The position numbers were made by a program, and so were the translations under genes. From NCBI RefSeq assembly GCF_004346685.1, contig NZ_SMCO01000001.1:1-64000 (forward strand): DNA of 64,000 nt. The letters are read 5' to 3'. Source of the DNA: Sulfurirhabdus autotrophica. Lineage in GTDB: Bacteria > Pseudomonadota > Gammaproteobacteria > Burkholderiales > SMCO01. The notes below the pieces were generated by a model. The model saw only the letters and a list, made by a program, of their open reading frames with translations, had not been told where the DNA came from and did no database searches. This document shows, piece after piece, positions 1 through 64,000 of this stretch (positions are counted from its first letter, which is position 1; every line of letters starts with the position of its first letter).

Positions 1-81
1 GAAACTGAATATCGCTTTAATCATCGTCGTGATAATCTTTACCTTGGACTACTCAAATTGTTGAGACTAAACCCGCTTTAA
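1..81 (+). pseudogene. C-terminal end of an IS1595-type transposase (window-truncated)
   Basis: The window opens inside a reading frame that gives ETEYRFNHRRDN then LYLGLLKLLRLNPL and a stop. The Y-R-F-N-x-R tail is what I know from the C-terminus of IS1595-family DDE transposases. The 5' part lies before the window, so whether the transposase is intact is unknown. The right end of the element is probably shortly after the stop. A run ending in ACCC near 91-94 would fit an IS1595-style terminus beginning GGG on the other strand, but the other inverted repeat is not visible, so this is inference. Confidence 0.6.
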
Positions 82-104
82 CTTCCTAAGACCCTAGCTT
101 AATA

Positions 105-677
105 GAAAATAAATTTTCTTGGCCTGGATATTCAACAACCGACACTAATTTTAAAGGAAAATCAAACCGTATAATTTTAATGGTTGAACATAAGGATAAT
201 ATTACTGGAACTATTACTTTATGTTTCGATACTCCACTTGGTTTGGATGTAGACGCAACACATAAATCAGACGTAGATCAACTTCGTGTCAATGGTAGAA
301 AATTAGTTGAGATCACGAATTTTGCAACAAAGGGGACTTTCAATAACAAAAGAATAATGGCTTCATTTGCTCATATTGCTTTCATATACGCTCGGTATAT
401 TCATGGTTGCACTGACTTTGTAATCGAAGTTAAACCTAGCTCACATTATTACGAAAAAATGCTGGAGTTTAGACGTTGTAGTAAAGAAAAGTTATGTACA
501 TGGAGAAAAAAAGATGAGATGTCGGTATTGCTTTGTTTGGATCTAGATCATATGGGTAAGCAAATTGGGAAATTTGGCGGCTCACTTCAACCACCTCCAG
601 GTGAAAAAAGCTTGTATCCATACTTTTTTTCTAAGCAAGATGAGATTGGAATAACAAATCGACTAAAGCAAGGCTGA
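105..677 (+). pseudogene. FeeM-like N-acyl amino acid synthase domain, 5' end lost
   Basis: The frame has GTITL, GLDVDATH, VDQLR, LVEITNFAT, then FIYARY, TDFVIEV and a Y-x-x-MLEF segment. This matches the order of conserved blocks in the FeeM / N-acyl amino acid synthase GNAT-like family, which makes long-chain N-acyl amino acids from acyl-ACP. The first ATG is at 180, but the same frame stays open from 90. The residues before that ATG (around FSWPGY and the strand before MVEH) also fit the family, so the ATG is not the native start. The expected further N-terminal part is missing, exactly where the transposase end lies. I read this as a gene cut by insertion. An ORF from 180 would give a 165-aa protein; activity is doubtful. 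Confidence 0.6.
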
Positions 678-871
678 TATCGCGTAAAAAAATTTCTGCA
701 GTGGCAAGCATAAATCTAGCCAAGGGATGACTGTTGAGCTTGGTTTTAGGGTATCTCACTTAAAGGTGGTGTTACGGTAGCGGGTTCTGGAAAGCTGCGG
801 AAGTAGTGCTTAAGAAAAGCTGAAAATTTCAGGGGGGACAGGGAAGTTCTTATGAAAGAGTTGGTCAAATG

Positions 872-1375
872 TTATATCCGCGTCAAACAAATAGAACCCA
901 TAGCAATATGACCTGCCTTGATGTGATCTTCAGCTATCCAATATCCAGAAATGTCACCTAGCCCAGGAACTCGGAGAAGTAGCAACCCATACCACTCTTG
1001 AGCATTTCGAATATCATGCACATGATAGGTTATGTAAGCGACCCCATTCATAAATACGCCGTCACCGGTAAGTTCTGCATCAGATATGATAACTTCTCCA
1101 GTAGTCATAGTCGCATTGAGAATTGCAGAAAGTCTTATTTTGTTTTTACCTAAATTTATTGTTGCTTTGGAAATGTCGTAACCGTACCCACTTTCATCCT
1201 TAGCAATGCTTCCGTCTGGGAGAATTGCAAAAATCTCGCTTGCGGTACCTTTTGTACGTATTACTTTGGAGTTACGCCAGAAAGGTAGACCGTATTTTGT
1301 GATTAGGGCGGTTAATATCGCACTGATGATAGTACACGCACCTGCAATTAAGGCAACGAAAATTGGTTGGGACAT
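872..1375 (-). CDS. Membrane-anchored hypothetical protein (167 aa)
   Basis: I do not recognise the family. The protein begins with one strong hydrophobic segment (about residues 5-32, VALIAGACTIISAILTALI) followed by a basic patch. The remaining ~130 residues look like a soluble beta-rich domain with no Cys pairs or obvious catalytic motif. The start ATG has a GGAG about 8 nt upstream on the minus strand, which supports expression. It stands alone between the truncated FeeM-like gene and yjdM, in a stretch that looks accessory. Confidence 0.5.
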   Translation of the reverse strand: MSQPIFVALIAGACTIISAILTALITKYGLPFWRNSKVIRTKGTASEIFAILPDGSIAKDESGYGYDISKATINLGKNKIRLSAILNATMTTGEVIISDAELTGDGVFMNGVAYITYHVHDIRNAQEWYGLLLLRVPGLGDISGYWIAEDHIKAGHIAMGSICLTRI

Positions 1376-1608
1376 GTGGTCACTCCATATGCGATTGTGT
1401 AGGGGGATGCTACATGGCTAATAATTATATTTATGGCGCCAATTATGCTTGCGTAATGAACTGATATGCAAGTGCTTTTTTATTTTTAGGCTCTTTTACG
1501 CAGGTAGCTTGGAAGAGTTACTTTGAGTGTCGTATCCAAGGCTGTCGTACTTTTTTGTAGTGGTTTTTATTGATGTTATATTTTTTAAATTTTATTTAGA
1601 GGAGCAAC

Positions 1609-1731
1609 TTGACATTGAACATATATTATAATAAATAAAGGCATTTTTTTATGTCGAGATCTTCAAAAAGCAAAAAGCCACCCCGAAAGATGGCCATGTT
1701 GCTTAAAGAGTATTCTGGCTTCCTGATGTAA
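1609..1731 (+). other. Possible micro-ORF (26 aa, basic) behind a TTGACA box
   Basis: A TTGACA hexamer at 1609-1614 is followed by an AT-rich stretch containing TATAAT, but the spacing is only 12 nt, too short for a standard promoter. An ATG at 1651 opens a 26-codon frame (MSRSSKSKKPPRK, then a hydrophobic end) that stops at 1731, just before the convergent yjdM stop. No clear Shine-Dalgarno precedes it. It could be a real small basic peptide, the stub of a lost gene, or chance. Confidence 0.2.
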
Positions 1732-1740
1732 CGCGTAACT

Positions 1741-2079
1741 CTACGCCTTCTTCACGAATTCGGATTTCAGCTGCATCGCGCCAATTCCGTCGATCTTGCA
1801 GTCGATGTCGTGATCTCCTTCCACCAGGCGGATGTTCTTTACCTTCGTTCCAACTTTGACTACCAAGGTCGATCCTTTGACCTTCAGATCCTTGATCACC
1901 ACCACGGTGTCGCCGCTCTTGAGTTCATTCCCATTGGCATCGCGGACTATATTCAAGTCATTAGAGCCCTCCGCTATCACCTTTGGCCACTCGTGGGCAC
2001 ATTCCGGGCAAACGAACATGAGACCGTCTTCGTAGGTGTATGCCGAGTTGCATTTAGGGCATTGAGGTAAAGTACTCAT
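1741..2079 (-). CDS. yjdM: YjdM/PhnA-family zinc-ribbon protein
   Basis: A 112-aa protein of normal length for the family. The N-terminus has a zinc ribbon, CPKC (residues 8-11) and CPEC (24-27). The C-terminal half is a small SH3-like barrel domain with [14 protein letters not shown] and [14 protein letters not shown], signatures of PhnA/YjdM. The name PhnA is historical; the family is not a phosphonoacetate hydrolase and its role is unknown. The ATG has AGGAG at good spacing. The gene is monocistronic, downstream of tRNA-Asn on the same strand. Confidence 0.9.
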
Positions 2080-2163
2080 GGGATGTCTCCTTTGTTAGTG
2101 ATTGTATATGGCTCAGTGCTCTATATCGAGATATTGAGTAGTTTATACGGATCACTAGAAATG

Positions 2164-2190
2164 AAAAAAGCCCTGCATTTCTGCAAGGCT
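2164..2190 (-). terminator. Rho-independent terminator of tRNA-Asn
   Basis: On the minus strand a 9-bp stem (AGCCTTGCA / TGCAGGGCT with one G-U pair) around a GAAA loop is followed by six U. It lies 10 nt after the CCA end of the tRNA. Confidence 0.85.
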
Positions 2191-2199
2191 TTATATCTG

Positions 2200-2275
2200 T
2201 GGCTCCCCGACCTGGACTCGAACCAGGGACCTGCGGATTAACAGTCCGTCGCTCTACCAACTGAGCTATCAGGGA
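2200..2275 (-). tRNA. tRNA-Asn (anticodon GUU)
   Basis: The minus strand folds as a 76-nt tRNA. The acceptor stem is TCCCTGA/TCGGGGA, the D arm GCTC-AGTTGGTA-GAGC, and the anticodon loop CTGTTAA with anticodon GTT. The T arm has TTCGAGT, and CCA is encoded at 2202-2200. The first pair of the anticodon stem is an A-C mismatch; the rest pairs well. Confidence 0.97.
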
Positions 2276-2550
2276 ACAGTGAAGGTGCGTATATTAACGG
2301 TTTGAGGGTTGCTGGTCAACAAAAAAGAGCAAGAAATATACGATATTTTATATGAAATGATTTAACCGGTTGCTTTATATTGTGCTTTTTTGTTCCGGAA
2401 TTTGTGATCTTTAAATTATTTTTGGGTTTGGGTAAGTCAAAAAGTAACCTGATTATCAATCATTCTCAGCCAAATAACGAGGATAGGTTTGCAGTTCATT
2501 ATTAACAACACGTTGGCGTGTTTACAAAGTTGTTTATGCAACTGTGTGCA

Positions 2551-2684
2551 TTAACCGCAGAGACGCAGAGGCGCTGAGCTGATGTGCCATAACATAATAA
2601 ATATGTGATGTTTTATTGCAGGGGAGGCGGTTTACTTTCACAAAGCATTGTATTTCTCCGCGCCTCAGCGCCTCTGCGGTTAAA
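2551..2684. repeat. Long imperfect inverted repeat (TTAACCGCAGAG ends)
   Basis: The left arm starts TTAACCGCAGAGACGCAGAG at 2551. The right arm, read on the minus strand from 2684, starts TTTAACCGCAGAGGCGCTGAG. The left arm carries an internal near-duplication (GCAGAGACGCAGAGGCGC). About 70 nt separate the arms. It lies between two genes transcribed toward the same strand and encodes nothing visible. The form suggests a dispersed intergenic palindromic repeat of the REP/MITE kind; other copies would have to be sought outside this window. Confidence 0.65.
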
Positions 2685-2819
2685 ACTGAGTTTTCTGGAT
2701 TTTCAGAAATTCCAAAATGGGTAAGAACTATCAATGTAGCTGAGCTTTCTTGCTAATCAGGAAAAGAAATGGAGTGCATGATTTGATAGAGTGAGCTTTA
2801 TCCAAATTTTTCGTATTGG

Positions 2820-2851
2820 AAAAAGCCCCGACCTTCAAATAAAGGCCGGGA
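2820..2851 (-). terminator. Terminator of the aminotransferase gene
   Basis: On the minus strand CCCGGCCTT - TATTTG - AAGGTCGGGG forms a strong GC-rich stem followed by CTTTTT. It is 25 nt after the stop codon of the gene ending at 2876. Confidence 0.9.
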
Positions 2852-2875
2852 TTAAAGAAGAGTTGTTTAAATTCT

Positions 2876-4093
2876 TTAATCGAGTGTTTTGTGCAGGCGT
2901 TCCAATGCAGCTTTCAGATTTTCCATCGAAGTGGCAAAAGACAGGCGGATATAACCTTCACTTCCAAATGCTGATCCGGGCACTACGGCTACGCCTGCAT
3001 GCTCTAACAGATATTCGCCTAGTGCTACATCTGTTTTTTCCGGGATGGCATTTCGGGCATGCAATTTTTCTATTGCCTTGCGCACATCAGGGAATGCGTA
3101 AAATGCGCCACCACTAGGCAGGCAATTTACACCTGGAATGCTGTTTAATGCCTCCACGACAAACAGGTGACGTTCCTTAAATGCTTCTAACATCGGTGTT
3201 ATGCAAGACTGGTCGCCGTTCAGTGCCGCTTCTGCTGCAACTTGGGAGATGGAGGTTGGGTTTGAAGTGCTTTGTGATTGCACGTTTTCCATGGCGGTGA
3301 TGATGTTTTCCGGCCCAGCTGCATAGCCGATTCGCCAGCCTGTCATTGCGTAGGCTTTGGAGACACCATTTAATACCATGGTGCGTGGATATAAATCCGG
3401 GCAGGCATTCAGAATGTTGACGAAAGGTTCGTCGGACAGGCGAATATGCTCGTACATATCATCTGTTGCAATGAGTACGTGCGGGTGGCTGCGCAGTATG
3501 TCGCCCAGTGCTGTTAATTCATCAATTGTATATACCGCGCCGCTTGGGTTGCTTGGGCTGTTTAATACTACCAGTTTGGTTTTGGGCGTGATTGCCGTTT
3601 GTAGCTGCTGGGGTGTTATTTTAAATTTTTGCTCAATACCCGCTTCAATGATCACCGGCTTGCCATCGGCCAAAATGACAATATCCGGATAGGAAACCCA
3701 ATAGGGGGCGGGAATGATAACTTCGTCGCCTGAATTAATGACGGCTTGAACCAGATTGAAGAAGCTTTGTTTGCCTCCACATGAAACCAGTACTTGTTTT
3801 GCAGTATATTCCAGGCCGTTATCACGCTTGAATTTGGTAATAATGGCCTGTTTGAGTGAGGGCGTGCCTGAAACTGCTGTATATTTGGTGAATCCACGAT
3901 TGATCGCGTCTATTGCAGCATCTTTGATATGCTGGGGCGTATCAAAATCGGGTTCGCCGGCACCAAGCCCTATAATGTCTTTACCTTCAGCCTTAAGCTT
4001 GGCGGCTCTTGCCGTTACGGCCAGAGTGGGGGAGGGTTTGATTGCCTGAACACGCTGAGAGAGTTCCAAAATCCTGTCCTTATGATTCCCCAT
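2876..4093 (-). CDS. aatA: Class I PLP aminotransferase (aspartate/aromatic type)
   Basis: A 405-aa fold-type I aminotransferase of the Igamma (AAT-Ib) subgroup. It probably transfers the amino group between aspartate (or aromatic or prephenate substrates) and 2-oxoglutarate in the cytoplasm. Visible marks are GLGAGEPDFDTP at about 42-53, the PLP-binding NSPSNPSG at about 188-195, the Schiff-base lysine in GVSKAYAMTGWR (Lys246), and the substrate-binding Arg in YIRLSFATS near 382. Length is normal. The gene is monocistronic with its own terminator and divergent from uvrB, about 46 nt between starts. Substrate choice cannot be read from sequence. Confidence 0.92.
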   Translation of the reverse strand: MGNHKDRILELSQRVQAIKPSPTLAVTARAAKLKAEGKDIIGLGAGEPDFDTPQHIKDAAIDAINRGFTKYTAVSGTPSLKQAIITKFKRDNGLEYTAKQVLVSCGGKQSFFNLVQAVINSGDEVIIPAPYWVSYPDIVILADGKPVIIEAGIEQKFKITPQQLQTAITPKTKLVVLNSPSNPSGAVYTIDELTALGDILRSHPHVLIATDDMYEHIRLSDEPFVNILNACPDLYPRTMVLNGVSKAYAMTGWRIGYAAGPENIITAMENVQSQSTSNPTSISQVAAEAALNGDQSCITPMLEAFKERHLFVVEALNSIPGVNCLPSGGAFYAFPDVRKAIEKLHARNAIPEKTDVALGEYLLEHAGVAVVPGSAFGSEGYIRLSFATSMENLKAALERLHKTLD

Positions 4094-4139
4094 TAGCAGC
4101 GTTTGGCTGCATGGTATAATTTAAAGTTGTTAAAGAGGT

Positions 4140-6179
4140 GTGATTTTACCTGTGATTGTTACTTTTCCCAATAGTCCTTATAAACTTCATCAACCTTTTT
4201 TGCCCGCGGGCGATCAAACGAACGCGATTGCGCAACTGGTTGAAGGAATAAATGATGGTCTGGCTTTTCAGACGCTGCTTGGTGTGACGGGCTCAGGCAA
4301 GACTTATACAGTCGCAAACGTGATTGCTCGGCTGGGGCGTCCGGCTATTGTCATGGCTCCCAATAAAACGCTGGCTGCTCAATTGTATTCCGAAATGCGC
4401 GAATTTTTCCCTGAAAATTCGGTGGAATATTTTGTCTCTTACTATGATTATTATCAACCAGAGGCTTATGTGCCTTCGCGTGACATGTTCATCGAAAAAG
4501 ATTCGGCTATAAATGAACATATTGAGCAGATGCGTCTTTCGGCAACTAAAGCTTTGCTGGAGCGTAATGATAGCGTGATCGTGGCGACAGTGTCAGCGAT
4601 TTACGGTATTGGTAATCCTGTGGATTATCATGGCATGATTCTGCACCTGAATCAAGGCGATAAGCTGCCTCAGCGCGATGCAATCAAACGACTCACTGAA
4701 ATGCAATACGATCGTAACGATATTGAGTTTTCTCGTGGGATTTTCCGGGTGCGTGGGGATGTGCTCGATATATATCCGGCGGAAAGCGCTGAAACGGCTG
4801 TACGAGTGAGTTTGTTTGACGACGAAGTAGAAAGTATTTCTTTGTTCGACCCGCTGACTGGGCATATTCTGAAAAAAATCTCACGTTACACAGTTTACCC
4901 TTCCAGCCATTATGTCACACCGCGCAGTACTGTATTACGTGCTATTGAAAAAATTAAAGTGGAATTGCGAGAGCGTATTTCATTTTTTCAAAAAAATATG
5001 AAACTTGTGGAAGCTCAGCGTATTGAGCAGCGGACCCGTTTTGATTTGGAAATGCTGCATGAAACCGGATTTTGTAAGGGGATTGAAAATTACTCCCGAC
5101 ATATTTCTGGTCGCAATCCAGGGGATCCCCCTCCAACATTGATCGATTATTTGCCTCCAAACGCATTGATGTTTATCGATGAGAGCCATGTCACAATTCC
5201 CCAGATTGGTGGCATGTATAAAGGTGACCGGGCAAGGAAAGAAAATCTGGTGGATTATGGTTTTCGACTGCCAAGCGCATTGGATAATCGTCCGTTGCGA
5301 TTTGATGAGTTTGAGAAAGTGATGCGTCAGGCCGTCTTTGTTTCTGCGACACCCGCTACTTATGAGGCGGAGCATGCGGGACAGATAGTGGAGCAGGTTG
5401 TACGTCCAACAGGTCTGGTTGACCCGGTTATTGATGTTCGTCCTGCTACTACGCAGGTTGATGATTTATTGTCAGAAATTAATTTGAGGGTAGAGAAGGG
5501 CGAACGAGTACTTGTGACTACCCTGACTAAACGTATGTCTGAGGATTTGGCCGACTACCTGTCAGATCATGGCGTCAAGACGCGTTATTTGCATTCTGAT
5601 ATTGATACAGTGGAACGGGTGGAAATTATTCGTGATTTACGTCTGGGTGTATTCGACGCGCTCATCGGTATTAACCTGTTAAGGGAAGGGCTGGATATTC
5701 CCGAAGTGTCGTTAGTGGCCATTCTGGATGCTGATAAAGAAGGTTTTTTACGATCCGAGCGCGCACTTATTCAAACGATTGGCCGGGCTGCACGCCATCT
5801 TAATGGGACTGCAATTTTATATGCAGACAAGATTACTAAATCCATGCGTTTTGCTATCGATGAAACAGAACGTAGGCGAAACAAACAAATTGCGCACAAT
5901 ATCGAACATGGCATCACGCCTAAAGGGGTGGTCAAGCGAATCAAGGATATGATTGATGGGGTTTACGATATTGAAACCGCGCAAAGAGAATTGAAAGTCG
6001 CGCAGGAACGTGCCGGCTATGAGCGTTTGTCTGAAAAGCAATTGACCAAAGAATTGAAACGACTTGAAAAAGAAATGCAACAGTGTGCAAAAAATCTGGA
6101 GTTCGAACGTGCCGCTCACCTTCGCGACCAACTGAAAGATTTGAAGCAACTTTTGTTTGGCGTGCCCGAGCATGAATAA
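4140..6179 (+). CDS. uvrB: UvrABC excinuclease subunit B
   Basis: DNA-damage-recognition helicase-like subunit of nucleotide excision repair. Walker A is [10 protein letters not shown] (46-55). The beta-hairpin region has [21 protein letters not shown] contains the DEAD-like motif, the helicase C-terminal part has [22 protein letters not shown] and QTIGRAARH, and the UvrC-binding UVR motif is at the C-terminus ([24 protein letters not shown]). There is no upstream ATG: the start is GTG at 4140 or the in-frame GTG at 4152. AGAGG at about 4134-4138 is better spaced from 4152, so 4152 is plausible. Full length, 675-679 aa. Confidence 0.97.
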
Positions 6180-6341
6180 AGAAGCAGGATCCCGGATAGT
6201 GACAACTGGAAAATAGACTGCTTCAAAAAAATTACTCCTTATCTTACCTCTATATGGGTTAATTTTAACCCTTGTCTTTATGGGGCTAATAGCTTACGAT
6301 GTAAAGTTATTTTTCTTGAAAATTTTACACAGTAAAACATA

Positions 6342-8585
6342 ATGATAGGAACAGATCAATCGCCTTTTTCTCATGCGGGAATCAATACGGCTGGAAAGCA
6401 GCTTAAAATGAATGAAGCATTCAACTCGTTTTTGCAAATTGTTGATGCAGAACTCAAATTGCTGGCGCAATACCGCCCAGTATTGGAGGAAAGCGCAGAT
6501 TCATTTGTTGAGACTTTTTACAAGTATTTACGTGAATTTCCAGCCACTGCAGAAGTACTGTCCGATTATCAGGCAGGAGGGGGACTACTTTTTAAACTTG
6601 CAACCAAGCAGTCAAAGCATTTCAAAGATCTGTTAAGTGGTGATATTGGAGCAGAGTCGGCTGATAGGCTATTGCATATCGGTCATGTCCATTATCGTTA
6701 TAAAATTGAACCGGTATGGATGATGGGCGCCTACCAGCTTTACCTTGAGCATCTGCGTCAGGTCTTGGCTTCCAATCCAAAAATAGAGAGCGATGACCAT
6801 AGCCTTCTTGAAAGTGTGCTTATCAAGCTTCTGTTCCGGGACATGGGGCTAATGATGGAAGGATACTGGGGCGCAGCAATGGCTCTGGTGCAAGAAGAAA
6901 AAAAGAAAGTTGAAGATTTGCAGTCACAAGTGACCAATCTTCTTGCAAATACACCGCAGGTGCTGTGGTCAGTGGATGTGAAAAATAACCTGCCACTTTA
7001 CGTAAGTCCAACAACAATTAAAATTTGTAAGCTGGATATTGAATTGCCTATTCCCTGCATGGGCTGGACCCATCCTGAAGATCGTGAAACGGTCTTGATG
7101 GCTTGGGAAGAGGCACTGAGTGGAACACGGGTTGAGGTGGAAAGCCGGGTGCAAGAACCGGGTGGAGACCCGCGCTGGTTTCGTCGTGTTTTCAGTCCAT
7201 TTGTGGATGCAGATGGCAATGTGACCAGAATTGATGGTCTGATGGACGATACCACTGAATCCAAGAAAACCATAGAACGGCTTCATATTTTAGCCACCAC
7301 AGATAGTCTTACCGGCTTGCCTAATCGCTCTTTGCTAAATGACCGATTAAATCGATCGATAGCTACAGCTCAGCGAGATGGCAACATGCAGGTAGCGCTG
7401 ATATTGCTGGATCTGGATCATTTTAAAGAGATAAATGACACTTTAGGCCATCCTGCAGGAGATGAAATTTTGCGCCAGGTGGGTAAACGTCTGACGTCTT
7501 TATTACGGGAAAGCGATACGCTGGCGCGCTTGGGTGGCGATGAGTTTGCCGTGCTGCTGCCAGAAGTGAGAAATGGGCAGGAATCGGCGCAAAAGGTCGT
7601 GCAGACCATTCTTGATAGTTTCATAGAACCGTTCTGGTATCAAAATAACGAATTGTATTTAGGGGCCGGGATTGGTATTTCTCTCTTTCCTGATAATGGG
7701 GAGGATGCAAGCGCCTTGATGAGCCGCGCAGATGTTGCAATGTACAGTGCCAAGCATAAAGATATCGGCTATTTGTTTTATGATCCCAAGACAGACCCTC
7801 ATACTCAGGAAAGACTTCAACTTAATTCTGATCTGAGACATGCCCTTGAACGTGATGAACTTGTACTTTATTACCAGCCGCAGATCAATATCCGGACAGG
7901 TAAGATTATCGGAGTAGAGGCACTGATTCGCTGGCAACACCCTGAACTGGGGTTGCTCTTGCCAGATCAATTTATTCCTTTTGCTGAGCGCAGTGGACTG
8001 ATTCATCCATTGACGGACTGGGTCATTGTCACTGCGTTAAGGCAATGTAAGAAATGGCAATTCGCTGGACATGATCTTCGCATTGCAATCAATGTTTCGG
8101 CTCGTTCTTTTCAGGATCGGAAGCTTGTTGCTAGGCTGGAAGAGTTGTTAAGTGCAGGTGAAACCTGTTTGCCGGCAGGGCATATTGAAATTGAGATCAC
8201 TGAAAATATTCTCATGTCTGATATTGAGCACGGTGCAATTGTATTGCAGCAGCTACGGGAACTGGGTATTTCGGTTGCAATAGACGATTTTGGCACAGGG
8301 TACTCCTCTCTTGCTTATCTAAAAAAATTGCCTATACATAGCATGAAAGTGGATAAATCATTTGTTATGAATATGGCTGAAGATGAGAGCGATACAGCAA
8401 TCGTGCTTTCAACGATTGATCTTGCACATAACCTGGGATTTAGTATTGTGGCTGAAGGCGTGGAAAATAAGGGGACGCTTGATATTCTTAACAAGCTAGG
8501 CTGCGACTATGCCCAAGGGTTTCATATTAGTCATCCACTTTCGGTTGATATGCTGGAAAAATTACTGGATCAATCTGAAAGTTAA
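6342..8585 (+). CDS. Globin-coupled PAS-GGDEF-EAL c-di-GMP enzyme
   Basis: A 747-aa signalling protein. Residues about 24-185 read as a globin-sensor domain; His117 in HYRYKIEPVW is the likely proximal haem ligand. A PAS domain follows (about 195-310), then GGDEF with a complete RLGGDEF motif (398-402) and the RxxD inhibitory site (RESD) just before it. The EAL domain starts near 500 with EALIR at 526-530. All main catalytic marks are present: NVSA, EITEN, DDFGTG, KVDKSF, AEGVE. No membrane segment is seen, so it is cytoplasmic. It probably senses O2 or another haem ligand and makes or degrades c-di-GMP; an intact EAL favours phosphodiesterase activity. The gene is monocistronic, 160 nt after uvrB. 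Confidence 0.85.
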   Translation: MIGTDQSPFSHAGINTAGKQLKMNEAFNSFLQIVDAELKLLAQYRPVLEESADSFVETFYKYLREFPATAEVLSDYQAGGGLLFKLATKQSKHFKDLLSGDIGAESADRLLHIGHVHYRYKIEPVWMMGAYQLYLEHLRQVLASNPKIESDDHSLLESVLIKLLFRDMGLMMEGYWGAAMALVQEEKKKVEDLQSQVTNLLANTPQVLWSVDVKNNLPLYVSPTTIKICKLDIELPIPCMGWTHPEDRETVLMAWEEALSGTRVEVESRVQEPGGDPRWFRRVFSPFVDADGNVTRIDGLMDDTTESKKTIERLHILATTDSLTGLPNRSLLNDRLNRSIATAQRDGNMQVALILLDLDHFKEINDTLGHPAGDEILRQVGKRLTSLLRESDTLARLGGDEFAVLLPEVRNGQESAQKVVQTILDSFIEPFWYQNNELYLGAGIGISLFPDNGEDASALMSRADVAMYSAKHKDIGYLFYDPKTDPHTQERLQLNSDLRHALERDELVLYYQPQINIRTGKIIGVEALIRWQHPELGLLLPDQFIPFAERSGLIHPLTDWVIVTALRQCKKWQFAGHDLRIAINVSARSFQDRKLVARLEELLSAGETCLPAGHIEIEITENILMSDIEHGAIVLQQLRELGISVAIDDFGTGYSSLAYLKKLPIHSMKVDKSFVMNMAEDESDTAIVLSTIDLAHNLGFSIVAEGVENKGTLDILNKLGCDYAQGFHISHPLSVDMLEKLLDQSES

Positions 8586-8834
8586 AAACAATCTGATTGC
8601 TAGTATTTCAGTGGTCTACTATTTCCGGTTACTAAATCAAGCTTTTCTTTGGTTGCTTCAGGCAATATCCCACCGTTAAAAGCATGCGTGTGCCATCTGA
8701 TGTAGCAAACCATCAGGTACTGGCTGATAATATTTCTGTCTTCGCCTTTTGATGGATACCTAGCACTGGTATCTATTCACTCGTTATACACCTGAAAATT
8801 TGTTCCATCTGATTATTTTTTGAAGATCGAATCA

Positions 8835-8864
8835 TGCTAATTCATTTTGTCAGTTGAATTAGCA
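8835..8864. promoter_or_regulatory. 10-bp perfect dyad upstream of the MarR gene
   Basis: TGCTAATTCA at 8835-8844 and its exact complement TGAATTAGCA at 8855-8864 are separated by 10 nt. No T-run follows, so it is not a good terminator. The arms lie two helical turns apart, as in a dimeric regulator site, about 110 nt before the MarR start. It may be a second operator or a distal activator site; function is inferred only. Confidence 0.4.
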
Positions 8865-8909
8865 AGTAAACACCACACATCCAAAAATTTGATTGCGAAG
8901 TAAATTATG

Positions 8910-8941
8910 TTGACGGTAAATAGTAACGTACGTTACTATTT
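8910..8941 (+). promoter_or_regulatory. Promoter overlapped by a 24-bp perfect palindrome (MarR operator)
   Basis: A candidate -35 box TTGACG (8910-8915) is followed 18 nt later by TACTAT (8934-8939), four of six matching -10. The segment 8918-8941 is a perfect palindrome, AAATAGTAACGT joined to its complement ACGTTACTATTT. It covers the spacer and -10 box. A site placed like this and 30 nt before a marR gene is the usual layout for autorepression, released by a ligand, of a MarR-efflux operon. Confidence 0.7.
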
Positions 8942-8970
8942 CTCTAGTTATCATTTTATTTGTTCAATAT

Positions 8971-9543
8971 ATGGTTAAAGAATGCCTAAATGCGTTTGAA
9001 GAACGTTTAGATGCGATTGATAGGCAAATATCAGGTCAGCCTCGTCAAGAAGTGATGCTGTCTCGTATGCAGTTTCTTATATTTCAGAAACTGAATGCCT
9101 TAATAAATGAGAACCTGCAACCTTATGGTATTAACGACACTATCTGGGTTGCACTCATCATGCTGTACTCCAGCCCGAATCGATCTATATACCCCAGCGA
9201 TTTGAGCCATGTCGTTGTATCTTCGCGCACTAATATCACTCGATTTGCCGATGAAATGGTTAAAAAGGGCTGGGTAAGCAGAAGAGAGCACGAAGCTGAC
9301 AGACGTAAGATTGTTTTGACCTTGACTGATGCAGGGATTGAACTGGTTGAATCCATCATGCCCAAACAATGGGCGGTTTATCATGCAATATGGGAAGGCT
9401 TTAGTGCTGCAGAGAAAAATAATATGGAATCCATGCAGAATAAACTGCTTGATTCAATAACAAATTTCAAAGGCTTTTCAAAGCCAGATAGTGAAAATAC
9501 GGTTACTACAAATGGCATTCTCAAATCCAAGCATCAGAAATGA
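8971..9543 (+). CDS. MarR-family transcriptional regulator
   Basis: A 190-aa winged-helix protein. The central part (about 45-145) has the family pattern: PSDLSHVVVSSRTNITRFADEMVKKGWVSRREHEADRRK is the recognition helix plus the wing, with the D-R-R-K typical of MarR. It is long for MarR (usually about 145 aa), with extra N- and C-terminal helices as in EmrR/MprA-like members. It is the first gene of the efflux operon and most likely represses it through the palindrome upstream. The stop overlaps the leader of the next gene or lies 10 nt before its ATG. Confidence 0.9.
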   Translation: MVKECLNAFEERLDAIDRQISGQPRQEVMLSRMQFLIFQKLNALINENLQPYGINDTIWVALIMLYSSPNRSIYPSDLSHVVVSSRTNITRFADEMVKKGWVSRREHEADRRKIVLTLTDAGIELVESIMPKQWAVYHAIWEGFSAAEKNNMESMQNKLLDSITNFKGFSKPDSENTVTTNGILKSKHQK

Positions 9544-9553
9544 AATCACGCAT

Positions 9554-11092
9554 ATGACTCTTTATTCTGACAATACAAAATGGCTACCTAGATTAAACAT
9601 CTTGGCGTTGTTGGTGCCTACCACCATGCTGTTTGGCTGCGCTAGTGTAGGGCCGGATTTCATTCAACCCGAACCGCCGGCTGATAATGGTTACAATGTG
9701 AAAAAGCTGCCAGAACATACCGTTTCTGCACCTGGTGCGCGTATGGGTGAAATGCAAAATTTTGCAATTGGCAAGAAAGTGCCGGAAACATGGTGGCAAA
9801 ATTTTGGCTCTTCCAAGCTCAATGCATTTGTTGATCAGGCATTACATGCCAGCCCTTCGTTAGCCGCGGCGCAAGCGACATTGCTTCAGGCACAACAAAC
9901 CTATGCTGCGCAATCTGGTTCCAGCCAGTATCCGCAAGTGAATGCCAAGTTAGGCGCTCAGCGACAGGGTACCAATAATTCAGGTATGGGTCTTGCGGGT
10001 GGTGATCGGGTTTTTGAGCTATACAACGCTGGGGTAGCGGTTAGCTACAATCTTGACCTTTTCGGTGGTAATAAGCGCGCACTTGAAAGCTATGCGGCAC
10101 AAATTGATTATCAGCATTACCAACTTGAAGGCGCACGGTTGACACTTGCTGCAAATGTTGTCACAGCTGCAATGATGCAAGCGCAATATGCTGCCCAAAT
10201 CCTTGCCAGCAACGCAATATTGGCTGCTCAGCAGAGCCAGCTGGACATTACCCGGAAGCGTGTCAAATTGGGTGCTGTTTCACGTAGTGATGAGCTTTCT
10301 TTGCAGACGCAGGTCGAACAGACACGAGCTGGTATTCCTACCCTGCGCAATAAGCTGGAGCAGACTAATCATTTACTTGCTGTGTTAGCTGGTCAGGCAC
10401 CTGGCGCAACTGAAATACCGCAATTCCATTTGGAGGATTTCAGTCTTCCGACAGAATTGCCAGTAGTTGTTCCATCTGAACTGGTACGTCAACGCCCGGA
10501 TATTCAGGCATCAGAAGCGTTGCTGCATGTAGCAAGTGCACAATATGGGGTGGCAATATCGAATGGTTATCCTCAAATCAACTTGACTGCAAACTTGGGT
10601 TCGCAGGCGTTGACGGCTTCCAGCCTTTTTGGTGCCGGATCATTAGTATGGGGATTGGCTGGTCAGATTGCGCAACCATTATTTAATGCAGGACTTAAAG
10701 CTGGAGTTAAGTCGGCTGAGGCCGGTTTCGATGCGGCTGCGGCAAATTATCGTCAGACGGTATTGCAAGCTTTGCGGAATGTGGCTGATGTGCTAAGAAC
10801 GCTGGATAACGATGCTCAAACTATGCAAGCTCAAGTTGCTGCCAATGAAGCGGCACAATCTGCACTCAACCTCATTCAACAACAATATCAACTAGGTGGT
10901 TTGAGCTATCTGCAGCTACTCAGCGCGCAACAGCAAACGCAGCAAACACGTATAAATTTGATTGCGGCTCAGATTCAACGTTTGACAGATACAGCGGCTC
11001 TTTACCAAGCTATGGGTGGTGGCTGGGTAGCAGGTGATAGCCATGCCAAACCTGTCGATATACCAAAATCCGCCGACACTGCAGTTAATTAA
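9554..11092 (+). CDS. Outer-membrane efflux lipoprotein (NodT/OprM-type)
   Basis: The outer-membrane channel of a tripartite RND pump. A signal peptide ends in the lipobox LFGC (Cys about residue 28 from the ATG at 9554), then ASVGPDFIQPEPP, typical of NodT-family lipoproteins. Two OEP repeats follow, each with the long-helix pattern (LNAFVDQALHASPSLAAAQATLLQAQQ and SEALLHVASAQYGVAISNGYPQI). The frame is open from a GTG at 9491 inside marR, but the ATG at 9554 places the signal peptide correctly; ATG 9512 is a less likely choice. It works with the adaptor and permease that follow. Confidence 0.92.
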   Translation: MTLYSDNTKWLPRLNILALLVPTTMLFGCASVGPDFIQPEPPADNGYNVKKLPEHTVSAPGARMGEMQNFAIGKKVPETWWQNFGSSKLNAFVDQALHASPSLAAAQATLLQAQQTYAAQSGSSQYPQVNAKLGAQRQGTNNSGMGLAGGDRVFELYNAGVAVSYNLDLFGGNKRALESYAAQIDYQHYQLEGARLTLAANVVTAAMMQAQYAAQILASNAILAAQQSQLDITRKRVKLGAVSRSDELSLQTQVEQTRAGIPTLRNKLEQTNHLLAVLAGQAPGATEIPQFHLEDFSLPTELPVVVPSELVRQRPDIQASEALLHVASAQYGVAISNGYPQINLTANLGSQALTASSLFGAGSLVWGLAGQIAQPLFNAGLKAGVKSAEAGFDAAAANYRQTVLQALRNVADVLRTLDNDAQTMQAQVAANEAAQSALNLIQQQYQLGGLSYLQLLSAQQQTQQTRINLIAAQIQRLTDTAALYQAMGGGWVAGDSHAKPVDIPKSADTAVN

Positions 11093-11151
11093 ACGCAGTT
11101 GTTTAAAACAACCACAACTTTTGAATCACACTTGATGCACGGAGTATTTTT

Positions 11152-12294
11152 ATGACTAAGGGAACGACCAAGCGCATGACCATTATGTTGCTTCTTACTG
11201 CATTGGTATTTGGCGGTATTTATGGTTTTCAGCAGTTCCGCAACAAAATGATACAACAAGCAATCAAAGGGAAAGGCATGCCACCGCAAGCGGTGTCAAC
11301 AATAGTCGCAGAAATTTCCGCATGGCAGCCTAATGTTGAAGCGGTTGGTAATATGCGGTCAGCAAGTGGCACTAATCTAGCCGCCGAGATAGGTGGCCTG
11401 GTAACTGGAATCCATTTTGAATCAGGGGAAATGGTCAAGACTGGTCAGCTGTTGGTGGAGCTAAATGCAGCGCCACTTAAGGCACAGCTTGAGCAACTCA
11501 AAGCTGCAGTTACGCTTGCTCGACAAAATTATGAACGCGATTTGGCACAGCTAAAAATTCAAGCTGTTAGTCAAGCTACAGTTGATTCAGATATCGCTAT
11601 GCTAAAAGGCGCGCAAGCGCAGATTGCAACACAGGAGGCTATGCTTGAGCAGAAATTCATACGAGCGCCTTTTGCAGGTCGTTTAGGCATACGGCAGATA
11701 GATTTAGGTCAATTTCTTTCAGCAGGTGCACCCATTGTTAACCTGCAAAAGCTGGACCCTATGTATTTGGATTTCACTGTGCCCCAAGCACAAATTGATC
11801 TGATCCATGTAGGCAATAAGATCACAATCAATACCAGCGCTTTGCCAGGTAAAACGTTTGTAGGCCACATTTCAGCAATAGAGCCTCAAGTAGATACCGC
11901 TACTCGTAATCTTAAAGTTCGCGCAAAAATTCCTAACCCAAAGGGGGAATTGCTCCCAGGATTATTTGCAACCGCAAAAGTAGATGAAGGCGGCAAACGG
12001 GAATATATTACATTGCCTAATTCTGCAATTGCTTACAACCCTTATGGCAGCACAGTGTTTATCGTTAAAGATAAAGGAAAAGACGCTGACAACAAACCTA
12101 AGCTATCTGTTGAACAACGATTTGTAACAACGGGCTTAACGCGTGGTGATCAGGTGGCAATTCTTACTGGAATAAAAGCTGGAGAAGTGGTGGTAACTGC
12201 CGGTCAGTTAAAGTTACGTAATGGCGCGCCTGTATTTATTAATAACAGTGTGCAACCAGCAAATAACCCCAATCCAGAGGTAAAAGACGAATGA
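11152..12294 (+). CDS. RND efflux periplasmic adaptor (MFP)
   Basis: A 380-aa membrane fusion protein. An N-terminal hydrophobic anchor (about residues 10-26) is followed by the lipoyl half-motif GGLVTGIHFESGEMVKTGQLL and a short alpha-hairpin (AQLEQLKAAVTLARQNYERDLAQL). The second lipoyl half is APFAGRLGIRQIDLGQFLSAG, then the beta-barrel and membrane-proximal domain. It has no lipobox, so it is anchored by the N-terminal helix. The stop overlaps the permease start by ATGA, indicating translational coupling. Confidence 0.93.
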   Translation: MTKGTTKRMTIMLLLTALVFGGIYGFQQFRNKMIQQAIKGKGMPPQAVSTIVAEISAWQPNVEAVGNMRSASGTNLAAEIGGLVTGIHFESGEMVKTGQLLVELNAAPLKAQLEQLKAAVTLARQNYERDLAQLKIQAVSQATVDSDIAMLKGAQAQIATQEAMLEQKFIRAPFAGRLGIRQIDLGQFLSAGAPIVNLQKLDPMYLDFTVPQAQIDLIHVGNKITINTSALPGKTFVGHISAIEPQVDTATRNLKVRAKIPNPKGELLPGLFATAKVDEGGKREYITLPNSAIAYNPYGSTVFIVKDKGKDADNKPKLSVEQRFVTTGLTRGDQVAILTGIKAGEVVVTAGQLKLRNGAPVFINNSVQPANNPNPEVKDE

Positions 12295-15200
12295 GCAATG
12301 CTGCTGGCGCCATGATGCGAAAATTCACTGATATCTTTGTTGAACGCCCGGTGCTTGCATCGGTTATCAGTTTGGTCATATTGGTGCTTGGTTTACGGTC
12401 CATAGGCCTTCTGCCCGTACTGCAATTTCCGTATACCCAAAACGCAGTAGTGACCGCTACCACTGCTTATCCTGGCGCTGATGCTAATCTGGTGGCAAGT
12501 TTTATTACTACGCCTTTGGAAAACGCTGTATCTCAGGCTAATGGTATTGATTACATGACTTCCAGCAGTGTTCAAGGGGTGAGCACCATCACTGCAAATT
12601 TGCGTTTAAATTATGATCATGACAAAGCGTTAACTGAAATAAATACAAAGATTAACGCTGTACTTAATCAGATGCCTCCACAGGCGCAAAAACCGACACT
12701 CTCTGTGAGTATTGGTCAGACTATTGACGCTATGTATATCGGTTTTTATAGCGATGTACTTAAACCTAATCAGGTGACCGATTATCTTGTTCGTTCTGTG
12801 CAACCAAAATTGCAGGCGATTGATGGTGTGCAGACTGCAGAGCTATTAGGCGCAAAAAACTTTGCCCTGCGTGCTTGGCTTGATCCACAAAAATTGGCTG
12901 CAGTTAGTCTTACCGCAGCAGATGTTTATACTGCGTTAGCAGCGAATAATTACTTGTCTTCCAGTGGGCAATCCAAAGGGCAGATGGTACAGATTAATCT
13001 GAATGCCTCAACTGCTCTGCATTCCGTTGAATCATTCAAACAAATGATCATCAAGCAAAAGGATAATTCAATTGTGCGTTTGTCCGATGTGGCAAATGTG
13101 ACTTTAGGTGCTGATGATTATGACTCGAGTGTAGCTTTTGATGGCAGGAAAGCCGTTTATGTGGGTATTCAGGTTGCGCCGGGGGCAAACTTGCTGGATG
13201 TGGTTGCCCGTGTTCGTAAGGCCATGCCGGAAGTTGAATCGCAATTACCACAAGGTTTAAATAGCAATATTGTTTATGACTCAACCAAATTCGTAAATTC
13301 ATCAATAGATGAAGTGGTTAAAACCTTAGTAGAAGCTATTCTTATCGTGACGGTGGTTGTTTTTGTTTTTCTGGGTTCTCTGCGTTCGGTGCTGATACCC
13401 GTTATTGCAATTCCACTATCCCTAATTGGGACTTTCACGATTATGCTCGCACTAGGTTACTCCATTAATCTGCTTACGTTACTGGCGTTGGTGCTTGCTA
13501 TTGGTTTGGTGGTGGATGATGCCATTATTGTTGTGGAAAATGTCAGCCGTCATTTGGAAGCAGGGCTTTCACCATTCGATTCTGCTGTTAAAGCTGCACG
13601 TGAACTATCTAGTCCGATTATCGCGATGACTATCGTGCTGATAGCAGTTTATGTGCCTATTGGGTTCATGAGTGGTCTTACTGGGGCGTTGTTTACAGAG
13701 TTTGCATTTACATTGGTTGGCGCTGTGACTATGTCTGCAATTATTGCATTGACGCTTTCACCCATGATGTGTTCGCGTATGTTGCGCGCACCCAAACTTG
13801 AAGGCGGCAATTGGCAAGATCATCTGGTAATCTGGCTGGATAAGAAATTTGAACGATTGCATGTGCAGTACGAGAAAAGATTACATGGTGTGCTAAATTA
13901 TGTATCAGTAATTGCCGTATTCGCTTTATTGGTGCTGGGCGGTATCTATTTTCTATATACTACTTCAATGACAGAACTGGCACCTCAAGAAGATCAGGGC
14001 GTTTTGATTTCGGCTTCTTTTAACGCTCCAGATGCCACACTTAAGCAACGTGAAAGTTATGGAAATCAGATCCATGATACGTTCAAGAAATTCCCTGAAA
14101 CGGATCATATATTTCAGTTAAATATGCCGACCCAAGCGATTTCCGGAATGGTGCTTAAGCCGTGGAATGAACGTACTAGAACCTCAAATCAGTTACAACC
14201 TGAATTGCAAAAGGATCTTGGCAAAATTGCAGGTTCACAGAACGCGATTTTTCAGCCTCCACCATTACCTGGTGCGCGCGGATTGCCAATACAGTTTGTG
14301 ATTACGACTACTGAACCTTTTTCCAGGCTTTATGAGGTGTCGCAGAAATTCTTGCAAGATGCGCAGCAAACTGGAGAATTCATATTTATCCAGTCAGATT
14401 TACGTATCGACTTGCCCCAGACTTCTGTTGTGATAGATCGCAATCTGGCAGCGCAAATTGGCTTGAACATGCAAGACATTGGCTCAGCATTATCAGCTAT
14501 GTTAGGCGGCGGTTACGTAAACTATTTTGAGCTCAGTGGTCGCTCCTACAAAGTAATTCCGCAAGTTGCGCAGCGTTTCAGGCTTAATGCAGACCAGCTT
14601 AATCAGTATTACCTGCGTACTGCAAGCGGACAAATGGTGCCGTTGTCTTCGGTAGCGCATCTGGAAACCAGTACTCAACCTGAAACGATTAATCATTTTC
14701 AGCAGCAAAATATGGCAACCATACAGGGTGTGGCAATGCCAACCATTTCCCAAGGGCAAGCATTGCAACGACTCAAGACCCTGGCTCAGGATACCTTGCC
14801 AGCCGGATATAGTTTTGATTACGCAGGGGCTTCACGTCAGTTCACGCAAGAATCAGGAAGTCTGGTACTCACCTTTTTCTTTGCTATCGTGATTATTTTT
14901 CTTGCACTGGCAGCTCAGTTCGAAAGCTTTCGAGATCCGATCATTATCCTGGTATCCGTTCCAATGTCGATTGCTGGTGCCCTGATATTTATTAATCTGG
15001 GGATAGGTCATGCCACACTTAATATTTACACTGAAGTCGGTTTGGTCACGCTGATAGGACTGGTTTCCAAGCATGGAATCTTAATTGTGGAGTTTGCCAA
15101 TAATTTGCAAAAAATGGGTGCAAGTAAACGCGAAGCAATTGAAAAAGCGGCAGGTTTGCGCTTGCGTCCAATTTTGATGACAACCGCTGCAATGGTGTTG

Positions 15201-15404
15201 GGTGTTGTTCCGCTAATTATGGCTAGCGGGGCCGGAGCGGTAAGTCGCTTTAACATGGGTTTAGTTATTGCCAGCGGTTTGTCCATCGGTACATTATTTA
15301 CCTTGTTTGTCGTACCTGGCGTATACATGATACTCGCAACTGACCATAATCAAGTCACTAATACATCAGATAAAATTGAGAATGATTTCAGTGAGGCAAA
15401 CTAG
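12291..15404 (+). CDS. RND efflux permease (HAE1 family)
   Basis: A 1037-aa proton-driven inner-membrane transporter of AcrB/MexB type with 12 TM segments. It has the TM4 proton-relay pair in GLVVDDAIIVVENV, the conserved FVERPVLASVISL N-terminus, the large periplasmic loops with the PLSL/GTF region, and the repeated EVGLVTLIGLVSKHGILIVEFAN in the second half. Length is normal and there is no frameshift. Together with the adaptor and outer-membrane lipoprotein it forms a complete pump; substrate is unknown. The downstream oxidoreductase and MFS genes could belong to the same detoxification response. Confidence 0.95.
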   Translation: MSNAAGAMMRKFTDIFVERPVLASVISLVILVLGLRSIGLLPVLQFPYTQNAVVTATTAYPGADANLVASFITTPLENAVSQANGIDYMTSSSVQGVSTITANLRLNYDHDKALTEINTKINAVLNQMPPQAQKPTLSVSIGQTIDAMYIGFYSDVLKPNQVTDYLVRSVQPKLQAIDGVQTAELLGAKNFALRAWLDPQKLAAVSLTAADVYTALAANNYLSSSGQSKGQMVQINLNASTALHSVESFKQMIIKQKDNSIVRLSDVANVTLGADDYDSSVAFDGRKAVYVGIQVAPGANLLDVVARVRKAMPEVESQLPQGLNSNIVYDSTKFVNSSIDEVVKTLVEAILIVTVVVFVFLGSLRSVLIPVIAIPLSLIGTFTIMLALGYSINLLTLLALVLAIGLVVDDAIIVVENVSRHLEAGLSPFDSAVKAARELSSPIIAMTIVLIAVYVPIGFMSGLTGALFTEFAFTLVGAVTMSAIIALTLSPMMCSRMLRAPKLEGGNWQDHLVIWLDKKFERLHVQYEKRLHGVLNYVSVIAVFALLVLGGIYFLYTTSMTELAPQEDQGVLISASFNAPDATLKQRESYGNQIHDTFKKFPETDHIFQLNMPTQAISGMVLKPWNERTRTSNQLQPELQKDLGKIAGSQNAIFQPPPLPGARGLPIQFVITTTEPFSRLYEVSQKFLQDAQQTGEFIFIQSDLRIDLPQTSVVIDRNLAAQIGLNMQDIGSALSAMLGGGYVNYFELSGRSYKVIPQVAQRFRLNADQLNQYYLRTASGQMVPLSSVAHLETSTQPETINHFQQQNMATIQGVAMPTISQGQALQRLKTLAQDTLPAGYSFDYAGASRQFTQESGSLVLTFFFAIVIIFLALAAQFESFRDPIIILVSVPMSIAGALIFINLGIGHATLNIYTEVGLVTLIGLVSKHGILIVEFANNLQKMGASKREAIEKAAGLRLRPILMTTAAMVLGVVPLIMASGAGAVSRFNMGLVIASGLSIGTLFTLFVVPGVYMILATDHNQVTNTSDKIENDFSEAN

Positions 15405-15575
15405 TGGAAACTGAGTCCATTTTTTCTAAATGCTTGCTAAAAGGGTGGGTGAAGCAGCTGATTTTTTTAGGTTAACTGACGTGAAGATGGATGTTTAGAG
15501 TGTTGAAAATCATCCTTCATAAGCAAGACTTGAGCAGGAATAACCTAACTATAAGACTATCAATGGAAGATAATT

Positions 15576-16673
15576 ATGATAAGTAAATTGTTTTCTCCGA
15601 TTACCTTGGGCAATCTTGTGTTAGATAACCGAATAGTTATTTCACCCATGTGCCAATACTCTGCTGAGAATGGGCAGGCAACCGACTGGCATCTAATACA
15701 TCTCGGTCATTTAGCTATGTCTGGCGCAGGTCTGCTGTTCATCGAGGCTACTGCAATTGCGCCGGAAGGCCGTATTTCTGCTGGTGACCTTGGTTTATGG
15801 TCCGACTTGACGGAAATGGCGCTTGCCCGTGTCATCCAAGCTGTCCGTCAGTACTCATCTATGCCTATCGCGATCCAATTAGCACACGCTGGACGAAAGG
15901 CCTCCACCAAAGTGCCGTGGGAGGGCGGTCAGTCGATCGCAAAGGGGAACGGAGGTTGGCAAACTGTTTCTCCATCAATCTTGCCCTACGCTTCAGGCGA
16001 CCCCCATCCTCATGCTTTAGATGCCACTGATTTACAGCGAATCTGTCAAGATTTCGTTTCTGCAGCGCAACGTGCGCATCGACTGGGTGTAGATGTTATC
16101 GAATTGCATGCGGCACATGGCTATTTGTTACACCAATTACTGTCTCCATTGTCGAATGTCCGTAATGACCAGTTCGGTGGATCGTTGGAGAACCGGATGC
16201 GCTTCCCGCTGGAAGTTTTTGAGGCTATTCGCAGTGTTGTTCCGGAAGAAAGTCCAGTGGGAATTCGAATTTCAGCCACGGACTGGGTTGAAGGAGGATG
16301 GGACATCGAACAAAGCGTTGTTTTCGTCAAGGAACTGCAACGCCGGGGGTGTACGTTTGTTGATGTTTCGAGTGGCGGGTTGTCGCCTTTACAACAGATC
16401 TCAATTGAACCCGGATATCAGGTTCGATTCGCTGAAAAAATCCGGCAAGAAACCGGTTTGACGACGATTGCCGTGGGGCTAATCACCGAGCCGGAACAGG
16501 CTGAAACAATCATTGCGACAGGGCAGGCAGACATGGTGGCCCTGGCCAGAGGTATGCTATATGACCCTCGGTGGCCTTGGCATGCTGCTGCAAAGTTGGG
16601 GGCCCAAGTGATCGCGCCAAAACAATATTGGCGCTCGCAACCACAAGCATTCAAAACTTTGTTTAAGCAATGA
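15576..16673 (+). CDS. Old yellow enzyme family NADH:flavin oxidoreductase (NamA/YqjM-like)
   Basis: A 365-aa FMN-dependent ene-reductase. The class II (thermophilic-like) signature is present: SPMCQYSAE near residue 25 with its Cys contacting the flavin, the HLGHLAMSGAGLLFIEATA block, the substrate-binding His pair in ELHAAHGYLLHQLLSPLSN, and the C-terminal FMN phosphate site TIAVGLIT ... ADMVALARGMLYDP. GGAAG precedes the ATG by 7-8 nt. It probably reduces activated C=C bonds of electrophiles. It lies 171 nt after the RND permease, so co-transcription is uncertain. Confidence 0.93.
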   Translation: MISKLFSPITLGNLVLDNRIVISPMCQYSAENGQATDWHLIHLGHLAMSGAGLLFIEATAIAPEGRISAGDLGLWSDLTEMALARVIQAVRQYSSMPIAIQLAHAGRKASTKVPWEGGQSIAKGNGGWQTVSPSILPYASGDPHPHALDATDLQRICQDFVSAAQRAHRLGVDVIELHAAHGYLLHQLLSPLSNVRNDQFGGSLENRMRFPLEVFEAIRSVVPEESPVGIRISATDWVEGGWDIEQSVVFVKELQRRGCTFVDVSSGGLSPLQQISIEPGYQVRFAEKIRQETGLTTIAVGLITEPEQAETIIATGQADMVALARGMLYDPRWPWHAAAKLGAQVIAPKQYWRSQPQAFKTLFKQ

Positions 16674-16792
16674 ACTGTTAAAGCTCAAAATCCCTCACAT
16701 TGGAGAGTATCAATTTAAAATATCAAGAGTGTATATTTTCATTGCCTTTGAGCAATATTTTTACAATTGACTATCCCTCTGCCTGAACACCC

Positions 16793-18406
16793 ATGAATGT
16801 TCCCACTAGAAATAGTATTTTGTCAGGACCCTGGGCGCCACTCAATCACAGCGTATTTCGTATGTTGTGGATCGCTTCGATTGTCTCCAATATTGGTTCC
16901 TGGATGCATGAGGTTGGTGCAGGCTGGCTCATGACCTCACTGGCATCAAGCCCCTTGATGGTGGCGTTGGTGCAAGCGGCCACAACTGCTCCTGTGTTCT
17001 TGCTGGCACTGCCATCAGGAGCCCTTGCTGATATCGTTGATCGAAGGCGCTACTTGATTACATCGCAGGTCTGGATGATGGTCATTGCTGGAACGTTAGG
17101 TGCACTTACTCTCTGGGGCGTGACAACTGCCCCTATTTTGCTGATCTTTACATTTGCGCTTGGTATAGGCACCGCAATGATGATGCCGGCATGGGGCGCA
17201 ATGACGCCTGAATTAGTGGAACGTTCCGAACTTCATGCAGCCATTGGGTTGAACACAATCGGAATGAATGTATCCAGATCTGTAGGCCCGGCGCTTGCTG
17301 GTTTGATTGTTGCCACTGCTGGACCCGGTATGGTCTTTATCCTGAATGCCATTTCATTTCTTGCCGTCATTGCAGCTTTGAAGAAATGGCAGCGACCGCC
17401 GAATTTAAGCGATTTGCCTGCCGAGCGAGTCATAGGAGCGATTCGCTCCGGTTTGCGATATGCACGTCATTCTCCAGATTTGCAAGCGGTGCTCATAAGG
17501 GGAGCGGGCTTTTTTATTTTCGCAAGTGCCTCTTGGGCATTGTTACCACTGATCGTTCGGCAAGAGCTGAATAGTGGCCCAGGCACCTATGGGTTGTTTC
17601 TGGCTTCATTAGGTGTTGGTGCTATCGCCGGCGCCTTGGTGCTACCTCATATTCATGCCCGCATATCACGAGACAAGATTGTGGCTGGCGCTACCGGGCT
17701 ATACACCATTGCCATGCTGGCGCTTGCCCATAGCGTAAACGTTTATACAGCCGGGGCGGCAATGGTGATAATAGGTGTTGCATGGATAAGTGTGGTGTCG
17801 TCGCTAATGACTTCTGCCCAGACAGCCCTGCCGAGTTGGGTGAGGGCGCGAGGTTTGGCTCTGTTCTGGGTCGTATTCATGGGTGGCATGGCTATGGGTA
17901 GCGCACTGTGGGGGCAGGTTGCCACATTGGTGGGTATACCTGACGCACTTACAGCGGCAGCTATCGGAGCTGTTTTTAGCATTGCTGCAACTTGGCGTTT
18001 CCAAATAGGACAACATGATGTAGCCGATTTATCACCTTCAATGAGCTGGCCAACATTGATGTTGGCTGATGGTATTGAATGCGATAGGGGGCCAGTAATG
18101 GTCACAGTGGAATATCAAATTGATCCAGAAAAAGTTAGAGGATTCATAAAGTTCATGAATCAAATGCGCAGGATTCGACGACGTGATGGCGCTTTCATGT
18201 GGGATCTGTTTAAGGATATTGAATATAAAGACCGCATGGTTGAATGTTTTATGGTCGAATCATGGCTAGAACATTTACGTCAGCATGAAAGGTTTACTGT
18301 TGCAGATCGTGATGTTATTGAAAAGGTACGTGCCTTTCATCTTGGAAGCGGGCTTCCCAAAGTCACACATTTGGTGGCTATGAGGAAGTCATTGAGTATG
18401 AAGTGA
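16793..18406 (+). CDS. MFS_3-type transporter with C-terminal monooxygenase-like domain
   Basis: A 537-aa protein. Residues about 15-400 carry the multi-TM MFS fold of the EntS / transmembrane-secretion-effector group (FRMLWIASIVSNIGSWMHEVGAGWLM, ALADIVDRRRYLI). The last ~125 residues are soluble and read as an antibiotic-biosynthesis-monooxygenase-like ferredoxin fold (VTVEYQIDPEKVRGFIKFM to THLVAMRK). This two-part layout is seen in MFS_3 proteins. The N-terminal part exports small molecules; the role of the soluble tail is unknown. The gene follows the flavin oxidoreductase by 119 nt. Confidence 0.85.
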   Translation: MNVPTRNSILSGPWAPLNHSVFRMLWIASIVSNIGSWMHEVGAGWLMTSLASSPLMVALVQAATTAPVFLLALPSGALADIVDRRRYLITSQVWMMVIAGTLGALTLWGVTTAPILLIFTFALGIGTAMMMPAWGAMTPELVERSELHAAIGLNTIGMNVSRSVGPALAGLIVATAGPGMVFILNAISFLAVIAALKKWQRPPNLSDLPAERVIGAIRSGLRYARHSPDLQAVLIRGAGFFIFASASWALLPLIVRQELNSGPGTYGLFLASLGVGAIAGALVLPHIHARISRDKIVAGATGLYTIAMLALAHSVNVYTAGAAMVIIGVAWISVVSSLMTSAQTALPSWVRARGLALFWVVFMGGMAMGSALWGQVATLVGIPDALTAAAIGAVFSIAATWRFQIGQHDVADLSPSMSWPTLMLADGIECDRGPVMVTVEYQIDPEKVRGFIKFMNQMRRIRRRDGAFMWDLFKDIEYKDRMVECFMVESWLEHLRQHERFTVADRDVIEKVRAFHLGSGLPKVTHLVAMRKSLSMK

Positions 18407-18694
18407 GTATGCGTTCTGATGTAGCGTGCATGTTGTTAAGTAACAGGTATTGCATGCAGATCAGCTTATTAGTAATGTCATATAAACGCAGAACTCTTCT
18501 GGTTAAACGATCAAAAATTGAATTGGTATAGTAGAGAGCTTATTTCTTGTCCATGTTGGAGTATTTTTAAACATGTTAAAATCAAAGCCTACTCTATTTC
18601 GAATTGTACGAATTTGTTGTCCTGAATTTTTGCAATTTGGTTTTCATTTATGCTAATTATTTAAGTATATTGATTTAATAACAAATTGAAAAAT

Positions 18695-19174
18695 ATGGAA
18701 AAAATAAACGTTTTATTCGTCTGTATGGGCAATATTTGTCGTTCGCCAACTGCAGAGGGTGTATTCAGACATGTTGTTGAAACAGCAGGTTTAAAAGATA
18801 GTGTTTTGATTGATTCTGCCGGAACGATCAGCTCACATGTTGGAGATTCACCTGACAGAAGAGCCCAGCAGACAGCTACCCGCCGCGGGTATGATCTGAG
18901 CAAGATTCGTGGTCGCAAGGTGTGCCTGGAAGATTTCAATGAATTTGATTTTATATTGGCAATGGACGAAGATAATTTGGCGAATTTGCAACGTATTTGT
19001 CCGCAAGAGCATAGCCATAAGTTAAAATTATTTCTTGCGTTCAGCCAAAAATTTCATTGCAAGGAAGTGCCTGATCCTTATTATGGTGGCTCGCAGGGAT
19101 TTGAAAATGTGCTGGATATGATTGAGGATGGGGCAAAAGGATTGTTGGAAGAGATTGTAGCCCATCGTATATAG
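18695..19174 (+). CDS. Low-molecular-weight protein-tyrosine phosphatase
   Basis: A 159-aa phosphatase with the P-loop C-x5-R (Cys10 to Arg16 in VCMGNICRSPTAEG) near the N-terminus and the general-acid DPYYGG near residue 128. Both are needed for catalysis. The frame is open from a TTG at 18686, but the ATG at 18695 places the first strand MEKINVLFVCMGN as in the family. It is probably a cytoplasmic phosphotyrosine or arginine phosphatase. Neighbouring rne is convergent and no polysaccharide cluster or kinase is nearby, so the target is unknown. Confidence 0.93.
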   Translation: MEKINVLFVCMGNICRSPTAEGVFRHVVETAGLKDSVLIDSAGTISSHVGDSPDRRAQQTATRRGYDLSKIRGRKVCLEDFNEFDFILAMDEDNLANLQRICPQEHSHKLKLFLAFSQKFHCKEVPDPYYGGSQGFENVLDMIEDGAKGLLEEIVAHRI

Positions 19175-19216
19175 TATTTCAAATACACCCTATGTTTTAC
19201 GCTTGTGAATAAATTA

Positions 19217-19256
19217 AAAAGCCACAGAACATTATATTCTGTGGCTTTTGTTTTTT
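19217..19256. terminator. Bidirectional terminator between LMW-PTP and rne
   Basis: A 13-bp stem (AAAAGCCACAGAA / TTCTGTGGCTTTT) around a 7-nt loop, with A-run on the left and T-run (TTTTGTTTTTT) on the right. It serves the convergent genes on both strands. Confidence 0.9.
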
Positions 19257-19276
19257 ACAGCAAGATTAAACAAGTA

Positions 19277-22090
19277 TTATTTTTGCGTTTCAATTTGAAC
19301 TAACGGTTCAGCTGGCGCGGTAACTGGTGCCATACGAATCCGTTTGGGTTTTTCACTCTGTACAGGAGTCGTAGAACCCTCTGCCGGAGTTGCCGCAACG
19401 TTGCTATTACCACTCGTTTCAATTTGAACTAAACCGCCGGCAGGAGCCTGCACGGGTGCGCTAGGTGCAGTTCTGGTACGGCGTGGTTTTACATCAGTAG
19501 CAACATTTTCATTTGTAGACTCGGGCTTTGCCTTTGAAGCAGTTTCAACCTGTTGTAATGTGCTACCAGAAACAGGTTTTGGCTGAGTTTGTATAACGAC
19601 AGAAGGTTTGGAAACAACCTCTTCAAGGGACTTAGTAACAATCGCTTCTGCAGGTTTTTCAGCTACTGTGTTTATCTCAGGCTTGGTCTCTGCTACGGTG
19701 CTTTCTGCTTGTTGTTGTTCCGGTTTAGTGGCAATGGTTTCATTTGGGATGTCGGCCACTGGAGTACTAGCAACATTAGATTTCACTTCAGTTGGATTTG
19801 ACTCAGCTACAGGCACCACCTTTTCCGCCGGCTTGAAGGCTTCAACAGCGGCAGCAATAGCAGCAGCATTTTCTACAGGCTTGGAAACTCTAGCGGCTGC
19901 TTCAACGATACTTGTCGTTGCTTCGGCAGGCGTTTCAATGGAAGTTTCTGCATTGTTCACAGGTTGATTTTCACGAGGCTGGCGTGGGCCACGCTCACGT
20001 CTTCCACCGCGACGACCGCGTTTGCTACGGGTTTCACCTGTATCCTGGCCTTCACGTTCAGTCGTATCTGCAGAAGTTAAAGCTTCTGCAGCCAACGGTG
20101 CTTCTGCCTTTGCTTGCTGGGCAGGCTGGCGCGTTCTTTGCTGTTGGGGGCGCGGGGATTGCGTGCCGCGCGGTTCACCACGGGCAGGCTGCGGTGCACG
20201 CGGTTCATTTTTTTGCTCAGCACGAGGCTCATTTTTTTGTTCGGCACGCTGCTCGCCGCGTTCCTGATCTCGGCGCGGACGACGTTCGCGTCCATCACGC
20301 GCACCTTCGCGTCTTTGATCGCGTTGCGGTGTACGTTGTGGTTGGCGGGCCTTTGGTTTGGCTGTTTCTTCTACCTCAGGTGCTTTTTCTTCACCAAGCT
20401 TTTTGAACCAGCCAAAAAGTTTACCAAATATGGAAGGTTCTGCTTCAGGTTTGGCTTCTTCACGCATAGGCGCTGGTTGACCAGTTGGAATACCTTTGAC
20501 CGCTGCTTGTTGCCTAACCGGCTTGGCTTCTTGTGGTGGTGTTTGAGCCAGGGCTTCTTCAGCTGGCATTTCAACCATTTTGTAACTAGGTTGCAGGCCT
20601 TCGTTCAGAAGTGCGTCGTCGTGACGTAGTCTGGCTAGCGTGTAATGAGGTGTTTCCAGATGAATATTTGGAATCAATACTACGTTCACCTTGAGACGTG
20701 CTTCAATACCATGTATTTCTGCGCGCTTTTCATTCAGCAAGAAGGTGGCTACATCCACTGGTACTTGCGCATGGATGGCGGCAGTATTCTCTTTCATTGC
20801 CTCTTCTTGCAGTATACGCAAAATGTGCAATGCAGAAGATTCAGCGCCTCGAATATGCCCCGTTCCATGACAGCGCGGGCAAGGAATATGGCTGGACTCG
20901 CCGAGCGATGGCTGCAGACGCTGACGTGATAGCTCCAGTAATCCAAATCGGGAAATTTTGCTGGTTTGTACACGTGCACGATCATAATGCAACGCTTCGC
21001 GCAGGCGGTTTTCTACTTCACGCTGATTGCGCTGACTTTCCATGTCGATGAAGTCAATGACGATCAAGCCACCAAGGTCACGTAATCTAAGTTGTCTTGC
21101 CGTTTCTTCAGCGGCTTCCAGATTGGTGTTAAAGGCAGTTTGCTCAATATCCGACCCTCGAGTTGAGCGCGCTGAATTGACGTCAACTGAAACCAGTGCT
21201 TCAGTATGGTCAATAACAATAGCGCCACCTGATGGCAATGATACTTCACGCGAAAAAGCTGTTTCGATCTGATGCTCAATCTGGAAACGCGAAAACAGAG
21301 GAACGTCATCTTTGTAGAGTTTGACCTTGCTCACGTTGTTAGGCATGACATGGCTCATGAACTGAATCGCTTGTTCGTAAATGCTTTCAGTATCAATCAG
21401 AATTTCGCCAATATCAGGCTGGAAGTAATCTCGAATAGCCCGGATCACCAAGCTGCCTTCCTGGAAAATCAGGAAAGCGCCACTTTGAAGTTTTGAAGCA
21501 TTTTCGATAGCGCGCCAAAGTTGCATGAGATAACTCAGATCCCACTGCAACTCTTCTAAAGTACGGCCAATACCTGCAGTGCGTGCAATTATGCTCATTC
21601 CCTGCGGGACATCCAACTGAGCCATGATGTCGCGTAGTTCATTGCGTTCTTCACCTTCGATGCGGCGTGAAACACCACCGCCACGTGGGTTGTTTGGCAT
21701 TAATACGAGGTAACGTCCGGCAAGGCTGATAAAGGTTGTTAGAGCAGCGCCTTTGTTGCCGCGCTCATCCTTGTCTACCTGAACGATCAGTTCTTGTCCT
21801 TCTCGCAGCACATCCTGAATGCGCGCGCGGGAAATATCCCCACCTTCTGCCAATTGGAAATTACTGCGAGCAACCTCTTTAAATGGAAGGAATCCATGAC
21901 GATCCGCACCATAGTCGACAAATGCTGCCTCCAGGCTAGGTTCGATACGGGTAATAATACCCTTGTAGATATTGCTTTTTCGTTGTTCTTTACCGGCTGA
22001 TTCAATGTCTAGATCGATCAGTTTCTGACCATCAACAATGGCAACCCGTAATTCTTCAGCCTGGGTTGCATTAAACAGCATTCTTTTCAT
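19277..22090 (-). CDS. rne: Ribonuclease E
   Basis: A 937-aa endoribonuclease, the core of the degradosome. The N-terminal half is RNase E/G: S1 domain about 36-120, catalytic Asp303 and Asp346 (SVDVNSARS and IDFIDM), and the Zn-link CPRC at 404-407. These positions coincide with E. coli RNase E. From about residue 510 on, the protein is low-complexity: an arginine-rich RNA-binding part (RRGRRGGRRERGPRQPRE) then a Pro/Ala/Glu/Thr-rich tail. The end carries the repeated LVQIETSG / LVQIETQK motif, likely a protein-binding microdomain. This disordered tail shows it is RNase E rather than RNase G. It has a long upstream leader, as expected for autoregulation. Confidence 0.96.
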   Translation of the reverse strand: MKRMLFNATQAEELRVAIVDGQKLIDLDIESAGKEQRKSNIYKGIITRIEPSLEAAFVDYGADRHGFLPFKEVARSNFQLAEGGDISRARIQDVLREGQELIVQVDKDERGNKGAALTTFISLAGRYLVLMPNNPRGGGVSRRIEGEERNELRDIMAQLDVPQGMSIIARTAGIGRTLEELQWDLSYLMQLWRAIENASKLQSGAFLIFQEGSLVIRAIRDYFQPDIGEILIDTESIYEQAIQFMSHVMPNNVSKVKLYKDDVPLFSRFQIEHQIETAFSREVSLPSGGAIVIDHTEALVSVDVNSARSTRGSDIEQTAFNTNLEAAEETARQLRLRDLGGLIVIDFIDMESQRNQREVENRLREALHYDRARVQTSKISRFGLLELSRQRLQPSLGESSHIPCPRCHGTGHIRGAESSALHILRILQEEAMKENTAAIHAQVPVDVATFLLNEKRAEIHGIEARLKVNVVLIPNIHLETPHYTLARLRHDDALLNEGLQPSYKMVEMPAEEALAQTPPQEAKPVRQQAAVKGIPTGQPAPMREEAKPEAEPSIFGKLFGWFKKLGEEKAPEVEETAKPKARQPQRTPQRDQRREGARDGRERRPRRDQERGEQRAEQKNEPRAEQKNEPRAPQPARGEPRGTQSPRPQQQRTRQPAQQAKAEAPLAAEALTSADTTEREGQDTGETRSKRGRRGGRRERGPRQPRENQPVNNAETSIETPAEATTSIVEAAARVSKPVENAAAIAAAVEAFKPAEKVVPVAESNPTEVKSNVASTPVADIPNETIATKPEQQQAESTVAETKPEINTVAEKPAEAIVTKSLEEVVSKPSVVIQTQPKPVSGSTLQQVETASKAKPESTNENVATDVKPRRTRTAPSAPVQAPAGGLVQIETSGNSNVAATPAEGSTTPVQSEKPKRIRMAPVTAPAEPLVQIETQK
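20201..20248. repeat. Two tandem 24-bp units inside rne
   Basis: Units at 20201-20224 and 20225-20248 are identical at 20 of 24 positions. On the minus strand they encode the octapeptide RAEQKNEP twice in the disordered tail of RNase E. The unit is a multiple of three, so length variation would keep the frame. Confidence 0.7.
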
Positions 22091-22776
22091 TACTTTGTTC
22101 TCCCGCGCTCATCACCCGGGCAGGACAAACCGTTCTGTCTCACCTTAACGTTTTAAAGTGAGCACAAAAATAAATGTATTAGTTATCAAGCATGTGTTTC
22201 ATAGGTTTTAGTTTCGGTTACTGTTTTATTAACCTTTAACTGATTCCAATATTTTATATTGATAGAATAACTAAACTTTCAGTTTGTCTTATTTTTGAAA
22301 CCTTAGCTAACAATTACTCGACTTATGCTTCAGGGTAGATCAACGCGAATGGCGTGGTAATATATTGCGCTGCTAATTTTTACTACTTTTTAATTAATAG
22401 CGTTTGGGCAGCAATATACTTTCTATTTCCAAAGCAAAAGCATGTGTTTTAGAAAAGCCATATTAGCTTAACCGAAAACATTCTTTTTCTATGAACCTGG
22501 CCCTAGGAAATATTTCAAAGGGCAGAGGTTGTAAGCCGGTTTTTTGTTTTGCCTCAGCTTCTTCTTGTCAAAATGTTGTGGCAAGATTTAAAAATCAACA
22601 AGTGCTTTGAGCGCGCAAATCATTTATTATCGCTACTTTTGTATTTTGGTGAGCGAAATTAACCATTCAATTCAAATTAAATTTTGGGTTCCTGATTTCT
22701 TGATCAAGGAACTGCTGATTGATTGGAACGCCTCTATGGCAAGATATCTACAATCAGGAGAATTAGTATAAGCAAA
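22091..22776. other. Long intergenic region between divergent rne and rluC
   Basis: About 690 nt with no convincing gene. The part next to rne is its 5' leader: GGGAGAAC, a plausible Shine-Dalgarno, sits just before the ATG, and a GC-rich stretch around CCTGCCCGGG lies further up. E. coli rne has a long structured leader that mediates autoregulation, and the same may apply here, but I could not fold it. The AT-rich middle has several T/A runs and a loose inverted pair TATATTGC / GCAATATA. The rluC promoter must also lie here. Confidence 0.5.
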
Positions 22777-23724
22777 ATGAAAGAGATAAGCAAAGAATCT
22801 GTAACATGGCTTGAGATTGATGAGTCTGGTGATCAGCAGAGAATTGACAATTTTCTGATTAAGTCATTGAAAGGAGTGCCAAAAAGCCATATTTACAGGA
22901 TCTTGCGTAGTGGCGAAGTGCGAGTTAACAGTGGTCGGATAGACGCCAGTTATCGACTCCAGATAGGGGATAAGGTCCGCATTCCGCCAATTCGCGTTGC
23001 GCAGCGGCCAGTTGTGTCTGAACAAAGAGTTGTAACACCTGTGCTTGATGATGCCACGTTATACGAAGATGATGCCTTGCTGATCATTAATAAACCTTCT
23101 GGCATGGCTGTTCACGGAGGAAGCGGTATCAGTCGTGGGGTCATTGAGCAGATAAGACTGGAAAGACCTGAGCTTAAGTTTATTGAATTAGTGCATCGTC
23201 TGGATCGTGAAACATCTGGTGTGCTGATGTTGGCCAAAAAACGCAGTGCTTTGACCAAACTGCAGGATGTCTTAAGAGAAGGCGGGATGGATAAGCGTTA
23301 TTTGACCTTGGTAAAAGGCAATTGGCGAGACGAAAAGCGTAATGTTCGATTACCTCTGTTCAAATACCTGACTGACTCAGGAGAGAGGCGTGTCAGTGTG
23401 CAGGACGATGGTAAACCATCCCACACTATATTCAGATTGCGTCAGGCATGGAAGGATTTTTCACTGCTGGAAGCGGAACTAAAAACAGGGCGCACACATC
23501 AAATTCGCGTGCATCTTGCGCATTTGAATTTTCCGATTGCCGGTGATGACAAATATGGTGATTTTGCTTTGAACAAGTCACTTCAAAAGCTTGGGCTGAA
23601 GCGTATGTTTTTGCATGCGTATAAATTGACCATTAATCACCCTTTAACGGGCGATGAATTGCAAATCGAAGCGCCATTACCCATTGAGTTGCAGAGTTTT
23701 CTTCAATATTTAGATAAAAATTAG
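22777..23724 (+). CDS. rluC: 23S rRNA pseudouridine synthase RluC
   Basis: Makes pseudouridines in 23S rRNA (RluC sites 955, 2504 and 2580 in E. coli). An S4 RNA-binding domain (RIDNFLIKSLKGVPKSHIYRILRSGEVRVN) comes first. The RluA-type catalytic domain follows with HRLDRETSG, whose Asp is the nucleophile, and KTGRTHQIRVHLAH. The frame is open from a TTG at 22723, but the ATG at 22777 gives the family N-terminus. An AGGAG lies 16 nt before it, farther than ideal, so the start is not certain. The gene leads a run with the HAD phosphatase, Rieske protein and sppA, in the same order as in many betaproteobacteria. Confidence 0.93.
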   Translation: MKEISKESVTWLEIDESGDQQRIDNFLIKSLKGVPKSHIYRILRSGEVRVNSGRIDASYRLQIGDKVRIPPIRVAQRPVVSEQRVVTPVLDDATLYEDDALLIINKPSGMAVHGGSGISRGVIEQIRLERPELKFIELVHRLDRETSGVLMLAKKRSALTKLQDVLREGGMDKRYLTLVKGNWRDEKRNVRLPLFKYLTDSGERRVSVQDDGKPSHTIFRLRQAWKDFSLLEAELKTGRTHQIRVHLAHLNFPIAGDDKYGDFALNKSLQKLGLKRMFLHAYKLTINHPLTGDELQIEAPLPIELQSFLQYLDKN

Positions 23725-23736
23725 CATTGTATATTT

Positions 23737-24390
23737 ATGAAACAGTTTGATTTGTTGGTTTTTGATTGGGATGGCACTTTGATGGATTCTGCAGGTGCCA
23801 TCGTTATGTCTATTCAGTCTGCCTGCAGGGATCTGGATTTGCCAATACCGAGTGATGCTGCTTCACGGCATATCATTGGCCTTGGACTGAATGAAGCACT
23901 AGCCGAGTTGTTGCCGGGGTTGTCACCTTCATCATATGGTCAGCTTGTTGAACGTTATCGCCATTATTTTCTTTCTCAGGATAATGAAATTCCGTTATTT
24001 GATGGTGTATTTGAAGCGATGCAGGAATTGTCAGAAATGGGGTTCTTGATGGCAGTGGCAACGGGCAAGAGTCGGCGGGGGTTGGATCGTGCTTTTGATC
24101 ACACAGAAACCAGACCGTTTTTTCATGCTTCACGCTGCGCGGATGAAAGTTTTTCAAAACCGCATCCAGGCATGTTGCTGGAAATACTGGTTGAGTTGGG
24201 TGTGTCAGCTGACAGGGCACTCATGATTGGTGATACAACACACGATTTGCAAATGGCAATTAATGCTAAAGTGCCTTCACTTGGTGCTGCTTATGGTGCG
24301 CACCCTAAGCAAAACCTTGTTGATCTGGAGCCCTTGGCATGTTTGGATAATTTCACAGAGTTGCATCTATGGCTGAAAACCAACGCTTAA
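23737..24390 (+). CDS. HAD-superfamily phosphatase (phosphoglycolate phosphatase-like)
   Basis: A 217-aa HAD subfamily IA hydrolase. Motif I is FDWDGTLMDS (Asp10 and Asp12), motif II is VATGKS, motif III is the Lys in SKPHPGML, and motif IV is MIGDTTHDLQMA. The cap is a four-helix C1 type, as in Gph. The substrate is a small phosphate ester; Gph activity is plausible but unproved. It starts 12 nt after rluC and overlaps the Rieske gene by 22 nt. Confidence 0.88.
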   Translation: MKQFDLLVFDWDGTLMDSAGAIVMSIQSACRDLDLPIPSDAASRHIIGLGLNEALAELLPGLSPSSYGQLVERYRHYFLSQDNEIPLFDGVFEAMQELSEMGFLMAVATGKSRRGLDRAFDHTETRPFFHASRCADESFSKPHPGMLLEILVELGVSADRALMIGDTTHDLQMAINAKVPSLGAAYGAHPKQNLVDLEPLACLDNFTELHLWLKTNA

Positions 24391-24731
24391 TTTGTGAAAG
24401 TATTGAATTGCCGGAATCCGGAAAAGGAATCCGGTTCACTATTCTGTTTGAGGGCGAAGAGACTGCTGCATTTGTTGTGCGTTCCGGTGGTCAAGTCCAC
24501 GCTTATCTGAATCGTTGTGCACATGTACCTGTAGAGCTAGACTGGATGGAAGGTGAATTTTTTGATGATTCAGGGGTATACTTGATTTGCTCTACGCACG
24601 GTGCGATGTATGCACCTGATAACGGCATATGTGTAAACGGACCTTGTGCAGGTAAAAGTCTGCAGAAACTTACTGTATTAGAGAGTGAAGGTAAAATTTA
24701 TTATATGAAACATGAGGATAGATATGTCTGA
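24369..24731 (+). CDS. Rieske [2Fe-2S] domain protein
   Basis: A 120-aa single-domain protein. The cluster ligands are Cys50-x-His52 (CAH) and Cys74-x2-His77 (CSTH), with the spacing of Rieske ferredoxins. There is no TM segment or second domain, so it is a small cytoplasmic electron carrier, or an oxygenase ferredoxin with no oxygenase nearby. It overlaps the HAD gene at its start and sppA lies immediately downstream. This trio is common next to rluC in betaproteobacteria, and its shared function is unknown. Confidence 0.88.
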   Translation: MAENQRLICESIELPESGKGIRFTILFEGEETAAFVVRSGGQVHAYLNRCAHVPVELDWMEGEFFDDSGVYLICSTHGAMYAPDNGICVNGPCAGKSLQKLTVLESEGKIYYMKHEDRYV

Positions 24732-25671
24732 GTCCAATAGTCCAGATAGCTGGGAACGTCAGGTTTTGGAAAAAGTGGCTTTGGCGGCCGTACAGGAGCA
24801 ACGCAGGTCACGCCATTGGGGAATTTTTTTCAAACTGATGGGCTTTGGTTACTTGTTCATTTTACTGTTTCTTGCCATGGGCTGGATTGGTAAAGGCGAA
24901 GTACCTATACCTGGAAGGCATACTGCCCTGGTGGAGTTGCAGGGTGTGATCGCTCCTAATGAAGCCAGTGCCGATAGAATTATTACCGGATTGCAGGAAG
25001 CCTTTAAAGACAAAGATACAAAGGGTGTGATTTTACGAATTAACAGTCCAGGCGGCAGTCCGGTACAAGCTGGTTATATCAATGATGAGATTAAGCGTTT
25101 GCGCGCTAAATATCCAGCTATTCCACTTTATGCGGTTGTTGAGGATATATGCGCGTCCGGTGGATATTACGTTGCTGCAGCAGCAGACAAGATATATGTG
25201 GATAAAGCTAGTCTTGTTGGATCAATTGGCGTACTGATGGATGGATTTGGATTTACCAGTGGTATGGAAAAATTAGGAATTGAACGCCGATTGTTGACTG
25301 CTGGTGAGAATAAAGGTTTTCTGGATCCATTTTCTCCTGTCAGCCCAAAGCAAAAAGAGTTTGCTGAAGCAATGCTGAGTGAAATTCATCAGCAGTTTAT
25401 ACAAGTGGTTAGACAAGGTCGTGGCAAACGTTTAAAAGAAACGCCTGAAACATTTAGCGGTTTGATCTGGACGGGTCAACAAAGTATTGAAAATGGTTTG
25501 GCTGATGCAATGGGCAGTTCAGAATATGTGGCGCGCGAAGTAATCAAGGCTGAAAATATTGTGGACTATACACCGAAGGAAGGTTTTGCAGAGCGATTTG
25601 CCAAGCGCTTTGGTGCAGTCATGGCAAAGTCATTGAATCCGCTTACCCAAAGCGGCGTTAGTTTGCATTAA
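24724..25671 (+). CDS. sppA: Signal peptide peptidase SppA (S49 family)
   Basis: A 315-aa inner-membrane serine protease degrading cleaved signal peptides. One TM segment (about 34-56, LMGFGYLFILLFLAMGWIG) is followed by the S49 domain. The nucleophile is in ICASGGYYVAAAADKI (Ser145) and the likely general base is Lys197 in AGENKGF, as in the short, B. subtilis-type SppA. The frame opens at ATG 24712, but the ATG at 24724 has GAGGATAG upstream, which fits translation better. It overlaps the Rieske gene by 8 nt. Confidence 0.93.
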   Translation: MSESNSPDSWERQVLEKVALAAVQEQRRSRHWGIFFKLMGFGYLFILLFLAMGWIGKGEVPIPGRHTALVELQGVIAPNEASADRIITGLQEAFKDKDTKGVILRINSPGGSPVQAGYINDEIKRLRAKYPAIPLYAVVEDICASGGYYVAAAADKIYVDKASLVGSIGVLMDGFGFTSGMEKLGIERRLLTAGENKGFLDPFSPVSPKQKEFAEAMLSEIHQQFIQVVRQGRGKRLKETPETFSGLIWTGQQSIENGLADAMGSSEYVAREVIKAENIVDYTPKEGFAERFAKRFGAVMAKSLNPLTQSGVSLH

Positions 25672-25682
25672 AGATTAGGCTG

Positions 25683-25928
25683 ATGTCCGAAAAATATCAG
25701 CCTATTGCTTGCGCAGATCATGAGCGACTCGAGCTTAGCGTTATGCGCAAATCCCTTTTGGAAGTACGCTATGAAACGGCTGATGGAGTCATGCTGAAAT
25801 GTGGTACGTCCATAGATGTACAGACTCGTAATGGTGAAGAATGGTTTAAATTCGGGCTGGAGAATGGCAATCAGATTGAGATTCGGCTCGATAAAATTAT
25901 TTCTTTTACCGAAGTGAAAAGAGCTTGA
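25683..25928 (+). CDS. rof: Rho-binding antiterminator Rof (YaeO)
   Basis: An 81-aa protein. The N-terminal YQPIACADHERLELSVM and C-terminal IEIRLDKIISF closely parallel E. coli Rof (YQPINCDDYDNLELA... and LRLDKITSF). Rof binds Rho and blocks its RNA site, reducing Rho-dependent termination. It begins 11 nt after sppA, so likely in one operon with it. The next gene is convergent. Confidence 0.85.
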   Translation: MSEKYQPIACADHERLELSVMRKSLLEVRYETADGVMLKCGTSIDVQTRNGEEWFKFGLENGNQIEIRLDKIISFTEVKRA

Positions 25929-25949
25929 TTGATGATAATTGCGCTGTAA

Positions 25950-27515
25950 TTATATTTGGTAATTATCAATTTTTTCAGCAGCATGTTTATCAGAATACAT
26001 CCGGCTATCCGCGAGCTTGAGCAGTTCATCCAGATTGATACCTTCTTCAGGATATAATGCAATACCAACACTGATCCCTGCAGAAATCGGCTGATTTTCA
26101 ATAATAAATTGTCGGGAAATGCTTTGCCTGATTTTCTCAGCTACCATTTCAAGCATTTTGCGACTTTCTATGTTCTCAATAAGCACGACAAACTCATCGC
26201 CACTCAGTCTGGCTACTGTATCGTCAGCTCTAATACATATGCTTATTCTGTCAGCTACATTTTTAAGCAACTGATCGCCGGTTTTGTGTCCATAAGAGTC
26301 GTTGATCAGTTTAAAACCATTCAAATCCAAAAACATAATCCCGCACTTTGTTGATTGGCGTTGTGCTCTTGCAATTGCCACTTCCATACGATCACGGAGC
26401 AAATTACGGTTAGGCAGTCCGGTAAGCGGATCATGGTTCGCCAGGAACCACAGATGACCTTCCGAAGCAATTTTTGCTAGCTTGTCCCGTTGATGGGAGC
26501 GAATGTAAGAAACAAGCACCGTCAGTGATAATAAAGTGGCAAGTGTAATGATGAGAAGTAATTTCTGATTTAAATCTGACCATCTGGTTTGTTTTTCTAT
26601 ATGCAGCGCAATGGGTTGGCCAGCAGCGGTTACGGTGCGTTGATAGGTAAAATGCGGGAGTAGTAGTTCTTCCAGTTGTGTGTGGCGAGTAGCTTTAACA
26701 TTGAGCAATTCTCCTATAGGGTCATTGGGAGAGAAATGGTTGTGATATACCTGGACATGCATTTCTGTTGGCCAATTGAAAGTATCCGATTTAAGCATTT
26801 TTTCGACATCGACTACCAGACTGACTATATACGGTGCATCCGAATGGGCATTGTTTTGTTGCGTTTTGTTTATTGAGTTACTTGGAACAGGGTGAAAGAT
26901 AACATAGGCAAGATTGCCCTCTATAAGGCGAAATGGAAAAGTAGCCACAGAAATATGCTTTTTCTGGGAAGCTGCCATAGCATCAAGTGAATAAGGCACT
27001 GTTTCCATGTCCATACCAATTACCTCTTCGAAGCCTGGTTTCATAGGCGCAATGAAAATGATTGGATAGTAAACGGCTTTATTTTGTACTGGGCGCCATT
27101 TTCGATCTGTGTTGTATGAGAAGTTTTTGATCTGAAAATTGATATTGCCGGTTTTGTGCTGGAGAGCAATGAATTCATTCAAATTGGTTTTAGGGACAAC
27201 TTGAACAATTTCGAGAGCATATATTTGCGGGTGTCGTTCAATTACCAGCTTCGAGTACTGAGATATTTTTTTAAGCTCAGTTGAAGTGTAGGTGTCAAAA
27301 ACTGCTGCAAAACCTTCAATGATAGTTTCATTATCTTTTGTTTTTTCTGAAATATCGTGGAACAAGGCATTGCTGAATTGAGTAAAGCGAGACTCTGCAT
27401 TGTTCAGGCTCATGGATATGACGAATGCGGTGATTATGGCTGAAAAAGTAAGCCAAATCATCAGGAAAAAAACGTATGTCCAAGTCAGATAAGATTTCAT
27501 GGACATCGCATACAT
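25950..27515 (-). CDS. CHASE-domain diguanylate cyclase
   Basis: A 521-aa membrane protein. TM1 is about 10-33, then a periplasmic CHASE sensor (about 75-280, with ALEIVQVVPKTNLNEF), TM2 about 322-345, and a cytoplasmic GGDEF domain. The active motif is the SGDEF variant (RLSGDEFVVL), which is tolerated in active cyclases, and the RxxD inhibitory site (RADD) is upstream. It should make c-di-GMP in response to an extracellular signal. It is monocistronic. Confidence 0.88.
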   Translation of the reverse strand: MYAMSMKSYLTWTYVFFLMIWLTFSAIITAFVISMSLNNAESRFTQFSNALFHDISEKTKDNETIIEGFAAVFDTYTSTELKKISQYSKLVIERHPQIYALEIVQVVPKTNLNEFIALQHKTGNINFQIKNFSYNTDRKWRPVQNKAVYYPIIFIAPMKPGFEEVIGMDMETVPYSLDAMAASQKKHISVATFPFRLIEGNLAYVIFHPVPSNSINKTQQNNAHSDAPYIVSLVVDVEKMLKSDTFNWPTEMHVQVYHNHFSPNDPIGELLNVKATRHTQLEELLLPHFTYQRTVTAAGQPIALHIEKQTRWSDLNQKLLLIITLATLLSLTVLVSYIRSHQRDKLAKIASEGHLWFLANHDPLTGLPNRNLLRDRMEVAIARAQRQSTKCGIMFLDLNGFKLINDSYGHKTGDQLLKNVADRISICIRADDTVARLSGDEFVVLIENIESRKMLEMVAEKIRQSISRQFIIENQPISAGISVGIALYPEEGINLDELLKLADSRMYSDKHAAEKIDNYQI

Positions 27516-27577
27516 TCGCTAATTAATAGCGGGAGGAGGGAGAGGCAAGTAAGTTGCTGACATCAATCGCATAATCA

Positions 27578-28291
27578 TTATTGTCCATTATAGAGCAAAA
27601 AAATGCTGGGTTTTTTCTGGATGTCTGGTGTCTGTTTCTTCCAGTCAGCAATTTTTTTCGTCAAAATGGTTTCGCCTGCTGTTGTAATATCTGTTGCGAT
27701 GCATAAACGGGTATGCTTATCGCAAGTTTGCGTCAATGCTTCAAACAATTGCAGGTTACGGTAGGGCGTTTCAATAAATATCTGAGTTTTATCCAGCTTT
27801 TTCGATTCAGCTTCCAGTTCCTTTATTTTTTGTCCCCGGTCAGATTTGTCTACAGGAAGGTAACCGTGAAAGGCAAAGCGCTGACCATTCAAACCAGAAG
27901 CCATCAGAGATAACAATATTGATGATGGTCCAACTAAAGGAATAACCTTAATATTTCTTTCATGGGCAAGTCTGACCAGATTTGCTCCAGGGTCAGCCAC
28001 CGCGGGGCAACCTGCTTCTGAGATCAGGCCCACATTCTTTCCAGCGAATACTGGTTCTAATAACGCCAGTAATTGATCTGCTTTGGTATGTTCGTCCAGG
28101 GTGAGCAATTGCAGATTTTGCAGTGGGGTTATGGTGCCGATTTGTTTCAGAAACTGTCGGGCTGTTTTGGGGTGTTCTACAATGAATGTATCAAGTGTTG
28201 AGGTAATTTTTCTGACATTCTCAGGGATAACATTGGCAATGTCACCTTCACCCAGTGTCGTGGGAATTAGATAGAGTAAGCCGGATTCCAT
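27578..28291 (-). CDS. SAM-dependent methyltransferase, tetrapyrrole-methylase fold (RsmI-like)
   Basis: A 237-aa protein of the tetrapyrrole (corrin/porphyrin) methylase superfamily. It begins LYLIPTTLGEGD and has VGLISEAGCPAVADPGANLVRLAHE and VIPLVGPSSILLSLMASGLNGQRFAFHGYLP, which match RsmI/YraL, the 16S rRNA C1402 2'-O-methyltransferase. It is shorter than RsmI (about 286 aa) and differs at the start, so it may be a paralogue. It overlaps the Maf gene upstream by 25 nt and is thus likely translationally coupled. Confidence 0.75.
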   Translation of the reverse strand: MESGLLYLIPTTLGEGDIANVIPENVRKITSTLDTFIVEHPKTARQFLKQIGTITPLQNLQLLTLDEHTKADQLLALLEPVFAGKNVGLISEAGCPAVADPGANLVRLAHERNIKVIPLVGPSSILLSLMASGLNGQRFAFHGYLPVDKSDRGQKIKELEAESKKLDKTQIFIETPYRNLQLFEALTQTCDKHTRLCIATDITTAGETILTKKIADWKKQTPDIQKKPSIFLLYNGQ

Positions 28292-28875
28292 GAGAGCACG
28301 TCCACATTTTCATTGAGTAGCATTTCAGTTAATTGAATCAGAGGCAATCCGATCAGCGCGTTTGGATCATTGCCTTCTAAGTTCTCAATGAGCGCTATAC
28401 CTAATCCTTCGGTTTTTGCACTTCCGGCACAATTGTATGGTTGCTCTTTGAGCAAGTAGTTTTGTATCTGTGTATTAGTTAAGTTTCGGAATTTTACTTT
28501 GTATGGGACAACAGTCGTCTGTGCATTACCAGACCAACTGTTATAGAGGCATAAGGCCGTGTGAAATACAACGGTTTTCCCGCTCATGAATTGTAACTGT
28601 TTGACAGCGTTATCATGTGTATGGGGTTTACCTAACAGCACACCTTCCAGAACGGCAACCTGATCAGAGCCGACAATCAGGGCTTTTTGAAACTGATCTT
28701 TTACAGCGCGTGCTTTATACAGGGCCAGGCGCTCGGCAGTTTCTTCAGGTTGTTCTTCTGAAAAAGCAGTTTCATCAACATCGGGTGAGGCAATAGAAAA
28801 AGGGATTTGCAACCGGGACAGTAATTCGCGTCGGTAAACAGAGGTTGATGCCAGCACAAAGTGAAATTCGTTCAA
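28267..28875 (-). CDS. Maf-family nucleotide pyrophosphatase (YceF-like)
   Basis: A 202-aa house-cleaning enzyme. STSVYRRELLSRL is the Maf P-loop-like start, and DVDETAF, the GSDQVAVLEG motif and GKP-x5-A-x3-L follow in order. The SDQV and GSD pattern resembles YceF (m7GTP pyrophosphatase) rather than YhdE. In E. coli yceF lies next to yceD-rpmF-plsX; here it is separated from them by pycBA and faces the other way. Confidence 0.85.
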   Translation of the reverse strand: MNEFHFVLASTSVYRRELLSRLQIPFSIASPDVDETAFSEEQPEETAERLALYKARAVKDQFQKALIVGSDQVAVLEGVLLGKPHTHDNAVKQLQFMSGKTVVFHTALCLYNSWSGNAQTTVVPYKVKFRNLTNTQIQNYLLKEQPYNCAGSAKTEGLGIALIENLEGNDPNALIGLPLIQLTEMLLNENVDVLSWNPAYSI

Positions 28876-28973
28876 GATGGACTCTTACTGTTAAACAAGT
28901 GAATAAAATAAGCAATGCCGTTTTGTAGATTCCCTATAGAGGTGATCTTCATATTACATTGCCTTCCTGATGA

Positions 28974-30821
28974 TTAATCTGGTTGAATCTCAATCAATGC
29001 CTCGTCAGGCGTCACTGAGTCCCCTTTTTTAACATACACAGCGATGATTGTGCCGCTTGCTGGAGCTTGCACTTCATTTTCCATTTTCATGGCTTCAATT
29101 ACAAGTACAGGATCGCCAGCTTTCACTTGTTGGCCTGCCTTAACCAGAACATCCACGATGGTTCCAGGCATGGCGGTCTTAACATGTCCTGCGTGTGTAG
29201 GCCTTGGGCGCTTGCCGGGGGCAGTTGGACTGTCAGCGGCTTTGGTTCTTGCTCCGGTGCCACTTCCACCCGCAACTTCAATTTCGCTAATGGTTTCAAT
29301 CACGACTTCTTCTGTTACGCCGTCAACTGAAACGTAAAAGGGTCGCTGCTCTTCACCATGATGACCACTTCCGGTCAGCTTAATGTGATAGGTCTCACCA
29401 TGGAGTGTGATATGGAATTCATTAGGCGCATAGCGTGGTCCGGTGCTTTCTTTAGCCTCTTTCGGTAAAATAACTTCTGGTTTGAGTGATCCGGCAGCTC
29501 GTTCTTGCAGGAAAGTCCGGCCAATATCCGGAAACATGGCATAGGTCAGGGTATCTTCATCGGTTTTGGCCAAGCCTTCAATTTCACCGCGCAACTTGTC
29601 CAATTCGTCTTCCAGCAAATCTGCGGGGCGACATGTAATCACTTCCTGATTACCGACTGCCATGATACGCACTTGGGAGTTAACAACGCCTGGCGCTTTG
29701 CCATAACGGCCCAGTAAATAATGTTTTACTTCAGTTGTAATGGATTTGTAACGTTCACCAGTCAGGACGTTCAACACAGCTTGCGTACCCACAATCTGTG
29801 AGGTGGGTGTAACAAGGGGAGGGAACCCCAGATCTTCCCTGACCCGTGGAATTTCAGCCAGCACTTCATCCATGCGATTAAGCGCGCCTTGTTCCTTGAG
29901 CTGGTTGGAAAGGTTAGAGATCATCCCGCCAGGTACCTGATTTACCAGAACGCGCGTATCAGAGCCGGTAAATTCACTTTCGAATTGCCAGTATTTTTTG
30001 CGAACTTCGCTGAAGTAGGCACCGATTTCCTGTATTGCGATCAGATCCAAACCAGTGTCGTAATCAGTTCCCTGAAGCGCTGCGACAATGCTCTCGGTCG
30101 ATGAATGACTAGCGCCATCAGAGAAAGAGGAATTGCACGTATCCAGAATAGTCGCGCCATTTTCGATGGCTTTCAGAAAGCTCATGCTGGATAAACCCGA
30201 GGTGGCATGGCTGTGCATATGTATCGGAATGCTGGTGGCTGACTTGATGGATTTTACCAGTTCACCGGTTGTATATGGGGTGAGCAAACCAGCCATGTCT
30301 TTAATTGCAATGCTATCGCAGCCCATTGATTCAAGCTCTTTGGCAAGTGCTACAAAGTGAGGGATATCATGCACCGGGCTAGTAGTATAGGAAATTGTTC
30401 CTTCGGCGTGCTTCCCAGCGGTTTTGGTCGCTTCTACTGAAACACGTAAATTGCGCAAGTCATTCATGGCATCAAAAATGCGGAATACATCAACACCATT
30501 GTCAGCCGATTTCTGTACAAAGGCTCGTACAACATCATCTGAATAATGGCGATATCCAAGCAGGTTCTGACCACGCAAAAGCATTTGAATGCGGGTGTTA
30601 GGTAGCGCTTTACGCAACTTTCTCAAGCGCTCCCAGGGATCTTCCTTTAGAAAACGAACACAGGTGTCAAAGGTTGCACCTCCCCAGGCTTCCAATGACC
30701 AGAAACCCACGCTGTCGAGCTTTGCGCAAATTGGCAGCATATCGTCAGTTCGCATGCGGGTTGCAATCAGGGACTGGTGCCCATCACGTAAAACCAATTC
30801 AGTAATAAAAACTTTTGCCAT
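28974..30821 (-). CDS. pycB: Pyruvate carboxylase subunit B / oxaloacetate decarboxylase alpha type
   Basis: A 615-aa protein with an HMGL-like carboxyltransferase domain at the N-terminus (VFITELVLRDGHQSLIATRMRT; HMHSHATSGLSSM with metal-binding His) and a PYC-OADA central part. The C-terminal biotinyl domain has the biotin lysine in EAMKMENEV. The frame opens at a TTG (30833), but the ATG at 30821 preceded by TTTAGG is the likely start. With pycA just upstream it should carboxylate pyruvate to oxaloacetate, refilling the TCA cycle. No oadB or oadG membrane subunits are nearby, which argues against a sodium-pump decarboxylase. Confidence 0.9.
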   Translation of the reverse strand: MAKVFITELVLRDGHQSLIATRMRTDDMLPICAKLDSVGFWSLEAWGGATFDTCVRFLKEDPWERLRKLRKALPNTRIQMLLRGQNLLGYRHYSDDVVRAFVQKSADNGVDVFRIFDAMNDLRNLRVSVEATKTAGKHAEGTISYTTSPVHDIPHFVALAKELESMGCDSIAIKDMAGLLTPYTTGELVKSIKSATSIPIHMHSHATSGLSSMSFLKAIENGATILDTCNSSFSDGASHSSTESIVAALQGTDYDTGLDLIAIQEIGAYFSEVRKKYWQFESEFTGSDTRVLVNQVPGGMISNLSNQLKEQGALNRMDEVLAEIPRVREDLGFPPLVTPTSQIVGTQAVLNVLTGERYKSITTEVKHYLLGRYGKAPGVVNSQVRIMAVGNQEVITCRPADLLEDELDKLRGEIEGLAKTDEDTLTYAMFPDIGRTFLQERAAGSLKPEVILPKEAKESTGPRYAPNEFHITLHGETYHIKLTGSGHHGEEQRPFYVSVDGVTEEVVIETISEIEVAGGSGTGARTKAADSPTAPGKRPRPTHAGHVKTAMPGTIVDVLVKAGQQVKAGDPVLVIEAMKMENEVQAPASGTIIAVYVKKGDSVTPDEALIEIQPD

Positions 30822-30871
30822 GCCTAAATCCAATGTTTAAATATTTGACTATTAATGCTGGACATTAATAC

Positions 30872-32290
30872 TTACATTCCCTCACTGGCTGCAATCGCTG
30901 CCGCAATGGCGGCTGCCAGTTGTTCCGGGGGGCGTGGGACAGAATAGTTTATCAGGTCTGGATGGGTTTCCACAAAACTGGTATCAAACTTACCTGACCG
31001 AAACTCAGGGTCTTTCAGAATTTCCTGATAATAAGGAATGGTGGTCTTGACGCCATACACCGCCATATCATCCAATGCGCGCCGTCCACGTTCTATCGCT
31101 CCAGGCCATGTCAGGTTCCATACGGTCAGTTTTGCACACATGGAATCATAATAGGGTGGAATGACGTAGCCAGTATAAATGGCAGCGTCAGTCCTGATGC
31201 CTGGACCTCCTGGTGCATAGTAGCGCGTTATCCGGCCAAAACTGGGTAAGAATTCGTTTTTTGGGTCCTCGGCATTAATCCTGAATTCCATGGCAAAACC
31301 ACGATAACTCACTTCAGACTGCTTATATTGTAGTGGCAGCCCGCTGGCAATCCGTATTTGCTCCTGAACAATATCTACCCCGGTAATGGTTTCGGTGACG
31401 GTGTGTTCAACCTGCAAGCGTGTGTTCATTTCCATGAAGTAAAACTGATTGTCGGAATCCAGCAAAAACTCAATAGTCCCGGCATTGACGTATTTGACAG
31501 CCTTGGCAGCCTGAACTGCCAGACCACCGATATATTGGCGCTGTGCTTCAGTAAGTTGCGGTGAGGGAGCGATTTCAATCAGCTTCTGGTTGCGGCGCTG
31601 GATAGAGCAGTCACGTTCATAGAGATGTATGACGTTACCTTGATTGTCGCCTAGAATCTGCACCTCAATATGACGTGGATTAACAACGCATTTTTCCAAG
31701 AACACTTCTGGCTTGCCAAAAGCTTTTCCCGCTTCTGAAACAACCCGATCATAGTTCTTGGTTAATTCTTCTTCATTATTGCAACGGCGAATTCCGCGGC
31801 CACCACCACCATTAGTCGCTTTTAGCATGACCGGATAGCCAGTGGTTTTAGCCAGCTTCCTCGCTTCTTCAACATTTTCCAAATTATGGTCGCTACCAGG
31901 GATAACCGGAATGCCAGCCTTGATCATGGCCTGTCGAGCCTGAATTTTGTCGCCCATTTGATGAATAACTTTGGCAGGCGGGCCAATAAATTTAATCCCT
32001 CTTCTAGCGCAAATTTCAGCGAGCGTAGGATTTTCAGATAGAAAACCATAGCCTGGATGCAGTGCATCACAACCACTTGCCACAGCAAGATTGACTATAT
32101 TGTGAGCGTTCAAATAGCCCAGAACCGGATCAGAACCGATATTGTAGGCGCCATCAGCTTTCTTTACATGCAGTGCGTGTCGGTCAGCATCGGTATAAAT
32201 AGCTACCGATTTTATCCCTAACTCGGAACAGGCGCGTACAATACGTACTGCGATCTCTCCGCGGTTGGCAATGAGGATTTTCTTTATCAC
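30872..32290 (-). CDS. pycA: Pyruvate carboxylase subunit A (biotin carboxylase)
   Basis: A 472-aa ATP-grasp biotin carboxylase. The N-terminus is KILIANRGEIAVRIVRA, the ATP-binding Gly-rich loop is KATNGGGGRGIRR, and the active site is EMNTRLQVEHTVTE. The C-terminal biotin-carboxylase domain is present. It could in principle be AccC, but its pairing with the carboxyltransferase-biotinyl gene, 50 nt downstream, indicates a two-subunit pyruvate carboxylase. The divergent yceD start is 53 nt away, so both promoters share this gap. Confidence 0.9.
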   Translation of the reverse strand: MIKKILIANRGEIAVRIVRACSELGIKSVAIYTDADRHALHVKKADGAYNIGSDPVLGYLNAHNIVNLAVASGCDALHPGYGFLSENPTLAEICARRGIKFIGPPAKVIHQMGDKIQARQAMIKAGIPVIPGSDHNLENVEEARKLAKTTGYPVMLKATNGGGGRGIRRCNNEEELTKNYDRVVSEAGKAFGKPEVFLEKCVVNPRHIEVQILGDNQGNVIHLYERDCSIQRRNQKLIEIAPSPQLTEAQRQYIGGLAVQAAKAVKYVNAGTIEFLLDSDNQFYFMEMNTRLQVEHTVTETITGVDIVQEQIRIASGLPLQYKQSEVSYRGFAMEFRINAEDPKNEFLPSFGRITRYYAPGGPGIRTDAAIYTGYVIPPYYDSMCAKLTVWNLTWPGAIERGRRALDDMAVYGVKTTIPYYQEILKDPEFRSGKFDTSFVETHPDLINYSVPRPPEQLAAAIAAAIAASEGM

Positions 32291-32342
32291 TCTTAATCCT
32301 TTTTTTGACAGCCAAAGCTAAAAATTATATCATGCGCGCCTT

Positions 32343-32855
32343 ATGTCTGAACAGATTGTTATAGATAGTCTGGAGTTTGCACGCAACAAGCAAGTGTTGC
32401 ATGGTAAAATCACGGTTGCTAGCCTGCCAAGGTTGCAAGACGTGGTGTTTTCCAGTGACGGAGTGCTTGAGTATGAACTCTCTGGACGAATGGATCAGTA
32501 TGGTAAGCTATCGTTGCATTGTGAGGTAAAAGGCACTTTGCAGCTTAGCTGCCAGCGCTGTCTGGGGGCTTTTGCTTATCCGGTTGGTGTGAAATCTGAT
32601 CTCATCTTGATAAAAGATGAAATGGCGTTAGCCGAAGTTGACGAAGAGGAAGTTGAAGATATCGACGTTGTTTTGGCTGACCCGCAATTAGATGTATTGT
32701 CGTTGATTGAAGAAGAAATTTTGCTGGATTTGCCGATGGCTCCCGTGCATCCCATTGCCGAGTGTAATGTGAAAGATGCCGGACAAGAGGGTTCCCGGCA
32801 AGGTAAGGCATTTGAAGCGCTGGCTGTATTAAAAGCGCAAAACCCGAAAAAGTAA
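32343..32855 (+). CDS. yceD: YceD family (DUF177) 23S rRNA accumulation protein
   Basis: A 170-aa protein with the DUF177 core, including LQLSCQRCLGAFAYPV where a Cys pair sits and a C-terminal DPQLDVLSLIEEEILLDLPMAPVHP. In E. coli it affects 23S rRNA levels; the biochemical role is not settled. It stands directly upstream of rpmF in the standard yceD-rpmF-plsX order. Confidence 0.92.
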   Translation: MSEQIVIDSLEFARNKQVLHGKITVASLPRLQDVVFSSDGVLEYELSGRMDQYGKLSLHCEVKGTLQLSCQRCLGAFAYPVGVKSDLILIKDEMALAEVDEEEVEDIDVVLADPQLDVLSLIEEEILLDLPMAPVHPIAECNVKDAGQEGSRQGKAFEALAVLKAQNPKK

Positions 32856-32864
32856 GGAGTTATC

Positions 32865-33044
32865 ATGGCAGTTCAACAAAACAAAAAGTCACCATCCAAA
32901 CGTGGTATGCATCGCGCTCATGATTTTCTGACTAACCCGCCATTGGCTGTTGAGCCAACGACCGGTGAAGCTCATCTGCGTCACCACATCAGCCCGAACG
33001 GCTATTATCGTGGTCGTAAAGTTACCCGCGCCAAGGGCGAGTAA
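32865..33044 (+). CDS. rpmF: Ribosomal protein bL32
   Basis: A 59-aa ORF starting ATG at 32865 with AAGGAG 8 nt upstream. The protein [20 protein letters not shown] ... [12 protein letters not shown] is bL32 of the zinc-free type, with no Cys. It is a component of the 50S subunit. It starts 9 nt after the yceD stop. Confidence 0.98.
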
Positions 33045-33301
33045 TATTCGCGCAATCCATTTAAGTGATTGCCGCTAAAAATCAGACTGGATATTTTGTA
33101 AATTGATGCGCGTTCTTGCTGGTTTATTGATTGATATGAAACATTTTGCTCAGATGCCCGTATGAATAGTTACGGCCTTCCTTTAAGAAATTTTCGTAAT
33201 AATCAAAGGGAGTTTGCGGAAATGGGCAATTTTTTGCCTGTTTCGCTTAGCTCTGTACAGGCAACATGCAAGTTTATGAAATATCCGGGTTAGATTGCTA
33301 T

Positions 33302-34318
33302 ATGGATATAACTGTAGCAATTGACGCCATGGGTGGCGACCATGGGCCTCACGTTACTGTGCCTGCAGCTTTGGCATACTTGCGCCGAAATCCCGAAGTG
33401 AATATCGTTCTGGTTGGGCTGCAGGATGTGATTGAATCGGAATTGCAAGCCCATAAAGCCGCTATTGGTCCACGCTTGCGAATACATGCCGCAAGCGAAG
33501 TGGTGACAATGGATGACCCTCCTGCGCTTGCATTGCGCAATAAAAAAGATTCCTCGATGCGGGTGGCCATTAACCTCGTCAAAAGTGGAGAAGCAAATGC
33601 CTGCGTGAGTGCTGGAAATACTGGCGCTCTAATGGCTATTTCACGCTTTGTTCTAAAAATGCTCCCCAATATTGAAAGGCCTGCCATAGCCAGTATTCTG
33701 CCTACGTTAAATGGCCACACCCATGTGTTAGATTTAGGCGCGAATGTGGATTGCACTCCCAATCATCTGTTGCAATTTGCCATTATGGGCGCGATGCTGG
33801 TTTCAGCAGTGGAGCATAAGCCTTCTCCGACTGTAGGTCTCCTGAATATTGGCGCAGAAGATATCAAAGGTAATGAGGTTGTAAAGCAGACGGCAGAATT
33901 GTTGCGTCGTAGTCATCTTAACTTTTACGGTAACGTAGAAGGTGATGATATCTACAAGGGCACGACAGATGTAGTGGTTTGTGATGGTTTTGTTGGCAAT
34001 GTGGCACTAAAAACTTCTGAAGGGCTGGCTCAGATGATTTCTACCATGCTGAAACAGGAATTTAAACGCAATATTTTCACCAAATTGGCTGGGTTGGTTG
34101 CTTTGCCTGTGCTTAACCGTTTTAAGAGCAGGGTTGATCATCGTCGATATAATGGTGCAAGCTTGTTGGGTTTGCGCGGTATTGTACTCAAAAGCCATGG
34201 ATCGGCAGATACTGTTGCTTTTGAAAATGCGATTGAGCGAGCAGTTGAAGAAGTACGTAATGGTGTATTGCGTCGCATCAGCGAGCAGATGTCTCTTTTA
34301 AGTGAAGGAGCGGCTTGA
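33302..34318 (+). CDS. plsX: Phosphate acyltransferase PlsX
   Basis: Converts acyl-ACP to acyl-phosphate for phospholipid synthesis. The protein starts [16 protein letters not shown] at ATG 33302, with [15 protein letters not shown], the DLGANVDC motif and [17 protein letters not shown]. The frame is open from 33266, but the start at 33302 matches the family. An 8-bp perfect inverted pair, TTGCCTGT (33234-33241) and ACAGGCAA (33257-33264), lies in the leader and may be a regulator or RNA hairpin. Its last base is shared with the fabH start (TGATG). Confidence 0.96.
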
Positions 34319-35274
34319 TGTACTCCCGTATTGTTGGGACTGGCAGTTATTTGCCGAAAAGAATTTTGACGAATCACGATCTGGAACAGATGGTTGAAAC
34401 CACTGATCAATGGATCGTTGACCGTACAGGTATTCGTGAGCGCCATTTGGCTGCAGAAAACGAACTAACCAGTGATTTAGCATTAGAAGCATGCAAGCAG
34501 GCAATTCATGCCGCGGGAATCGATACCCAGGAAATTGATCTCATTATTGTTGCAACGACTACCCCCGATTTGGTCTTCCCAAGTACCGCCTGTATTTTGC
34601 AGTCCAAGCTGGGTATTGAAAACGGTGGCCCCGCTTTTGACGTGCAAGCGGTATGCAGCGGGTTTGTTTACGCGTTATCGATCGCGGATCAATTTTTGCG
34701 GAGTGGTCAAAATAAATGTGCATTGGTGGTGGGTGCAGAAACCCTGTCACGTATTACCGATTGGACTAATCGCACTAATTGCGTGATTTGGGGCGATGGC
34801 GCTGGTGCCGTTGTAATGAAAGCCAGCAAAGAGCCGGGCATCATCTCAACACATATTCATGCTGACGGCAGTTATAAAGATCTTCTGAAAGTTTCGGGTG
34901 GTGTTTCGAGTGGCATGGATGAAAATACATTCATGCAGATGGAAGGTAACGCGGTGTTCAAAGTGGCGGTCAATACACTTGATGCCATTGTGGATGAAAC
35001 TTTAGCGGCAAATAATCTGCAAAAATCCGACATCAATTGGTTGGTTCCACATCAGGCGAATATTCGTATCATTCAGGCTACTGCAAAAAAACTGGGCATG
35101 AGTATGGATAACGTGGTTGTGACAGTTGATCGCCATGGTAATACTTCGGCTGCTTCTATCCCGCTTGCATTGGATGTTGCGGTGCGTGATGGTCGTATCA
35201 AAGCCGGTGAAACTATATTGATGGAAGCATTTGGTGGCGGCTTTACCTGGGGTTCAGTACTGGTAAAGTGGTAA
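34318..35274 (+). CDS. fabH: 3-oxoacyl-ACP synthase III
   Basis: Initiates fatty acid synthesis by condensing acetyl-CoA with malonyl-ACP. The catalytic Cys113 is in [10 protein letters not shown], His is in [10 protein letters not shown], and Asn is in HGNTSAAS. The ATG at 34318 overlaps the plsX stop by one base; the apparent upstream TTG is inside plsX. 318 aa. Confidence 0.96.
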
Positions 35275-35299
35275 CACAAAAAAACGGACAAGAATTAAC

Positions 35300-36238
35300 A
35301 TGAAACTTGCATTTATTTTCCCCGGTCAGGGATCTCAATCTATAGGCATGATGAATGGCTATGAGGCATTTCCTATTGTCCGCGATACTTTTGTTGAAGC
35401 ATCGGATGTGCTCAAGCAGGATTTATGGCAATTGGTGACTCAAGGCTCGGCCGAAGAATTGAATCTAACCGTGAATACGCAACCCGTTATGCTGACAGCG
35501 GGCGTTGCAGTTTATCGAGCCTGGAATGCAGTTGATGGAATGGTTCCGGCTGTCATGGCTGGACATAGTTTGGGTGAATACACAGCACTGGTTGCCTCTG
35601 GTGCTTTGTCACTAGCAGAAGCGTTGCCACTGGTGCGCTATCGCGCACAGTCGATGCAAGAAGCTGTTGCTGAGGGCGTTGGTGGTATGGCCGCCATTCT
35701 TGGCCTGGATGACGATGTGGTGAGGTTAGTTTGCCTTGAAGCAGCAGGAGGGGAGGTGTTGGAAGCCGTTAACTACAACTCTCCTGGGCAGGTTGTTATT
35801 GCAGGCAATAAGGCTGCGGTAGAACGTGGCATGGAACTGGCCAAGGCAAAAGGTGCCAAGCGCGCACTGCCTTTACCTGTTAGCGTCCCGTCTCATTGTG
35901 CATTAATGCAACCAGCAGCAGAAAAGCTTAAGCAGTATTTGTTGAACGTGCAGGTTAAGACGCCTGAAGTACCGGTTCTGCATAATGCAGACGTTATGTC
36001 ATTTAATGATGCCGAGCGGATCAAGGATGCGCTGACCCGGCAGTTATATAGCCCCGTGCGTTGGGTGGAGATAATTCAGGCATTTGCACAGCAAGGTGTA
36101 ACGAATTTAGTTGAATGTGGGCCTGGGAAAGTGTTGGCCGGATTAAATAAGCGAATTGATGGCTCAATGCAAGTGTTCCCCTTAGTGGATGGCGATTCAA
36201 TTAATAGTACAAAACAGGTAATTGCACAATTAAGTTAA
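35300..36238 (+). CDS. fabD: Malonyl-CoA:ACP transacylase
   Basis: A 312-aa acyltransferase. FPGQGSQS is at 7-14, the nucleophile is Ser90 in GHSLGEY, VSVPSHCALM carries the catalytic His, and QLYSPVRW is the usual C-terminal block. It loads malonate on ACP. Standard position between fabH and fabG. Confidence 0.96.
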   Translation: MKLAFIFPGQGSQSIGMMNGYEAFPIVRDTFVEASDVLKQDLWQLVTQGSAEELNLTVNTQPVMLTAGVAVYRAWNAVDGMVPAVMAGHSLGEYTALVASGALSLAEALPLVRYRAQSMQEAVAEGVGGMAAILGLDDDVVRLVCLEAAGGEVLEAVNYNSPGQVVIAGNKAAVERGMELAKAKGAKRALPLPVSVPSHCALMQPAAEKLKQYLLNVQVKTPEVPVLHNADVMSFNDAERIKDALTRQLYSPVRWVEIIQAFAQQGVTNLVECGPGKVLAGLNKRIDGSMQVFPLVDGDSINSTKQVIAQLS

Positions 36239-36304
36239 TTTAAATTATTAAATAAATTCATTTGTTTTAATCGAGTGATTTAAGTAATTTGTGGAGATAA
36301 AGTC

Positions 36305-37045
36305 ATGCTGGAAGGGCAAATTGCACTGATTACTGGCGCGAGTCGCGGCATTGGCCAAGCGATTGCAATGGGGCTTGGTAAGCAGGGCGCAACAATTATT
36401 GGTACGGCAACGAGTCAAAGTGGTGCAGACAATATTACAGCGTATTTGAAAGCGGCTGACATTAAAGGTAAAGGGCTGGCACTGAATGTGACTGATGCGA
36501 GCCAAGTTGAACAGTGCATTGAAACTATTCAGAAAGATTTTGGTGATGTATCTATTCTCGTCAATAACGCTGGTATTACCCGCGATAATCTGTTGATGCG
36601 TATGAAAGACGATGAGTGGGATGACATCATGGATACCAACTTGAAATCGGTGTTTCGTTTAAGTCGAGCCGTATTACGTGCCATGATGAAAGCACGTAGC
36701 GGAAGAATTATAAGTATAGCCTCAGTGGTTGGTGTGATGGGCAATGCAGGGCAGACCAATTATTCTGCAGCCAAGGCCGGCATTATTGGCTTCAGTAAAT
36801 CATTGGCACGTGAAGTGGGTAGTCGCAATATTACGGTGAATTGTGTTGCGCCAGGATTTATTGATACGGATATGACCCGTGCTTTGCCGGAAGCACAGCG
36901 TGATGCTTTAAAAGCGCATATTCCCTTGGGAAAATTGGGGCAGGTTGAAGACATTGCTGCTGCTGTGGTTTTTCTGGCATCTCCCCAGGCAGGTTATGTG
37001 ACAGGTACCACGCTACATGTGAACGGCGGCATGTATATGGATTAA
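36305..37045 (+). CDS. fabG: 3-oxoacyl-ACP reductase
   Basis: A 246-aa SDR. Cofactor motif TGASRGIG (10-17), NNAG (97-100), Ser140, Tyr153-x3-Lys157. NADPH-dependent reduction of 3-oxoacyl-ACP. Starts after a 66-nt AT-rich gap and a GGAGATAA before the ATG. Confidence 0.96.
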   Translation: MLEGQIALITGASRGIGQAIAMGLGKQGATIIGTATSQSGADNITAYLKAADIKGKGLALNVTDASQVEQCIETIQKDFGDVSILVNNAGITRDNLLMRMKDDEWDDIMDTNLKSVFRLSRAVLRAMMKARSGRIISIASVVGVMGNAGQTNYSAAKAGIIGFSKSLAREVGSRNITVNCVAPGFIDTDMTRALPEAQRDALKAHIPLGKLGQVEDIAAAVVFLASPQAGYVTGTTLHVNGGMYMD

Positions 37046-37251
37046 TGTTTTAACTGACTGAAATTGTTGGGTATTATTGATTGCTTGCATACTAAAGCAA
37101 ATGGCGGTCATAATTGAACATTTTTTTATGTGGTTAAATTTGGTAGAATGCCAACGGTTTTAAGTTTTGAAATAAGGTATAACAACAAACGCGGTGTTAC
37201 TGGCTGGTTATTTTGACGCAGTTTTGGCAACCTGTTCTGAACTGAATTTTT

Positions 37252-37274
37252 GTATACCCCATTTTGGGATATAC
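37252..37274. promoter_or_regulatory. Inverted repeat in the acpP leader
   Basis: GTATACCCC and GGGATATAC pair at 8 of 9 positions around ATTTT, 43 nt before the acpP start. It could be a regulator site or leader hairpin. No convincing -35/-10 pair was found in the 270-nt gap after fabG, although acpP is usually strongly expressed from its own promoter. Confidence 0.35.
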
Positions 37275-37316
37275 GCTTTGATAAGTTGCTTTTAGTTTTT
37301 TTGAGAGGGTAAATAG

Positions 37317-37553
37317 ATGGAAAACATCGAACAACGTGTAACGAAAATCGTCGCTGAGCAACTGGGTGTGAATGAAGCGGAAGTTAAAATTGAATCATCT
37401 TTCGTTGATGATTTAGGTGCTGATTCACTGGATACCGTTGAATTGGTCATGGCGTTGGAAGAAGAGTTTGATTGTGAGATTCCTGACGAAGAAGCTGAAA
37501 AAATCACCACTGTCAAACAGGCTGTTGATTACGTAAATGGTCATCAGAAGTAA
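37317..37553 (+). CDS. acpP: Acyl carrier protein
   Basis: A 78-aa acidic helical protein with the 4'-phosphopantetheine serine in [10 protein letters not shown] (Ser37). GAGGGT precedes the ATG. Carries acyl intermediates for the neighbouring fab enzymes. Confidence 0.97.
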
Positions 37554-37593
37554 AGCAATTTTTCTTTAAACCTACTTATATTGCGGAGTAATT

Positions 37594-38832
37594 TTGTCTA
37601 GACGCAGAGTAGTTATTACTGGCCTTGGTATTGTGTCTCCTGTAGGCATCGGGGTCAAAGAATCCTGGGCAAATATTCTGGCGGGTAAGTCGGGTATTGA
37701 TCGGATTACTCGTTTTGACACCACGGGATTTAGTTGTCAAATTGCTGGTGAAGTTAAAAACTTTGATGTCGCTCAATACATCAACCCAAAGGATGCCAGA
37801 CGTATGGATATTTTTATCCAATACGGCTTGGCAGCCGCAATTGAAGCGGTTAAAGACTCTGGAATTGAAGCAACGGATGAGAATGCTGAGCGTATCGGTG
37901 TAAATATTGGCTCAGGAATGGGCGGATTGCCGATGATTGAAGATACGCACAGTATTTATCTTGCTGGTGGGCCACGTAAAATTTCTCCATTTTTTGTCCC
38001 AGGAACCATTATCAACATGATTGCAGGTCATCTGTCTATCATTTATGGTTTCAAGGGGCCCAACCTGGCAATGGTAACGGCTTGTTCTACAGCTACCCAT
38101 TGTATTGGAGATTCCGCCCGCCTGATTGAATATGGCGATGTGGATGTGATGGTGGCCGGAGGTTCTGAATCTACTATTACCCCATTGGCAGTTGGCGGGT
38201 TTGGCTCAGCGCGTGCTTTAAGCTCACGCAATGACGATCCCGCTGCAGCAAGCCGTCCTTGGGATACTGAACGAGATGGTTTTGTCATGGGTGAAGGTGC
38301 CGGAATGTTGGTACTGGAAGAATATGAACATGCAAAGGCACGCGGTGCAAAAATCTACGCTGAATTAGTAGGTTTTGGTATGAGTGCGGATGCTTATCAT
38401 ATGACCGCGCCTCGCGAAGACGGTGATGGTGCAGCCCGTTGCATGCGTAATGCGATGAAAAACGCTGGGTTGAATCCTGACCAGGTTGATTATATCAATG
38501 CTCATGGCACATCTACTCCGCTGGGTGATTTAGCTGAAACGATGGCAGTGAAGAAGTACCTTGGGGATCATGCCAAGAAAACCGCTGTTAGCTCAACTAA
38601 ATCTATGACCGGGCATCTGCTGGGCGCCGCTGGTGGCGTTGAAGCTGTTTTTTCAGCTTTAAGTGTGCATGAACAGGTTGCGCCACCTACCATCAATATG
38701 GTTAACCAGGATCCGGCTTGTGATCTTGATTATGTGCCAAATACAGCGCGCCAGATGAAAATTAATGTGGCGTTATCGAATTCTTTCGGGTTCGGTGGTA
38801 CTAACGGTACTTTGGTATTTGCCAAGATTTAA
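37594..38832 (+). CDS. fabF: 3-oxoacyl-ACP synthase II
   Basis: A 412-aa condensing enzyme. Cys164 is in ACSTATH, with the two active-site His in [11 protein letters not shown] and [13 protein letters not shown]. The start is TTG at 37594, 8 nt after GCGGAG, and gives [11 protein letters not shown], the family N-terminus; no ATG lies in a better position. It elongates acyl chains. Confidence 0.96.
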
Positions 38833-38841
38833 CGGTCTGTT

Positions 38842-38879
38842 CGCAAAAACGCTGAACAGGTTTTCTCAGGGTTTTTGCG
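38842..38879 (+). promoter_or_regulatory. Hairpin next to the pabB ribosome-binding site
   Basis: CGCAAAAAC (38842-38850) and GTTTTTGCG (38871-38879) are perfectly complementary around a 20-nt loop. The stem ends 2 nt before GAGG (38882-38885), the pabB Shine-Dalgarno. There is no following T-run, so it is not a typical terminator. It may attenuate or protect the fabF-pabB junction. Confidence 0.4.
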
Positions 38880-38891
38880 TCGAGGTCCGCT

Positions 38892-40220
38892 GTGGCTGTT
38901 ACTCGTTTTGACGGCTCGCCTGATTTGCTGGCGCTTCATGCGGCAAATCGGCTGCGCTATCCTTATTTGCTCCAAACACAGGGCAAACAGGGATGGGATA
39001 TCCTGTTTGCCTTTCCACAGAGTTCGATTAAATTAGCCACATTTGAGCTTATTCAAAAAGGGTTTTCTTTTTTGGATGAGCTCGATCATGCCTGGTTTGC
39101 AGAACGCAATCAGGTAAATATTCAACCCGTTATTTCACCAGTTGAACTTCCTTTCCATGGTGGCTGGTTTGTTTATATGGGATATGAGCTATTGCATCAG
39201 CTTGAACCATCCGTTGTTCATAAAACCCTTCAGACAGATTTCCCTATAGCGTTATTAACTCGTATTCCTGCAGCCATATTATGTGATCGGGGAAGTAAAC
39301 AAACTTTTATCTTTGCAGAAGATGGTCAGGACGCTTTGATTGATGAAATGCGGCATGACTTGAATGTTGTTCCGCGTTTTCAGGCAGAGGCGACTGTCTT
39401 GAAAACTCTGATGGAGGAGGAAGATAATTTATTTCTGGACGGCGTGGAAAAAATCAAGCGCTATATCAAGGAAGGTGATGTCTTTCAGGTGAATTTGTCA
39501 CGTGAATGGCGAGGCGAGTTGGGTTCCGGCGATGCTTCCAATTTGTATGCGCAACTTTGTGAGCGCAATCCTGCGCCATTTTCTGGAATTGCAGATTTTG
39601 GTCGTCATCAGATAGTCAGTTCCTCTCCGGAGAGGTTGGTCAGTGTCAGGAATGGTCTGGTTGAAACGCGACCTATCGCTGGTACTTATGCACGTTCAAT
39701 CGATCCTGAGCAAGACGCGCAATTGTGCCGTGATTTGCTTGCCCATCCGAAAGAGCGTGCAGAGCACATCATGATGGTGGATTTAGAACGTAATGATTTG
39801 GGGCGCATATGCCAGCCTGGCAGCGTTGAAGTGGATGATTTAATGGCTGTCAAAACCTATGCACACGTGCACCACATTGAATCGAATATTCGTGGGCTAT
39901 TGCGCAGTGATGTGACGCCTGGAAAGGTACTGAAAGCGTTGTTTCCGGGGGGGACGATTACTGGTTGTCCCAAAGTGCGTACCATGCAGATTATCAGCGA
40001 GCTGGAGCAGTCGCCACGATTAGCCTATACCGGCAGCATGGGATATTTGAATCACGATGGCAGTATGGACATGAATATATTAATCCGCAGCTTTATGCTG
40101 AGCCAACAAGAGCTACGGTTCAGGGCGGGTGCAGGTATTGTGGCGGACTCTGTTCCGGAACGAGAATTGAATGAAACCCGAGCTAAAGCCAAAGGGCTGC
40201 TTAGGGCATTATCATCATGA
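38892..40220 (+). CDS. pabB: Aminodeoxychorismate synthase component I
   Basis: A 442-aa chorismate-binding enzyme. It forms 4-amino-4-deoxychorismate from chorismate and ammonia from PabA, for folate. It has the anthranilate-synthase-like N-terminal part and the conserved FQVNLSREWRG, SSSPERLVS, ETRPIAGT, MVDLERNDLGR and KALFPGGTITGCPK blocks. The start is GTG at 38892 after GAGG. The pabC gene overlaps its end by 4 nt. Confidence 0.95.
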   Translation: MAVTRFDGSPDLLALHAANRLRYPYLLQTQGKQGWDILFAFPQSSIKLATFELIQKGFSFLDELDHAWFAERNQVNIQPVISPVELPFHGGWFVYMGYELLHQLEPSVVHKTLQTDFPIALLTRIPAAILCDRGSKQTFIFAEDGQDALIDEMRHDLNVVPRFQAEATVLKTLMEEEDNLFLDGVEKIKRYIKEGDVFQVNLSREWRGELGSGDASNLYAQLCERNPAPFSGIADFGRHQIVSSSPERLVSVRNGLVETRPIAGTYARSIDPEQDAQLCRDLLAHPKERAEHIMMVDLERNDLGRICQPGSVEVDDLMAVKTYAHVHHIESNIRGLLRSDVTPGKVLKALFPGGTITGCPKVRTMQIISELEQSPRLAYTGSMGYLNHDGSMDMNILIRSFMLSQQELRFRAGAGIVADSVPERELNETRAKAKGLLRALSS

Positions 40221-41026
40221 TGATGATTAATGGCGTTCAGACGGACAAGCTTGATGCATTGGATAGAGGATTAATGTATGGGGATGGTGTATTTCGCACC
40301 ATGGTCATGCGCAACAGCAGCGTATTCTGGTGGGATATTCAGTATAAGAAGTTGCAAGATGATTGTGCAGCGTTAGGGATTACTTGTCCTGGGAAAGAAT
40401 GCCTGGAAAGCGAGCTGGCTGTTTTAACTGCTCAGACGCCAGAGTGCGTTATAAAAATTGTTGTTACACGCGGAGTAGGTTTACGTGGTTATACAGCCAA
40501 TTTGGCGCAACAGCCAACGCGTATTCTCAGCACTTCACCATTACCGGGATTCCCGGCTGAATATATTGATAAAGGCGTGAAAGTGAGGGTTTGTGACTTA
40601 CGATTGTCTTATCAACCAAGATTGGCTGGTATCAAGCACTTGAACAGACTGGAAAATGTATTGGCCAGAACTGAGTGGACCGATGCTGAAATTGCCGAAG
40701 GCTTGTTGCTGGATGCGAGAGATAATGTTATTTCTGGCACGATGAGCAATATTTCATTGCTGAAGGAGGGGGTGTTTATCACACCGGATTTGAGTTTGTG
40801 TGGTATCGCAGGTGTTGCCAGGCAACGTATAATGGAGATTGTAGCTGGATGGGGGTGGCGGATCAGGATTCAACCTGTTTCCCTGTCTATGCTGATTGAG
40901 GCGGAAGAAGTATTGCTTTCTAATAGTGTCATAGGTGTATGGCAAATAACCGAGTTGCAGGAAAAAATATGGCAACCGGGCAATCTGACAAAAAAAATTA
41001 GGTGTGTATTGCATGAAAGCCATTAA
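40217..41026 (+). CDS. pabC: 4-amino-4-deoxychorismate lyase
   Basis: A 269-aa fold-type IV PLP enzyme making 4-aminobenzoate and pyruvate. DRGLMYGDGVFRT at the N-terminus and the PLP lysine in AGIKHLNRLENV, then LLLDARDNVISGTMSNI, are seen. ATGATGATG start overlaps pabB. The end overlaps the start of mltG. Confidence 0.93.
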   Translation: MMMINGVQTDKLDALDRGLMYGDGVFRTMVMRNSSVFWWDIQYKKLQDDCAALGITCPGKECLESELAVLTAQTPECVIKIVVTRGVGLRGYTANLAQQPTRILSTSPLPGFPAEYIDKGVKVRVCDLRLSYQPRLAGIKHLNRLENVLARTEWTDAEIAEGLLLDARDNVISGTMSNISLLKEGVFITPDLSLCGIAGVARQRIMEIVAGWGWRIRIQPVSLSMLIEAEEVLLSNSVIGVWQITELQEKIWQPGNLTKKIRCVLHESH

Positions 41027-42011
41027 GCGATTGATTAAGTTTGTTGTCCTTGGTTTGCTAGTCGCAACTGGCTGGATGCTTTATTTTGTTAATACGCCTT
41101 TGTCTTTGTCACAGTTTCCTGTTGAATTTAATTTGAAGCATGGCAGCAGCTTGAAAAGTGTGGCGCGACAAATGACAGATGCGGGCATTTTGCGTGAGCC
41201 GTGGAGCTTTAGTTTGCTAGTCAGGGCATATGGAAAGGCTGGAGAAATTAAAGCCGGAAATTACCAACTCGAAGCAAATCTGACACCCTTGGAACTCTTT
41301 TACAAGATTACACGCGGAGATGTCAGCCAAGTTGAATTGACTTTTATAGAGGGATGGACATTCAGACAGTTGAGGAAGTCTCTGGATGATCACCCTGGAA
41401 TTGAACATAAAACTGCAGATATGAGTGACCAGGAAGTGCTGAGTCTGGTTGGGGCATCAGAGTCCCAAGCGGAAGGGTTGTTTTTTCCTGACACCTATTA
41501 TTTTGGTACAGGCATGAGCGATATTTCTATTCTCAAGCGTGCTTATCACATTATGCAGGGGCATCTATCAAAATCCTGGAAGGACCGTGACCCTGGATTG
41601 CCTTATAAAAGCCCTTATGAAGCGCTGATTATGGCGTCTATTATTGAAAAGGAAACAGGTAAGGCCAGTGAACGACCATTAATTGCGGCGGTTTTTATTA
41701 ATCGACTGCATCTGGGTATGAAGTTGCAAACAGATCCAACAGTCATATATGGTCTGGGTGAACGTTTTGATGGTAATTTACGTAAAATCGATCTACTTAC
41801 GGATACACCTTATAATACCTACACACGAACTGGTTTGCCTCCAACACCGATAGCCTTGCCTGGCCTGGAATCCATTCAGGCGGCTTTGCACCCGGTTAAA
41901 AGTAGCGCGTTGTATTTTGTTGCGAAAGGTCAAGGCGAACATCAGTTTTCTGATTCACTGGTGGAACACAATCGTGCAGTTTCACGTTACCAGTTGAATA
42001 ATAAGCACTAG
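41013..42011 (+). CDS. mltG: Endolytic peptidoglycan transglycosylase MltG
   Basis: A 332-aa YceG-type inner-membrane enzyme that cuts nascent glycan strands. One N-terminal TM (about 7-25) is followed by a LysM-like part (VEFNLKHGSSLKSVARQM). The catalytic domain has ASIIEKETGKASERPLIAAVFINRL (EKETG at 212-216, with the active Glu) and LQTDPTVIYG. The ATG at 41013 is preferred over GTG 41004. It lies inside the classical fab-pabC-mltG-tmk-holB run. Confidence 0.94.
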   Translation: MKAIKRLIKFVVLGLLVATGWMLYFVNTPLSLSQFPVEFNLKHGSSLKSVARQMTDAGILREPWSFSLLVRAYGKAGEIKAGNYQLEANLTPLELFYKITRGDVSQVELTFIEGWTFRQLRKSLDDHPGIEHKTADMSDQEVLSLVGASESQAEGLFFPDTYYFGTGMSDISILKRAYHIMQGHLSKSWKDRDPGLPYKSPYEALIMASIIEKETGKASERPLIAAVFINRLHLGMKLQTDPTVIYGLGERFDGNLRKIDLLTDTPYNTYTRTGLPPTPIALPGLESIQAALHPVKSSALYFVAKGQGEHQFSDSLVEHNRAVSRYQLNNKH

Positions 42012-42021
42012 AAAAAGGGGA

Positions 42022-42636
42022 ATGGCAATTAAAGGTAAATTTATTACGCTGGAAGGAGTGGATGGCGCGGGAAAAAGCACGCATCTTGCCTGGCTTGAGC
42101 AGCATTTACGCAATCTCGGGCATGAACTGATCGTCACGCGTGAGCCAGGTGGTACTCCATTAGGGGAAACGCTTCGGACATTGTTGCTGAATGAGTCGAT
42201 GCACATAGAAACGGAAGCTTTACTCATGTTTGCAGCAAGGCGGGAACATTTGGATAAAGTGATCTTTCCTGCTCTTGATCAGGGTAAATGGGTTGTTTCA
42301 GATCGCTTTACCGATGCCAGTTTTGCCTACCAATGTGGTGGTAGAGGAATAGATGAGAATAAGCTGGAAATTCTTGAAAACTGGGTGCATCCAGATTTTC
42401 AGCCTGATTTAACCTTGTTGTTCGATGTGTCCATAGAAGTGAGTCAGCAGCGATTGGCGAACAACAATGCTGAATTGGATCGATTTGAAAAAGAGCAAGG
42501 TGCCTTTTTTCAAAAAGTACGTCAAAAATATCTGGATCGTGCTGCAAAGTATCCAAATAGAATCAAAGTGGTTGATTCGAGTATTGCGCTACATGAAATT
42601 CAAGTGAAACTTGCAGAAATTCTGAAAATAATCTGA
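42022..42636 (+). CDS. tmk: Thymidylate kinase
   Basis: A 204-aa dTMP kinase with P-loop EGVDGAGKST (11-20), TREPGGTPLGE, and DRFTDASFAYQCGGRG (DR-x-x-x-S-x-x-AYQ lid region). It makes dTDP for DNA synthesis. Starts 10 nt after mltG. Confidence 0.97.
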   Translation: MAIKGKFITLEGVDGAGKSTHLAWLEQHLRNLGHELIVTREPGGTPLGETLRTLLLNESMHIETEALLMFAARREHLDKVIFPALDQGKWVVSDRFTDASFAYQCGGRGIDENKLEILENWVHPDFQPDLTLLFDVSIEVSQQRLANNNAELDRFEKEQGAFFQKVRQKYLDRAAKYPNRIKVVDSSIALHEIQVKLAEILKII

Positions 42637-42639
42637 AGT

Positions 42640-43680
42640 ATGACTTTATATAGCTGGCAAAAAGAAATATGGCATCGGATCCAGAGTCGAAAGGATAATC
42701 TGCCCCATGCGATTTTGTTGCAGGGCAGAACAGGCATTGGGAAGTTTACATTTGCCAGGCTATTAGCGCAGGGTTTGTTGTGTGAATCACCTCTGAATGA
42801 TGGCTTGCCTTGCGGCCAGTGTGCTGCATGTGGCTGGTTTGAACAAATGAACCATCCGGATTACCGATTGATTGAGTCTGAGGCGCTGTCTCAGGCATCT
42901 GGCGGCTCAGATGATAAATCTGAGTCTTCTGTCGGTGTTGATGAGTCAAAGGCAGCAGGCAAGAAAGCCAGTAACCAGATAAAAGTTTCTCAAGTAAGAG
43001 AATTACTGGATTTTGTGAATCTGTCTACCCATAGAAGTGGAATGCGCATCATTTTGGTACATCCGGCAGAATCCTTGAATATCAATACTGCTAATGCACT
43101 GTTGAAAATTCTGGAAGAGCCGCCACCGAAAACCTTATTTATTCTGATCACCCATCAACCTCAGCGGTTGTTGCCGACTATTCGCAGTCGATGCCAGAAG
43201 CTTGATATGCCATTACCTGAAAAATCCCTGGCGATTGATTGGTTAACTGGGCAAGGTGTGGATGATCCAGCGCTTTGTCTTGCTCAGGCAGGTGGTGCAC
43301 CGTTGGCGGCGCTTGAATTGAGCAATGCAACTTATCAACAGTCACGAAAGACGTTTGTAGGTGAAATGAGCGAACTGAAGCAGTTTGACCCATTAGCCGC
43401 CGCAGAGCGATATCAAAAGATTGAATTAACTTTGGTGATGAATTGGCTACAAAAATGGATCTATGATTTGCTGAGTTTCAAGATGGCGGGGGAGGTGTTA
43501 TATCATCCTGATTTCGCTAAAAACTTGCAAGAATTAGCTAAAACCGTTAATTTATCAGCGTTACTAAACTATCAGCGTGAATTAATTGCAACGCAAAGAG
43601 TAGTGAACCACCCTCTTAATGCGTTATTATTGCTAGAGAGCCTGTTTTTATCATATGCGGATATTTTTGAGCCGGTTTAG
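42640..43680 (+). CDS. holB: DNA polymerase III delta' subunit
   Basis: A 346-aa clamp-loader subunit. GRTGIGKF (29-36) is a P-loop, and a zinc module has Cys48, 58, 61 and 64 (PCGQCAACGW). NTANALLKILEEPPP and TIRSRCQKL carry sensor 1 and the SRC motif. An insertion of about 30 Ser/Asp/Lys-rich residues (about 88-115) separates the zinc module from the AAA core and looks disordered. Begins 3 nt after tmk. Confidence 0.94.
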   Translation: MTLYSWQKEIWHRIQSRKDNLPHAILLQGRTGIGKFTFARLLAQGLLCESPLNDGLPCGQCAACGWFEQMNHPDYRLIESEALSQASGGSDDKSESSVGVDESKAAGKKASNQIKVSQVRELLDFVNLSTHRSGMRIILVHPAESLNINTANALLKILEEPPPKTLFILITHQPQRLLPTIRSRCQKLDMPLPEKSLAIDWLTGQGVDDPALCLAQAGGAPLAALELSNATYQQSRKTFVGEMSELKQFDPLAAAERYQKIELTLVMNWLQKWIYDLLSFKMAGEVLYHPDFAKNLQELAKTVNLSALLNYQRELIATQRVVNHPLNALLLLESLFLSYADIFEPV

Positions 43681-43690
43681 GAGTTGATGC

Positions 43691-44059
43691 ATGGCTGATC
43701 CAAAAGCCCCACAGATGGGTGCGCGTCCTGGTGTACTTTCTTTAAGCATTAAGGAAAAGTCGGCACTGTATGCCGCCTATATGCCATTTTTGAAAGGAGG
43801 CGGGATCTTTATTCCTACTACCAAGACGTATAAGCTGGGTGATGAAGTCTTTATGCTGATCAGTCTGATGGATGATCCCAATAAGATACCCGTTGCAGGT
43901 CATGTGGCATGGATTACACCGACATCGGCCCAAGGAAATAAAACGCAGGGCGTTGGTATTCGGTTCAACGATAATGAAAGCAGTATTGCTGCACGCAACA
44001 AAATTGAAGGTTTACTGGGCGGTTCTTTAAAGTCCACTCGTCCAACGCATACCATGTAA
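43691..44059 (+). CDS. pilZ: Type IV pilus PilZ-like protein
   Basis: A 122-aa small beta-barrel protein. GVLSLSIKEKSALYAAYMPFLKGGGIFIPT matches the PilZ protein encoded between holB and tatD in many proteobacteria. It lacks the canonical RxxxR and DxSxxG c-di-GMP-binding residues, as the P. aeruginosa PilZ does, so it probably acts through protein contacts in type IV pilus biogenesis. GGAG precedes the ATG. Confidence 0.88.
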   Translation: MADPKAPQMGARPGVLSLSIKEKSALYAAYMPFLKGGGIFIPTTKTYKLGDEVFMLISLMDDPNKIPVAGHVAWITPTSAQGNKTQGVGIRFNDNESSIAARNKIEGLLGGSLKSTRPTHTM

Positions 44060-44118
44060 TATTTGCGTAACAGCTATAGGGTAATTTTAGCCTGTAGCTA
44101 TCTATAAAGTTTTAAATT

Positions 44119-44883
44119 ATGTTTGTCGATTCCCATTGCCATATTAACTTTCCCGGTTTGATTGAACATGCTGACGAAGTGTTGTCCAGAATGCAGGATA
44201 ACCATGTCAGTCATGCATTATGCGTCAGCGTGGGGCTGCCACAATTACCTGAAGTGATTGCCATGGCAGAACGCTTTGAAAATGTTTATGCATCTGTTGG
44301 CGTGCATCCAGACCATGAAGACGAAGAAGAACCAACAGTTGCCAGACTGACGGAGTTGGCCAAACATCCCAAAGTTGTTGCTATTGGTGAAACCGGTCTG
44401 GATTACTTTCGCCTGAAAGGTGATCTGGAATGGCAGAGAGAGCGTTTTCGCGTACATATTCAAGCTGCTAAAGAAAGTGGTAAGCCGCTTATCATTCATA
44501 CTCGTGAAGCTGCTGCAGATACGTTGCGTATTATGCAGGAAGAGGGCGCGGACGAGATTGGTGGGGTGATGCATTGTTTTACCGAAAGTTGGGAAGTGGC
44601 AGAAGCGGCTATTGCAATGGGCTTTTATATTTCATTCTCTGGGATTGTGACTTTCAAGAACGCGTTATCGATCAAAGAAGTGGCCAGGAAAGTACCGCTG
44701 GAAAATATGCTGATTGAAACCGATTCACCTTACCTTGCACCTGTGCCATATCGTGGCAAAACCAATGAACCAGCTTTCGTGAAATATGTCGCTGAAGAAA
44801 TAGCGAAGCTGCGAAATATTAATGTAGAAGAGGTGGCAGAAGCCACTACACGAAATTTTTTTAATCTCTTCAAATCGGCTTGA
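44119..44883 (+). CDS. tatD: TatD-family metal-dependent DNase
   Basis: A 254-aa TIM-barrel hydrolase (YcfH-like). DSHCHIN (His6, His8), IGETGLDYF, PLIIHTREA, GVMHCFTES, and ETDSPYLAPVPYRGK give the complete metal-binding set. It follows pilZ and is joined to the next gene by a short overlap region. Confidence 0.93.
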   Translation: MFVDSHCHINFPGLIEHADEVLSRMQDNHVSHALCVSVGLPQLPEVIAMAERFENVYASVGVHPDHEDEEEPTVARLTELAKHPKVVAIGETGLDYFRLKGDLEWQRERFRVHIQAAKESGKPLIIHTREAAADTLRIMQEEGADEIGGVMHCFTESWEVAEAAIAMGFYISFSGIVTFKNALSIKEVARKVPLENMLIETDSPYLAPVPYRGKTNEPAFVKYVAEEIAKLRNINVEEVAEATTRNFFNLFKSA

Positions 44884-44885
44884 AC

Positions 44886-45650
44886 ATGGAAATTATTTTC
44901 CTTGGTACTGGTTCTAGTACTGGTACGCCAGTTATCGGTTGCAGTTGTCCTACTTGCCTTTCAAGTGACCCAAGGAATAAGCGAACGCGTTGCTCTGTTG
45001 CCATTAAAACGGATGCTGGGAAAGTGCTGCTAATTGATACCGGGCCGGATTTGCGTTTGCAAGCACTCAGGGAAGATATTCTTCGTGTAGATGGTGTGCT
45101 TTACACGCATACTCATGCAGATCATCTTAACGGTATTGATGATCTGCGTAATTTTTGTTTTTTACAGAAACAGCCAATTCCTGTATTTGGGAACGAGATC
45201 ACGATTAACGATATTCGGCAGCGTTTTACCTACGCATTTGCTCCCCCTGGGCAGTATTGGGATAAACCGGTTCTGACATCTCAGGTAGTTGAATCGCCAT
45301 TTATTTTGGAAGCCGTTCAGATAACGCCTATTCCAGTGATGCATGGGAAGTTGCCGATACTGGGTTATCGCATTGGTGATGTCGCGTATATTACAGATGT
45401 ATCTGACATTCCGGATGCAAGTATGGCGCTACTAGATGGCCTGGAAGTGTTAATGCTGGATTGCCTGCATTTTCGTCCGCATCACACCCATATTCATTTT
45501 GATAAGTCAGTTGATTATGCGCGGCAAATTAATGCAAAACAAACCTATTTTATTCATATGACCCATCAGGTTGAATACGGTGAGGCAAGTAGTCTTCTAC
45601 CGGAAAAAATGCACTTTGCCTTTGATGGTCATAGGGTTAATATCAACTAA
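44886..45650 (+). CDS. MBL-fold metallohydrolase (PhnP-like)
   Basis: A 254-aa metallo-beta-lactamase-fold protein. HTHADHLNGID (75-85) is the metal site, and DTGPDLRLQ and a late DCLHFRPHHTH with the bridging Asp and His are present. The N-terminal GCSCPTC (Cys19, 21, 24) resembles the extra zinc site of PhnP, a cyclic phosphodiesterase. No phn genes are nearby. The ATG at 44886 (3 nt after the tatD stop) is preferred to TTG 44880. Confidence 0.87.
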   Translation: MEIIFLGTGSSTGTPVIGCSCPTCLSSDPRNKRTRCSVAIKTDAGKVLLIDTGPDLRLQALREDILRVDGVLYTHTHADHLNGIDDLRNFCFLQKQPIPVFGNEITINDIRQRFTYAFAPPGQYWDKPVLTSQVVESPFILEAVQITPIPVMHGKLPILGYRIGDVAYITDVSDIPDASMALLDGLEVLMLDCLHFRPHHTHIHFDKSVDYARQINAKQTYFIHMTHQVEYGEASSLLPEKMHFAFDGHRVNIN

Positions 45651-45734
45651 TTTATTGATACATATGTAACATGGTAAATAGTTTTTTAGAACAATAAGTG
45701 CCATAGTGCTGAACAAGGATTTCAAAGGCCCTAG

Positions 45735-46403
45735 ATGAATAATACATTATCTAAATACCCATCAAAGTTTTTCAGGTTGTTTCTGCTATTTTCTTTTTTA
45801 TCTTTTTTCACTTGTACGGTTTGGGCCGATACCTATGATGATTTGTTCACTGCAGTACGCTTGAATGATGTGGATACCGTTAAAGAGTTATTGCAAAAGG
45901 GAATGGATTCAAATGCATCAGATCAACAGGGAAACACCTTGTTGATGGTGGCGATCCGTGAGGATAGTAAAAAGGTAGTGGATCTGTTGCTTTCTATGGG
46001 TGCCAAGATTAATGTGCACAATCAGTATGGTGAAACGCCGTTGCTTGTGGCAGCTTATAGAGGGTCTTCTGGCATTGTGCGTATCCTTATTGAAAAAGGT
46101 GCGGAGGTAAATCCTTCAAGCGGCTGGCCACCTCTGGTTTATGCCTCTTTTAATGGGCACACAGATACGGCGAGGCTATTGCTGGATCAGGGGGCCAGAA
46201 TTGATGCTGTCAGCGAGAATGGCACTACAGCGCTGATGGTTGCTGCAAAAGGGGGGCACATTGAGACAGTTCAACTGCTATTGCAGCGGTCAGCTAACCC
46301 TAACATCAAAAATGGCGCTGGTTTAACTGCGATTAATTTTGCATTGAAATCTGCTAACACCGATATAGCGGATATGATTAAGCGTGCGGGTGGGGTTGAG
46401 TAG
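45735..46403 (+). CDS. Exported ankyrin-repeat protein
   Basis: A 222-aa protein. A cleavable signal peptide (about 1-31, ending VWA-D) precedes about five ankyrin repeats, with TLLMVAIRED, TPLLVAAYRG, PPLVYASFNG, TALMVAAKGG and TAINFALKSA. It is likely a periplasmic scaffold. Partner unknown. The stop codon lies inside a terminator stem. Confidence 0.9.
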   Translation: MNNTLSKYPSKFFRLFLLFSFLSFFTCTVWADTYDDLFTAVRLNDVDTVKELLQKGMDSNASDQQGNTLLMVAIREDSKKVVDLLLSMGAKINVHNQYGETPLLVAAYRGSSGIVRILIEKGAEVNPSSGWPPLVYASFNGHTDTARLLLDQGARIDAVSENGTTALMVAAKGGHIETVQLLLQRSANPNIKNGAGLTAINFALKSANTDIADMIKRAGGVE

Positions 46404-46427
46404 AACTGCAAAGCAGTTCTACTATTT
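46399..46427 (+). terminator. Terminator-like hairpin covering the ankyrin stop codon
   Basis: AGTAGAACTGC (46399-46409) and GCAGTTCTACT (46413-46423) form a perfect 11-bp stem with an AAA loop, followed by ATTTT. The TAG stop at 46401-46403 is within the left arm. The convergent gene ends at 46447. Confidence 0.65.
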
Positions 46428-46446
46428 TGCTAACATCCCCGTGCCG

Positions 46447-48552
46447 TCAGGGTAAACAGGCCGGTTCTGCAATACGGTTACGCCCGGCATGTTTGGCCTG
46501 ATATAAAGCTTGATCTGCTGTTTTTAAAACAGATTGCCAAGCATCTCCATTCTGAGGGAAGGAAGCAGCACCAATTGAGACAGTGACGCCTGCCAAAGCT
46601 TGCCCATTATGTTGAATGCTGAGTTTCTCAATGGCCATGCGCAGCATTTCAGCGCGCTGGCTAGTGTCTTTGAGATCTGCCCCCGGTAGAATAATGACAA
46701 ATTCCTCTCCACCATATCGGCAGGGAATATCACACTTCCTGACAGTTTTGCGAAGCAGCTCTCCTACCGTACGCAATAGCGTATCACCCGCATCATGTCC
46801 GTACGTGTCGTTGTAATGCTTGAAATGGTCCACATCAAGCATCATGATGCCTATGTGGGATCCACGACGTAATGCGCGACGCTCTTCAATAATCAGCGTT
46901 TCTTCCATAAATCGTCTGTTATATAGCCCGGTTAATACATCTCGAGTTGCTTTGAACCTGAGCTTTTGTTGCTGTTTAGCACTTCGAAGGGCAATGGCGG
47001 CACGTTCTGCAATTGAATTTGCTAACCAGTGAAAGTATTCTTGCCGGTTTTTGTGTTCTAAAACATCTAACTCAGTGATATGTAGCGCCCCGAGTATCTC
47101 ATTATGTGTGATTAACGGTATCCAGAGGCTCTTGGTTAGCCTGATGGGAAGTTGAGCAGCATTGGTTGCAGTATGTACTTCTACAGCAGGGTAAAGCCGG
47201 TTTTGAAGGATATTTTGGTAATCCTTTATTAATAGCGCATCTTCAATATTGTTTCCCCATTTAAGTAAGACGCCAGCCTTATTCGAACCTGTTTTTAATA
47301 ATAATGCGCCTGAGCTCACAGGGAAAAAATATTTGGTACAAAGTGCTACTGCGCTAGCGACATCTGCATTACTTACGCAACTTTGTAGGGATTGGCTTAA
47401 CTGGTCAAGGCGTTCTATATGGCGGGAATGCTCTTCCTGGATGGCCAATGACTGTTTGAGTGAATCGTAGTCTGATTGTCTGATTAAGCCTGAGTTTGAC
47501 TCATTATTTTGCGGCATCGCTACTTTTGCGAAAAATAGACTGAAATACTGTCGCGTATAAGTTAAAAAGTTGTTCAAGCTTAAGTAAGTCTTTAACAGCA
47601 ACAACCTATTGTTTTTTAGTCGAAGCAGCAACATGCTAATAAAAACAGCAAGTAATCCTGACATCCCTAATGAAGTCAAAATTACGCCGCCAAAAGCAAG
47701 ATTATTATTGGTAGTTAGCGTGTTTGCTTCATTTTCTACAGTTTGCCCGACAATGAGCGTTAGCTCATGACTAGCCCCATGCACAGCTTTGGCTGTATAC
47801 AGACGTGTGACTCCGTCTGGCGCTTTTAGCGCAGTGGCATTTTCATTTTTTAAGTTGATCAGCGCTTCAATGAATGAATTATCTTTATGCGTAATGCTGT
47901 TCCAGTTTGTCTGGGATGGGTAAGCTGCAACCAAGTTTCCATTATGATTAAGGATGGCAATTTGTATGTTCGATGGTAAACGAACCCCTGCAGGATGCAG
48001 AAATCTGTTTGCGCTAATCTGAGCAAGTACGGAACCTACTTTTTGTCCACTCGGGGCAATATTTGAAGCGCTTAAAAGAAGGCTATTATCAGTAAGGTAC
48101 ATTGAGCTGATTGATAGCGAGTTTGGAGCATTCAATGCTAATTGCTGTGCGATTTGTTCGGTTGATTGTTGCCAGGGTAACGCGCTGCATCGAATCAAGC
48201 CATCCGAACTGGCAAAAGCGAGGTTGTCATACTCAGGGAAGCTTTCTAATTGGCGAGAGAGCAGGGCATCGCAGTTCCATGTGCCATGGAGATCAGATAC
48301 TGTTACACCCCCGAGCACTTTTAGCAAGTGTCTGCTTTCTGTTAGCAGGGTAGTCTGACGTTCGGCAATGGACTCTGCCAGGCTTGCCACTTCTACTTGA
48401 GTCTTGCCTAGTTGTTGTCTGGGCTCAGTGCTACCCTGCCACGCTGTTTTTGATAGCATTATTCCTGCAAACGCAAGAAATATCAGGGCAAGGATAGGAT
48501 AATTGGTGACTTGATGGCTTATACTTGGAGACTTGCTCATGAACACGCTCAT
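46447..48552 (-). CDS. Cache-GAF-GGDEF diguanylate cyclase
   Basis: A 701-aa membrane protein. TM1 about 17-35, an extracytoplasmic sensor of the dCache-like type (about 36-280), TM2 about 288-312, and a cytoplasmic GAF-like region (about 390-530). The GGDEF domain has RYGGEEFVIILPG (GGEEF variant, active in cyclases) and the RxxD site RKCD. Two in-frame ATGs (48552 and 48540) are possible. Monocistronic. It is expected to make c-di-GMP in response to an external ligand. Confidence 0.88.
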   Translation of the reverse strand: MSVFMSKSPSISHQVTNYPILALIFLAFAGIMLSKTAWQGSTEPRQQLGKTQVEVASLAESIAERQTTLLTESRHLLKVLGGVTVSDLHGTWNCDALLSRQLESFPEYDNLAFASSDGLIRCSALPWQQSTEQIAQQLALNAPNSLSISSMYLTDNSLLLSASNIAPSGQKVGSVLAQISANRFLHPAGVRLPSNIQIAILNHNGNLVAAYPSQTNWNSITHKDNSFIEALINLKNENATALKAPDGVTRLYTAKAVHGASHELTLIVGQTVENEANTLTTNNNLAFGGVILTSLGMSGLLAVFISMLLLRLKNNRLLLLKTYLSLNNFLTYTRQYFSLFFAKVAMPQNNESNSGLIRQSDYDSLKQSLAIQEEHSRHIERLDQLSQSLQSCVSNADVASAVALCTKYFFPVSSGALLLKTGSNKAGVLLKWGNNIEDALLIKDYQNILQNRLYPAVEVHTATNAAQLPIRLTKSLWIPLITHNEILGALHITELDVLEHKNRQEYFHWLANSIAERAAIALRSAKQQQKLRFKATRDVLTGLYNRRFMEETLIIEERRALRRGSHIGIMMLDVDHFKHYNDTYGHDAGDTLLRTVGELLRKTVRKCDIPCRYGGEEFVIILPGADLKDTSQRAEMLRMAIEKLSIQHNGQALAGVTVSIGAASFPQNGDAWQSVLKTADQALYQAKHAGRNRIAEPACLP

Positions 48553-48733
48553 TCATCATATTACTTAAGTTGTGAGCATAAGTAATATTGGCTTAATTGA
48601 CCAGTTACGCGTTGTTCATGAATCTGTGTTTAGAAATTCACAATTATCTTATTGATTATAAATAATTAATCATTTGTAATGAGGCGCCGAACAACATACC
48701 CAAAATACTCGATAGATTGTGGCGCCTTTCACC

Positions 48734-50452
48734 TCAAATTTTAGCTGAGAGTTTGTTATAGGCAGTCAGTAGTTGCTGGTGCATATTGCACCCTTCCATC
48801 GACATACCAGGTGAATGCAAACCGAAGAAGCGTTGCTCTTTGTTCAGTAATGCTTTTGCTTGCACGAGTACTTCTGCACCATATAGCTGTTGTAAGGCAT
48901 GAGTAAATGGCGTTGCGTCTTCCAGGTTAAGCAGACTCTCTATGCAGCGATAAACACGCCGGCGGGGTTCTTTCAATTGTTCAAAATGACGAATCCAGTC
49001 GCAACCTTCACGGATTGATTCTTCATCACCGATTGCCAGAGCAAGCAGGGTTTTAAGTTCACCTACGCGCAACTCTTTCCATACTGAATCGGCATCCGGT
49101 GCAAGGCCGATCAGTCCGGCTACTGGGCGCTGGTCTGCAAGACCCAATTCGTTTAATGCGGCTAGCAAATCGGTGCATTCATCATCATCCAGATCGGTAA
49201 GGTGCAAAATGGGGGAGCGCAGATCATTACCAACGCTATTGTTTTCCCATTCCAGGTCATCTACCGGATAGATTTCTGACATGCCAGGCACGATAATTCG
49301 GCAAGCATAAACGCCCAGATGCGTAAAATCAGCAATGTAGATTTCTTTATTTTCGGCGTGAACACGTTCAACCAGCCAGGCATAATCTTCTTCGGTCGTA
49401 GTGCTGAAATTCCAGTCGCAAAACTCAAAATCAGGTGTATCACCCAGAAACTGCCAGCTGATAATGCCGCTGGAATCGACGAAGTGAATTTCCAGATTTT
49501 GTTGGTGGGCAATTTCATCCAGATCATGTCCCGGCTCTGGGAAGTCACCCAGTGCATCCAGGGCTCTGCCCTGGAGCAATTCAGTCAATGCGCGTTCTAA
49601 TGCGATTTCAAACCGCGGGTGTGCACCAAAGCTGGAAAAGCATCCCTGGTCATTCGGGTTAAGCAGCGTCACGTTCATTACAGGGTATTGGCCGCCCAAA
49701 GAGGCATCTTTGACGAGAATACCAAAGCCAGCAGCGCGTAGCGCGCGAACACCGGCTTCAATACGGGGAAAACGTGCAATCACAGCTTCCGGTACATCCG
49801 GCAGGCAAATACCTTCAGCAATGATGCGGAACTTGATTTGACGTTCGAAAATTTCTGATAACGCCTGGGTGCGTGCTTCTTTCGGTGTATTGCCTGCAGA
49901 CATGCCATTGCTGACGTATAGATTTCCGATAATATTCACCGGAAACCAAACCGTGGCACCGTCTCTCTCACGGGTGTAGGGGATAGCGCAAATGCCGCGA
50001 TCTATATTGCCGGAATTCAGATCAACCAGCATTTCGGCGTCGATCGTACCTTCAGGGTTGTAAAATTGGTGTAATTCCGGTGTAAGCAACTCAGTTGGCC
50101 ATTCGGTATTGTCACCCAGTTCAAACCACTGTTCTTGTGGATAATGGGTGTAATCGCGGTTCGCGATCTGTTCTCCCAGGTAATAGTGGGTCCAGAAGTA
50201 ATTGCAGCTCAAACGTTCAAAGTATTCACCCAGTGCGCTTGCTAGCGCCGCTTGCTTTGTAGCCCCCTTGCCATTGGTAAACATCAAGGGGCAATCTTTG
50301 TCGCGTATATGTACCGACCAGATACCTTCCACAGGATTCAGCCATGAACATTCCTCTATGTGAAAACCCAGTGTTTCCAGTTTTTGACTCATTGAGCTGA
50401 TGGAGGATTCAAGAGAGGCGTCTTTGCCTGCAATAAAACTTTCTGTTTGCAT
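48734..50452 (-). CDS. ycaO: YcaO protein (E. coli YcaO type)
   Basis: A 572-aa protein very close in layout to E. coli YcaO, beginning MQTESFIAGKDASLESSI. FTNGKGATKQAALASALGEYFERLS (about 59-82) holds the Glu/Arg ATP-binding motif of YcaO cyclodehydratase folds, and a TPR-like C-terminal region follows. E. coli YcaO is linked with RimO-dependent methylthiolation of ribosomal protein S12; no azole biosynthesis genes (dehydrogenase, precursor peptide) lie around it, so RiPP synthesis is unlikely. The frame opens at TTG 50515, but ATG 50452 fits the family start. Confidence 0.88.
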   Translation of the reverse strand: MQTESFIAGKDASLESSISSMSQKLETLGFHIEECSWLNPVEGIWSVHIRDKDCPLMFTNGKGATKQAALASALGEYFERLSCNYFWTHYYLGEQIANRDYTHYPQEQWFELGDNTEWPTELLTPELHQFYNPEGTIDAEMLVDLNSGNIDRGICAIPYTRERDGATVWFPVNIIGNLYVSNGMSAGNTPKEARTQALSEIFERQIKFRIIAEGICLPDVPEAVIARFPRIEAGVRALRAAGFGILVKDASLGGQYPVMNVTLLNPNDQGCFSSFGAHPRFEIALERALTELLQGRALDALGDFPEPGHDLDEIAHQQNLEIHFVDSSGIISWQFLGDTPDFEFCDWNFSTTTEEDYAWLVERVHAENKEIYIADFTHLGVYACRIIVPGMSEIYPVDDLEWENNSVGNDLRSPILHLTDLDDDECTDLLAALNELGLADQRPVAGLIGLAPDADSVWKELRVGELKTLLALAIGDEESIREGCDWIRHFEQLKEPRRRVYRCIESLLNLEDATPFTHALQQLYGAEVLVQAKALLNKEQRFFGLHSPGMSMEGCNMHQQLLTAYNKLSAKI

Positions 50453-50678
50453 CTGGGTACCTGTTATGAAGCGTAATGGATAATTTGGAGGTTTGCCTGT
50501 TTCAGGCTTTATCAAAGCAAGTAACCAGACTCGAATTCTGAAAGAAAGAATGGAAATGATTGCTATGGCGTTGTGTTTATAGCAGATTTTACCACTAATG
50601 GGCCATAAAGCCGAATCAATTAGTGAGGGCGATTCAAATGGAAAATGGTATTAAAAGTCGAACAAATGCTGGAGAAAA

Positions 50679-51884
50679 TTAGTGGCGATGCCGCTTATAG
50701 ATAAGCCCCATCGTCAGGCTGATGAAGGTTCCGAATATAATCACGATCAAATTAATGTGCATATCAGCCTTAACCATCAGCATGTAACCACCCAACATAA
50801 GTAATATGCCTATGTTTTCATTAAAGTTTTGTATGGCAATGGAATGGCCTGCACCCATCAGCAGATGACCACGATGTTGAAGCAGAGCGTTGAGTGGTAC
50901 CACAAAGAAACCACTCAGTGCACCAATCAGGAATAGCAATGCCCAGGCGATATACCATTTCGTAACGAAGATCATCGCTACAACCAGCATGCCCATAATA
51001 ATGCCGGCTGGCAGGGCTTTTACAGCATTTTCAAGAGAAATATAGCGGGCTGCAAAAACCGCGCCAACCGCTATGCCAACCGCCACGATAATCGTCAGTA
51101 GCGGTGCATTTTCAGGCAGAAAATGCAGAACGGCTACCGCCCATACTAAGACTACCAGACGGAGTGTGGCACCGGCGCCCCAAAAAAGCGTTGTGACCGC
51201 AAGTGATACTTGCCCCTGAGGGTCACGCCATAGCAGGGTGAATGCATGCCAAAAATCATGCAAAATATAGAGTGGATTCTTTTTTGGCATACGATGGTCA
51301 ATCGGTACATGGGGTATGCCCAGATTGATGATGGCAGCAATCACGTAAAGCAAGGTAATGGCCGCAATCGCAAATTGGGGAATATTGATTAAACCATCCA
51401 GATGCAGCAAATCAAGAAATGAATTCGCAATTGAAGGTGTTACAAAAAGTGTGCCCAGAACAGCGCCTAAAACAATAGCCGCTACAGTAGCACCTTCCAT
51501 CCAGCTGTTGGCTATTACCAAGGCATCAGCTGGCAGATATTCTGTCAAAATGCCATATTTGGCAGGTGAGTATGCTGCAGCACCGATACCAACAATACCG
51601 TAAGCGTATAAAGGTGGCACGCCAAATAACATGGTTAAACAACCAATCAGCTTGATGGCATTACTGAGAAACATGACCCGCCCTTTGGGAATGGAGTCCG
51701 CAAAGGGACCAACAAAGGGGGCCAGCAGAATATAGGAAATGACAAAAAATTCCTGCAAGAGAGGCGTATGCCAATCAGGTGCACTCAATTCCTTAAGCAG
51801 CGCGATAGCGGCAAAAAGCAACGCATTATCGGCCAGAGCAGAAATAAATTGCGCGGTAAGAATCGTATAAAAGCCGCGGTTCAT
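50679..51884 (-). CDS. lplT: Lysophospholipid transporter LplT
   Basis: A 401-aa, about 12-TM MFS protein. FYTILTAQFISALADNALLFAAIALL is the LplT N-terminus, FADSIPKGRVMFLSNAIKLIGC is the loop 2-3 motif, and YSPAKYGILTEYLPADALVIANSWMEG is a signature block. It flips lysophospholipids into the inner leaflet for re-acylation. The usual partner aas is not adjacent. Confidence 0.9.
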   Translation of the reverse strand: MNRGFYTILTAQFISALADNALLFAAIALLKELSAPDWHTPLLQEFFVISYILLAPFVGPFADSIPKGRVMFLSNAIKLIGCLTMLFGVPPLYAYGIVGIGAAAYSPAKYGILTEYLPADALVIANSWMEGATVAAIVLGAVLGTLFVTPSIANSFLDLLHLDGLINIPQFAIAAITLLYVIAAIINLGIPHVPIDHRMPKKNPLYILHDFWHAFTLLWRDPQGQVSLAVTTLFWGAGATLRLVVLVWAVAVLHFLPENAPLLTIIVAVGIAVGAVFAARYISLENAVKALPAGIIMGMLVVAMIFVTKWYIAWALLFLIGALSGFFVVPLNALLQHRGHLLMGAGHSIAIQNFNENIGILLMLGGYMLMVKADMHINLIVIIFGTFISLTMGLIYKRHRH

Positions 51885-51998
51885 CGAAGAGTAAGGCTTA
51901 TAAGTAGTAGATTAAGTTCTGTTTGTTTTATATGAGTCAAAATGAATGGCTCTTTGTGATTTATACCATGAAAAAGAAGCTTTCCACCATTTGTGCAA

Positions 51999-52541
51999 TT
52001 AATCTTTTTTATTTTTGGCCTTAGCCAGTTCTTTCAGCATCGCTTCCTGTTGGGCAAAGGAGGGGACTCGTGAAGGTGAAGTGGCCTGTTCAGAAAGGTT
52101 TATAGGTGTGTGGCCGCCACGTTCCTGTTCTTTGGTCTTCAGGTAGTCATCAAGGCCATCGTCGGTATAGCGGCCTTTAAAGTCTTTGGGGGCCGCACTG
52201 CCTTGCTTGAGATATACCTGCATGCGTATCTGTTTGTTCAAGCTGGCGATCCGGTCTTCAATCCAACGGATGTCGTATAAGGCAAAGCCGATCTGACCTG
52301 CTAAAATAACCAAGGCAGGCAGTTTGTGGCCTATAATAAAAAGAGTGACTATCGTCAACGTCAGTATTCGATAAATCCATGCGGTACGGGCATCGTTCAA
52401 ATAGGCTCGGTGCATCCCTGAAGGGAAGAGCAGTAGCCAACTGTTAGCTACCTTACGTTTCTTCATTAATTGTACTAATCTAAGATTTGCACTTTGCAAC
52501 CCTTGACCTTCCAGATCAAGATTTTTCCACGCTTCATGCAT
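51999..52541 (-). CDS. Hypothetical membrane protein (180 aa)
   Basis: Not recognised. Two hydrophobic stretches (about 55-75 and 77-92, RILTLTIVTLFIIGHKLPALVILAGQIG) form a hairpin. The N-terminus has an LLFPSGMHRAYLND piece resembling small TM2-type proteins, and the C-terminal half is charged and probably cytoplasmic. Divergent from the LysR gene. Confidence 0.5.
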   Translation of the reverse strand: MHEAWKNLDLEGQGLQSANLRLVQLMKKRKVANSWLLLFPSGMHRAYLNDARTAWIYRILTLTIVTLFIIGHKLPALVILAGQIGFALYDIRWIEDRIASLNKQIRMQVYLKQGSAAPKDFKGRYTDDGLDDYLKTKEQERGGHTPINLSEQATSPSRVPSFAQQEAMLKELAKAKNKKD

Positions 52542-52628
52542 AAACTCTATCCTTCTTACGGAAAATATGATTGAATGTTAGGCTTTCCGTATATATTAAT
52601 TTAATAGCTTATCACAGTTGGTTAAACC

Positions 52629-53531
52629 ATGGCAGACCGCCGAATTCAAGTATTTCATACAGTAGCGAAACAACTCAGCTTTACCAAGGCAGCTGAGTTG
52701 TTATTCATGACCCAGCCTGCGGTGACCTTCCAGGTGAAACAACTGGAAGAGCATTTCAATACCCGTCTGTTTGAGCGTACGCATGGCAAAATCACCTTGA
52801 CCCATGCCGGGGAAGTTGCCCTGGAATACGCCGAAAAGATTCTGGAGCTTTCATCTGAAATGGAAACCCGTTTAGGAGAACTCACCGGGGAAATTAGCGG
52901 CAAACTAATGATTGGAGCAAGTACCACTATTGCTGAATATCTGTTGCCGCGTATTTTGGGTGAATTTAAAGAGAAATATCCGCAAGTAAAAGCCCATTTG
53001 ACTGTGGCCAATTCTGAAACCATTGAAAACAAGGTGGCAGATCACACACTGGATCTTGGTTTGATAGAAGCGCAATCTCATCATCCGATTCTGAATACAG
53101 ACTTGTGTTGCAATGACGAACTTGTGGTGATTTGCTCCCCTAATCATGAGTATGCAAAGTTTACATCGCTTACCGCGTTACAGCTTGCAGAGCAGCCTTA
53201 TGTCAGCCGCGAATTGGGGTCTGGCACCCGTGAAGTTATCGATGATTATTTCCGAAATGCAGGTGTGAATCCCGATGATTTGAATATTGCCATGGAAATG
53301 GGCAGCCGCGAGGCAATCAAAGGTGCGGTAGAAGCCGGACTAGGTATTGCAATTGTTTCAATCTCAACGGTAGTAAAAGAATTGAAGCTAGGCGATCTGG
53401 TAGCTATTCCGCTGGAGCCAAAAATGACGCGTGCATTGTCTTTGGTCTACGCAAATGAAAAGTTCCGCTCAAAACTGATGCAGGCTTTTCTGGATTTCGT
53501 TAAAACAACCAAGCTGAATAGAGTTAAATGA
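52629..53531 (+). CDS. LysR-family transcriptional regulator
   Basis: A 300-aa LTTR. The HTH is at about 4-63 (FHTVAKQLSFTKAAELLFMTQPAVTFQVKQLEEHFNTRLFER). The substrate-binding domain follows (LMIGASTTIAEYLLPRILGEFKEKYP; EAIKGAVEAGLGIAIVS). The pattern is of the CysB/CbbR/YeiE-like kind, which respond to small ligands. The intergenic gap with the 180-aa gene is short, so it may control that gene or the amidotransferase-like gene downstream; the target is not identified. Confidence 0.92.
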   Translation: MADRRIQVFHTVAKQLSFTKAAELLFMTQPAVTFQVKQLEEHFNTRLFERTHGKITLTHAGEVALEYAEKILELSSEMETRLGELTGEISGKLMIGASTTIAEYLLPRILGEFKEKYPQVKAHLTVANSETIENKVADHTLDLGLIEAQSHHPILNTDLCCNDELVVICSPNHEYAKFTSLTALQLAEQPYVSRELGSGTREVIDDYFRNAGVNPDDLNIAMEMGSREAIKGAVEAGLGIAIVSISTVVKELKLGDLVAIPLEPKMTRALSLVYANEKFRSKLMQAFLDFVKTTKLNRVK

Positions 53532-53610
53532 TCATTAAGTTAATTGCTCAACTGATCGTTTTCAGATCAGCAGTGGCAAACTTATTGCTTCGATGGAGTA
53601 CAGCAAGGTT

Positions 53611-54369
53611 ATGAAAAATTTTCTGGTTATACAGCATACATATGCAGAATTTCTAGGCCCGATTGAAAAACAATTGGAGTCTCGCGATATCGGGTTTTCT
53701 TATCAGCGTCCATTTACTGGTCAGGATATCCCTGGTAGCGCACTGCAATACGATTCGCTCTGGTTATTGGGTGGCGCTTTCCCCATCACGGATAAAGAAT
53801 CATGCCCCTGGTTAGACGATGAAATCCGATTGATTGGTGTGTTTAAACATGCAAAACGTCCCATTGTAGGGATAGGGTTTGGCGGACTGTTGGTGGCTCA
53901 ATACGAAGGGGGGGTGGCATCTGCCGAACCATTACATACAGCTTACTGGACTACAGCGCATAAGACAGAAGTGGGTAAGGATGATCCGCTTGCTAATGCG
54001 GTAGATGGTGTAAAAGTGCTTGTGATGTATAACGGCAAGGTAGATTTACCAAAAGGTATAGAACCCATTCTGGTTGATGATGAAGGCAATTGGCTGGCTA
54101 TTCGCCCGGATGAACTCACTTATGGCATATTGTTCCGCCCTGAAATCAAACCCGGCATGATTGAAGACATGATCATGGAAGCGAACCGACCTTTACCAGA
54201 GCACATCGGTACACTGCTTGGTGAAGCCCGAATGAACTGGAACGATATGCAAGTTACGATGGGTAAAGTAGCTGTAGCACTGGTTTCAGCCCTTGATTTA
54301 ATGAAAGAACGCCGCAAAATGCCAGTTTTCAGCTTAAACGTAGTCAGAACGGAAGATGAAAATTCATGA
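53611..54369 (+). CDS. Class I glutamine amidotransferase-like protein lacking triad residues
   Basis: A 252-aa protein of the GMP-synthase-like GATase1 fold (WLLGGAFPITDKESCPWLDDEIRLI; AKRPIVGIGFGGLLVAQ). In active members the nucleophile is Cys in a G-x-C-x-G elbow; here the corresponding residue is Gly89. The usual F-H-P-E carrying the catalytic His and Glu is FRPE, so Arg176 replaces His, with Glu178 kept. It therefore cannot hydrolyse glutamine in the standard way and is a likely pseudoenzyme. AAGG precedes the ATG at 53611; an ATG at 53593 is less likely. It overlaps the 114-aa gene by 4 nt. Confidence 0.8.
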   Translation: MKNFLVIQHTYAEFLGPIEKQLESRDIGFSYQRPFTGQDIPGSALQYDSLWLLGGAFPITDKESCPWLDDEIRLIGVFKHAKRPIVGIGFGGLLVAQYEGGVASAEPLHTAYWTTAHKTEVGKDDPLANAVDGVKVLVMYNGKVDLPKGIEPILVDDEGNWLAIRPDELTYGILFRPEIKPGMIEDMIMEANRPLPEHIGTLLGEARMNWNDMQVTMGKVAVALVSALDLMKERRKMPVFSLNVVRTEDENS

Positions 54370-54710
54370 GCGATGATAAGAAATTATCCAAACTGTTTCG
54401 ATCGCTACCAGATGCGCAGCGCCAGACATTACTGGCTTTTGCCGAGTTTCTTGCTGCCCGTGGCCAGGAAGGCGTAGTAAAAGAAATTCCGCAAGTGAAT
54501 CCTATTCCGCGCCCTTCAGAAGAAAGTGTCATCAGGGCTATCAAGCGGCTACGTGCAACTTACCCAATGCTGGAGAGTGGCAAGTTATTAAATGAAACAT
54601 CAAGTGCAATGACACAACATGCCATGCATGGCAAACCGGCGGTGGAAGTGATTGATCAGCTGGAAGTGGTATTTAAGTCCCACTATGAACGGTATTTAGG
54701 GGAGCAGTAA
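54366..54710 (+). CDS. Conserved hypothetical protein (114 aa)
   Basis: A small soluble protein, basic and Gln/Glu rich. DAQRQTLLAFAEFLAARG is an amphipathic helix and PRPSEESVIRAIKRLRATYPMLE another. I do not recognise a named family, though the pairing with the amidotransferase-like gene (ATGA overlap) suggests a shared function. The C-terminus ends ERYLGEQ-stop; this end is duplicated at 56633-56656, see the insertion. Confidence 0.6.
   Translation: MSDDKKLSKLFRSLPDAQRQTLLAFAEFLAARGQEGVVKEIPQVNPIPRPSEESVIRAIKRLRATYPMLESGKLLNETSSAMTQHAMHGKPAVEVIDQLEVVFKSHYERYLGEQ
54690..54710 (+). repeat. Left copy of a 21-bp direct repeat (likely attL)
   Basis: CGGTATTTAGGGGA + G + CAGTAA ending at the stop of the 114-aa gene. 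Matches 56636-56656 at 20 of 21 positions. Confidence 0.75.
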
Positions 54711-54768
54711 GCTTTTGTCGTAAAAAGTAGGGCGCTGCATATTGCGTTCATATCAAGCCAGGATAGAC

Positions 54769-54907
54769 GTGATTCCACACGTTGTTGTGCGTGCACTGGC
54801 ATTCAAATGGATTCGAATTCTCTTCCGAAATTGGCTGAACCGCACACCCCTATGATGAATCCGTTTACTTGAATTCGCTCAGGCGTCTTGGCCTCGCCGC
54901 TGCTTGA
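54769..54907 (+). pseudogene. C-terminal remnant of an IS110-family transposase, frameshifted
   Basis: Reading from 54769 gives VVVRALAFKWIRILFRNWLNRTP, which fits the C-terminal block I know from IS110/IS116-type transposases (ALAFKWIRI...CW...RTPYDE). The frame then breaks at a CCCC run (54847-54850). Skipping one C restores YDESVYLNSLRRLGLAAA and a stop at 54905-54907. So one base insertion separates two pieces of the same coding end. No upstream transposase part remains; it is a short relic. Confidence 0.6.
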
Positions 54908-54978
54908 TTCGAAGGGAGAGGCTGCAAAAATGACTTGACTGTCGACCTCAGGGCGTGGGTTGGCCACTCACTGGTACT

Positions 54979-55260
54979 CTATTTGGTTCCATCAAAAAAT
55001 CCGCGTGGATAGGTGGAAACACAGTTAACGTGGGCATCTGCGCGTCGAGTTGGAGCATGGAAGGCACTGCCGTTTATTGGGCCAGTTAATGACAACAAGC
55101 GCGCGTTGTAGATGATTTCCCATAGTTGCGCTGCGGCATATTTATCATCCCAAACGACCTCTGTTCCATCTTCCAATCGGTCACCGTGCGCGTTTATTTG
55201 AGCAATGTTTCGCGCAAATTCAAGGCATGCGCGGCCTAGCACCTCTGCGTCTCTAGCCAT
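54979..55260 (-). CDS. Hypothetical protein (93 aa)
   Basis: Not recognised. The ATG at 55260 has GGAGG about 8 nt upstream and lies inside the end of the 70-aa gene, overlapping it by 8 nt. A longer frame from 55275 is less likely. The sequence (ARDAEVLGRACLEFARNIAQI; VSTYPRGFFDGTK) has no TM segment. The coupled pair sits inside the insertion. Confidence 0.5.
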   Translation of the reverse strand: MARDAEVLGRACLEFARNIAQINAHGDRLEDGTEVVWDDKYAAAQLWEIIYNARLLSLTGPINGSAFHAPTRRADAHVNCVSTYPRGFFDGTK

Positions 55261-55465
55261 TATATTTCCCTCCATATTCTAGCGTTTCGTCTCGAAAGCA
55301 GCCATTATCGTCAAGCAAAGAGGAATCAACCTCTTCGCATGACTCTTCAATTATTGTTCCGCCAAAACGCTCAATTGCTTCACGGGTGGCTCGCAGTGAC
55401 CTAACGCTGTTGTGGTCGGTTTCAATGTCATACATTTCATACCGGTAGATATTCAACATTGCCAT
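55253..55465 (-). CDS. Hypothetical protein (70 aa)
   Basis: A small acidic protein (NIYRYEMYDIETDHNSVRSLRATREAIERFGGT; SCEEVDSSLLDDNG). AGGAG lies 7 nt before the ATG. It is coupled to the 93-aa gene through an 8-nt overlap. I see no family; the pair is a candidate for a two-gene accessory unit such as toxin-antitoxin, but nothing in the sequences supports that directly. Confidence 0.5.
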   Translation of the reverse strand: MAMLNIYRYEMYDIETDHNSVRSLRATREAIERFGGTIIEESCEEVDSSLLDDNGCFRDETLEYGGKYNG

Positions 55466-55551
55466 GACTTACTCCTATTGCAAACGGGGAATTGAATGGG
55501 CCAACGTAAAATTAAGGGGCGCGCTTTAACGCGTCCCTCTTAAATGAAGGG

Positions 55552-56190
55552 TTAGATTGCTGCTGCAAAAACGAACCCTGCAATTAGGAAGCTTAAGAAA
55601 AGCAATGCTTGTAGAAGAGCAAATAGTCCTTGCCATTGAAGCCCCTTGATAACTGGAAGGTACCCGACTTGAGGGTTATTCATGTGCTTTTTGAGCTGTC
55701 GATTGACAAGCCAAGCGACCCAACGGGGCAGTGGAATAAAGAATTCACTGAGTACCCGCTCAAGGCGGATGCCAGTTTCAAGCGTAATTCCCCATACACT
55801 AGCACTTTCCTTAATTTTCTTCTCTTCCTCTTGATGCTTTTCTAGATGCTCAGCGAATGTCTTGCGAACCGCTGCACCCGCGTCGATTTGGATTTCACAC
55901 CGCAGTGCATACATTCTTGAAATAAGGCCAAACAGGCAGGAGACGCAAAGAAGGGCGCCACATGTGAGAAAGCCAGCTTGCGTTATGAAAGGTAGGAGCT
56001 TGTCTGCGTTTGTGATAAAGAACGCCGCGACAGTAGCTGTACCAACCAAGAGCCACGTTGAGAATTCCTTGATGGGCTTACTTGCTTTGAAGCCGGACTC
56101 GAACATCGACGACACGATCGCATTCTCTGCGTTCTGGCGTGCGAGGCGATTCCACTCTCGGAGTGACTCTGTTTTAGGATCGTTGGTCAT
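55552..56190 (-). CDS. Hypothetical membrane protein (212 aa)
   Basis: Not recognised. TM segments are at about 48-66 (WLLVGTATVAAFFIT) and 72-92 (ITQAGFLTCGALLCVSCLFGLISRM), then a charged amphipathic stretch (HLEKHQEEEKKIKES), and a C-terminal TM (about 185-210). The ATG at 56190 is preferred over TTG 56196. It is the first gene of the minus-strand trio in the insertion and the repeat cluster lies in its 5' region. Confidence 0.5.
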   Translation of the reverse strand: MTNDPKTESLREWNRLARQNAENAIVSSMFESGFKASKPIKEFSTWLLVGTATVAAFFITNADKLLPFITQAGFLTCGALLCVSCLFGLISRMYALRCEIQIDAGAAVRKTFAEHLEKHQEEEKKIKESASVWGITLETGIRLERVLSEFFIPLPRWVAWLVNRQLKKHMNNPQVGYLPVIKGLQWQGLFALLQALLFLSFLIAGFVFAAAI

Positions 56191-56236
56191 GAGCAATCTA
56201 ACGTAATATAGACGCCCTAAAGGTGTATTTTTCTAT

Positions 56237-56422
56237 GGCATGAAGGTGTATAAAAAGTCGTTTCAATTTTTTCCTTTTTTTTCAATATGTTGAAATTTTC
56301 ATGCCGTTTTATACACCCTAAACAGCATTTTTTTTCCACCATTCTGGTGTATAAAAATGCTGTCGTCAAAAATATAATGTTATTATTTAACAACTTGGTA
56401 TTTTCTTGACTTTTTATACACC
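56237..56422. repeat. Four alternating copies of GGTGTATAAAA in the 5' region of the insertion
   Basis: Copies lie at 56245-56256 (+), 56307-56317 (-), 56346-56357 (+) and 56411-56422 (-). The first and fourth share 15 bp (GGTGTATAAAAAGTC) in opposite orientation. The second and third are flanked by ACAGCATTTTT / AAAAATGCTGT, and GGCATGAA / TTCATGCC pairs flank copies one and two. A fifth imperfect match lies near 56222. The block is very AT-rich and non-coding. It could be regulator sites, an iteron-like block, or recombination sites; sequence alone does not decide. Confidence 0.6.
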
Positions 56423-56444
56423 GCTTTTTAGTAAATTATTATGG

Positions 56445-56519
56445 ATCGTCATTGTTCAGCCAAAGCTTATTGACCAGCTTAGGAGTAAAATCAGGCTCAA
56501 GCACTGTAGCTCGCGTTGA
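56445..56519 (+). pseudogene. N-terminal remnant of a tyrosine recombinase (integrase)
   Basis: The frame reads IVIVQPKLIDQLRSKIRLKHC then SSR and a stop. The P-K-L-I-D-Q-x-R-x-K-I-R-x-K-H pattern resembles the N-terminus (core-binding domain start) of IntI/XerC-like integrases, where PKLLDQVRDKIRLKHYS is common. Only about 24 residues remain, with no catalytic part. The recognition is by eye and short, so moderate confidence. Confidence 0.45.
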
Positions 56520-56635
56520 GTTAAATAAAATGAAGCCCAACGAAAACGAAGTCTGAAACGAAGTTTGAATTTGTGTTAAGGGATTGCAAAAAAATAGTCG
56601 AGAGTTGGCCTTGGCAGCCCAACGCAAGCTGTGAG

Positions 56636-56656
56636 CGGTATTTAGGGGAACAGTAA
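56636..56656 (+). repeat. Right copy of the 21-bp direct repeat (likely attR)
   Basis: CGGTATTTAGGGGA + A + CAGTAA. Identical to 54690-54710 except one base, and preserves the reading ERYLGEQ-stop with upstream homology fading after about 9 codons. It lies 47 nt before the end of phoH. Confidence 0.75.
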
Positions 56657-56703
56657 TTTTCCGGCATAGAATGGCTGATCTATGCCGGAGTAATTGTTCG
56701 AAC

Positions 56704-58104
56704 TTATAGCGCCTCAGCAGCATAATCCGCCAGTCTTGATCTTTCGCCACGCTGCAATGTGATATGCCCGTTGTGTTCCCAACCCTTAAAGCGATCTACT
56801 ACATAAGTTAGCCCCGAACTGCCCTCGGTCAGGTAAGGTGTGTCAATTTGTGAAATATTGCCTAGACAGACAACTTTGGTACCCGGCCCAGCGCGAGTAA
56901 TCAACGTTTTCATTTGTTTTGGCGTTAAGTTTTGTGCCTCATCAATAATCAGGTATTTGTTAAGAAAAGTGCGGCCGCGCATGAAGTTAAGGGATTTAAC
57001 CTTGATGCGTGAACGGATTAAATCCTGGGTAGCAGCGCGCCCCCAGTCTCCGGCTTCATCATCAGTTTTGTTCAGTACATCCAGATTATCCTCAAGCGCT
57101 CCCATCCATGGGGTCATTTTTTCTTCTTCTGTACCCGGCAGAAAGCCGATGTCTTCACCGACAGGGACGGTTACACGGGTCATGATGATTTCGGAATAGA
57201 GTTTTAGCTCAAGCGTCTGCATAAGGCCTGCTGCCAGCGTGAGCAGGGTTTTCCCTGTGCCAGCCTGGCCTAATAACGTAACAAAATCGATGTCAGGATT
57301 CATCAGGACATTCAGCGCAAAGTTTTGTTCTCGGTTGCGTGCTGTGACTCCCCATACGGCATTTTTCTGGTGGCCATATTCTTTGACGGTTTCCAGGACG
57401 GCGGTGTTACCTTTTACCTCTTTTACTATTGCGTAGAAAGGTTTTTCGTTTTCCTGGAAGAGGAACTCATTGATCAACATGCTGTTGCAAAGGGGGCCCT
57501 TGATACGATAATAGGTATGGCCTGCATTTTGCCAGGACTCCATGCCTTTTCCATGTTTGTCCCAGAAATCGGCTGATAGCTCTCTCACGCCTGCATAAAG
57601 CAGATCAGTGTCTTCCAGTACTTTGTCGTTAAAGTAATCCTCTGCGGCAACACCTAAAGCACGCGCTTTAATGCGCATATTGATGTCTTTACTGACCAGA
57701 ATGACCTGGCGTTTTGGCTGGAGTCGCTGAAGATGCAGAACAAGGCCCAGAATCTGGTTGTCTACTTTGCTGCTGGGCAAGGTGTTGGGTAATTCGCCTT
57801 GCACGGCTGTAGTCTGCAGGAATAGTCTTCCTGTTGCACTTTTGTGGCTATGCGTAGCCAGTGGTATGCCTTGTTCTATGGCTAATTCAGATTCACTGAC
57901 AATCTCATCCAGAAAGCGGCTTGCCTGTCGGGCATTTCGCGCAACTTCAGACATCCCCTTTTTGTTGTGGTCCAATTCTTCCAGAGTGGCCATGGGTACA
58001 AAAATGTCGTGTTCCTGAAAGCGGTATATGCTGGTAGGGTCGTGCATCAGCACGTTGGTGTCCAGTACGAATAATTTGTTTTTTACACTGGAGGCTCGCG
58101 CCAT
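56704..58104 (-). CDS. PIN-PhoH protein (PhoH2)
   Basis: A 466-aa two-domain protein. The N-terminal PIN nuclease (FVLDTNVLMHDP with Asp15, and further acidic residues to about 140) is fused to a PhoH ATPase with Walker A GQAGTGKT (279-286), Walker B LIIDEAQN and a LGNISQID motif. PhoH2 proteins are described as ATP-dependent RNA helicase/ribonucleases. Start at ATG 58104. It lies 17 nt after bcp, on the same strand. Confidence 0.9.
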   Translation of the reverse strand: MARASSVKNKLFVLDTNVLMHDPTSIYRFQEHDIFVPMATLEELDHNKKGMSEVARNARQASRFLDEIVSESELAIEQGIPLATHSHKSATGRLFLQTTAVQGELPNTLPSSKVDNQILGLVLHLQRLQPKRQVILVSKDINMRIKARALGVAAEDYFNDKVLEDTDLLYAGVRELSADFWDKHGKGMESWQNAGHTYYRIKGPLCNSMLINEFLFQENEKPFYAIVKEVKGNTAVLETVKEYGHQKNAVWGVTARNREQNFALNVLMNPDIDFVTLLGQAGTGKTLLTLAAGLMQTLELKLYSEIIMTRVTVPVGEDIGFLPGTEEEKMTPWMGALEDNLDVLNKTDDEAGDWGRAATQDLIRSRIKVKSLNFMRGRTFLNKYLIIDEAQNLTPKQMKTLITRAGPGTKVVCLGNISQIDTPYLTEGSSGLTYVVDRFKGWEHNGHITLQRGERSRLADYAAEAL

Positions 58105-58121
58105 ATTGGTTTCCTCTTATT

Positions 58122-58577
58122 TTATTTTGATTTAATGTAGGCCAGAATATCATCGACGTGCCCCGGCACTTTTACACCACGCCATTCTTTTGCAATTTTT
58201 CCGTCGGCATCAATTACAAATGTGCTGCGCTCTATACCTCTAACCTGTTTGCCATACAGGTTTTTCATTTTGATGACATTGAACATTGAGCAGGCCTTTT
58301 CTTCGCTGTCAGATAATAATTCGTAAGGCAGTGTGAATTTAGCTTTGAAGTTTTCGTGTGATTTAAGACTATCGCGAGAAATGCCATAAACCTCAAAACC
58401 CAGTGAGGTGAGTTCGTTATAGGCATCTCTGAACTGGATAGCTTCTGTCGTGCAGCCCGGGGTGTTGTCTTTTGGGTAAAAGTAGAGGACAAGAGGCTTG
58501 CCTCTTGCGGCAGATAAGCTGAAAGTTTTACCGCTGGTTGCGGGTAATTCCAAGTCGGATTCTGGTTGATTCGTCAT
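58122..58577 (-). CDS. bcp: Thioredoxin-dependent peroxiredoxin Bcp
   Basis: A 151-aa thiol peroxidase with the peroxidatic Cys42 in DNTPGCTTEA and the F-R-D that follows. The usual resolving Cys five residues later is missing, giving a one-Cys-like arrangement. It is upstream of the PIN-PhoH gene. Confidence 0.94.
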   Translation of the reverse strand: MTNQPESDLELPATSGKTFSLSAARGKPLVLYFYPKDNTPGCTTEAIQFRDAYNELTSLGFEVYGISRDSLKSHENFKAKFTLPYELLSDSEEKACSMFNVIKMKNLYGKQVRGIERSTFVIDADGKIAKEWRGVKVPGHVDDILAYIKSK

Positions 58578-58929
58578 GGTGTGGCAGGCATCCTTGCGAT
58601 GTTGAACACACTACCATTGTTGATCAAAAACTATTTCAATTGCAAGCAATTGTATGCGAAATCATTATTCCCGAAACCATTAAATCTGGAAACCTCAGTT
58701 AACCGCTAAACTTAACATTTAACTAAATAATTCTAATAGAACGTTTATTTATTCCTTGGTTCATCCGGTTGGTGCGACCGCTATGGGTTGGATTGCACAG
58801 TTTTCGCATCTCAGGGCGGCGTTGTAACTCCTTGAAATGGAATGACCATTCTGCATCATTGCGCCTTGCTCTGCGCTCCAAAAACAGCACACTCCAACTC
58901 ATTCAACTAAGGTTTCCAGGTTAAAAGTG
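58578..58929. other. Intergenic region between bcp and arnD, 352 nt
   Basis: No gene or strong hairpin seen; the bcp promoter must lie here. Only shadow ORFs occur. Confidence 0.4.
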
Positions 58930-59838
58930 TTATGCCAGGAAGGGGTTTCCTTGAAGTGCCAGCGTACCAGACCTGCCCGGAATTTCTCCCATGATGAATT
59001 CATGGTGTGGAAGGTTGCTTTTATCCAGCGAGTCGAAATACTCTTGCATAGAGACCAGCTCGTATCCTTGCTGCTTCCAGCCTTCAAGCAATTCTTCAAA
59101 GACGCCGGCTAATTTCATACCTTCCAGTTCAGCATGAAGGGTATACACGTGTCCTGTTGGAGGTGGGGTCTCAGTCAAACTTAGTACGTGCGTTGCAACA
59201 TTCTCTGCTGTTATGTGGTCAACGCCGATCAACTCGTCCAGTGTTGGCAGGGTTGTTGGCAGTTGGGGGCAGGCGATGATTTCCGCATTGTAAATGGGGA
59301 TAAAAGGGTGGGTGCCTCTGCCATCACTGCAATAGGTAAAACCAAGGTGCTGTTCTTGGCGGAGCGCATGAACGTTCATTTGCCAACCGGCGGCACCATG
59401 GGTCTTGGCAGGTTCACCAAAAATTTTCTGAAAACGGTCATAGGCCAGCTGCATCTGCTTTTGCGTCCATGCGGCATCTTTATTGACGACATAATCCTGC
59501 CATTTGATATGGTCGTAACAATGGATACCCACTTCAAAGCCATGATCTTTTACTGAACGCATGATATCGCCACAACGTTTACCGATATCCGGTCCTGGCA
59601 ATAAGGTGCCGTACATGAGGGTTTTAAGGCCGTAGTGCTCTACTACCGAAGTGCGGGAAACCTTCTTCATGAAGCCGGGGCGAAACACGCGTTTGATTGC
59701 GCGACCGGTATGATCCGGCCCCAGGCTGAACAGGAATGTGGCATGGGCGTTGTGTTTTTTCAGTAATTCAACAAGGCGTGGTACACCTTCTTTTGTGCCT
59801 CGCAGAGTATCAACGTCAATTTTAAGGGCTAATTTCAT
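58930..59838 (-). CDS. arnD: 4-deoxy-4-formamido-L-Ara-P-undecaprenol deformylase
   Basis: A 302-aa NodB/CE4-type deacetylase. KIDVDTLRGTKEGVPRLVELL with Asp8 and Asp10 and the metal-binding His in VGIHCYDHIKWQ are seen. It removes the formyl group so that L-Ara4N can be attached to lipid A. It is the last arn gene in the row; a terminator-like hairpin separates it from the dehydrogenase. Confidence 0.92.
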   Translation of the reverse strand: MKLALKIDVDTLRGTKEGVPRLVELLKKHNAHATFLFSLGPDHTGRAIKRVFRPGFMKKVSRTSVVEHYGLKTLMYGTLLPGPDIGKRCGDIMRSVKDHGFEVGIHCYDHIKWQDYVVNKDAAWTQKQMQLAYDRFQKIFGEPAKTHGAAGWQMNVHALRQEQHLGFTYCSDGRGTHPFIPIYNAEIIACPQLPTTLPTLDELIGVDHITAENVATHVLSLTETPPPTGHVYTLHAELEGMKLAGVFEELLEGWKQQGYELVSMQEYFDSLDKSNLPHHEFIMGEIPGRSGTLALQGNPFLA

Positions 59839-59884
59839 GGGTTTTTGGCTGCAAGTTACTTAGAGTGGCTGAGTAGTTAAATAA

Positions 59885-59921
59885 AAAATTGGCAGGCATG
59901 TTTTGCATGTCTGCCAATTTT
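59885..59921 (-). terminator. Hairpin between arnA-dehydrogenase and arnD
   Basis: AAAATTGGCAGACATGC / GCATGCCTGCCAATTTT type stem of about 16 bp around AAAA, with T-runs on both sides. It may terminate or attenuate transcription from the arn genes before arnD. Confidence 0.65.
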
Positions 59922-59981
59922 AATTCATAAATAGCCTGGGGCTAGTATTACTGTTGCGTTACATTCTGTAATGCCTGAAAA

Positions 59982-61025
59982 CTATTCCACCAATTTGCGC
60001 GCTTCACCTACCTGGTTGCGGTAGGAGTCAAAAATGCCTTTAAGCGCTTGTTCCATGGTGAATTCCGGCTTCCAGTTCAGGTCTTTCATGGTGTTTTCGA
60101 TTTTTGGAACGCGATTTTGCACGTCCTGATAACCTTTGCCATAGTAATCAGCTGAGGTGGTTTCCACAGTGTTGACCTTTACTGCCGATTCTTTGTACTC
60201 AGGGTAGGTTAATGCCAGATCCAGCATCATTTTTGCCAGCTCTTTCACAGAGAAATTGTTTGCAGGGTTACCAATGTTGTAAATCTGGCCGCTTGCTACA
60301 CCATCTTTGTTTTCAATGATTTTCATCAAGGCTGAAATGCCATCTTCGATGTAAGTGAAAGCGCGTTTTTGTGATCCACCGTCAACCAGTTTAATGTCCT
60401 CGCCACGTACAATGTGACCCAGGAATTGGGTGATCACGCGTGAGCTGCCTTCTTTTGTAGTGTAGATGCTGTCCAGTCCGGCGCCAATCCAGTTGAATGG
60501 GCGAAACAGGGTGAAATCCAGAACCCCTTGCATACCGTAAGCCCAGATAACACGATCCATCAGCTGCTTGCTGCAAGAATAAATCCAGCGTGGTTTGTTA
60601 ATGGGGCCTAAAACCAGATCCGAATTATCCGGATCAAATTCCGCATCGCCGCACATTCCATAAACTTCAGATGTAGAAGGGAACAGGATGCGCTTGTTGT
60701 ATTTAACGCAATGACGGACGATAGGTAAATTGGCTTCGAAATCCAGCTCAAATACTTTCAGGGGTTCTTTAACGTAGGTAGCCGGAGTAGCGATTGCAAC
60801 CAGCGGCAGTACAACGTCACATTTGCGAACATGGTACTCAATCCACTCTTTATTGATGGTGATATCACCTTCAAAGAAATGAAAGCGCGGATTGGTCATT
60901 AGTTCGGTGACACGGTCACTCATCATGTCCATACCATAGACTTCCCAGTCGGTCGTTTCCATGATGCGCTTGCTTAAGTGGTGACCGATAAATCCGTTTA
61001 CACCTAGAATCAGAACTTTTTTCAT
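59982..61025 (-). CDS. arnA: UDP-glucuronic acid oxidative decarboxylase (ArnA C-terminal type)
   Basis: A 347-aa SDR matching the C-terminal dehydrogenase half of E. coli ArnA. GVNGFIG (8-14) binds [13 protein letters not shown] carries Thr118-Ser119-Glu120, and Tyr149-x3-Lys153 is catalytic. It oxidises UDP-GlcA to UDP-4-keto-pentose with CO2 loss. Here it is a separate protein, not fused to the formyltransferase. Confidence 0.92.
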
Positions 61026-61076
61026 TACGCTTTCCTTCCGGACAACTTGTTGTTCAAAATTAAATTAATTACCCAA

Positions 61077-62003
61077 TTAACTACCTAATGACTGCGGTGT
61101 TGCACCAAATTGTGCAATAAAGCTGGCGGCGTTTTGGGGTTCCCCATCAATCTCAAAATCAAGAATGCGTAAAACGCTGCCGTTTCCGCACTCAGCAAAG
61201 CATTTTTCACCCACACAGTAGAAAAACGGCACTGTGTGCTGCGCATTCTGCTGTGGCACTACCATGCTGCGCAAGATGCGCATCGGTTTTCCTGACAGGG
61301 TGGTGTAGGCGCCGGGGTAGGGCGGCGCAACAGCACGTATCAGATTGTGGATGGTAGTCGCATCATTAAACCAGTCGATTTTACCATCTTCCGCGCGTCT
61401 CCCGCTAAAATATGCACCCTTACTCAAATCTTGCTGGGTAGATTTGGCTGTACCCCTTATTAAATCAGGCAAACAACGGTTAAGAGCGATTTCTGCCGCA
61501 CAGGTAACCTTGTGAAAAACTTCCATCGCCGTATCGTTTGGGAGAATAGGAATAGCTTGCTGGTCTACAATTGCACCGTTGTCAGGTTTTTCGGTCATGT
61601 AATGCAGGGTTGAACCGGTTTCGGTTTCCCCTTTGATAATTGCCCAGTTAACCGGTACGCGCCCACGGTATTTAGGCAGCAATGAGCCATGCATGTTAAG
61701 CGCGCCCAATTTCGGGATGTTTAATATGTCTGCTTTCAACATGTTTCTGTAATAAAAAGAAAACAGAAAGTCAGGTTTTAAGGCTGAAATTCGATTGATT
61801 GTTTCAGGCAGGTTGGGATCATCCGGCGTTATGACGGGGATATCATGTTCTTTTGCAAGCTTCGCAACACTGTCAAACCAGATATTTTCATCGGGGTTGT
61901 CAGTATGACTCACCACCAGTGAAATTTTTACACCATGGGCCAATAACACTGCCAGGCAGCGAACGCCTACATTGTGATAAGCAAAAACAACGGCACTGGT
62001 CAT
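61077..62003 (-). CDS. arnA: UDP-L-Ara4N formyltransferase (ArnA N-terminal type)
   Basis: A 308-aa protein of the methionyl-tRNA formyltransferase fold. Asn103, His105 and Asp141 (ALNMHGSLLPKYRG and TEKPDNGA) match the catalytic Asn102/His104/Asp140 of E. coli ArnA. It uses formyl-THF to formylate UDP-L-Ara4N. It overlaps arnC by 4 nt. Confidence 0.92.
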   Translation of the reverse strand: MTSAVVFAYHNVGVRCLAVLLAHGVKISLVVSHTDNPDENIWFDSVAKLAKEHDIPVITPDDPNLPETINRISALKPDFLFSFYYRNMLKADILNIPKLGALNMHGSLLPKYRGRVPVNWAIIKGETETGSTLHYMTEKPDNGAIVDQQAIPILPNDTAMEVFHKVTCAAEIALNRCLPDLIRGTAKSTQQDLSKGAYFSGRRAEDGKIDWFNDATTIHNLIRAVAPPYPGAYTTLSGKPMRILRSMVVPQQNAQHTVPFFYCVGEKCFAECGNGSVLRILDFEIDGEPQNAASFIAQFGATPQSLGS

Positions 62004-62938
62004 TCTGTTTTTTCCAGTATGGCTTCAACCAGATATCTTGGCCTGTGCCTTACCTGCTGGTAAACACGCCCTACATATTCACCCAGCAAGCCAATGCCGA
62101 ATAAGATAATACCCATGAGTAAAAAGGTAATGGCAAATAACGTAAATACGCCTTCAGCTTCCGGACCAATTATTAGTCGGCGAATAACCAGAAAGACAAC
62201 AAAAAACGCTGACAGAATAGAGATGATGATGCCAAAGAAAGAAAATAGTTGCAGGGGAACCAGAGAAAAACCCGTCATCAGGTCGAAGTTGAGTCGAATC
62301 AGGCTGTAGAGGGAATATTTGGATTCTCCCTCTGCGCGTTCTTCATGCTCCACAACCACTTCAGCTGGATTTTTGGCAAAAGTGTAAGCAAGGGCTGGAA
62401 TAAAGGTATTCACTTCCTTGCAACTGTTGATGGCATCGATAATATTCCGGTCATAGGCGCGCAACATGCAACCTTGATCAGTCATTTTGATACGGGTAAT
62501 CCGTTCGCGCAGCGAGTTCATGGCTTTAGAAGCCACATGACGCCACCGGCTATCCTGACGCTGGTTCCGGATGCTGCCAATATAATCATAGCCTTCATCC
62601 ATTTTTGCGAGCAGTTTGCCAATTTCCTCTGGAGGATTTTGCAAATCCGCATCCAGCGTAACGACACGTTTCCCTTTGCTTTGCTCGAAGCCGGCCATGA
62701 TCGCCATGTGCTGGCCAAAATTACCGTTAAACAGGATGACACGGGTGACATCCGGCCGCGCTTGAAACTGCTCACGAAGGATAGCAGGAGAGCGGTCACG
62801 GCTACCGTCATTGATAAATATGATTTCGTAACTGATATTAAGCTGGTCAAGTGCAGGATATAGTCTGGAAAACAAAGTCGCCAGACCTTCTTCTTCATTG
62901 TAAACCGGGATAATGACTGATAGTTCGGGTGTATTCAT
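62000..62938 (-). CDS. arnC: Undecaprenyl-phosphate Ara4N transferase
   Basis: A 312-aa GT2 glycosyltransferase. VIIPVYNEEEGLATL at the N-terminus, TLDADLQNPPEEI carries the D-x-D type metal site, and two C-terminal TM segments (about 230-285) anchor it. It transfers Ara4N-formyl to undecaprenyl phosphate. Starts 32 nt after arnB. Confidence 0.92.
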   Translation of the reverse strand: MNTPELSVIIPVYNEEEGLATLFSRLYPALDQLNISYEIIFINDGSRDRSPAILREQFQARPDVTRVILFNGNFGQHMAIMAGFEQSKGKRVVTLDADLQNPPEEIGKLLAKMDEGYDYIGSIRNQRQDSRWRHVASKAMNSLRERITRIKMTDQGCMLRAYDRNIIDAINSCKEVNTFIPALAYTFAKNPAEVVVEHEERAEGESKYSLYSLIRLNFDLMTGFSLVPLQLFSFFGIIISILSAFFVVFLVIRRLIIGPEAEGVFTLFAITFLLMGIILFGIGLLGEYVGRVYQQVRHRPRYLVEAILEKTE

Positions 62939-62970
62939 AAAGGCATTTTACCGTGTTGGGACGCTGATCC

Positions 62971-64000
62971 TCATTTTTTTGAGTGCGTAATGATCTCTTT
63001 TATAGCAGCACAGACGCGCTCTACATCTTCAAATGTCATGGTTGGGAACAATGGAAGTGTGACTGTTTCATTCCCGATTCGTTCGGCGTGCGGGTAATCG
63101 CCTTCCTTAAAACCCATGCTCCGGTATAAACTGAAAAGATGAATAGGGGGATAGTGTACGCCTGCAGCTATTTCTCGCTGCTTCATCTGTTCAATGAATT
63201 CGCCACGACTGATAGTGAGCTTGTCTAGTGGCAGCAAAATCTGGAACATGTGCCAGTTGCCATTGCTATATTCTTCAACAGGAAGTTCGCAACCCAGGCT
63301 TCTGTCAAATTGGGCGAAGTAGTGTTTTACCAGTTCACGTCTGCGTGCATTAAAGCTATCTACCTGTGGCAATTGGCCAAGTCCAATGCGTGCGGCAATA
63401 TCCGTCAGGTTTGATTTCCCACCTGCAATATCCACTTCCATAGTGCCATCAGGCGATCTCACTACCCCTTGCAAACGCAATTTTTCTGTCAGGGGGATTT
63501 GCGCATCGCTCGACAGTACCAGGCATCCCCCTTCTCCGGTGGTCATGTTTTTGTTTGCGTGAAAACTGAACGAGATCAAATCACCAAATGAACCGATTTT
63601 TTTGCCTTGCCATGTTGAACCCATGGATTGGGCTGCATCTTCGATAACACGTAAATTGTGTTTATGTGCGATGGCATACAAGCGATCCCGATCCACCGGC
63701 AGCCCTGCTAAATCAACCGGGATAATGGCTTTGGTATTGGGTGTGATCGCCGATTCAATGAGAGTTAAATCAATGTTGCGCGTGACAGGATCAACGTCGA
63801 CAAAAACAGGTTTGGCTCCCACATGCAGAATAACGTTCGCAGTGGCAACCCAGGACAGCGGGGTGGTGATGACTTCATCCCCGGGGCCTATGCCACATAA
63901 TTGCAATGCCACTTCTAAAGTCGCAGTACCTGAACTGAAAGCGCGTACGGTTCGACCGCCGAAATAGTCCGACAATGCAGCTTCAAAGTCTTTGACTTTG
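62971..64000 (-). CDS. arnB: UDP-Ara4O aminotransferase ArnB (partial, runs off window)
   Basis: A DegT/DnrJ/EryC1 PLP aminotransferase. SGTATLEVALQL, EDAAQSMGSTW, and the PLP lysine in FHANKNMTTGEGG are present, with the C-terminal GVHYPPIHLFSLY. The first apparent start is TTG 63975, but the frame continues open to 64000 with residues (VKDFEAALSDYF) that belong to the family, so the real start is outside the window. Transaminates UDP-4-keto-pentose to UDP-L-Ara4N. Confidence 0.92.
   Translation of the reverse strand, partial: KVKDFEAALSDYFGGRTVRAFSSGTATLEVALQLCGIGPGDEVITTPLSWVATANVILHVGAKPVFVDVDPVTRNIDLTLIESAITPNTKAIIPVDLAGLPVDRDRLYAIAHKHNLRVIEDAAQSMGSTWQGKKIGSFGDLISFSFHANKNMTTGEGGCLVLSSDAQIPLTEKLRLQGVVRSPDGTMEVDIAGGKSNLTDIAARIGLGQLPQVDSFNARRRELVKHYFAQFDRSLGCELPVEEYSNGNWHMFQILLPLDKLTISRGEFIEQMKQREIAAGVHYPPIHLFSLYRSMGFKEGDYPHAERIGNETVTLPLFPTMTFEDVERVCAAIKEIITHSKK

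Follow-up and report, generated by a model that had tools for sequence, protein, structure and literature searches.

The sHdr pathway is a major route of sulfur oxidation in bacteria. The sHdr-LbpA lipoate-assembly cluster contains lipX, which excerpts of PMC10332631 describe as 'a putative glutamine amidotransferase' and place, in H. denitrificans, with lipS1-lipT-lipS2-slpl(AB). The equivalent of LipX is called 'GATase1' in the available part of PMC6067878, a paper that also confines the maturation genes of Proteobacteria strictly to the hdr-like gene operon. LipX is described as belonging to cofactor assembly in a figure legend of PMC11582611, and its role in LbpA lipoylation is put forward as a proposal in the corresponding excerpts of PMC10332631 and PMC11582611. 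A description of LipX as catalytically dead, or of an unlinked form, was not found in excerpts of the literature that included PMC10332631, PMC6067878, PMC10451225 and PMC11582611.

The window, the whole stretch of 64,000 nucleotides from Sulfurirhabdus autotrophica that was analysed, encodes at 53611-54369 (+ strand) a 252-aa protein that we name, together with its family, LipX2. An in-frame ATG lies upstream at 53593, and in the homologue alignment the first Met of the family aligns to 53611. In a phmmer search against solved structures, LipX2 matched 9xfs_A (E 8.5e-13). The AlphaFold2 model, built from a 23-sequence input, has a mean pLDDT of 86; its best Foldseek match is 8khs (DnfC; E 1.8e-14), and VIA-align superposes the model on 8khs with Z 27.4 and rmsd 2.3 over 226 residues. 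As modelled, LipX2 has the class-I glutamine amidotransferase (GATase) fold, shared across the whole domain with the stand-alone class-I GATases 8khs (DnfC), 1o1y (TM1158), 3m3p and 9xfs. For the window protein, Pfam searched with an E limit of 10 gave no PF00117 match, and the PF00117 gathering score was not reached; NCBIfam gave only PRK07053-type matches far under the cut-off. The Cys-His-Glu triad of functional class-I GATases, including the four structures above, is incomplete in LipX2, with both Cys and His replaced. The elbow residue is Gly89 (GIGFGG), where 9xfs_A, 1o1y and 3m3p have Cys in the phmmer alignments; Arg176 occupies the His position of the HPE motif, and Glu178 is retained. 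The same three positions had been named in the sequence-only reading, and both the phmmer alignments and the family alignment agree with it.

Homologues of LipX2 were collected from 60 relatives, from a genome-contig scan (35 loci) and from an order and a class sample. After removal of duplicate contigs (L002/L032, L006/L061, L031/L067 and L060/L077) and of sequences that were identical or partial, 55 distinct family sequences were counted. Gly89, Arg176 and Glu178 are each present in 55/55 of them and Lys180 in 54/55. Ordinary GATases from the same searches have Cys, His and Glu in 24/24 sequences read. Of the matches classed as ordinary GATases, residues were read in nine (L084-L092) out of 21 in the order sample (E<=1e-10) and in eight of the class sample (L121-L126, L152 and L153); L154 and L155 gave no match with the window protein. 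A conserved Cys column was sought among the 55 sequences and none was found. The highest count, 27/55 at residue 65, lies away from the elbow, and an alternative conserved Cys that would speak against the pseudoenzyme assignment was not seen. Nei-Gojobori omega ranges from 0.014 to 0.191 in nine close LipX2 pairs, and 56 columns are invariant in an alignment of 33 family sequences. Since the replacements are the same in all 55 sequences and omega is low, the catalytic loss is an old, selected trait and not decay. LipX2 is a pseudoenzyme family in which the absence of the catalytic residues is conserved and purifying selection acts, as the sequence-only reading had supposed for the single gene, and the alignment of homologues that it proposed gave the expected result at Gly89 and Arg176. 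Loss of Cys does not prove that all chemistry is gone.

Phylogenetic analysis placed LipX2 and LipX as sister clades against ordinary GATases (support 100/99). One LipX sequence is approximately 27-36% identical to LipX2. When two more LipX sequences and a third form, from genome G457 (locus L145), were added, the sHdr-linked clade was retained (100/100), and the third form joined the LipX side (96/89). The catalytic Cys is missing in LipX2, LipX and the third form alike, and the remaining triad positions differ. In LipX, the Cys is replaced by Gly in 8/8 sequences, the His is kept in 7/8 and replaced by Asn in 1/8, and the Glu is replaced by Gly, whereas LipX2 has Arg176 and Glu178; the two pockets may therefore bind different things. 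The third form has Glu at the elbow, keeps His and has Gln in place of Glu178; it adjoins hemL-like and DsrE-like ORFs (L145/L157; names by eye), and its genome carries sHdrC1. Nine residues, Q8, E19, F29, Y31, R33, E185, D186, M189 and E190, are found in 64/64 sHdr-linked sequences but in only 0 to 12 of the 24 ordinary GATases. From the alignment, these residues would point to a common surface or ligand.

The distribution of the LipX-type proteins was compared with that of sHdrC1. In the order sample (240 genomes), sHdrC1 (E<=1e-50) was detected in 21 genomes, and LipX2 (16 genomes; E<1e-100) and LipX (5 genomes; E 1e-22 to 1e-27) occur in the identical 21. The class sample (219 genomes) contains 14 genomes with sHdrC1 and 14 with a LipX-type protein, again identical sets, and so does the phylum sample (searches of 238 and 239 genomes), with four and four. 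A few genomes, G000 among them, occur in more than one sample; counted once each, 37 genomes carry sHdrC1, with LipX2 in 28, LipX in 8 and the third form in one. No LipX-type protein was found in sampled genomes without sHdrC1. The hit lists, with 42/240 genomes at E<=1e-10 (order) and 51/219 at E<=1e-15 (class), were otherwise made up of weaker amidotransferase matches, and those whose residues were read keep the triad. The order-sample co-occurrence with sHdrC1 gives a Fisher p of 1e-30, a value that overstates independence because the genomes are related and the samples phylogenetically structured. Within the order sample, families f6, f11, f46 and f48 each hold sHdr-positive and sHdr-negative members, and the gene follows sHdr inside each. 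In genus g46, the sHdr genome G089 has the order LysR-LipX2-P2, P2 being the 114-aa downstream gene; G045 has LysR-P2, the matched blocks on either side being 133 nt apart, and carries LipX inside its sHdr cluster; G202 and G232 have LysR-P2 and no sHdrC1. The latter two carry P2 and soxB without dsrA. The association of LipX2 with sHdr is strong, and LipX2 tracks the sHdr sulfur-oxidation system, not LysR or P2. Two other sulfur-oxidation genes were considered and rejected as partners. Dependence on rDsr does not fit the presence of dsrA in just 5/16 LipX2 genomes (42/224 others, 47/240 overall; Fisher p 0.32), and soxB, although present in 16/16, is also found in 99/224 others and is not a specific partner.

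The sHdr cluster of the window genome is located on contig C20, in the order DsrE-sHdrC1-B1-A-hyp-C2-B2-LbpA-DsrE-LbpA-LipS1-sLpl(AB)-LipT-LipS2, where we presume the names of B1, hyp and the initial DsrE from order and sequence. No LipX match was found in this cluster. The LipX2 gene lies on contig C1, away from the slpl(AB)/dsrE position typical of LipX, and in none of the genomes examined was it part of the sHdr cluster. The clusters of G046, G131 and G410 likewise have LipS1-sLpl(AB)-LipT-LipS2 and lack LipX. In LipX genomes, lipX adjoins slpl or lipS2 together with dsrE-shdrC1. The LipX genome G045 has the order LipS1-LipT-LipS2-sLpl(AB)-LipX-DsrE-sHdrC1, and at L007-L009 homologues with approximately 30-36% identity lie between sLpl(AB) or LipS2 and DsrE-sHdrC1. 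In the loci read, LipX adjoins sLpl(AB), LipS2 or DsrE genes and not a window-type LysR. At L080 and L082 (G058 and G210), LipX comes immediately after LipS2, and the sequence retrieved there contains no intervening sLpl(AB) match. The two forms belong to different sHdrC1 lineages, with LipX2-associated sHdrC1 69-74% and LipX-associated sHdrC1 80-100% identical to that of G045. LipX2 would be an exception to the operon rule given in the excerpts of PMC6067878.

Taken at a probability of roughly 70%, the best explanation of the sequence data is that LipX2 is a dead GATase fold and the counterpart of LipX, which would serve LbpA lipoylation or the sHdr-LbpA complex from a LysR-linked locus. LipX2 resembles a second version of LipX that has been relocated, and most economically it would fill the place of LipX in a second sHdr lineage. 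A putative binding role is likely. LipX2 would work by binding and not by glutamine hydrolysis; it may be a binding subunit or a scaffold, with either the sLpl(AB)/LipS1/LipS2 machinery or lipoyl-LbpA as its partner. The old glutamine pocket, with Arg176 at the His position, Glu178 and Lys180, may now accommodate a carboxylate or acyl ligand or serve as a partner surface.

Co-occurrence cannot separate LbpA lipoate assembly from the sHdr complex itself. One branch of this explanation is that LipX2 is a structural or sulfur-handling part of the sHdr-LbpA complex and takes no part in lipoate assembly. The exact co-occurrence of LipX-type proteins with sHdrC1 is consistent with it, and lipX immediately adjoins dsrE-shdrC1 in several LipX loci. 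However, lipX is found with lipS1-lipT-lipS2-slpl(AB) in G045 and, according to the excerpts of PMC10332631, in H. denitrificans, and LipX2 has no conserved Cys for sulfur carriage; we consider this branch possible but somewhat unlikely. A bolder extension, which we offer only as a speculation with the odds well against it, is that no sHdr-type sulfur oxidiser can do without a dead LipX/LipX2-clade amidotransferase. Octanoate, lipoate or the LbpA lipoyl arm would sit in the emptied pocket and be passed between sLpl(AB), LipS1/LipS2 and sHdr, and in one lineage LysR would tie cofactor assembly to sulfur sensing.

In the window, LipX2 is the middle gene of a LysR-LipX2-P2 array. The LysR-type regulator (52629..53531, + strand) is the first gene and ends 79 nt before LipX2; it scores 254.2 bits against NF040786 (selenium-metabolism LysR), marginally above the NCBIfam cut-off of 250. 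A simple scan of the intervening 79 nt (53532..53610) found no promoter-like or terminator-like match on the + strand, with matches no commoner than in shuffled sequences. In several other loci the LysR to LipX2 spacing is -4. P2 (54366..54710, + strand) encodes a 114-aa protein, and its start overlaps the LipX2 stop (ATGA; -4 spacing), so that both the adjacent LysR and the overlap described in the sequence-only reading are real features of the locus. Expression of LipX2 is probably coupled to the LysR gene of this operon-like array. P2 is predicted by its model to be all-helical, and its N-terminus weakly resembles DUF2281 (PF10047), with 20.1 bits under a 26.5-bit cut-off; DUF2281 was matched by 8/30 P2 members at E up to 0.01. 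Pfam gave nothing further for P2, and the fold search with the P2 model gave no match below E 3.7. Upstream of and divergent from LysR, a gene at 51999..52541 (- strand) encodes a 180-aa protein that appears, by eye, to be membrane-spanning. ORFs clustering with it recur upstream in many LipX2 loci, but this cluster mixes the gene with antisense ORFs. The crude ORF calls in GC-rich loci include antisense ORFs and served as leads only. A large ORF at 48734-50515 (- strand), near the locus, appears YcaO-domain-like by eye.

The genomic neighbourhood raises the alternative that LipX2 acts with LysR and P2 as a regulator that binds an effector: it would sense a metabolite in the old pocket and tune LysR. 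Among 41 LipX2 family loci, LysR was found in 37 and P2 in 38. The order LysR-LipX2-P2 is that of most loci, with -4 overlaps in several. Support also comes from genome G457, where a LysR 48% identical to that of the window (L156, 6699-7637) lies approximately 3 kb from the sHdr cluster and could regulate the sHdr genes. This regulator is surrounded by ORFs that are TusA- and rhodanese-like by eye. Because of its closeness to the sHdr cluster, the window-type LysR may regulate sulfur oxidation. Against this alternative, LysR adjoins P2 without LipX2 in eight loci (L146, L147, L149, L150, L151 and L158-L160), and thus LysR and P2 do not define LipX2; L148 has P2 and no LysR match. Four LipX2 loci with upstream flank (L003, L005, L051 and L074) show no adjacent LysR match. 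In a 59-row LysR tree, five LipX2-less loci are scattered among LipX2 loci of the same clade, with four changes in LipX2 presence, at least two of which are forced by well-supported branches. P2 was found in 12 of the 60 relatives, 6 of these without LipX2, and 3 of another 5 genomes, all sHdr-negative, also have it; an obligate LipX2-P2 pair was rejected on these counts. As for the wider distribution of P2, all 12 P2 genomes among the 60 relatives carry dsrA or sHdrC1, and P2 with LysR (L146-L151 and L158-L160) occurs in dsrA-positive, sHdr-negative relatives. The regulatory role that had been deduced from the LysR and 114-aa neighbours is not upheld, given the LysR-P2 loci without LipX2, the LipX2 loci without an adjacent LysR, the position of sister LipX beside sLpl(AB)/LipS2/DsrE and the tracking of sHdr by LipX-type proteins. 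We regard a partnership with LysR as unlikely.

It is less probable still that LipX2 catalyses a new reaction through other residues, e.g., as a hydrolase giving sLpl(AB) free octanoate. According to the excerpts of PMC10332631, sLpl(AB) takes only free octanoate or lipoate, and the invariance of Glu178 and Arg176 with near-invariant Lys180 would suit such an activity. However, the nucleophile position holds Gly in the LipX2 and LipX clades but Glu in the third form, and since the His and Glu positions differ between clades, no common catalytic set is visible. That LipX2 is a recently inactivated or decaying amidotransferase gene accounts for the lost catalytic residues but has a negligible chance of being correct in view of the identical replacements in 55/55 sequences, the low omega (0.01-0.19) and the invariant columns.

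LipX has so far been listed as a putative amidotransferase, and the clade to which it belongs is without the catalytic Cys. Annotation of the LipX2 family as glutamine amidotransferase is likely a misannotation. The gene at 53611-54369 belongs to an sHdr-linked, LipX-related pseudoenzyme family, and this membership replaces the regulatory interpretation. LipX-type proteins always occur with sHdr in the sampled genomes and exist in a form outside the cluster, which makes them a candidate for a component still missing from LbpA lipoylation or the sHdr system.
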